27,465 nucleotides of DNA from a virus, in the IMG/VR virus record IMGVR_UViG_3300030419_000470, positions 379-27,843 of that record. One strand, written 5' to 3'. The notes under the pieces were generated by a model. It ran no database searches, was not told the origin of the DNA, and was given only the letters and a program-made list of their open reading frames with translations. The position numbers and the translations under genes are program-made. Positions 1 to 27,465 of this stretch are shown here, piece after piece (positions within the stretch are counted from its first letter, which is position 1; every line of letters begins with the position of its first letter).

Positions 1-1023
1 ACCTGCTTCTGTTGGCCCCATTGCATATGCAGCAGCTCCCAGTGGAGTTCCTCTTTTAAATATTGATAGAGCTGATAGTAATTTATTTATAGATGGCTTC
101 TCAGTTTCTTTTGGACCTTTGGCTTTCTTTTTAGAATCTGTAGATGCTGCCAGTTGAGTTAATGCTCTACTAAGTGCTTGTGTTCCAACAGCTCCTGCTA
201 TTTTTTTAATACGATCTTCTATTTTATCTTCAGGAGCTTCTAGCTGTAGTGGTGGTAGGCTGTCTTCAATTTCTCTGTATATATCCTTATAATCCTGTGT
301 ACGTGGCATCACAGTGGGTGGTAGGTTATTTGTAATTTGTCTGTGTATGTCCTCATCTAATGATGGTAGATCTAACTGAGATCTCCTTTCAGGATTGTTT
401 TCGTCTATAGTTATAGACTGACCTATTTTAGCAATTAGGAAAGGTAGTTTAGTAGTGTATTTACCTTTTTCTAATGCTATCTTACCCGTTACTGGATCTG
501 TATTACTCCCACTTGTAGCAGGTAATCTATACAGGTCTTCAAATACCTCTTTTGGATACATTTCTTTATGAAGCTCTGCTAATTCCCCTAATTTATCAGC
601 ATATTTATTTTCATATGATATTACTTTGTCTTTTGTACTCTTCTGAACATAATAATCCGGGTCTTTGAGTTTTGTATCTTCAAGAGCTTTTGAATAGGCT
701 TTTGGATCTAGGAATAAATTTATCCAAGTCTTAGTGGTTCTATCACTTTGATCTCGTACATCTTCCCATAAACCATCTTTATCAAGAGTATTTGTTATAC
801 TCCTATTGAGTTGTGCTAATTCTATTAATAATTGTTTTTCTTTCTTCTGTCTTAGAGAAGGTAGATCTCCTTCTCCTATAGCATCAATTATTCTACCTGT
901 GGGAATTGTATCTAATATTCCTTCTATTGCTGCTCCTCCAGTACCACGTAAAAAATCTCTTCTAGTCAGTCCACCAGTAGAAGGTCTTATACTAGGTAAA
1001 TTTATTTTTTTATCATCAGTCAT
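1..1023 (-). CDS. Late-module protein with twin-arginine-like N terminus (partial, runs off left edge)
   Basis: I read an open frame leftward from the ATG at 1023-1021 to the window edge, 341 codons without a stop, so the C terminus is missing. It follows terL by 29 bases, with a GGGGGA ribosome binding site, so it belongs to the same leftward unit. Residues 20-27 are T-R-R-D-F-L-R-G, an exact match to the twin-arginine export consensus (S/T-R-R-x-F-L-K). The following stretch (GTGGAAIEGILDTIP) is only weakly hydrophobic and contains acidic residues, so real export is doubtful. The rest is hydrophilic and charged, with a Gly/Ala-rich stretch at the edge (GTPLGAAAYAMG). I recognise no family; its position next to terL suggests a virion or packaging protein. 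The reading frame is secure, the function is not. Confidence 0.8.
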   Translation of the reverse strand, partial: MTDDKKINLPSIRPSTGGLTRRDFLRGTGGAAIEGILDTIPTGRIIDAIGEGDLPSLRQKKEKQLLIELAQLNRSITNTLDKDGLWEDVRDQSDRTTKTWINLFLDPKAYSKALEDTKLKDPDYYVQKSTKDKVISYENKYADKLGELAELHKEMYPKEVFEDLYRLPATSGSNTDPVTGKIALEKGKYTTKLPFLIAKIGQSITIDENNPERRSQLDLPSLDEDIHRQITNNLPPTVMPRTQDYKDIYREIEDSLPPLQLEAPEDKIEDRIKKIAGAVGTQALSRALTQLAASTDSKKKAKGPKETEKPSINKLLSALSIFKRGTPLGAAAYAMGPTEAG

Positions 1024-1052
1024 TAGATTCCCCCGTTAAGTCTATTATACAC

Positions 1053-2591
1053 CTAAGATCTCCAGTATGCAACCCTTTTCTTTCTAGGTTCATCTTCCCA
1101 TTCAGGATCTTCTGGATGGGTAATATGCCATGATTCTCTCATGTAATGTATAGCCATCGTTAGAGCATCTACCTGATCATCATGGGCTGCATTTGGAAAC
1201 TGTAACAGTTCTGTTATAAGTTCTTCCGTCCACTTCTTATGCTTTGGAACCCATACTCTTCCTGATTCGATTAAGGGAGAAGCTGCATATACTCTGCTGA
1301 CTTTATCCCTATCAGGTAGATATTCTCTTACAGGTAGTCCACCTCTTCTCATATCCTGTATGAGTGACTGACCACTAGCTTTCTTCTCCACTATACACAC
1401 ATCAGGTTTGAATTGATGGTAGAGTAACTGTGACATTCTACGTAACTCAGGATATTCAAATCTTCCACGTATGTTACCTAAAAGAATAAGATGGGATACT
1501 ATACTTTCTCGTCCATATTCATCTTCATTAGGTAAGGAAAAGATACCCCATGTCTGAATAACACTGTAATCAGCCGTAGTACTGGTGGAAAAAGCTGTAT
1601 CATACGTTTGTAATATAAAGTCACAGGTAGGTGGGTCTTCATATTCCCAGAATCGTAGCCATTTCTTCTTAATTAGTCCACCTTCTTCTGGAGTTGGATC
1701 TTGCATGTACAATGCATTCCAGTATCGTGCTCCATTCGAGGCTTTAATCTCATTCTCATCAACTTTTAATACTTCTGTGGGCTTCCATTCTGGAAAGTAT
1801 GAGGAACCTACTGGTAGCTGTAAAAGTTCTGCTGCCTCATCATCCAACCATGCAGGTATTCGTATAACTTCCCACGGAATAGTTTCGTATTCACTCATAT
1901 CTTCCTGTTGTTTCAGGAGCCATCCACATAAATCATCATAGTGATACCTTGTATTAATGATGAGTATGGAACCATTGGGCATTATACGTGTACGTAGACC
2001 AGCAGGATACCATTCCTTGACATATCTACGTCCAGCTTCGGAATATGAATCCTCTTCGGACATCACATCGTCTAATATGGCTATATTAGCCCCTCGTCCT
2101 GCAATCTGGCTACGGACCCCGGCTGCATAGTACGTACCATTTTGATTTGTTTTCCATTTTCCTGCTGCTCTAACGTCTGTCCGTAACGAAACTCCTTTAA
2201 ATATCTCCTGAAACTGTTCAGAGTTAACAACGTCACGAACAGAACGGCCAAAATCACTAGAAAGTTGATCAGAGTGAGAAACAGTAAGAATTTCATGTTG
2301 TGGATTTCTCCCTATATACCATGCTGGAAACAATTTGGAACAGATAACAGACTTGGAACTACGTGGTGGCAGGAATACCATCAGTCTTCGTATTTCTCCA
2401 GACTCTAATTGACCTAATTTATTTGAAATTAGCTCAATATGACGGCCCATCTTCCAATCGGAAACAAGAGTTGGAGCCATCAGACGGACAAACGTAAGGA
2501 AATCCGCTTTAGTGTCCTGTAGTACACTTAATCTAAGTAGATTATCCAAACTTATGAAAGGATTTAGTAAGTTTTCTTGTTCTAATTCCAT
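1053..2591 (-). CDS. terL: Terminase large subunit (packaging ATPase-nuclease)
   Basis: The 512-residue product is the motor that drives DNA into proheads and cuts concatemers. The N-terminal ATPase shows the Walker A variant P-P-R-S-S-K-S at residues 75-81 after a hydrophobic strand (LMVFL), and the Walker B strand ANIAILDD. The C-terminal RNase H-like nuclease shows acidic motifs in QTYDTAFS, in CIVEKKASGQSL and in NAAHDDQVDAL. Length and motif order are normal for Terminase_6-type large subunits. The start ATG follows AGGA by seven bases. It is read leftward from the control region. The small subunit is not next to it but about 22 kb away on the other strand (24319-24726). Confidence 0.96.
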   Translation of the reverse strand: MELEQENLLNPFISLDNLLRLSVLQDTKADFLTFVRLMAPTLVSDWKMGRHIELISNKLGQLESGEIRRLMVFLPPRSSKSVICSKLFPAWYIGRNPQHEILTVSHSDQLSSDFGRSVRDVVNSEQFQEIFKGVSLRTDVRAAGKWKTNQNGTYYAAGVRSQIAGRGANIAILDDVMSEEDSYSEAGRRYVKEWYPAGLRTRIMPNGSILIINTRYHYDDLCGWLLKQQEDMSEYETIPWEVIRIPAWLDDEAAELLQLPVGSSYFPEWKPTEVLKVDENEIKASNGARYWNALYMQDPTPEEGGLIKKKWLRFWEYEDPPTCDFILQTYDTAFSTSTTADYSVIQTWGIFSLPNEDEYGRESIVSHLILLGNIRGRFEYPELRRMSQLLYHQFKPDVCIVEKKASGQSLIQDMRRGGLPVREYLPDRDKVSRVYAASPLIESGRVWVPKHKKWTEELITELLQFPNAAHDDQVDALTMAIHYMRESWHITHPEDPEWEDEPRKKRVAYWRS

Positions 2592-2720
2592 TTAAATCCT
2601 ATAAAAAAAGTAATAAAAACAATAACATAATAATAAAATAATAAAATAATACAAATAAAACACCAAATTAGCTCTAAAATTTACGATATCATCATATATT
2701 ATATATAATTATACACTAAA
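2592..2720. other. AT-rich tract between terL and the control region
   Basis: About 130 bases of almost pure A/T with short repeats of ATAATAAA, then an alternating AT stretch (ATATATTATATATAATTATA) near 2694-2713. It carries the untranslated leader of terL and the -10 of the putative leftward promoter. Such a tract melts easily and could also serve as a DNA-unwinding element for replication initiation, but no iterons or DnaA boxes are visible. No credible gene is present here. Confidence 0.5.
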
Positions 2721-2736
2721 TTAGGAGTAGGTCCAA
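2708..2736 (-). promoter_or_regulatory. Putative sigma70-type promoter reading left into terL
   Basis: On the minus strand TTGGAC (2736-2731) is separated by 17 bases from a perfect TATAAT (2713-2708). Spacing and -10 are ideal; the -35 matches only in TTG. A transcript would start near 2701 with a leader of about 110 bases before the terL ATG. The surrounding A/T richness raises the risk of a chance -10. Confidence 0.5.
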
Positions 2737-2850
2737 GGGATTTTTTCGGTAGCCCTAAAATATTTGGTAAATATGTCACACCCCCTTCCTATATATGTAC
2801 TCCCGATAGTGTTTTTCTTGGTATACCCTGTAGTTCTATCCTAACACTCA

Positions 2851-3003
2851 CTAGGGCCGTAGAAAATAGATACCTTGATGACAGTACAGTGTTATTTCAT
2901 CTGTAGAGTCTCTGTTGTGCCGATATTGGACGGAATATCCTAGCAATCTTCCCATATCTGAACTATACGTAGGATGAAAACTCACCACTAGTCCTGATCC
3001 CAT
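2851..3003 (-). CDS. Small hypothetical protein (50 aa) divergent from the first early gene
   Basis: A 50-codon frame starts with ATG at 3003-3001 and ends with TAG. It is preceded by AAGGA with a seven-base gap, exactly the same leader (AAGGATCTCA) and first codons (Met-Gly-Ser) as the rightward gene at 3141, because both lie in the arms of an inverted repeat. The product (MGSGLVVSFHPTYSSDMG..., then a Tyr- and charge-rich C terminus ending in YFLRP) has a protein-like composition and no obvious membrane segment. I recognise no family. The good ribosome binding site supports it; the frame could instead be a by-product of the duplicated leader. It would be the first gene of a leftward transcript that continues towards terL. 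Confidence 0.5.
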   Translation of the reverse strand: MGSGLVVSFHPTYSSDMGRLLGYSVQYRHNRDSTDEITLYCHQGIYFLRP

Positions 3004-3047
3004 GATGAGATCCTTGCAAGGTTATAAGTGTTAGAAGCTGGTACGTA

Positions 3048-3092
3048 TTCTAAAAGCCCTTAAAATGAATCGGGCCTTTAGAATTTTTTTTT
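3048..3092 (+). terminator. Rho-independent terminator inside the inverted repeat
   Basis: A 12-position stem (3048-3059 with 3072-3083, one A-C mismatch) closes a 12-base loop and is followed by nine T residues (3084-3092). It points rightward and lies just upstream of the rightward promoter, so it would stop any rightward transcript before the early unit. There is no matching T tract in the other direction. Confidence 0.88.
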
Positions 3093-3118
3093 GAATAAGG
3101 TCAGCTTCTAACTATAAC
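3091..3118 (+). promoter_or_regulatory. Putative rightward early promoter
   Basis: TTGAAT (3091-3096) lies 16 bases before TATAAC (3113-3118), close to the sigma70 consensus. The -35 overlaps the end of the terminator T tract. Transcription would start near 3125, leaving a leader of about 16 bases with AAGGAAGGA before the ATG at 3141. The mirrored left arm keeps the TATAAC and CAGCTTCTAAC blocks but not the same -35 spacing, so an alternative is that the conserved blocks are recognised by another polymerase or a phage factor. Confidence 0.5.
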
Positions 3119-3140
3119 CTTACTAAGGAAGGATCTCAAA

Positions 3141-3542
3141 ATGGGATCAAGATATGAAGGTGAGTTTGAACTCTACGTAGGAGTTCAGCATAAGGAAATG
3201 TCTGTTAGGATACCCCGTCCTAATTCGGCAGGATTGAGACTAACTAATGAAGACCAAAAGCTGTTAAGGAAGAATCTTATGGGCTTTTCAAAGTTTCAAC
3301 CTAAGGCCAATGTTCGTGTCTTCCAACCGGGTATAGCTGAGAAAGATAAGAATGGGAAGACTATTCCACAACCTGCTCTTACTCCTGCTAAGTTTCAGAA
3401 ACTGGTAGAAGAACATGTAGGGAACTTTGTTGTACTGAAGGATCAGAATAAGCAGTACACTAGACTTTACTTAGCAGCTCTGGATGAGAATCCTCACTTT
3501 ACATCAGACAGTAACAGCAACTTGGTATGGAAGGGAGAATAA
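3141..3542 (+). CDS. First early gene, hypothetical protein (133 aa)
   Basis: A 133-residue soluble protein with no membrane segment or recognised domain. The N-terminal half is mixed (YEGEFELYVGVQ, then RIPRPNSAGLRLT), the middle is rich in Lys, Gln and Pro (FQPKANVRVFQPG, KTIPQPALTPAKFQKL), and the C terminus is polar. AAGGAAGGA with a seven-base gap marks the start. The gene stands alone between its own promoter and a strong UUCG-loop terminator, so it is a monocistronic unit of the kind used for abundant early proteins such as host-takeover factors (inference from context only). Its first codons lie in the right arm of the inverted repeat. Confidence 0.9.
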   Translation: MGSRYEGEFELYVGVQHKEMSVRIPRPNSAGLRLTNEDQKLLRKNLMGFSKFQPKANVRVFQPGIAEKDKNGKTIPQPALTPAKFQKLVEEHVGNFVVLKDQNKQYTRLYLAALDENPHFTSDSNSNLVWKGE

Positions 3543-3558
3543 TAATAATCCTGCTACT

Positions 3559-3590
3559 GAGGAGGGTCTTCGGACCTTCCTCTTTTTTTT
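3559..3590 (+). terminator. Strong rho-independent terminator with UUCG tetraloop
   Basis: A 10-bp stem (3559-3568 with 3573-3582, one G-T wobble) with the very stable TTCG loop is followed by eight T residues. It ends the monocistronic 3141 gene. Confidence 0.95.
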
Positions 3591-3601
3591 ATTTGGTGTC
3601 T

Positions 3602-3718
3602 CAATAGAAACACCAACTCACGAGGGTCTGCAATAGGCTCATTAACTCACGAGGGTCTTGCAATAGGCTCATTAACTCACGAGGGTCTTGCAATAGGCTC
3701 ATTAACTCACGAGGGTAT
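3602..3718 (+). repeat. 30-bp tandem repeats (three copies plus a degenerate one)
   Basis: Three adjoining 30-bp units occupy 3629-3658, 3659-3688 and 3689-3718. They start TGCAATAGGCTCATTAACTC and continue ACGAGGGT; only the last two bases of the third differ. A diverged copy at about 3602-3628 keeps CAATAG and AACTCACGAGGGTC. Each unit contains GAGGG, and the one in the last copy (3711-3715) lies eight bases before the ATG at 3724, so the array supplies the ribosome binding site. The region 3591-3723 contains no gene. Possible roles are repeated operator or polymerase sites, an origin-like iteron set, or decoy ribosome sites in the leader. Confidence 0.93.
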
Positions 3719-3723
3719 ATACC

Positions 3724-3999
3724 ATGCAACTTAAAGAAATGATTGATTCGATTATACAGATAACTGTAGCCAGTATAGAAACAAGAAGATCAATGGCTAA
3801 GTACATACGATTAATACATGAAGTACTTATTCATAAAGACTTATCTTCTGATGAGAAGGTAAACTATCTAAGTGACAAATTAGGAACTATGATTGAGAAA
3901 GGTAAACTTGATTCTAGTTCACATGAAGATAGCTTCTTAAATACATTTGGAAATCAACCAAAGGTAACTGATTTCATTGACAAGGTGAAAGGATTATAG
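3724..3999 (+). CDS. Hypothetical protein (91 aa)
   Basis: A small helical, charged protein with no recognised domain or membrane segment; an N-terminal helix (MQLKEMIDSIIQITVASIETRR) is followed by a Lys/Asp-rich middle and a C terminus ending in DFIDKVKGL. The start is fixed by GAGGG in the last 30-bp repeat. It lies between that repeat array and a perfect 17-bp hairpin, so its mRNA has unusual structure at both ends. Function unknown. Confidence 0.85.
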   Translation: MQLKEMIDSIIQITVASIETRRSMAKYIRLIHEVLIHKDLSSDEKVNYLSDKLGTMIEKGKLDSSSHEDSFLNTFGNQPKVTDFIDKVKGL

Positions 4000-4019
4000 T
4001 ATTAGAAATATTAGAAAGG

Positions 4020-4068
4020 TACTTTCTATGCTTCAAATTCACTACGTTCACTTGAAGCATAGAAAGTA
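4020..4068 (+). promoter_or_regulatory. Perfect 17-bp hairpin without a T tract
   Basis: 4020-4036 (TACTTTCTATGCTTCAA) is an exact reverse complement of 4052-4068, with a 15-base loop. No run of T follows, so it is not a standard terminator. It lies 20 bases after one stop codon and about 50 bases before the next ATG (4121). An RNase III-type processing site, an mRNA-end stabiliser or a protein-binding site are possible. The downstream GGGGGGCCGATGGCC contains a second small inverted repeat (GGCC-GAT-GGCC). Confidence 0.85.
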
Positions 4069-4120
4069 ATAGTTGGGGGGCCGATGGCCTATTGGATTTT
4101 ATTGTAAAGAGGATAAAGTT

Positions 4121-4576
4121 ATGAGTTATAAAATATTTAATCAACGATTTGATAATACACCAGTGGCAAAGGTAGCCATGCTAGGTAAGATACACTTTGC
4201 TTGGTGTAAGAGAAATGAGAATGGAGATTGGGAAGTAGGAGAAGACTATCTCCATGATGGATATGCTGAAGCTCATACTTCTATTGAGAGTTTAGAAGCT
4301 GCCCGTAGAGATCATTTCGATCTTGATTATGAGAAACATTATTATGATGATCATTATATAATGATTGTATGCACCTATTACTTTGGGAGTGCAGAGAAAC
4401 AAATCTTCTATGTGCCTGAACATCTGTTTCTTATTCACTCTAGATTACGTGGTACTTCCACAGATGATAATCCAGTTTGGCCTACTCAACCTCAATATGC
4501 TTTTGATGAGCTAGAAGATATTGACGAGTGGGCTAGAAATGATAAAATAGCTCATCACTTAGCAATGAAAGGATAA
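4121..4576 (+). CDS. Hypothetical protein (151 aa)
   Basis: A soluble acidic protein, aromatic- and His-rich in the middle (HFDLDYEKHYYDDHYIM), with no recognised domain. I chose the ATG at 4121 because it follows GAGGATAAAGTT; the frame also runs up to a TTG at 4073 but that start would sit in the GC-rich tract without a ribosome site. It begins a chain of tightly spaced early genes. The same leader (AGGATAAAGTT-ATG) precedes the next gene at 4581, hinting at duplication or a shared translation signal. Confidence 0.85.
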   Translation: MSYKIFNQRFDNTPVAKVAMLGKIHFAWCKRNENGDWEVGEDYLHDGYAEAHTSIESLEAARRDHFDLDYEKHYYDDHYIMIVCTYYFGSAEKQIFYVPEHLFLIHSRLRGTSTDDNPVWPTQPQYAFDELEDIDEWARNDKIAHHLAMKG

Positions 4577-4580
4577 AGTT

Positions 4581-4787
4581 ATGATTGGTCCTGAGTTTGT
4601 AGTACCATTTGTTAATGATTGGGAGATAATATTAACCACTCATGACAGTTTTCAAGTGTTACGAATTGGTGTTAGATCAGAAGAGGAACTCGTGAGTTCT
4701 TTTGTTATGTATTCTAAAGAGAAACAATTTGATCCTGACTTGTTGGAACAACTAGGTAAGATAGAAAGAAGGGAGCATAAGACATGA
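4581..4787 (+). CDS. Hypothetical protein (68 aa)
   Basis: Small soluble protein (MIGPEFVVPFVNDWEIILTT...) with a charged C terminus. It starts four bases after the previous stop, behind AAGGATAAAGTT. No family recognised; part of the early operon, overlapping the next gene by four bases (ATGA). Confidence 0.8.
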   Translation: MIGPEFVVPFVNDWEIILTTHDSFQVLRIGVRSEEELVSSFVMYSKEKQFDPDLLEQLGKIERREHKT

Positions 4788-5020
4788 CTAGCTCAGTAAT
4801 CGAGTTTGCTCAACGTGCCTATGATAATCACTGGGTACGTTGGGAGTATATAGATGCCAAGAAGATAGGTGAAACTTCTACTTGGTCTAGGTTCAAGTGG
4901 GTTGCCACAGGTGTATGGTCTGAGAAGCCTGTTGCAGTTATGGAAGCACTTGGTAAGAGCTTTAAGGGTAGAGTTAAGAACTCTAGTACTGGTAAGTTTG
5001 TTTATAAGTACCAACTCTAA
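4784..5020 (+). CDS. Hypothetical protein (78 aa)
   Basis: Basic, Trp-rich small protein (HWVRWEYIDAKKIG, SRFKWVATGVW) ending in KFVYKYQL. Its ATG overlaps the preceding stop (ATGA) and GGGAG lies upstream, so the two are translationally coupled. The composition would suit a nucleic-acid or protein-binding early protein, but no family is recognised. Confidence 0.8.
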   Translation: MTSSVIEFAQRAYDNHWVRWEYIDAKKIGETSTWSRFKWVATGVWSEKPVAVMEALGKSFKGRVKNSSTGKFVYKYQL

Positions 5021-5031
5021 GGAGAAAAGGT

Positions 5032-5238
5032 ATGTCCCAACCACCAGCAGAAAGGAAGTATAAGTACCAAGATCATAGAGACATTGGCCCCGACATGGTA
5101 GACTATCTCTTATCGGTAGCTGATGTCTCTAATATCTACTCATTAGATATTGAAGAGATCAATGATTACTTGAATGATCTTGAACAGTATCAGGATGAGC
5201 AATACGTACAACATCAACAATCAAATAGGAGTATGTGA
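5032..5238 (+). CDS. Hypothetical protein (68 aa)
   Basis: Acidic small protein with a polar N terminus and a C-terminal stretch rich in Asp, Glu, Gln and Tyr (EEINDYLNDLEQYQDEQYVQ), probably helical. AGGAGAAAAGGT precedes the ATG. Its stop lies just before the start of the DUF932-like gene. No family recognised. Confidence 0.8.
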   Translation: MSQPPAERKYKYQDHRDIGPDMVDYLLSVADVSNIYSLDIEEINDYLNDLEQYQDEQYVQHQQSNRSM

Positions 5239-5239
5239 C

Positions 5240-6142
5240 ATGGGTGTAATGTTCAACCATGATGTTATTGATTTTAATGTAGAGAAGTTCGATCTTAATT
5301 CAAGTACTGGTTATCTTGTACCACCTGAGATTGGTGTAGGTCTAAGACGTACCGATACTATGAGAGCACTTGCTGTAGTCTCTGAAGCATACGAGCCAGT
5401 ACAGTATAAGTCTATAGTGGAGAATGTAGAGAACTCTATACATAGATCAGGGCTAGATTTAACTGATGCTACATTTGAAACTAATGTATATGCTGATGGA
5501 GCAAAGTTAGAGTTACGAGCTTTCTTTCCTGCTCATCAACTGGAGATAGATAAAGGAGATATTGTTACTCCTGAGTTTAGATTTCGTTCTTCTCACAATG
5601 GTACATGGGCTAACAATGGATTCATGGGAGCATGGAGAAGTGCTTGTTGGAATACATTAGTATCAGGAGATAAGCTGGCTTATGTTTATGGTAGACATAC
5701 CAAGAACTTTAGTATTGTAGGATTTGCTTCTAAGATCAAGGCTGCTAGTGAGTACATAGCCAACGATGGACTGAAACAAATGAGAGATTGGTATCATACC
5801 GATGTTAGTCGTGACAATGTAATCCATCTATTCACCCATACATTGGCTAAGAAGACTAATAATGTTAGCCGTGAGGTGGAACCTAATAAAGTTATGCTCT
5901 CTAATCTAATGAAAATATTCGATGAAGAGAATCGTCACTTACATGGTCGAGCTAACTATGAAGGGTATGCTATTCGTAATCGTGGTACTCTCTGGTCTGC
6001 TTATCAAGCTGCTACTTATTGGTCTAGTCATGCCAAGGATGGTGGTATAGATTCTCGTCCATCTCATACTGTCATAAGTGGTAGGGAAGATAAGGTAAGG
6101 AAGATGTTGCAGTCACCACAATGGATGCAATTAGCTGCTTAA
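5240..6142 (+). CDS. DUF932-like phage/plasmid protein
   Basis: The 300-residue product resembles the DUF932 (phage/plasmid-like TIGR03299) family. It shows a conserved-looking beginning (YLVPPEIGVGLRRTDT, then AVVSEAYEPVQYKSIVE), a central part (ELRAFFPAH, FRFRSSHNGTWA) and the AWRSACWNTLV block. Proteins of this family are common in phages and plasmids near replication or early genes; their activity is unknown. I start at the ATG at 5240 because AGGAG stands eight bases before it; an earlier in-frame ATG at 5174 would overlap the 68-residue gene by 65 bases. A terminator-like hairpin follows directly. The family assignment is from remembered sequence character, not a search. Confidence 0.8.
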   Translation: MGVMFNHDVIDFNVEKFDLNSSTGYLVPPEIGVGLRRTDTMRALAVVSEAYEPVQYKSIVENVENSIHRSGLDLTDATFETNVYADGAKLELRAFFPAHQLEIDKGDIVTPEFRFRSSHNGTWANNGFMGAWRSACWNTLVSGDKLAYVYGRHTKNFSIVGFASKIKAASEYIANDGLKQMRDWYHTDVSRDNVIHLFTHTLAKKTNNVSREVEPNKVMLSNLMKIFDEENRHLHGRANYEGYAIRNRGTLWSAYQAATYWSSHAKDGGIDSRPSHTVISGREDKVRKMLQSPQWMQLAA

Positions 6143-6153
6143 CTAACTGTAAC

Positions 6154-6184
6154 TAGGGAGAGATTAAGTTCTCTCCCTATTTTT
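6154..6184 (+). terminator. Rho-independent terminator after the DUF932-like gene
   Basis: A perfect 9-bp stem TAGGGAGAG/CTCTCCCTA (6154-6162 with 6171-6179) with an 8-base loop is followed by five T residues. It probably attenuates rather than fully stops the early operon, since the next gene starts only 14 bases later with no clear promoter between. Confidence 0.8.
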
Positions 6185-6197
6185 AAAGGATAGAATT

Positions 6198-6392
6198 ATG
6201 GAAGAACCAGATGTATATCAACAGAATTTAAAGAGAATAACACAAATCGAAGAAGCTGTTGATAAGATGATAGATGAATGGGATTTAACTACACTCTTGA
6301 ACTTTGCTTATGATGATAGAGTAGAATACTATTGTGATACTGCTGATGAAGAAGAGGTACAAGAACTATTACGTACATGGGGAAAGGAATAG
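6198..6392 (+). CDS. Hypothetical acidic protein (64 aa)
   Basis: Very acidic helical protein (EEAVDKMIDEWDLTTLL, DTADEEEVQELLRTW). AAGGATAGAATT precedes the ATG. The high negative charge is typical of small early phage proteins, some of which mimic DNA, but nothing here proves that role. Confidence 0.75.
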   Translation: MEEPDVYQQNLKRITQIEEAVDKMIDEWDLTTLLNFAYDDRVEYYCDTADEEEVQELLRTWGKE

Positions 6393-6396
6393 AGCT

Positions 6397-6534
6397 ATGG
6401 AAAAAATAGAATTGACTGAAGAACAGATTAATTATATTGCTACTTATATAGAAGAAGAATCAGGTTATGATATGGGAGCAGTTCTTCTTTCAATAGAAAA
6501 TGCAATAGAAGCATATAATGGTGGAGCTAGATAA
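6397..6534 (+). CDS. Hypothetical protein (45 aa)
   Basis: Short acidic helical protein (MEKIELTEEQINYIATYIEEESGYDMG...). I chose the ATG at 6397, eight bases after AAGGA and four bases after the previous stop; the frame is open further upstream but only inside the preceding gene. Function unknown. Confidence 0.7.
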   Translation: MEKIELTEEQINYIATYIEEESGYDMGAVLLSIENAIEAYNGGAR

Positions 6535-6545
6535 GGAATAAGAAC

Positions 6546-7169
6546 ATGCCATCACCTATACATATATCTACATTAACAGGTAAGCTAGAAAACTTTCATG
6601 CTATCTCTGTTAATACTGTGACTAATGAGTTCTGTAATAAGATGCATAAAGCTAAGAAGAAAGATAGCATATGTACTTACTGCTATAGTTGGGCTTTGCT
6701 TCAAGGGTATCGTAAGAATGTAGCAACAGCATTAGAACGTAACTCACGATTGTTAAGCAGTCGATTGCTAGAATGGGATGAGTTACCTTTTATTAATGAT
6801 GCTTACTTTAGGTTCGATGCTCATGGTGAGTTAATAAATTATACACATCTCTTAAACTATACAAATATAGCAGCTAGAAATTATGGCTGTAACTTTGCTT
6901 TATGGACTAAGAGAAAGGATCTAATAAACAGGTACTTTAAGTTAGGGAATACTAAACCCGATAACTTAATCTTGATATACTCTAACCCTCGTGTTAGTAA
7001 TATCATGAACAAACCACCTAAGTATTTTGACAGGACATTTAATAATGTGTTAGAACATGAAGAAGTGGAACGTCAAAATTGTACTGGACAACAATGTAAA
7101 AATTGTCTATTGTGTTACACTCCTAACAACGGAGTTACCACGATAGTCGAGAAAGTGAAGAGCTACTAA
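6546..7169 (+). CDS. Gp88-like cysteine-rich phage protein
   Basis: The 207-residue protein resembles the phage Gp88 family (PF17338-like). After an N-terminal C30 comes the block I-C-T-Y-C-Y-S (C43, C46), a G-Y-R-K-N-V stretch and A-x-E-R-N-S. Then follow an R-F-D-A-H-G segment in the place of the family's RF-H-D-S-G-D, a later block ALWTKRKDLI, and a second cysteine cluster near the C terminus (CTGQQCKNCLLC). The Cys clusters suggest a metal or Fe-S site (inference); the biochemical activity of the family is not established. AAGGA lies upstream; its stop overlaps the next start (TAATG). The sequence is divergent from the family norm, so I hold the name with moderate confidence. Confidence 0.75.
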   Translation: MPSPIHISTLTGKLENFHAISVNTVTNEFCNKMHKAKKKDSICTYCYSWALLQGYRKNVATALERNSRLLSSRLLEWDELPFINDAYFRFDAHGELINYTHLLNYTNIAARNYGCNFALWTKRKDLINRYFKLGNTKPDNLILIYSNPRVSNIMNKPPKYFDRTFNNVLEHEEVERQNCTGQQCKNCLLCYTPNNGVTTIVEKVKSY

Positions 7170-7396
7170 TGAAGAAACGTATTCATGTTAATCAACATAA
7201 CATTAAAGCTAACAGGAAACAGGATAAGAAAGTGCCAGTGTTTACTGTTAAGACTTATAAATCAAATACATATGGCAACAGTGTAGAAATACAGGGGCCA
7301 TGTAAATTAGTTTACAGTCCAGATAAACCTCTATCATGTGGTGCTACTGTCTGGATTGAAACCGACTCCAATGTGGAGATACAACCTAACCTATAG
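7169..7396 (+). CDS. Hypothetical basic protein (75 aa)
   Basis: Lys/Asn-rich N terminus (MKKRIHVNQHNIKANRKQDKK) followed by a beta-rich part (VPVFTVKTYKSNTYGNSVEI) and a Cys pair. It is coupled to the Gp88-like gene by a one-base overlap, so the two may work together. No family recognised. Confidence 0.75.
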   Translation: MKKRIHVNQHNIKANRKQDKKVPVFTVKTYKSNTYGNSVEIQGPCKLVYSPDKPLSCGATVWIETDSNVEIQPNL

Positions 7397-7408
7397 GAAG
7401 GAACTATA

Positions 7409-7582
7409 ATGAATATTGTATTACGTCTACGTAAAGAGAAGAGCATGCCTCGTGGGTCTGTTAAAACAAAGCAGGGTAAGAGGTATGATTGGGGGAAATG
7501 GTATCTCCATGTAGCCAAATCTCCTCACTTCTGGAATATGAAGGCCATCGTGGATATACGAGGCCGTGTATTTGTGATATAA
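7409..7582 (+). CDS. Hypothetical small basic protein (57 aa)
   Basis: A 57-codon frame from ATG (7409) to TAA, behind AGGAAGGA in a 12-base gap after the previous gene. The product (MNIVLRLRKEKSMPRGSVKT..., with WGKWYLHVAKSPHFWNMKA) is basic and aromatic-rich. Spacing and ribosome site support it as a real gene. Function unknown. Confidence 0.7.
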   Translation: MNIVLRLRKEKSMPRGSVKTKQGKRYDWGKWYLHVAKSPHFWNMKAIVDIRGRVFVI

Positions 7583-7596
7583 TTACAAACAGGGAA

Positions 7597-7617
7597 GTGG
7601 GGGTGCAATTCCCCCAC
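7597..7617 (+). promoter_or_regulatory. 7-bp GC hairpin resembling a tRNA T-arm
   Basis: GTGGGGG (7597-7603) pairs perfectly with CCCCCAC (7611-7617) around the 7-base loop TGCAATT, which differs from the tRNA T-loop consensus (TTCRANY) only at its second base. No acceptor, D-arm or anticodon arm is seen around it, so it is not an intact tRNA. There is no T tract. It lies between the 57-residue gene and the ribosome site (GAAGGGA) of the next gene. Confidence 0.65.
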
Positions 7618-7637
7618 GATCCTTGAAGGGAATACTC

Positions 7638-7946
7638 ATGATTAGAATAGCTGGTATTGAACCTCATCCTATAGTGTTGGCTGTACCTGAAGGGTACAAT
7701 CTACATATCTCCAACATCATAGATTGGGTAGAGTATAATGATAAAGAAAGAAAGAGACTTGCTAGGTTAGCACGTAAAGGAGAGAAGGGAGCATTAGCTA
7801 AGAGCTTAGAGCACGAGGGTTATCTTAAAGAGATCAAACATTATCTTAGGACAGGTGATTGGATCTCTGATTTCTTTGGTAGATATGAAGAGAGTAAAAC
7901 ATACTGGAAAGTTATTAGAAAAGGACACTACAATGTCGAAGAATAG
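7638..7946 (+). CDS. Hypothetical protein (102 aa)
   Basis: Soluble protein with a beta-rich N terminus (MIRIAGIEPHPIVLAVPEGY) and a basic helical middle (DKERKRLARLARKGEKGALAK). The ATG at 7638 follows GAAGGGA at good spacing; an in-frame TTG at 7623 would overlap that site. It overlaps the next gene by 14 bases. No family recognised. Confidence 0.75.
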   Translation: MIRIAGIEPHPIVLAVPEGYNLHISNIIDWVEYNDKERKRLARLARKGEKGALAKSLEHEGYLKEIKHYLRTGDWISDFFGRYEESKTYWKVIRKGHYNVEE

Positions 7947-8115
7947 ATATGTAATAGTTAAAGATCCTAACTGTAAAGATATTAATGACATTCGTGATAG
8001 TTATTCTGGACTATGGAATTATTTAAAATTAAATAAGATACAAAGAAGAGACAACAGAGGATACATGTTATGGACAAAGAAACATGTATATAAACTGGAG
8101 CCGAGAGGGTCATGA
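7933..8115 (+). CDS. Hypothetical basic protein (60 aa)
   Basis: Small basic protein (MSKNRYVIVKDPNCKDINDI..., ending in KHVYKLEPRGS). I chose the ATG at 7933, about eight bases after AAGGA; the frame extends upstream only inside the preceding gene. Coupled to the next gene through an ATGA overlap. Function unknown. Confidence 0.7.
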   Translation: MSKNRYVIVKDPNCKDINDIRDSYSGLWNYLKLNKIQRRDNRGYMLWTKKHVYKLEPRGS

Positions 8116-8273
8116 AGAATCGAAGAAAGAATAATCCTATTGCTAAACAATTATCAGATCCTTTATGGAAGATGAGAGTTGTTAAAAGTAAAATGGTTTA
8201 CACTCGTAAGTCTAAACATAAAAAGGAACAAGATAATTGTACGTCATTGCCAAAACAGACCCCGATGTATTAA
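8112..8273 (+). CDS. Hypothetical strongly basic protein (53 aa)
   Basis: ATG overlaps the previous stop (ATGA); 53 codons to TAA at 8271-8273. The protein is strongly basic: NNPIAKQLSDPLWKMRVVKS followed by KMVYTRKSKHKK. The pattern N-P-x-A-K-x-L...P...R-V-V-K...Y-x-R-K is one I recall from short conserved phage proteins of unknown function; that recollection needs a profile search. Nucleic-acid binding is a reasonable guess from charge. The last 37 bases overlap the next gene if that uses its TTG start. Confidence 0.7.
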   Translation: MKNRRKNNPIAKQLSDPLWKMRVVKSKMVYTRKSKHKKEQDNCTSLPKQTPMY

Positions 8274-8428
8274 TGTTTGATCTATTAAGTGAAGACGATG
8301 GTACTCCTATATTGTTTATGAGTTTAGGTGCAGCCGAAACTTATATCGAAACAATCTGTGAAAGTTTTGGAGTACCTCTTGAATCTTATATGATGAGTGA
8401 TGGTATAGAAATTTGTAGAATGCATTGA
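8237..8428 (+). CDS. Hypothetical acidic protein (63 aa), probable TTG start
   Basis: With a TTG start at 8237, nine bases after AAGGA, the product begins MYVIAKTDPDVLMFDLLSED, a continuous beta strand that looks native. The alternative ATG at 8273 overlaps the preceding stop (TAATG) but would cut that strand and has no ribosome site of its own. The rest (PILFMSLGAAETYIETICES) is helical and acidic. No family recognised. Confidence 0.7.
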   Translation: MYVIAKTDPDVLMFDLLSEDDGTPILFMSLGAAETYIETICESFGVPLESYMMSDGIEICRMH

Positions 8429-8431
8429 ATT

Positions 8432-8857
8432 ATGAAAGCCTATATAAGAAAGATAAGATACATACATCAAGGACCAACCAGTGCTATTGGTTGGCAAGTA
8501 TATATTAATGATTTAAATTCTAATCCTCTAGTGTTAAAGGAATTTATCGTTGAAGATCAAGCACTTACCTACTTAACTAATTTTAATAATGCAGCAGGTG
8601 ATAACATGAATATAGAAAAAGAATTAAGAAGAAATGTAAGAGAATTACAGGATCAATTACAACGTGCTTATGGAAGGATCAAAACATTACAAGATGAAAT
8701 TCATAATCAAAGAAAGAGAGAATACTATAACGATTACTTTTCAAATAAGGGAAAGGGTATGTCAGGATGGGCTATGATGGAAGAACCACCTGAGTATTTA
8801 GAAGAAGGACACAAAGAGTTTGAATACCCTATAGATAAAACAGAAAATGATGTATGA
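8432..8857 (+). CDS. Hypothetical protein with coiled coil (141 aa)
   Basis: Residues 1-50 form a small alpha/beta segment (YIRKIRYIHQGPTSAIGWQV...). Residues about 58-95 are a long charged helix with heptad-like spacing (NIEKELRRNVRELQDQLQRA), likely a coiled coil that makes it an oligomer or partner-binding protein. The C terminus is Glu/Pro/Tyr-rich. The start lies three bases after the previous stop with only a weak ribosome site, so coupling is likely. Function unknown. Confidence 0.78.
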   Translation: MKAYIRKIRYIHQGPTSAIGWQVYINDLNSNPLVLKEFIVEDQALTYLTNFNNAAGDNMNIEKELRRNVRELQDQLQRAYGRIKTLQDEIHNQRKREYYNDYFSNKGKGMSGWAMMEEPPEYLEEGHKEFEYPIDKTENDV

Positions 8858-9164
8858 AGATGCTAAAGAATTAAGTCGTGCTGCTTTTATTAAAAAGTAT
8901 GGTGGACATATGGAATGGATGTATGATAAAGTTCATGCTGAAATGGTTCAAGAAATATTAAAAGAAACTCTAACTCAAATAGATAAAAGAAACGAAAGGA
9001 ATAAACTAATGGGTAAGGTAAAGAACTGGTTAATAGAAATGGAAGATGCTGCTACATTTCTAACACTACCTGAATGGGTTGAGTTATATGGTACTAATCA
9101 AAAAGAAATTTGGGAAAGAATTAATTCTATGCATCCTGATGAGCAATATGATTTAGGATTATAA
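8847..9164 (+). CDS. Hypothetical protein (105 aa)
   Basis: Helical, charged protein (ELSRAAFIKKYGGHMEWMYDKV, later DAATFLTLPEWVELYGTNQKEIW). Two consecutive ATG codons begin it, overlapping the previous gene by 11 bases without a visible ribosome site, so translation is probably coupled. No family recognised. Confidence 0.75.
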   Translation: MMYEDAKELSRAAFIKKYGGHMEWMYDKVHAEMVQEILKETLTQIDKRNERNKLMGKVKNWLIEMEDAATFLTLPEWVELYGTNQKEIWERINSMHPDEQYDLGL

Positions 9165-9166
9165 GA

Positions 9167-9355
9167 ATGAAAAGTTTTATGCAAAAAGAAAGACAACGTA
9201 TCTTTCGTGAAGTAACTAAACAATACCAAGATGAAGGCTATGATCTAAAAGAATCAAAGAGAATGGCTAGACATGATACAGATGATATCATGGCAGATAA
9301 AGAAGCATTCATTGATAATTATATGAATGATGTTTGGGAGGATGCTGATGAATGA
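9167..9355 (+). CDS. Hypothetical protein (62 aa)
   Basis: Short highly charged helical protein (QKERQRIFREVTKQYQDEGY, then MARHDTDDIMADKE). AGGA lies eight bases before the ATG. It overlaps the next gene by eight bases. Function unknown. Confidence 0.75.
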   Translation: MKSFMQKERQRIFREVTKQYQDEGYDLKESKRMARHDTDDIMADKEAFIDNYMNDVWEDADE

Positions 9356-9620
9356 AAATGTGATTTGTATTGAATGGATTGATTCTTCAGAATATGATGA
9401 TGCAGATTGGAAGTCTGAAGAAGAAGCTAAAGAGTTAACTCCCATGAGAATTAAGTCATGTGGTATCTTAGTTAATGAAGATGATTTATATCTTACATTA
9501 GCTGGTTCAGTGAATAACTATGATAAAGAATGTGAAGCACAGTATGGTGGATTAATTACTGTACCTAAGTGTGCTATACAAAAACGATGGTGTTTTCCAA
9601 GGAGTTTTTTATATGAATGA
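9348..9620 (+). CDS. Hypothetical acidic protein (90 aa)
   Basis: Acidic N terminus (MNENVICIEWIDSSEYDDAD) followed by a short beta-rich domain (KSCGILVNEDDLYLTLAGS), resembling small phage proteins of unknown role. GGGAGGA precedes the ATG at 9348. It ends inside the start of thyX, so it is coupled to the nucleotide-synthesis block. Confidence 0.75.
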   Translation: MNENVICIEWIDSSEYDDADWKSEEEAKELTPMRIKSCGILVNEDDLYLTLAGSVNNYDKECEAQYGGLITVPKCAIQKRWCFPRSFLYE

Positions 9621-10326
9621 GAATGGATGGGTTAATCTAGAGGAGCATTTAGGTACTGATATAACAGTAGTTAATGCAGCAAGAGTGTCCTTTGGTAAAC
9701 GAATACATATTATGAACGAACCAGATGAAAGGTTGATAGCTTATCTTGCCAAACATAATCACTGGTCACCTTTCTCTCATTGTTATGTAGTGTTTCGTAT
9801 TAGAGCACCAATCTTTGTAGCTCGTCAGTTAGTCAAGCATCAAGTAGGCTTGGCTTGGAATGAAATAAGTAGAAGATATATTGACAAGCCACCTGAGTTT
9901 TGGTATCCCTCTAAGTGGAGAGAAAAAGCTGAAGATAAAAAGCAAGGTTCAACTGATCATCAAGTACATGGTAACCAATGGGTACAAGAGCAGTATAATA
10001 AAGCTATCGAAGTGTGTCAGCAAACATATGAAGATATGTTAAAGGCAGGTGTCTGTCCTGAACAAGCTAGAACTGTATTACCACAATCATTATATACTGA
10101 ATGGTACTGGAGTGGTAGTCTTTATGCCTTTGCTAGAGTATGTAATCTTAGATTAAGTCCAGATGCCCAAGAAGAAACGAGATGGGTAGCAGAATGGATA
10201 TCGTATCATATGCATAAATTATATCCTGTCTCATGGAGAGAACTTATAAAACATAAAATAGAAGAGGAGATGAGTGAACGTATGAAAGAAATATATGATG
10301 GCACATGGCCGGGACCGGGGGTATAA
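9613..10326 (+). CDS. thyX: Flavin-dependent thymidylate synthase ThyX
   Basis: The 237-residue protein makes dTMP from dUMP with methylene-tetrahydrofolate, NADPH and FAD. Evidence: the HWSPFSH segment (50-56) typical of ThyX, and the signature region K-H-Q-V-G-L-A-W-N-E-I-S-R-R-Y (75-89) corresponding to RHRxxSxNExSxRY. Further support is the LPQSLYTEWYWSGSLYAFAR segment and NLRLSPDAQEETR near the C terminus. The signature is altered: the first and third positions are K and Q rather than R, and there is one extra residue before the N-E pair. The ATG at 9613 is preceded by AAGGAG. It overlaps the primase-helicase start by one base. Confidence 0.93.
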   Translation: MNENGWVNLEEHLGTDITVVNAARVSFGKRIHIMNEPDERLIAYLAKHNHWSPFSHCYVVFRIRAPIFVARQLVKHQVGLAWNEISRRYIDKPPEFWYPSKWREKAEDKKQGSTDHQVHGNQWVQEQYNKAIEVCQQTYEDMLKAGVCPEQARTVLPQSLYTEWYWSGSLYAFARVCNLRLSPDAQEETRWVAEWISYHMHKLYPVSWRELIKHKIEEEMSERMKEIYDGTWPGPGV

Positions 10327-11942
10327 TGCAACAACAGAAATGGTTAGATCGGGGGCCATGTCCTGAGTGTGGATCAAGTGATGCTAATGTAACACATGCT
10401 AGAGGATATTCTTATTGCTTCTCATGTAAAACTAGGTTTGGAAGTAACACTGAAAATATAATATCAATACCAAAGAAAAAGGTAAATCGTATGGCAACAG
10501 TAGGTGAATGGGGAGAGATACATGAACGAGGTATCTCTATGGAGACTGCTAAGAAGTTTAATACTAAAGTTAAACGTGCTGGTAATATAACTACCCATCA
10601 TGTCTATCAATACTATAATGATAAAGGAGATCATATAGGTAATAAGGTACGACAAACTAAAGATAAACGTATGTGGGTAGAAGGAGAGATGACTGATGCT
10701 GTACTCTTTGGTCAGAATATATTTAATCAGAAGGCTAAGTATATAACTATCTGTGAAGGTGAAGTCGATGCCATGTCAGCATATGAATTAATGGGATCGA
10801 AGTGGCCTTCAGTTTCTATTAAGACAGGTGCAGCAGGAGCATTGAAAGATTGTAAGGAAGCCTTTGATTACCTTGATAAATATGACAACATAATCATATG
10901 CTTTGATATGGATCAGCAAGGACAAGAAGCTGCACAAAAAGTAGCACAGTTATTTGCTCCTAACAAATGTAAGATTATGAGTATGGAACATAAGGATGCT
11001 AATGAATATTTAAAGATGCATCAACGTGAACCATTTACCCAAGCATGGTGGAATGCTAAACCATTTACACCTGCTGGTATTATTAATCTTAAAGACTTAG
11101 GTGAAAAATTATTTGAAGAAGAATATTGTGAGACTTGTTTATATCCTTGGCCTAAGATGAATGAGAAGACTTATGGTATGAGAACAGGAGAACTAATTAC
11201 ATTCTGTTCTGGTTCAGGTATGGGTAAGTCTAGTATTATACGAGAACTAATGCATCACTTCTTACGTAACACAGAAGATAACATTGGAGTGTTAGCTCTT
11301 GAAGAAAGCATTAAGAATACTGCATGGAATATAATGTCAGTGGAAGCTGATGCTCGTTTATATATTAAGGAAGTTAGAGAAGGATTTACTCCTGAACAAT
11401 TGAAACAATTCCAAGAAGAGACTATTAACTCTGGTAGATTCTTTGCATTCGATCACTTTGGATCAGTGGATAACGATGAGATACTAGCTAGAGTTAGATA
11501 CATGGCACAGGCATTAGATTGCAAATGGATATGCCTTGACCATCTAAGTATATTAGTATCAGGTCAAGAAGATACAGATGAACGTAAGTCTATTGACATA
11601 TTGATGACCAAGTTAAGATCTCTTGTTGAACAAACAGGTATATGTTTACTACTTGTATCACACCTACGTAGACCTGCTGGTGATAGAGGACATGAAGACG
11701 GCAAAGAGGTGACACTTTCACACCTCAGAGGGTCAGCCAGTATCGGCCACCTGTCAGACGGGGTGATAGCCTTGGAAAGAAATCAACAGGATGATGATCC
11801 TATACTATCTAATACTACAACAGTACGTATCTTGAAGAACAGATATACAGGAGATACTGGTGTAGCTACATATTTATTTTACAATAAAGATACAGGAAGA
11901 ATGTCAGAAATTGATAGTCCTTTCGATGCTGGAGATAATTAA
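10326..11942 (+). CDS. DNA primase-helicase, T7 gp4-like
   Basis: The 538-residue bifunctional replication protein unwinds the fork and makes RNA primers. Domains in order: a zinc ribbon with C12, C15, C31 and C34; a TOPRIM primase fold with the glutamate in ICEGEVDAM (E144) and the D-x-D of FDMDQQG (194-196); and a RecA/DnaB-type helicase. The helicase shows Walker A S-G-S-G-M-G-K-S-S (295-303), Walker B WICLDH (D405), the LLVSHLRRP strand and the SHLRGSASI-LSDGVIALERN region. The C terminus is acidic (DSPFDAGDN), as in T7 gp4 where it contacts polymerase. I start at the ATG at 10326 overlapping the thyX stop (TAATG) behind a GGGGG ribosome site rather than at the in-frame ATG at 10305. Confidence 0.96.
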   Translation: MQQQKWLDRGPCPECGSSDANVTHARGYSYCFSCKTRFGSNTENIISIPKKKVNRMATVGEWGEIHERGISMETAKKFNTKVKRAGNITTHHVYQYYNDKGDHIGNKVRQTKDKRMWVEGEMTDAVLFGQNIFNQKAKYITICEGEVDAMSAYELMGSKWPSVSIKTGAAGALKDCKEAFDYLDKYDNIIICFDMDQQGQEAAQKVAQLFAPNKCKIMSMEHKDANEYLKMHQREPFTQAWWNAKPFTPAGIINLKDLGEKLFEEEYCETCLYPWPKMNEKTYGMRTGELITFCSGSGMGKSSIIRELMHHFLRNTEDNIGVLALEESIKNTAWNIMSVEADARLYIKEVREGFTPEQLKQFQEETINSGRFFAFDHFGSVDNDEILARVRYMAQALDCKWICLDHLSILVSGQEDTDERKSIDILMTKLRSLVEQTGICLLLVSHLRRPAGDRGHEDGKEVTLSHLRGSASIGHLSDGVIALERNQQDDDPILSNTTTVRILKNRYTGDTGVATYLFYNKDTGRMSEIDSPFDAGDN

Positions 11943-11943
11943 T

Positions 11944-12438
11944 ATGAGAAAAGGTTTTGATAAAGATACATATAATAAATATGATTCAATAGCTAAGAAT
12001 GCTTTAAGTAATTGGTTAGAATCAAATGGATATAAAGATATTGATTCTAAAGAAACATATGGAGTAGATATTATATGTAAAGATAAAGATGATATTGAAT
12101 GTTATTTTGAAACAGAAGTAAAGACAGGATGGGGAGATTGGTGGCCTAAATCTTGGAAAGAAATACGTATTCCCTATAGGAAACGAAGGCTAATAGATAA
12201 GTGGGCAAGGGAAGGATCTTTAGGTAGCTTAACTTTTGTTATATTTAATAAGACTTTAGATCAAGGATGGTTTATGGATGGGAAGATAGTTAATGAGAGT
12301 GCTATTAAACCTGTCGATAATATAATGAATACAAATGAGTTATTTTTCCATATAAAAGTAGACGATGCTAAGTTAGTAAACATGAAGGAGAATATATATG
12401 ACAAAGATTTACTCATTAATAGTAAGTACCCTAGCTAG
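11944..12438 (+). CDS. Probable PD-(D/E)XK-fold nuclease (164 aa)
   Basis: The likely catalytic core is G-V-D-I (D42) followed sixteen residues later by E-V-K (E58, K60), the spacing of the PD-(D/E)XK nuclease fold. A Trp-rich basic segment (GWGDWWPKSWKEIRIPYRKR) may bind DNA. It is placed right after the primase-helicase, where T7-like phages often carry a junction resolvase or repair nuclease, so resolvase is one candidate. The ATG at 11944 follows GGAG by eight bases; an upstream in-frame ATG at 11911 lies inside the previous gene. Specific substrate unknown. Confidence 0.7.
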   Translation: MRKGFDKDTYNKYDSIAKNALSNWLESNGYKDIDSKETYGVDIICKDKDDIECYFETEVKTGWGDWWPKSWKEIRIPYRKRRLIDKWAREGSLGSLTFVIFNKTLDQGWFMDGKIVNESAIKPVDNIMNTNELFFHIKVDDAKLVNMKENIYDKDLLINSKYPS

Positions 12439-12643
12439 ATGGATTCCCCTCTTGGTCTTTATACCCATATTATCGTGGATGGTTATGATGCTTACTGTCT
12501 TAATCGTAAAGCACTACATAGAGGACTTACCTTACAGCAACGGCTTTTCAATGTGGCTATGTTCTTTAATTACAGCTTACGTTTTCTGTCTGTATAATTT
12601 TATGAGGAGTAAACGTGTTAGTATCAATAACGAATCAAGCTGA
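12398..12643 (+). CDS. Small inner-membrane protein with two membrane segments (81 aa)
   Basis: Residues about 14-37 (WIPLLVFIPILSWMVMMLTV) and 51-67 (MWLCSLITAYVFCLYNF) are hydrophobic enough to span the membrane, with a basic C-terminal tail (MRSKRVSINNESS). AAGGAG precedes the ATG; it overlaps its upstream neighbour by 41 bases and the next gene by 29. A holin-like or superinfection-exclusion role is conceivable, but its position among replication genes gives no direct support. Confidence 0.75.
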   Translation: MTKIYSLIVSTLARWIPLLVFIPILSWMVMMLTVLIVKHYIEDLPYSNGFSMWLCSLITAYVFCLYNFMRSKRVSINNESS

Positions 12644-12935
12644 TGATCATCTGTCAGGTATAGTTAAATCAGAGAATGCAATAGGCATCGAGCTTGGTGT
12701 TAAAGGTGGTGGTTGTGCTGGCTTCACATACCAATGGGAAGTTTTGTTTGACATACCAGATCAGCATGATATAATTCCACTTAAAGAAGGGAAGCTATAT
12801 ATTAAAAAGGAAGCAATGATGTTTCTTATGGACACAACTATAGACTTTTCAACTGGTATCAATGGTAACTATATTACATTTAAGAACCCTAATGCTACAT
12901 CTCAATGTGGGTGTGGGGAAAGTTTTGGAATATGA
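12615..12935 (+). CDS. A-type Fe-S cluster carrier (IscA/ErpA/HesB family)
   Basis: The 106-residue protein carries all three conserved cysteines of A-type carriers: C34 in KGGGCAGFTYQW and the C-x-C pair C98/C100 near the C terminus (SQCGCGESF). These proteins accept [2Fe-2S] or [4Fe-4S] clusters and pass them to apo-enzymes. Phage copies are known from marine phages. The start is GTG at 12615, five bases after AGGAG. Possible clients in the window are the Cys-containing exonuclease (15264-16115) and the Gp88-like protein, but host Fe-S enzymes are equally possible. Confidence 0.93.
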   Translation: MLVSITNQADDHLSGIVKSENAIGIELGVKGGGCAGFTYQWEVLFDIPDQHDIIPLKEGKLYIKKEAMMFLMDTTIDFSTGINGNYITFKNPNATSQCGCGESFGI

Positions 12936-13075
12936 ATAAAGAAAAAATGTGGGAACATTGGTGTCCAGTGGAACACACAACACTGTATATAGGAAAGGAT
13001 GAAGAATGCAATTGGTGTGGACAAGATGAAGACTATGAAGAATGCAGTCGTGGATATAGAAACAGACAGTCTTAA
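12932..13075 (+). CDS. Small Cys/His protein, putative zinc finger (47 aa)
   Basis: A 47-codon frame whose ATG overlaps the stop of the Fe-S carrier gene (ATGA). It contains H-W-C-P (H9, C11), H15 and C-N-W-C (C26, C29), the spacing of a small zinc-binding knuckle, followed by an acidic and then polar tail. It overlaps the DNA polymerase frame by up to 77 bases depending on the polymerase start. The coupled start and ordered Cys/His positions favour a real gene. Function unknown. Confidence 0.6.
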   Translation: MNKEKMWEHWCPVEHTTLYIGKDEECNWCGQDEDYEECSRGYRNRQS

Positions 13076-14672
13076 TCCTTCTAAGATACATTGTATTGTA
13101 GCTAAAGATCTTAATACATCTAAAGTAAAAGTATGGGATCATACTAATCTTGAAACATTTAAACCTTGGGCATCTAATGTAAATAATTTTATTATGCATA
13201 ACGGAGTATCGTTTGATGCCCCTGTATTAAATAAATTATTAGGTGCTAATATTAAACTGAAGCAAGTTATTGATACTCTTATATTATCTCAACTCTTTAA
13301 TCCTACCAGAGATGGTGGGCATAGTCTAGCTGCTTGGGGTCAGAGGTTAGGACATCCTAAAGGAGAACAGGAAGACTTCTCAACTTATACAGAAGATATG
13401 TTAGAGTATTGTAAGAACGATGTAGATGTTACTGAAACTTTATATAAACAACTTAGTAAAGAGAAAGGAAACTTTTCTTCTTATTCTATTAAACTTGAAC
13501 ATAAAGTCAGAGCTATTATAGATCAACAAGAACGAAATGGATTTACTCTTAACATGGAGAAAGCTATTGGATTATTAGCTAGACTAACTGATGAAGCTAA
13601 TGGTTTAGAAAGTTGGGCTAAGAAAGAATTTAAACCAACTGTTGTTGAACTAAAGACTAAGACAAAGTATATACCATTTAATATAGGTTCCCGACAACAG
13701 ATAGCCAGCAGATTAATGGATCGTGGTTGGAAGCCTAAACAATATACAGATAAAGGTAATGTAATTGTTAGTGAAGCTATCCTTGATAAGATTAATATGG
13801 AAGAAGCCAAACAATTTTCTAGGTTTTTCTTATTACAAAAACGAATAGCTCAGATACAGTCATGGATAAATTGTTGTGATGACACTACAGGTAGGGTGCA
13901 TGGAAGAGTGCTTACATTGAAAACTGTTACTGGTAGAATGGCTCACCATAACCCTAACATGGCTCAAGTACCAGCAGTACGTAGTCCATTTGGTAAAGAA
14001 TGTAGAGATTGTTGGACAGTTTCAAATCCTCATACTCACACACTAGTAGGGACAGATGCTGCTGGACTTGAGTTACGTGTTGTAGCTCATCTAATGAACG
14101 ATAAAGATTATACTAACGAAGTCTTACATGGTGATGTACATACAGCTAACATGAAGATGGCTGGTCTAACTGATAGAGATCAGGCAAAGACCTTTATATA
14201 TGCTTTCTTATATGGAGCTGGTGCTGCAAAGATTGGTTCTATTGTAGGAGTAAATAAACAACAAGGACAAGAATTGATTGATAGGTTCTTACGTAATATG
14301 CCAGCCCTAAATAGGATACGTAAACAAGTATTGAAAGCAGCAGAAGGTGGTAGAATAAAAGGTATGGATGGACGTACACTTATGATTCGTAGTCCTCATG
14401 CTGCACTTAATACTTTAATTCAAGGAGCTGGTGCAACAATCTGTAAAGATTGGTTAGTTAATATGATACAAAGAATAAATAGTACAGGAGTAGATGCAAA
14501 GTTAGTGGCATCTATTCATGATGAATACCAGTTTGAAGTTGCAAAGAAAGACTTGCAACGATTCGGAACTATCACTAAAGAGGCAATCAAAGATACGGAA
14601 CGTAATCTAAATCTTAGGTGTCCTTTAGATAGTACATGGCAGAACGGGGAAACTTGGGCCATGACACATTAA
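12999..14672 (+). CDS. polA: DNA polymerase, family A, with 3'-5' exonuclease domain
   Basis: The 557-residue replicative polymerase is T7 gp5-like but shorter. The exonuclease domain shows D-I-E (19-21), N68-G...D73, and Y137-x3-D141. The polymerase domain shows TGRMAHHNPNMAQVP (311-325), motif A D353-A-A-G-L-E-L-R, motif B R393-D-Q-A-K-T-F-I-Y401...Y-G, and motif C H508-D-E. The position equivalent to E. coli Phe762 is Tyr401, as in T7, which has been linked to fast, virulent phage replication. No inserted zinc or DnaJ-like domain is present. Possible starts are ATG at 12999 (AGGA four bases upstream), 13026 and 13035; the DIETD motif would tolerate any. It overlaps the 47-residue gene. Confidence 0.96.
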   Translation: MKNAIGVDKMKTMKNAVVDIETDSLNPSKIHCIVAKDLNTSKVKVWDHTNLETFKPWASNVNNFIMHNGVSFDAPVLNKLLGANIKLKQVIDTLILSQLFNPTRDGGHSLAAWGQRLGHPKGEQEDFSTYTEDMLEYCKNDVDVTETLYKQLSKEKGNFSSYSIKLEHKVRAIIDQQERNGFTLNMEKAIGLLARLTDEANGLESWAKKEFKPTVVELKTKTKYIPFNIGSRQQIASRLMDRGWKPKQYTDKGNVIVSEAILDKINMEEAKQFSRFFLLQKRIAQIQSWINCCDDTTGRVHGRVLTLKTVTGRMAHHNPNMAQVPAVRSPFGKECRDCWTVSNPHTHTLVGTDAAGLELRVVAHLMNDKDYTNEVLHGDVHTANMKMAGLTDRDQAKTFIYAFLYGAGAAKIGSIVGVNKQQGQELIDRFLRNMPALNRIRKQVLKAAEGGRIKGMDGRTLMIRSPHAALNTLIQGAGATICKDWLVNMIQRINSTGVDAKLVASIHDEYQFEVAKKDLQRFGTITKEAIKDTERNLNLRCPLDSTWQNGETWAMTH

Positions 14673-14675
14673 GAC

Positions 14676-14703
14676 TTGACAAAGATTATAATTATGGTAC
14701 ACT
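14676..14703 (+). promoter_or_regulatory. Promoter before the SSB gene
   Basis: A perfect TTGACA (14676-14681) lies 16 bases before TACACT (14698-14703), which is preceded by TGG, an extended -10. The 67-base gap between the polymerase and SSB genes is one of the few real intergenic spaces in the operon. This would boost the abundant SSB independently of upstream transcription. Confidence 0.7.
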
Positions 14704-14739
14704 TCATTTTTTAAACATTGATAAAGGAGTTATAAAAAT

Positions 14740-15213
14740 ATGTCAGTAATTTCAGGAATTGCTTATTGGGCTGCTATCACTAATCCTAACACCACATTCG
14801 ATCCAGATGGAGTGTGGTCTATTGATGTGTGCAATCTTGATAAGAAGAACTTGGGTATCATTGAAAAGGATGGACTTACTGTTAAGAATAAAGGTGATGA
14901 TCGTGGAGATTTTGTCACTATTAAACGGAAGGTTCGTAGGAAAGATGGTTCCCTAAATCGTGCTCCTGACTTAGTAGATGGTCAGAAGAGAACGATGACC
15001 CAAACCCTTATTGGTAATGGATCGGAGGTTAATGTACACTACACAACCTACGATTGGGAATTTAAGGGACGAGCTGGAGTAGGTGCTGACTTGAGGGCAG
15101 TTCAAGTTACTAATCTTATTCCTTATAATACAGAAGCTGACGAGGCTTTTGATATAGTTGATGGTGGTTTTGTTAGTAGTGAAGGGGATGAAGACATTCC
15201 CTTTGCATCTTAA
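14740..15213 (+). CDS. Single-stranded DNA-binding protein, T7 gp2.5-like role
   Basis: The 157-residue protein is placed between polymerase and exonuclease, as SSB genes of T7-type modules often are. It has a beta-rich, OB-fold-like body with basic and aromatic residues (KRKVRRKDGS, VHYTTYDWEFKGRA). Its acidic tail ends in EGDEDIPFAS and closely resembles the DDDIPF tip that bacterial SSBs use to recruit partners. AAAGGAG precedes the ATG and a dedicated promoter lies upstream. A T7 gp2.5-type family is likely; sequence similarity to either family is weak by eye, so the tail and context carry the call. Confidence 0.85.
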   Translation: MSVISGIAYWAAITNPNTTFDPDGVWSIDVCNLDKKNLGIIEKDGLTVKNKGDDRGDFVTIKRKVRRKDGSLNRAPDLVDGQKRTMTQTLIGNGSEVNVHYTTYDWEFKGRAGVGADLRAVQVTNLIPYNTEADEAFDIVDGGFVSSEGDEDIPFAS

Positions 15214-15232
15214 ACTTCTAACTTAGGAGAGG

Positions 15233-15254
15233 GGGGAGATGAAAGTCTCTCCCC
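15233..15254 (+). terminator. GC-rich hairpin between SSB and exonuclease genes
   Basis: GGGGAGA (15233-15239) pairs with TCTCCCC (15248-15254) around an 8-base loop; the flanking GGAGAG offers an alternative pairing with CTCTCC. It is followed only by TATTTC, so termination would be partial. The only good purine-rich ribosome site for the next gene (GGAGAGGGGGGAGA) lies in this stem, 24 or more bases before its ATG. Confidence 0.55.
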
Positions 15255-15263
15255 TATTTCTAT

Positions 15264-16115
15264 ATGAAATCAATAGATACATTAGTAGAAGATATCTATA
15301 ATCTTTTTAATGATATTGAAAATGATATAGATGATACAGTTATAGAAGAGTTCGGAGATAATATTAAAACTCATCTTAAAGCTGCACTATTAGATAATAG
15401 AAATGAAGGTAGAAGTAATCTTAGACTATCAGCTATAGGTAGACCTGACAGACAGATATGGTATGATGTTAATCTGAATGATAAGTCTGAAGCTATTACT
15501 TCTCCTACGAGAATAAAGTTTCTATACGGATATATCTTAGAAGAATTACTTATAGCTCTGTCAAGATTAGCTGGTCATACTGTTACCGATACTCAGAAAG
15601 AATTGGATATTCAAGGAGTTAAAGGTCATCAGGATTGTGTGATTGATGGAGTGTTAGTTGATTGTAAGTCTACTTCTCCCAGAGGATATGAGAAGTTTGA
15701 TAAAGGAGACTTAGTTAGTGATGATCCCTTTGGTTATATAGCACAGATCTCTGCATACTCAGAAGCTAATGGAGTGGATGAGGCTGCTTTCTTAGCTATC
15801 AATAAACAAAGTGGAGAAATATGTTTAGCTCCTGTTCATTCATTAGAGATGATTGATGCAGGATCTAGAGTAAGTTATTTAAAATCTTTAGTGGAGAATA
15901 AATCCCCACCTAATAAATGTTATAGTGATGTTAAAGAAGGAGCATCAGGTAATCGTAGACTAGGAACGTCTTGTTTATATTGTAATCATAAGAAAGAATG
16001 TTGGAAGGATGCTAATGATGGAAAAGGTTTACGAGTATACAACTATGCAAGAGGATATAGGTATCTTACCAAGGTTGTACGTGAACCAGATGTTGAAGAG
16101 ATTCTTGAATGGTAG
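15264..16115 (+). CDS. PD-(D/E)XK exonuclease with C-terminal cysteines
   Basis: The 283-residue protein shows the nuclease core E94 (ILEELL), H122-Q-D124, and D133-C-K135 in VIDGVLVDCKST, followed by QISAYSEANG, the usual Q-x3-Y helix of RecB/Cas4-type exonucleases. Near the C terminus C237-x2-C240-x5-C246 recalls the three clustered cysteines that bind a [4Fe-4S] cluster in Cas4 and AddB. The fourth, N-terminal cysteine is absent: the matching segment reads LSAIGRPDRQIWYD. It probably does the job of T7 gp6: degrading host DNA, removing primers and recombination. A clear ribosome site close to the ATG is missing. The homing-type gene follows with a 7-base overlap. Confidence 0.88.
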   Translation: MKSIDTLVEDIYNLFNDIENDIDDTVIEEFGDNIKTHLKAALLDNRNEGRSNLRLSAIGRPDRQIWYDVNLNDKSEAITSPTRIKFLYGYILEELLIALSRLAGHTVTDTQKELDIQGVKGHQDCVIDGVLVDCKSTSPRGYEKFDKGDLVSDDPFGYIAQISAYSEANGVDEAAFLAINKQSGEICLAPVHSLEMIDAGSRVSYLKSLVENKSPPNKCYSDVKEGASGNRRLGTSCLYCNHKKECWKDANDGKGLRVYNYARGYRYLTKVVREPDVEEILEW

Positions 16116-16747
16116 ATCACCATTGGCTTGTCTACAAAAAGGACGAGGAGTTTGTTCCCAATCTTGATAAGTTTGGATTTGTTTATCTCATAACTAATCT
16201 TCATAGTGGTAAAGGTTATATAGGTTGTAAGCAATACAAATTATATAATAAGTTAAAGGAGAGAGAATCAGATTGGAAAACCTACACTGGTTCATCTAAG
16301 TGGCTCAATGAAGATATAAAGAAGATAGGTAAAGAACATTTTAAATTTGAAATCATAGCTGAGTATAAGAATAGACGTAGCCTACGATACTATGAGTTAT
16401 ACTATCAGATGAAATTTAATGTTCTCTCTTCTACCATTGAAGGTACAGATGAACCAGCCTACTATAACTCACGGGTAGGTGGTAAGTTCTATCGACCTGT
16501 TGAGAGCTATGAAGATCCTGAATATAGAAAGAAAATGTCTGAGGTTATAAAGAAAAAATATGAAGATCCTGAATATAGAAAGAAACATGGTGAGAATATA
16601 AAAAATTCTGAAGCATATCAGAAAGCTATGGAAGATCCTGAGTATATAAAGAAAAATAGAATACAACTAGTTAGAGATCGTAATACAAAAAGAGATCCCG
16701 TTACAGGTAGATTTATAAAACGTAATGTACAAGCCCAAGAAAAATAA
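16109..16747 (+). CDS. GIY-YIG homing endonuclease, free-standing
   Basis: The 212-residue protein has an N-terminal GIY-YIG nuclease: G23-F-V-Y-L-I-T-N, then K-G-Y37-I-G, an Arg-containing helix (KERESDWKTYTGSSKWL) and the catalytic-type Glu in LRYYELYYQ. The C-terminal half has three NUMOD3-like DNA-binding repeats, each beginning E-D-P-E-Y-(R/I)-K-K (from about residue 132, 150 and 172). Such genes spread by cutting phage genomes that lack them, like the Seg genes of T4. It starts seven bases inside the exonuclease gene with GAAGAGA upstream and runs 23 bases into the next gene, so it is neatly inserted at a gene boundary with no intron visible. Confidence 0.93.
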   Translation: MVDHHWLVYKKDEEFVPNLDKFGFVYLITNLHSGKGYIGCKQYKLYNKLKERESDWKTYTGSSKWLNEDIKKIGKEHFKFEIIAEYKNRRSLRYYELYYQMKFNVLSSTIEGTDEPAYYNSRVGGKFYRPVESYEDPEYRKKMSEVIKKKYEDPEYRKKHGENIKNSEAYQKAMEDPEYIKKNRIQLVRDRNTKRDPVTGRFIKRNVQAQEK

Positions 16748-17069
16748 GAAAGTATTTACTGATCCTATAATTCAGTTCGATAGTAAAGAACTTGAACCTG
16801 AACGTGAATTATATGTGGCTGTTATTAAACGAGCCATCTTAGATCTAGCTAATACGGGAAATAAAGCATTACATGATAGAGCAAAGGCTTGGTTCCTTTG
16901 TAGTGTAGGTGTAACGTGTGATAACTTTGAATTTATTTGTGAGAATGCTAACATAGATGCAAGTTCCTTACGAACATATGCATATGAAGTAATTGAAAGA
17001 GTACAAGAAGATCCTAAGTATAAATATAAATTATATTATATTAAGTCGGATGATGAGAGGAACGAATAA
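16725..17069 (+). CDS. Hypothetical phage protein (114 aa)
   Basis: The central block, AVIKRAILDLANTGNKALHDRAKAWFLC followed by FEFICENANIDASSLRTYAY, resembles a short phage protein family with a conserved A-x2-W-(F/L)-(S/C)...F...C-x2-(A/L)-(N/G)-(I/L)-D pattern. That pattern is compatible with a small helical DNA-binding fold. No function is established to my knowledge. Its start lies in the end of the homing endonuclease gene without a clear ribosome site, and its stop overlaps the next start (TAATG). Confidence 0.75.
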   Translation: MYKPKKNKKVFTDPIIQFDSKELEPERELYVAVIKRAILDLANTGNKALHDRAKAWFLCSVGVTCDNFEFICENANIDASSLRTYAYEVIERVQEDPKYKYKLYYIKSDDERNE

Positions 17070-17302
17070 TGTCAATAAAGGATTATCAAATAGGTGGTGA
17101 TCATTACAAGAAGTGTAAGATACAACCTATCGAATATATTTATGCTAATGAACTTGATTTCTTTGAAGGTAATATAGTAAAGTACGTTACTCGTCATCGT
17201 ACTAAAGGTGAAGGTGCAAAGGATATTCAAAAGATTATTCATTATGCACAGATGATTTTAGAACTTAGATATGGAGAGGATATAGATGCAACTGCCAACT
17301 GA
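17069..17302 (+). CDS. DUF3310 protein (T7 gp1.7-like nucleotide kinase family)
   Basis: The 77-residue protein is nearly all DUF3310: G-G-D-H-Y (residues 9-13), I-Q-P-I-E-Y-I, the FFEGNIVKYVTRH block, and a closing K-D-I-x-K-I-I-H-Y-A-Q helix. T7 gp1.7, which contains this domain, is a nucleotide kinase acting on dTMP and dGMP. This stand-alone version, just before the ribonucleotide reductase, probably acts in dNTP supply as well (inference). GAGGA precedes the ATG; it overlaps nrdJ by 17 bases. Confidence 0.88.
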   Translation: MSIKDYQIGGDHYKKCKIQPIEYIYANELDFFEGNIVKYVTRHRTKGEGAKDIQKIIHYAQMILELRYGEDIDATAN

Positions 17303-19241
17303 ATACCAAAACTTTATCTATCTTTCCAGATATTCTAGATGGCTAGAGGAAGAAGGCCGTAGAGAAACATGGGATGAAACTGTTAATAGATTAATTACTT
17401 TCTTTAAAGTACACATAGAGAAAAACCTTGGAGTTAAGGATCAACTTGATACCAAGGATTGGACTATGATACGTAATGCTATTCGTTTTCTTGACGTAAT
17501 GCCTAGCATGAGATCGTTAATGACTGCTGGCCCTGCCCTTGAGAGGGAGAACATAGCTGGATACAACTGTTCCTATATACCAGTGGATAATCCAAAGTGC
17601 TTTGATGAGATACTTTATATTCTTATGAATGGTACAGGTGTAGGCTTCTCTGTTGAGAGACAATATGTTAATCAGTTACCTACTATACCAGACGTAGAGT
17701 TTGAGAGAACCGATGACGTTATTAGTGTGGCTGATTCCAAAGAAGGATGGGCCAGAGCATTTAAGGATTTAATATCCTACTTATATTCAAATAGAATACC
17801 AAAGATAGATGTTAGCAAGGTACGTTCTGCTGGTTCAAGATTAAAAACCTTTGGTGGTAGAGCCAGTGGTCCTCAACCATTGGTAGATTTGTTTGACTTT
17901 ACCATACGTAAGTTTGAGGAAGCCAGAGGTAGGAAATTAAATTCCATAGAGTGCCATGATATAGTTTGTAAGGTGGGTGAGGTCGTAGTCGTAGGTGGTG
18001 TACGTAGGTCTGCTCTCATATCTTTGTCTAATCTATCCGATGATCGTATGAGAGCAGCTAAATCTGGTGCTTGGTTTAATACTGATCCTCAACGAGCCTT
18101 GGCTAATAACTCTGCTGTATATACTAATCGTCCTGACACTGGTGTATTCATGCAGGAATGGCAGTCCCTCTATGAAAGTAAGAGTGGTGAACGAGGTATC
18201 TTTAATCGTGAGTCAGCTCAACAGAAAGCAGCACAGAACAAACGTAGAATTTGGGATGTAGACTTTGGTACTAATCCTTGCTCAGAGATTATACTACGTC
18301 CTAATCAATTCTGTAATCTAACAGAGGTAGTATGTAGAGCCAATGATGATCGTAATTCTTTGGCAAGAAAGATACGTATAGCTACCCTGTTAGGTACTAT
18401 TCAATCTACACTAACTGACTTTGGTTATCTAAGAAAGAGATGGACAACTAATACAGAAGAAGAGAGACTGCTAGGTGTATCCTTAACAGGCATAATGGAT
18501 TGTAAGCTATTATATTCCTCACCTGCAAGACTATCTTACTCTGCTAATGTACCTTATCTGGAAGATAATCTTAACTATCTACGTAATGTAGCTATAGCAA
18601 CTAATAAGAAGTGGGCAGAGAAACTAGGTATACCTCAGTCTACGGCTATTACCTGTGTGAAACCATCAGGTACTGTCAGTCAGCTAGTAGATAGTGCCAG
18701 TGGTATACACACCAGACATTCACCTTATTATGTTCGTACTGTAAGGGCAGATAATCTTGACCCATTGACAAAGTTTATGAAGGAACATGGTATTCCTAAT
18801 GAGCCTGACGTTACAAGTCCAGATAATGTCACTGTCTTTTCCTTCCCTATTCAGACAAGTTCTAAGTCTCAATTTAGAAATGACTTGAGTGCCATTGAAC
18901 AGTTGAAGATTTGGAAGGTATATGCAGAGCACTGGTGTGAGCATAAACCAAGTGTTACTATATCTGTGAAGGAAAGAGAGTGGATAGAGGTAGGTGCTTG
19001 GTGTTGGGATAACTTTGATCATCTATCTGGTGTCTCATTTCTGCCATATTCTGACCACAATTATAAACAGGCTCCCTATCAGGAGATAAATAAAGAGGAG
19101 TACAAAAATATAATGAAGACTATGCCAAAGAAACGTATTGATTGGTCTTTACTCACAGAGTTTGAGAAGGAAGATAACACTACAGGAGCACAGGAATTAG
19201 CCTGTACTGCTGGTGTATGTGAGTTGGTGGATATAACATGA
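17286..19241 (+). CDS. nrdJ: Adenosylcobalamin-dependent ribonucleoside-triphosphate reductase (class II, monomeric)
   Basis: The 651-residue enzyme reduces NTPs to dNTPs using vitamin B12. The sequence shows N94-C95-S-Y, GTGVGFSVER (116-125), the active-site block N330-P-C332-S-E334 (thiyl radical Cys and Glu), F-C343-N-L, and I-T-C-V-K-P-S-G-T-V. The C-terminal redox pair C640...C645 (ACTAGVC) is spaced as in the Lactobacillus enzyme (C731/C736). The length is somewhat below the 739 residues of that enzyme. No small subunit, activase or glutaredoxin gene is adjacent, so it depends on host B12 and host reductants and works without oxygen control. GGAGAGGA precedes the start. With thyX and DUF3310 it supplies dNTPs for replication. 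Confidence 0.96.
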   Translation: MQLPTEYQNFIYLSRYSRWLEEEGRRETWDETVNRLITFFKVHIEKNLGVKDQLDTKDWTMIRNAIRFLDVMPSMRSLMTAGPALERENIAGYNCSYIPVDNPKCFDEILYILMNGTGVGFSVERQYVNQLPTIPDVEFERTDDVISVADSKEGWARAFKDLISYLYSNRIPKIDVSKVRSAGSRLKTFGGRASGPQPLVDLFDFTIRKFEEARGRKLNSIECHDIVCKVGEVVVVGGVRRSALISLSNLSDDRMRAAKSGAWFNTDPQRALANNSAVYTNRPDTGVFMQEWQSLYESKSGERGIFNRESAQQKAAQNKRRIWDVDFGTNPCSEIILRPNQFCNLTEVVCRANDDRNSLARKIRIATLLGTIQSTLTDFGYLRKRWTTNTEEERLLGVSLTGIMDCKLLYSSPARLSYSANVPYLEDNLNYLRNVAIATNKKWAEKLGIPQSTAITCVKPSGTVSQLVDSASGIHTRHSPYYVRTVRADNLDPLTKFMKEHGIPNEPDVTSPDNVTVFSFPIQTSSKSQFRNDLSAIEQLKIWKVYAEHWCEHKPSVTISVKEREWIEVGAWCWDNFDHLSGVSFLPYSDHNYKQAPYQEINKEEYKNIMKTMPKKRIDWSLLTEFEKEDNTTGAQELACTAGVCELVDIT

Positions 19242-19591
19242 AGGAAGGAAAAATATGGGGCAATACAATAGACCTATTGAAAAGTCCTGCCATTGAGATC
19301 CATCAGATATATATAAAGCCAAGAGCATACTGTTCTTTACATAAACATCAGACAAAGTTTAATGCTTTCTATGTTATCAAAGGTAAGCTAATGATAGAAC
19401 GATGGAAGAATGACTATGATCTAACAGACCAGACTATATTACATGCTGGAGATTTTACTGTAGTACCACCGGGAGAATACCATATGTTTACAAGTCTTGA
19501 TGAGTGTGTCAGTGGGCTGGAGATATATTGGAGTGAGTTAAATCATAATGATATTATAAGGAAGAACTCTGGTGGTATAAAAAAGTCTTGA
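19238..19591 (+). CDS. Cupin-domain protein (117 aa)
   Basis: A single cupin barrel: motif 1 around S-L-H-K-H-Q...F-N-A-F-Y-V-I-K-G-K, and motif 2 in H-A-G-D-F-T-V-V-P-P-G-E-Y-H-M-F, giving likely metal ligands H36, H38 and the histidine of EYHMF. It resembles the C-terminal domain of mannose-6-phosphate isomerase-type cupins or small sugar-binding cupins. Coupled to nrdJ by an ATGA overlap, it lies upstream of the glycosyltransferase block, so a sugar-related role is plausible, though the promoter at its end separates the two groups. Confidence 0.87.
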   Translation: MKEGKIWGNTIDLLKSPAIEIHQIYIKPRAYCSLHKHQTKFNAFYVIKGKLMIERWKNDYDLTDQTILHAGDFTVVPPGEYHMFTSLDECVSGLEIYWSELNHNDIIRKNSGGIKKS

Positions 19592-19616
19592 CAAACAGGT
19601 AGATATATGAAACAAT
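19588..19616 (+). promoter_or_regulatory. Putative promoter before hsp20
   Basis: A perfect TTGACA (19588-19593) overlaps the cupin stop codon; 17 bases later AACAAT (19611-19616) is a weak -10. The 71-base gap to the Hsp20 start and the similarity to the TTGACA promoter before SSB (both in CTTGACAAA) support it. The weak -10 keeps confidence moderate. Confidence 0.45.
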
Positions 19617-19662
19617 TACGAAATGGAATGCCATAATGGGTTCCTAAACAAAGGAGAATGAT

Positions 19663-20070
19663 ATGTTAAACAATGACTTATGGCCTAGATATTTTATTGG
19701 GTTCGACAGAATGCTGGCAAATTTTCCAGCTCCTACTAATAATACAGATGGTGGGTATCCACCTTATGATATTGTTAAATCAGGTGAAGACACATACTGT
19801 ATAGAAATGGCTCTTGCAGGTTTCACCAAGGAAGAGATAAGTGTTGAAGTTAAAGAAGAATATTTAACAATAGCTGGAGATGCTAGTGATAGACATGATA
19901 ACTCTGACTATGTTCACAAGGGAATTGCTAGGAGAGCATTCCAAAGGAAGTTTGTCCTTAACGACACAGTTGAAGTCGAAGGGGCTGACCTTACCGATGG
20001 GGTACTCCATATTCGATTAAAGCAGAACATCCCTGAAGAGCAAAGACCAAGACAAATAACTGTTAATTAA
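19663..20070 (+). CDS. Small heat-shock protein, Hsp20/alpha-crystallin family
   Basis: The 135-residue chaperone has the alpha-crystallin domain from PYDIVKSGEDTYCIEMALAGF (about residue 35) to the end. Strand motifs seen are ISVEVKEEYLTIAGD, GIARRAFQRKFVL, the A-D-L-x-D-G-V-L-H-I-R-L signature and a C-terminal I-T-V-N tail in the position of the IxI anchor. It binds unfolding proteins and is a frequent passenger gene in marine phages, where it may protect virion assembly. AAAGGAG precedes the ATG and a putative promoter lies upstream. Confidence 0.95.
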   Translation: MLNNDLWPRYFIGFDRMLANFPAPTNNTDGGYPPYDIVKSGEDTYCIEMALAGFTKEEISVEVKEEYLTIAGDASDRHDNSDYVHKGIARRAFQRKFVLNDTVEVEGADLTDGVLHIRLKQNIPEEQRPRQITVN

Positions 20071-20079
20071 GGAGACTCT

Positions 20080-20859
20080 ATGAATACAGTCTATATTGGC
20101 TACGATCCTAAAGAGGATATGGCCTATCAAGTTTTAAAGTTCTCATTGGAACGTATAACAACGAAGCCAATAAGAGTAGTGCCAATTCGATTGGATGTAG
20201 TACAACGTATAGGTCTGTATCGTAGAGAATTTTCTGTAATGGACGGCCAAAGATATGATATGATTGATGGCCGTCCATTCTCCACTGACTTTTCCTTTAC
20301 CAGATTCCTTGTTCCTTTCTTGAATATGTTTGAAGGGAAGGCTCTGTATATGGATTGTGATATGTACATGAGAACAGATGTGGCAGATCTATTTGATTTA
20401 TGTAGTTTAGATTACTATCCTCTATGGTGTGTACATCACGAGTATGAACCAGAAGCTGGTAGTAAGATGGATAATAAAGTACAGGAACCATATCGTAGAA
20501 AGAACTGGTCAAGTCTTATAATGTTTAACTGTGCTCACGAGGCTCATAAGAATCTTACCATAGAAGATGTGAACACTCGTTCAGGCAGATGGCTTCATGG
20601 ATTTGAATGGCTACCTGATAAGGAAGCAGACATAGGACGTATACCTGAAGAATGGAACTGGCTTGATGGTCACTCTGATCCTAAACTGGAAGCAAAAAAT
20701 GTACACTTTACCACTGGTGGTCCTTGGTTTGAAGGATGGGAATGTAGAGGTAAAGTAGATGCACAGTATGCAGTCGAATGGACTAATGATGCACGATGGT
20801 TACAAGCTAATGGCATGGTAGATGCCGAAGTAGATTACTTAATAAAGGCAAGGAATTAA
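20080..20859 (+). CDS. Glycosyltransferase, GT-A fold (GT8-like)
   Basis: The 259-residue protein begins V-Y-I-G-Y-D-P-K-E (a nucleotide-sugar binding strand). It shows FTRFLVPFLNMFEGKALYMD followed by D92-C-D94, the metal-binding DxD of GT-A enzymes, then SSLIMFNC, PEEWNWLDG and NVHFTTGGPWF, all standard for GT8-like transferases. It would transfer a sugar from a nucleotide sugar to an unidentified acceptor in the cytoplasm. GGAGAC precedes the start nine bases after hsp20. It overlaps the large fusion gene by one base, so the two are co-translated and probably act on the same glycan or protein. Confidence 0.9.
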   Translation: MNTVYIGYDPKEDMAYQVLKFSLERITTKPIRVVPIRLDVVQRIGLYRREFSVMDGQRYDMIDGRPFSTDFSFTRFLVPFLNMFEGKALYMDCDMYMRTDVADLFDLCSLDYYPLWCVHHEYEPEAGSKMDNKVQEPYRRKNWSSLIMFNCAHEAHKNLTIEDVNTRSGRWLHGFEWLPDKEADIGRIPEEWNWLDGHSDPKLEAKNVHFTTGGPWFEGWECRGKVDAQYAVEWTNDARWLQANGMVDAEVDYLIKARN

Positions 20860-23204
20860 TGACACAAATAAATGTAGTTACAGCATTCAATGAGAACTCT
20901 CTTAAAGACCATGCACACCAGATGTTTCAACGAGTTGCCAAGTACTGGCATCCAGATATTAAACTAACAGCTTATTATTTTGATTGTGATATAACAGCCT
21001 ATGATCTTCCCGATTGTATTGAGTATAAAAATCTTGAGGAAGTGGAAGGCTTTAATGAATTTCGTACAGATATGGCAGTCCACGATGGTACTGAGAATGG
21101 TACACTGGACTACAACTGGAGAATAGATACACTTCTAACAGCTCCTAAAGTATTTGCTCTTACAGAAGAGTCCTTCTCCATAGCTGATAAGACCAAGGAT
21201 GGTGGATGGTTATTGTGGATGAATACAAATATCATACCAGTAGCTGATCTTACATCTGACTATATACATAAGTTCTTTCCAGAGGGTTCTGATATAGTAC
21301 ATCTCAGTGGAGACACAACGGCTGATACACCTGATCAGTATAGTAATCCATCCTTCATGGCCTTCAATCTAAATCATCAGTCACCTTTAGATATACTAGG
21401 TGATCTACGTGGAGCTTATGAGAGCAATGAGATCCTATCCTATAGGGAATGGCATGATGCTTTTATCTTTGAGAGGTTGCTAAATATATACAGAGCACAT
21501 GGCATGAGAGTGCATACACTTACTCCAGCCAATACAAAGAAGGGTATCTTTGCTACACCATTCAGAAACTATCTTACAAACTTAGAGGAAAGTAATAGAT
21601 CCTTACGTGACAGTGATGGTAACAGAGTCTTCCCTCTATCAGAGGAAGCCTTACCACCAGACATTAGACCTAATCGTACTAAGATGCTGGCTGATATTAT
21701 TAGATACTATAAGCCTGAAACCATAGTGGAAACAGGTACATGGAATGGTGGACGAGCTATAGAAATGGCTCTTGCTGCTTTTGAAAACAACGATGAAGTT
21801 ACCTATACAGGTTACGATTTGTTTGAGGATGCTACAGAAGATACAGATCTGGAAGAGTTCAATCACAAAGCTCATGTTAATATGAAAGCTGTTGAGAAAA
21901 GATTAACAGAGTTCAAAGATAGCATGAAGAAAGATAAGAATAAAACCTTTAACTTTACCTTGGTCAAGGGTAATACACGAGATACTCTGGTAAAGGCAGA
22001 GCCTGACTTAGCTCTGATAGGTGGTGGTAATAGTATTATAACTACACAGAATGATTACTCCAAGCTGGAAGGCTCTCGTGTCAAGATGGTGGATAACTAT
22101 TTCAGTGAGGATGCTGATAAGAAACAACCATCCAAGAAATATCATGGAGCAAACATACTGATACAGACACTGGAGAGTGTGAAGAGAATAGTTCTTCCTT
22201 CCTCTGACCCTGTTAAGGATGGTGGAGTAACTCATTATTGTATTATATATAATGAGGCTACAACTCCAGCCCTTCCTGATAGCTTACTTAACGTACCTAT
22301 TGTGGTACATCCACGAGACTGTGTGGACAAAGAGTATATACAGAGTAATATCATGGAGAACATGAAGCTAATGGACAATGACAAGTTCCTTGGTAAGTGT
22401 ATACCTCATAATGGGGAAGTTATTGTAGTGTCAGGTGGACACTCAACGGACTTCTCTAAAGTTAAGCAGCTCATAAAAGAGAAACCAGATGCTAAAGTAT
22501 TATGTGTAAAGCATTCGTATCCTAAACTATTGGAGAATGGTATCAAACCTTGGGCCTGTATTGTACTTGATCCACGATCTATTGAAGGAGAGAGTACACA
22601 TGGAGTGATACGTAAGGATCTATTTAAGACTATTGATCCTACCACTAAGTTCTTTGTGGCATCCATGACAGATCCATCTGTTACTAAGTATCTACTGGAA
22701 AAGAAAGCTGACATCTATGGATGGCATGCCTTTACCGAATCACTACGTAATGAAGACGAGAGAGAACAGGAGATAGAGAACCAGAAGGTACATGTAATGC
22801 CTAACCTTGGCATACCAGAAGGCTCTACTCTTATTACAGGTGGTACGTGTGCAGCCATGAGGTGCCTTGGTATCATGCATACAATGGGCTTTAGAACATT
22901 TGATCTCTTTGGATTTGATTCTTCCATGCAAAAGCAACCTACTCCAGAACAGATGAAAGAAACAACAGGTGCAGAAGATGAAGAGCCAAAGCCTAAGTAC
23001 ATACAGGTTAATGTACGTGGAGAAAACTTCTGGACTACAGGTGAGCTACTGGCTATGGCACAAGATTGTGAACGTACCTTTAATGATGCATCTATGAACT
23101 TAACACTGGATGTACATGGAGACAACACACTCGTTAGTGCTCTATGGAAACTATATCTGGATGAACGAAAGATTGGTGAGTTTAAGGATGCCTTTAATGA
23201 CTGA
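20859..23204 (+). CDS. Three-domain fusion: degenerate glycosyltransferase, methyltransferase-like and MptE/Maf-like (DUF115) domains
   Basis: The 781-residue protein has three parts. Residues 1-235 look like a GT-A transferase (INVVTAFNENS; FMAFNLNHQSPLD), but where the DxD should stand the strand reads W-L-L-W-M-N-T-N (117-124), so this part may be inactive. Residues 265-470 resemble a class I SAM methyltransferase (TIVETGTWNGGRAIEMA at 288-304, then YTGYD). Residues 500-780 resemble the MptE-like/DUF115 domain of Maf flagellin-glycosylation proteins (EVIVVSGGHSTDF; VLDPRS; GGTCAAMRCLGIMHTMGFRT; LFGFDSS). Translation is coupled to the GT8-like gene. A sugar-modifying enzyme complex is likely; substrate unknown. 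Confidence 0.82.
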   Translation: MTQINVVTAFNENSLKDHAHQMFQRVAKYWHPDIKLTAYYFDCDITAYDLPDCIEYKNLEEVEGFNEFRTDMAVHDGTENGTLDYNWRIDTLLTAPKVFALTEESFSIADKTKDGGWLLWMNTNIIPVADLTSDYIHKFFPEGSDIVHLSGDTTADTPDQYSNPSFMAFNLNHQSPLDILGDLRGAYESNEILSYREWHDAFIFERLLNIYRAHGMRVHTLTPANTKKGIFATPFRNYLTNLEESNRSLRDSDGNRVFPLSEEALPPDIRPNRTKMLADIIRYYKPETIVETGTWNGGRAIEMALAAFENNDEVTYTGYDLFEDATEDTDLEEFNHKAHVNMKAVEKRLTEFKDSMKKDKNKTFNFTLVKGNTRDTLVKAEPDLALIGGGNSIITTQNDYSKLEGSRVKMVDNYFSEDADKKQPSKKYHGANILIQTLESVKRIVLPSSDPVKDGGVTHYCIIYNEATTPALPDSLLNVPIVVHPRDCVDKEYIQSNIMENMKLMDNDKFLGKCIPHNGEVIVVSGGHSTDFSKVKQLIKEKPDAKVLCVKHSYPKLLENGIKPWACIVLDPRSIEGESTHGVIRKDLFKTIDPTTKFFVASMTDPSVTKYLLEKKADIYGWHAFTESLRNEDEREQEIENQKVHVMPNLGIPEGSTLITGGTCAAMRCLGIMHTMGFRTFDLFGFDSSMQKQPTPEQMKETTGAEDEEPKPKYIQVNVRGENFWTTGELLAMAQDCERTFNDASMNLTLDVHGDNTLVSALWKLYLDERKIGEFKDAFND

Positions 23205-23817
23205 GCCATCCACTGAGTATAATGAATTAGTAAATGAATACAAAGAATTACATCAAGATCCTACTATGTTTCCGGGTAAGAGTGTACTAAAGTATACACA
23301 TTATATTAGATCTATTCTAAAGGATAACAAGTGTAAGACTCTTCTGGATTATGGTAGTGGTAAGGGATACTTATATGAAGCAGATCATCCTTATACTAAG
23401 AAGAAGCTGACTAAACCATTGAATAAGTTCTGGAATCTTAACTCAGTAACCTGTTATGATCCGGGTGTGGAGAAGTTCTCCAAGCTACCTGAAGGAATAT
23501 TCGATGCTGTCATAGCCGTTGATGTCATGGAACACGTACCTACAGAGGATGCAGAGTGGGTGCTGGATAAGATTATGGGCTACTCAAGCAAGGCTGTATT
23601 CTTGAATATAGCTTGTTACGAAGCACTTAAAACATTTAAGAATGGCAAGAACGTACACGTATCTGTACATTCTCCTGAATGGTGGATGGACTTACTGAAT
23701 AAGGTATGGTACAATAAGCATCATGAGTGGACAACTGTTCATGTAACCTTTGAGGAAGTGGAGGAAAGATTTGTCTCGTCTGGAATATTTAAAACAAATG
23801 TTTTGTACAGCCATTAG
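23197..23817 (+). CDS. Class I SAM-dependent methyltransferase (206 aa)
   Basis: Motif I is T-L-L-D51-Y-G-S-G-K-G57-Y, motif II is V-T-C-Y-D88-P-G, and the post-I acidic strand is F-D-A-V-I-A-V-D-V-M-E-H-V, as in UbiE/Methyltransf_11-type enzymes acting on small molecules or sugars. I chose the ATG at 23197, eight bases after AAGGA and overlapping the fusion gene stop by eight bases; upstream in-frame ATG codons lie inside the fusion gene. Position after two sugar-transferase genes suggests methylation of the same glycan or precursor. Confidence 0.88.
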   Translation: MTEPSTEYNELVNEYKELHQDPTMFPGKSVLKYTHYIRSILKDNKCKTLLDYGSGKGYLYEADHPYTKKKLTKPLNKFWNLNSVTCYDPGVEKFSKLPEGIFDAVIAVDVMEHVPTEDAEWVLDKIMGYSSKAVFLNIACYEALKTFKNGKNVHVSVHSPEWWMDLLNKVWYNKHHEWTTVHVTFEEVEERFVSSGIFKTNVLYSH

Positions 23818-23821
23818 GAAT

Positions 23822-23905
23822 ATGGTGGAAGATTGGGAACTGGTATTATCCCTATTTGTTCTCAGCTTTGTATTTTTATTCTTTGCTAATATATATTTAA
23901 CATAG
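23822..23905 (+). CDS. Tiny single-span membrane protein (27 aa), possible
   Basis: ATG at 23822, 27 codons to TAG. After M-V-E-D-W-E the product is one continuous hydrophobic segment (LVLSLFVLSFVFLFFANIYL). It fills the 97-base gap between the methyltransferase and holin genes. AGGA lies close to the ATG (about three bases), a tight spacing. Its place directly before the holin suggests a lysis accessory or holin-modulating peptide. Confidence 0.5.
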   Translation: MVEDWELVLSLFVLSFVFLFFANIYLT

Positions 23906-23914
23906 GAGAATAAT

Positions 23915-24319
23915 ATGGCTATAGGACTTATAGAATCAGTAGTAGGTGTGGTAGATAATGTACTGGATAAGTTTGTCGAGGATAAAGATCTACGTGCCAA
24001 GTTAAACCATGAGCTGAAGACACAGGTACAACGAGCTAATCTTGCACAGATAGATGTTAATAAAGAACAAGCCAAGCATCCTTCTATCTTTGTAGCAGGA
24101 GCTAGGCCAGCTATCATGTGGATATGTGCCTTTGGATTAGGATGGCAATTCGTATTCCAACCTATATGTCTATGGGCCTTGGCTATATGGGCTAATGATA
24201 TAGTACTACCTATGATACCAACAGAAGGATTGATGACATTAACATTATCCTTACTTGGTCTTGGTGGTATGAGAAGTTTTGAGAAGACCAAAGGTATACA
24301 GAGAGACAATCTTAAATAA
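23915..24319 (+). CDS. Holin, 3-TM GTA-type family
   Basis: The 134-residue protein matches the pattern of the GTA_holin_3TM family (PF11351-like). An amphipathic N-terminal part (GLIESVVGVVDNVLDKFVED) and a charged helix (AKLNHELKTQVQRANLAQI) lead to the block A-R-P-A-I-M-W-I-C-A-F, then hydrophobic segments at about 69-84, 85-98 and 104-122 ending in GMRSFEKTKG. It would form the membrane hole that times lysis. AGGAGAATAAT precedes the ATG. It is one base short of terS (TAATG overlap), and about 0.9 kb from the endolysin on the opposite strand. Confidence 0.9.
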   Translation: MAIGLIESVVGVVDNVLDKFVEDKDLRAKLNHELKTQVQRANLAQIDVNKEQAKHPSIFVAGARPAIMWICAFGLGWQFVFQPICLWALAIWANDIVLPMIPTEGLMTLTLSLLGLGGMRSFEKTKGIQRDNLK

Positions 24320-24726
24320 TGCTAACAGATAAACAAGAGAGGTTTGCTCAAGCATACATCCTGCATCGTAATGCAACAGAAGCTGCGAAGGCTGCTGGAT
24401 ATGCTGCACGATCTGCCTATAATCAAGGCTATAGGATGTTAAAGAATGAAGAGATAGTAGAGAGAATAGCTGATCTTGAGAATGAACTTGAAACAAACAT
24501 TGATGTAATAGAGGAGATAGAAAATCAATATACATTTGCGAAAGCAAATGGACATACGAATAGTGCTATTAAAGCACTTGAACTCCTGTCCAGAATACGT
24601 GGAGCTAGAAGCGATAAAGAAATAGATATGTCAGAGGAAGGATTGGAGACAGCTATCGTGGAAGCTATGCAGGTACTGGGTAAGGAGAAGGTTAATGAAC
24701 TTGTTAATAAATGTAACTTTACATAG
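24319..24726 (+). CDS. terS: Terminase small subunit
   Basis: The 135-residue protein carries the Terminase_2-type helix-turn-helix: L-T-D-K-Q-E-R-F-A-Q-A-Y followed by N-A-T-E-A-A-K-A-A-G-Y and a recognition helix ending G-Y-R-M-L-K-N. After that comes a helical oligomerisation region (IADLENELETNIDVIEEIEN) and an acidic middle. It recognises phage DNA for packaging and hands it to TerL. It sits at the end of the rightward unit, coupled to the holin gene, far from terL. Confidence 0.93.
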   Translation: MLTDKQERFAQAYILHRNATEAAKAAGYAARSAYNQGYRMLKNEEIVERIADLENELETNIDVIEEIENQYTFAKANGHTNSAIKALELLSRIRGARSDKEIDMSEEGLETAIVEAMQVLGKEKVNELVNKCNFT

Positions 24727-24735
24727 GAGAAATAT

Positions 24736-25086
24736 ATGAAGATTATAGCCGCTTTAGTAGCTAGTTTATTTTTAATTGCTGCTTGTAATGAAGATAAAGA
24801 AGCACAAGCAAGTAATGTTACTGTTGAAGATCTGGCTCCGTTGCCCACTAGGACAGCAGATCTAGGTATTACATTAGGTACTCGTTATGAACTTAATGCT
24901 GATGATAGCACTCAGAATAAGATGAGGCTCTTTCTTTCAAAACAATTCTTGGAAGACAATGTTATCAAGGTAGCTTGGACACGTAAGATAGGACGAACTG
25001 TTAACTTCTTTCGTTCTTCTACTGTGAATGGTGTGAACTATAGAGATACAGGAGATATATTCCTAGAATATAGCCGTAGTTTTTAG
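24736..25086 (+). CDS. Phage-encoded lipoprotein (116 aa)
   Basis: A textbook lipoprotein signal: M-K-I-I, a hydrophobic core (AALVASLFLIAA), and the lipobox I-A-A-C with C17 as lipidation site, followed by N-E-D, which fits an acidic +2/+3 region. The mature part is 99 residues, polar, without further membrane segments (TADLGITLGTRYELNADD, KVAWTRKIGRTVNFF). AGGAG precedes the ATG. It is the last rightward gene and overlaps the end of the opposing small gene by four bases. Candidates are a superinfection-exclusion lipoprotein or an outer-membrane lysis component; it lacks the short Pro-rich form of a typical Rz1. Confidence 0.88.
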   Translation: MKIIAALVASLFLIAACNEDKEAQASNVTVEDLAPLPTRTADLGITLGTRYELNADDSTQNKMRLFLSKQFLEDNVIKVAWTRKIGRTVNFFRSSTVNGVNYRDTGDIFLEYSRSF

Positions 25087-25235
25087 TTCCTCTCTCTGTT
25101 AAATAGCTCAAAGAGTGTTTTGATTTTCTCTTTTATAATTTGAATATCAGAATGCATTTTAGCCAGCACAATGATAAGGGTAATAAGTGCAACAAAGATG
25201 GGCCAAGACGTTCTAATAAATTCCATCCAATCCAT
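25083..25235 (-). CDS. Small single-span membrane protein (50 aa)
   Basis: ATG at 25235-25233 behind GGAGTAACAA; 50 codons to TAA at 25085-25083. After M-D-W-M-E-F-I-R comes a hydrophobic segment (WPIFVALITLIIVLA), then a charged helix (KMHSDIQIIKEKIKTLFELF). One membrane span plus a short coiled coil next to the endolysin points to a lysis accessory (holin, antiholin or XhlA-like), as an inference. It is the last gene of the leftward unit; its stop codon overlaps the stop of the convergent lipoprotein gene. Confidence 0.82.
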   Translation of the reverse strand: MDWMEFIRTSWPIFVALITLIIVLAKMHSDIQIIKEKIKTLFELFNRERN

Positions 25236-25256
25236 TTGTTACTCCTTATCGTTGCG

Positions 25257-25631
25257 TTACTTATAACTCCATATCGTTGGAGCTTGATGATCGTCCATAT
25301 CTAGGTGGACAAACCTATCTTCCTTAGAGCCATGCTGCTTTATGCCTATACCTTTAAAGCCATGCTCTGTTGCTAATCTAATTATATTATATGCTTTCTT
25401 ACCATGACATGCAATGTCTACTGCTATACCTCGTAGGTGAGGAGAGTTCCTATTGCCGCCTATAACATCATTGTAGGCCATATGTCTGTAGCCTGATATT
25501 ATATTCATATGTTGATCTAGTTCTTTGCGAAGAGCTACGAGTCTTTTCATAAACTCTTCATTCATATTTATTTCGCCTGTTCCTTTACATCTTAAATCGT
25601 CTTCTGAGAAAAACTCCCATCGTTTCTTCAT
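25257..25631 (-). CDS. Endolysin, peptidase M15-type (L-Ala-D-Glu or D-Ala carboxypeptidase-like)
   Basis: The 124-residue enzyme shows the M15_3 pattern: S-G-Y-R-H (46-50), N-S-P-H65-L-R-G-I-A-V-D72-I, and F-V-H109-L-D-M-D, giving zinc ligands H65, D72 and H109. It is a one-domain peptidoglycan peptidase for host lysis, cytoplasmic and without a signal peptide, so it needs the holin. AAGGAG stands before the ATG. Upstream is the NPGN-type gene, downstream the small membrane protein. Confidence 0.92.
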   Translation of the reverse strand: MKKRWEFFSEDDLRCKGTGEINMNEEFMKRLVALRKELDQHMNIISGYRHMAYNDVIGGNRNSPHLRGIAVDIACHGKKAYNIIRLATEHGFKGIGIKQHGSKEDRFVHLDMDDHQAPTIWSYK

Positions 25632-25640
25632 TATAACTCC

Positions 25641-26150
25641 TTATATGGGTCGTGGATTATATGGGTATGGATTACGTTGTATCATCCCACCTGTATTTTT
25701 TTCTGCTTGTATTCTACTATACTCTTGTAAAGCATCTTCATATCTTGCTGTATTAGGAAGATCAAGAAGGGATAAATTATATCCTTCTTCTAGTATTCTT
25801 GGATTATCTAAATAAACTTTTCTTTCCTGTTCTTTGTTTTCCATCTCAATAACAGCTTTGGCTACACTAGGTAAATCTTCTTCTGATATTTTATACTTAC
25901 CTATGCGTTTAGCTACAAAGTTAATATATTTTTTAGTATCATTCTCATTAGGTGGAGCATACTGACTTATCATACTTGGTAAATCTCCTTTAAATCTTCT
26001 TAGTTTTGTACGAAGATCTTTAAACAACGCTCTAGTTCCCATCTGAGGATTTTCAAATACAGAGAATCTGTCATTTCCATACAACTCTCCAGTTTCTCCT
26101 GCATATCCCTGACCCTTTTCCAAGTTACCGGGATTATTGTATGTAGCCAT
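25641..26150 (-). CDS. NPGN-motif virion-associated protein, possible peptidoglycan-degrading domain
   Basis: Residues 1-85 carry the pattern N-N-P-G-N-L...Y-A-G-E-T-G...R-F-S-V-F-E-N-P-Q-M-G-T-R-A-L, then a helix (FKDLRTKLRRFKGDL) and S-M-I-S-Q-Y-A-P-P-N-E-N-D-T-K-K-Y-I. I know this pattern from phage structural or tail proteins thought to act on peptidoglycan. The C-terminal half (about 115-169) is a polar tail ending in a Pro/Asn/Tyr-rich stretch (YPYNPRPI). It starts at the stop of the upstream gene (TAATG). Domain order in the late unit fits a virion or lysis protein. Confidence 0.78.
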   Translation of the reverse strand: MATYNNPGNLEKGQGYAGETGELYGNDRFSVFENPQMGTRALFKDLRTKLRRFKGDLPSMISQYAPPNENDTKKYINFVAKRIGKYKISEEDLPSVAKAVIEMENKEQERKVYLDNPRILEEGYNLSLLDLPNTARYEDALQEYSRIQAEKNTGGMIQRNPYPYNPRPI

Positions 26151-26392
26151 TACTTATCCATCCTCATGTAGTCATCTATCTTATTTTCAATTCTATCAAA
26201 CCTTGCCATAATCTGGTGTAGGTCATCCTTAACTTCTTGTTTGGTTGCATAGGTCAGAGCTATATGCTCCCTATTGGACAACCCTTCCTCACGTATCTTT
26301 GTAATGGATGCTGAAGTGGTACGTATCCACCACAGAAATCCACCAATAGCCATCGTGAGTATGGCATTCCAGATCATGGTCATGTCTTGCAT
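26150..26392 (-). CDS. Membrane-anchored coiled-coil protein (80 aa), XhlA-like topology
   Basis: One N-terminal membrane segment (MIWNAILTMAIGGFLWWI) is followed by a charged helical region with heptad-like pattern (LHQIMARFDRIENKIDDYMR). The topology is that of XhlA-like haemolysin/holin accessories, in reverse order, or of small spanin-like proteins. AGGAG precedes the ATG. It lies between the large virion protein gene and the NPGN gene and overlaps the latter by one base. Confidence 0.82.
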   Translation of the reverse strand: MQDMTMIWNAILTMAIGGFLWWIRTTSASITKIREEGLSNREHIALTYATKQEVKDDLHQIMARFDRIENKIDDYMRMDK

Positions 26393-26402
26393 TTTTTAAC
26401 TC

Positions 26403-27465
26403 CTATTCTGATCCCATTCTCATTACTAAACTTTGTCTCCATATCTCTAACAACTGTTTTTCTGCTTCTTTTATAGGTGGTATTTGCAGTCCATTATCTT
26501 TAGCAAATCTTGCCCACTTACGCATATCTGCTGTATTAGGTTTGGGAGGTATAAACATACCGTTACCAACTAAGTTTCTTAACATTGTCTTATCAAGTTT
26601 ATCTGAAAACAAATAATCATTAGTAACATAGTCCATAATCTGTTTATTACTTAAACCAGCAGCCTTTGCTCTTTCAATAGTATTAGCCATCTTTCTTGCA
26701 GCTCTATACTGTATCTCCAAAGATCTTGCATACCCTTCTGTAAGTTGATCTACATTTATAGGCTCTTGTTCCTTAATCATTCTACTAAATATCTGAGAAG
26801 ATTTTCCAGTTATAGATTTTTGTTCTATTAATTCACCAAGCATATTATTTTTTATATCATAGCGTTCTGGACGTATACCTACTAAACCTAAGATCGAATC
26901 AAATGTAGTATATTTTCTTGGCATCACTCCCGGCTTTAATGCGTATGGTGCTGCCTTACCTTCTGCATCTTTAGGACGATCTGTAATGGAACTTATAGTT
27001 TTACCTATATCTCTGACTATTCCCGGCTCATAAGGTTTCCATACTTCTCTAATAACATTACCAATATTACGACTAAATGTATTTTGGTCGTTATCCCATA
27101 TTACTCTTCCATACTCATCTTGGTTGGACTCTAAATTAGAAACGGCTGTAGCCCACATAGATGGACCCATAATATTATATAGAGGTTTTGCGACATGATC
27201 AGCAACTCGCTGCATAACTGTCTTCTCACTGAACGTACCATTAATCATATCACGTATAGTTCCACGTATAGGATCTTGCATAACAGCATATGGATTTAAG
27301 AAAGACAAATTTAATCTTACTCCCTCACCATTCTTAGGTTCAGTCAACCACATATACTGATTCCCTTTTGCCCAATCCTTATCAAAACTTTCTATTGCAT
27401 CAGTTTCCTCATCTAAAGTTTCTTCTCCTCTCATCCAATCTACTAAGTCTCCACCTTTATCATAT
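26403..27465 (-). CDS. C-terminal part of a large late (virion) protein (partial, runs off right edge)
   Basis: The frame is open from the right edge (27464) to TAG at 26405-26403, 353 or more codons; the ATG at 27434 is only an internal candidate. The segment is soluble and mostly helical, with LNPYAVMQDPIRGTIRDMI, KPLYNIMGPSMWATAVSNLE and a C-terminal region rich in Lys and Arg (QYRAARKMANTIERAKAAGL). I recognise no catalytic motif. Being the last large gene before the lysis genes and leftward like terL, it is probably a large internal or ejected virion protein. Confidence 0.75.
   Translation of the reverse strand, partial: YDKGGDLVDWMRGEETLDEETDAIESFDKDWAKGNQYMWLTEPKNGEGVRLNLSFLNPYAVMQDPIRGTIRDMINGTFSEKTVMQRVADHVAKPLYNIMGPSMWATAVSNLESNQDEYGRVIWDNDQNTFSRNIGNVIREVWKPYEPGIVRDIGKTISSITDRPKDAEGKAAPYALKPGVMPRKYTTFDSILGLVGIRPERYDIKNNMLGELIEQKSITGKSSQIFSRMIKEQEPINVDQLTEGYARSLEIQYRAARKMANTIERAKAAGLSNKQIMDYVTNDYLFSDKLDKTMLRNLVGNGMFIPPKPNTADMRKWARFAKDNGLQIPPIKEAEKQLLEIWRQSLVMRMGSE

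Follow-up and report, generated by a model that had tools for sequence, protein, structure and literature searches.

The window analysed here, a stretch of 27,465 nucleotides, is nearly the whole of a 27.8-kb viral record, and within it a leftward terminase operon abuts a rightward replication operon that encodes a primase/helicase, DNA polymerase A and ribonucleotide reductase. The leftward operon is led by the gene for the large terminase subunit (terL; positions 1053 to 2591, minus strand; PHROG 38, E 2e-109). The closest relatives of this phage are uncultured viral contigs (IMG/VR), which, via their cultured relatives, are taken to be mostly marine; the nearest named phages are the Pelagibacter phages HTVC027P and HTVC023P, with a terL identity of only ~39-42%. 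Elsewhere in the window, the ribonucleotide reductase (17286 to 19241) shows features of class II, B12-dependent enzymes, and a protein of 781 aa (20859 to 23204) has an MptE-like domain (PF01973) and no PHROG match.

Results

The divergent junction and gene 1

The terminase operon is preceded by a sigma-70-like promoter, TTGGAC-N17-TATAAT (2708 to 2736, minus strand), whose position is conserved in close relatives. It was the only convincing promoter in our sigma-70 scoring, by its conserved position more than by its score. No rightward sigma-70 promoter scored above shuffles in or just upstream of the inverted repeat described below, a test that phage-specific promoters fall outside. Next to the terminase promoter lies a conserved non-coding motif, TTTGGTAAATATGTCACACCCCCTTCCTATATAT (GGTAAATATGTCA...TATATAT, 2766 to 2796; GGTAAATATGTCACACCCCC..TATATAT), at 2763 to 2796, which occurs once in the window and is common to the relatives. 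The motif does not match the sigma-70 pattern; reading it in the plus direction, we infer that it is likely to be a rightward promoter or control site upstream of that repeat.

The initial rightward gene, gene 1 (3141 to 3542, plus strand), encodes 133 aa and is swapped among relatives. A strong intrinsic terminator (3559 to 3590, plus strand) stands directly past it, which makes gene 1 a one-gene unit. Its product matched no Pfam or PHROG family and no homologue of it was found in other contigs; AlphaFold models reached pLDDT values of 43 and 52, and fold searches returned nothing at E<0.001. Also directly past gene 1 is a 30-bp tandem repeat of 3.4 copies (AACTCACGAGGGTCTTGCAATAGGCTCATT; 3615 to 3716), the core of which, ACTCACGAGGGT, occurs upstream of the next start codon in contigs L003, L106 and L164 as well; the repeat therefore has the look of a ribosome-site leader that has been multiplied.

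An inverted copy of the start of gene 1 lies upstream of the gene

A preliminary description of this DNA had reported two outward-facing arms of 45 and 47 bases that share four blocks and end after the third codon. All four blocks were found at their places and in the same order in both arms: CAGCTTCTAAC (3030 to 3040, minus; 3102 to 3112, plus), TATAACCTT as the second of the four, AAGGATCTCA (3006 to 3015, minus; 3129 to 3138, plus) and ATGGGATC (2997 to 3004, minus; 3141 to 3148, plus). The inverted repeat is real and far beyond chance, and it runs well past the limits first given. The reverse complement of 2907 to 3040 aligns to 3102 to 3241 with ~69% identity (blastn E 1.9e-24), and the inverted-repeat score is 95, whereas none of 100 dinucleotide shuffles exceeded 28. 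Because three separate inverted pairs (I1, I2 and I3) have one common centre at ~3072, the arms measure ~134 and ~140 nt and reach ~34 codons into gene 1. The right arm (3102 to 3241, plus strand) thus holds the leader, the Shine-Dalgarno (SD) sequence (AAGGAAGGA), the start codon and the opening ~34 codons of gene 1, and the left arm (2907 to 3040, minus strand) is an inverted, decayed copy of the same parts. Weak similarity extends outward, fading towards 2793 on the left and 3364 on the right, which is up to ~codon 75 inside gene 1; with the centre counted, the left arm reaches 3055.

An assembly or amplification chimera was rejected as the source of the repeat, since the likeness of the arms is only ~70-90% and since contigs from different metagenomes carry identical sets of arms (the L003/L086 arms, three L104 contigs and the L062-type copies). 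A separate, almost perfect inverted repeat of 261 nt in contig L008 (151 to 411 and 501 to 761; score 380) is probably such a chimera.

Between the arms, a terminator-like stem, ATTCTAAAAGCCC/GGGCCTTTAGAAT, is followed by T9 (3047 to 3096, plus strand). The nested terminator of the preliminary description is therefore present in the window, as it is in L003 and L164; it is absent from L004, L104 and L016 and ambiguous in L062, so that it is not the constant element of the locus. Two small features of the relatives may be due to chance: an element resembling GATACCTTGATGA (2867 to 2881 in the window) is kept ahead of the left arm, and TGATGA is found in most left arms, facing the SD-ATG region.

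Related phages carry gene-matched arms at the same site

Seven distinct cassettes with the same site and layout were found: those of the window, L164, L003 (also in L086), L004/L106, L104 (in three contigs), L016 and L062 (with near-copies on L192 and L197). Each lies beyond the terminase promoter and the conserved non-coding block, and the first gene differs or is strongly diverged, with 113 aa in L164, 117 in L003, 123 in both L004/L106 and L104, 120 in L016 and 97 in L062. The gene 1 proteins, at 97-133 aa, are charged and soluble-looking. An alignment unites those of L164, L003, L004 and L104 in a loose family with 23-58% identity; when the window gene was compared with the L164 family by profile, the hhalign probability was 2.6%, though the predicted order of strands and helices is similar. 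That so swappable and fast-changing a gene encodes an anti-defence or takeover protein is a guess.

Alignment of relatives, which the preliminary description had proposed as a check, upheld the layout and revealed covarying arms, while the arm sequences themselves were wholly different between most relatives. In the arm-by-arm score matrix the best match of each left arm was its own gene: left arms scored 58-109 against their own right arms and 12-25 against others, except for 39-40 between L164 and L003. For this homologous pair the own-arm scores were 75 and 89, the right arms scored 98 against each other and the left arms 87; L104 and L016 behaved in the same way. A single duplication followed by drift would predict own-arm scores no better than those between homologous cassettes, and the opposite was seen. 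Differences between right arms were mirrored by the left arms in 9 columns versus 1 in the opposite sense for L164/L003 and in 20 versus 4 for L104/L016, that is, 29 matching versus 5 opposite over the two pairs. Interspersed among the covarying columns of L164 and L003 are 18 columns with mismatches common to both, which argues against wholesale gene conversion, though not against very short template-switch events. L062, L175, L192 and L197 carry near-identical cassettes in which the right arm is unchanged and the left arm accounts for the few differences seen.

The comparison with the sibling phage L164 indicates that the left arm travels with gene 1. Identity between the two genomes is 99.2% up to 2828 and 94.9% from 3704 onward, with more stretches at 95-97%, and the whole segment from 2829 to 3703, comprising left arm, stem, right arm, gene 1 and terminator, differs between these near-identical phages, having been exchanged en bloc.

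A survey of ~1.4 Mb of related phage DNA showed inverted repeats with such size and spacing to be almost confined to the gene 1 locus. Gene-matched arms were not found in L087 or the L067/L187 type, which have related flanks, and no comparable repeat was found in the opening 50 kb of either cultured phage, HTVC023P or HTVC027P. In L087, two near-identical hairpins (AGAAACCCTAGACTCCTCCTTCGGAGTCGTAGGGTTTCT), at ~358-400 and ~470-512 nt as counted from the start of terL, replace the gene-matched arms and precede an unrelated first gene.

The left open reading frame is a relic of gene 1

The left arm of the window contains an open reading frame of 50 codons (MGSGLVV...; 2852 to 3004, minus strand). 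Its product had been called otherwise unrelated to that of gene 1, yet it is a shifted-frame reading of the decayed gene 1 copy: the alternate frame reads GEFSSYV*FRYGKIARIFRPISAQQRLYR*, which aligns to GEFELYVGVQHKEMSVRIPRPNSAGLRLTNED. This origin accounts for the Met-Gly-Ser that both reading frames have in common. Across the seven cassettes the left frame amounts to 50, 33, none, none, 4, 5 and 35 codons, and the aligned left start codon is lost or broken in three of them (L003, L004 and L104). Mismatches between the coding parts of the arms are spread evenly over the codon positions, without pattern.

The predicted hairpin encloses the start codon

Rightward RNA of each cassette was predicted to fold at -97 to -157 kcal/mol (z of -10 to -21 against letter shuffles) into a hairpin of ~55-125 pairs. 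The start codon lay within the predicted helix in all seven cassettes and the SD was paired in six; in the exception, L062, pairing starts at the start codon and runs into the coding region, leaving the SD mostly open. A read-through RNA hairpin over the ribosome site of the gene at 3141, suggested earlier from the window, is thus borne out as a prediction and kept in every cassette. The pairing is distributed over about -90 to +60 and is not concentrated on the SD. No part of the window matched Rfam at the gathering score.

Strand signals ran the other way. In six of the seven cassettes folding slightly favours the minus over the plus strand (strongly so in L062). Among isolated mismatches, 2 are wobble pairs in the plus-strand (rightward) RNA versus 14 in the minus strand, so that G-U usage, taken as a test of sense-RNA pairing in a hairpin or with an antisense RNA, pointed in the direction opposite to expectation. 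Enrichment of A at right-arm mismatches, as expected for a translation start, may explain the skew; the composition of four-fold sites shows no simple strand bias. This wobble result is the main warning against taking the co-variation as proof of RNA pairing, and it leaves maintenance by template switching at the DNA level a serious rival.

Discussion

We propose, at a probability of about one half, that a fold-back hairpin locks translation of gene 1 in transcripts that enter from upstream. Gene 1 is a stand-alone, exchangeable gene at a divergent genome junction, adjoined upstream by an inverted, imperfect copy of its own 5' end. A transcript arriving from upstream would contain both arms and fold into a hairpin enclosing the start codon, leaving gene 1 untranslated, and the inter-arm terminator would be a second block in the three cassettes that have one. 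Synthesis of the protein would require an RNA with its 5' end within or after the left arm, or else the opening of the helix. On replacement of the gene its lock would be replaced too, and pairing would be retained while the arms diverge. The proposal presupposes a transcript from upstream, a helix that keeps ribosomes off and a second, shorter transcript that can be translated; the repeat, the predicted fold, the co-exchange with the gene and the matched arm changes are computed from the genomes. We prefer it because seven cassettes have the same layout, gene-matched and covarying arms, block exchange and an enclosed start codon, and because there is a precedent in T4. It is the simplest account of the site-specificity, the gene-matching, the co-exchange and the enclosed start codon. 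Against it stand the wobble counts, the want of a supported rightward promoter, the open SD of L062, the spread of pairing away from an SD focus, and the armless L087 and L067/L187 type.

The strongest rival of the lock is template switching, in which a fold-back event copies the gene start and later switches correct the arms against each other, making and keeping a quasi-palindrome; the hairpin may then have no regulatory role. According to one report, stems of this kind can arise and persist through template switching, which also yields multi-base compensatory changes (PMC8794818). The hairpins described there resemble ours in having a reverse-complement copy as a stem kept by paired changes, and differ in representing a mutation mechanism, whereas here the stem belongs to a gene-specific phage cassette. 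The nearly touching arms of L104 and L016 (6-nt loop), the absence of a wobble bias towards sense RNA and the pairing deep in coding sequence all favour this explanation. It leaves unexplained why a single site in ~1.4 Mb holds seven cassettes with almost nothing elsewhere, and the mismatches shared by L164 and L003 between covarying columns would require very short correction tracts. On balance we regard template switching alone as possible and clearly less probable than the lock. The two are compatible, since switching could be the source of the arms and the lock the reason for their retention.

The remaining explanations have less in their favour. The left arm might supply the bulk of a small antisense RNA. 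Transcribed rightward from the conserved motif region and ended by the nested terminator, this RNA would base-pair in trans with gene 1 mRNA over its leader and start and so shut the gene down. The conserved non-coding block upstream, the inter-arm terminator of the window, L003 and L164, and the energies of the arm-arm duplex in rightward RNA (-68 to -150 kcal/mol) suit such an RNA, but L004, L104 and L016 have no nested terminator, the upstream promoter is not of the sigma-70 type and the sense-RNA wobble bias is again missing, and we consider this account unlikely. Rather less probable still is a DNA element, a long imperfect palindrome acting as a hairpin or cruciform in replication or packaging, with only a positional overlap with gene 1. 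Its place at the divergent junction beside terminase, the better folding of the minus strand in six of seven cassettes and the fit of the mismatches to minus-strand wobble agree with that idea; it is hard to reconcile with the lack of any constant sequence or loop feature and the absence of the palindrome from relatives of the L087 and L067 type, and such an element would have no need of gene-specific pairing into a coding region. The model of the preliminary description, a duplicated promoter-leader cassette firing two divergent genes jointly, is contradicted by these results and is the least probable. An SD and ATG-Gly-Ser are present in both arms, in the window alone, but relatives keep no gene in the left arm, the arms have no supported promoter, and the shared blocks, whose recurrence as a phage promoter motif had been proposed as a check, are not repeated in the window. 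A divergent promoter pair should have conserved genes beyond both arms, and neither the left start nor its reading frame is conserved.

In phage T4, helices over the SD and/or AUG of genes e, soc, 49, I-TevI and other homing endonucleases silence early read-through transcripts initiated upstream, with an effect of about 100-fold for gene e (PMC3014915, PMC2988022). The cassettes are like these cases in that control would fall on one phage gene through which other transcripts read, and in that the SD and/or AUG would enter a helix only in RNA begun upstream of the 5' arm (PMC3014915, PMC2988022). By prediction, a stable helix holds the start codon in seven of the seven cassettes and the SD in six. 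Unlike in T4, the arms are ~60-150 nt long and usually extend into coding sequence, the 5' arm repeats the gene in inverted form and is exchanged along with it, and no internal sigma-70-like promoter rises above shuffles. Judged by their predicted fold, the cassettes are T4-like without being filed as members of the T4 type; the proposed lock would resemble the hairpins of gene e and I-TevI while being longer and gene-specific.

Two further systems invite comparison. The IS10/Tn10 transposase is protected by fold-back from transcription that enters from outside: such transcripts contain both arms of the inverted repeat, which buries the translation start. Outside transcripts would likewise include both arms here and hide the start; unlike the arms of IS10/Tn10, which are the transposon ends, those of the cassettes frame the start of gene 1 and not an element, no element ends are seen and gene 1, having no Pfam or PHROG match, is no recognisable transposase. 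In type I toxin-antitoxin systems the start of a gene is complementary to a nearby RNA, and the toxin is small and hydrophobic, of roughly <60 aa. The cassettes likewise have a complement of the gene start close by, but as an arm upstream on the gene's own strand, and the proteins are charged, soluble-looking and 97-133 aa long.

More tentatively, the cassettes may represent a class of phage genes each carrying a silencer that originated when the 5' end of the gene was duplicated in inverted form, and that has co-evolved with the gene through successive exchanges. This self-derived silencer could be the hairpin or an antisense RNA, and its origin would be analogous to that of plant microRNA genes, which arise by inverted duplication of their targets.

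With different genes and matched arms at the same site, the cassettes form a natural data set for distinguishing selection for RNA pairing from correction by template switching, an open question in hairpin evolution. If the lock is real, it would be a module with which these phages can take up foreign or fast-changing genes where transcription is busy and still avoid mistimed expression, by means of a control element that derives from the gene itself.
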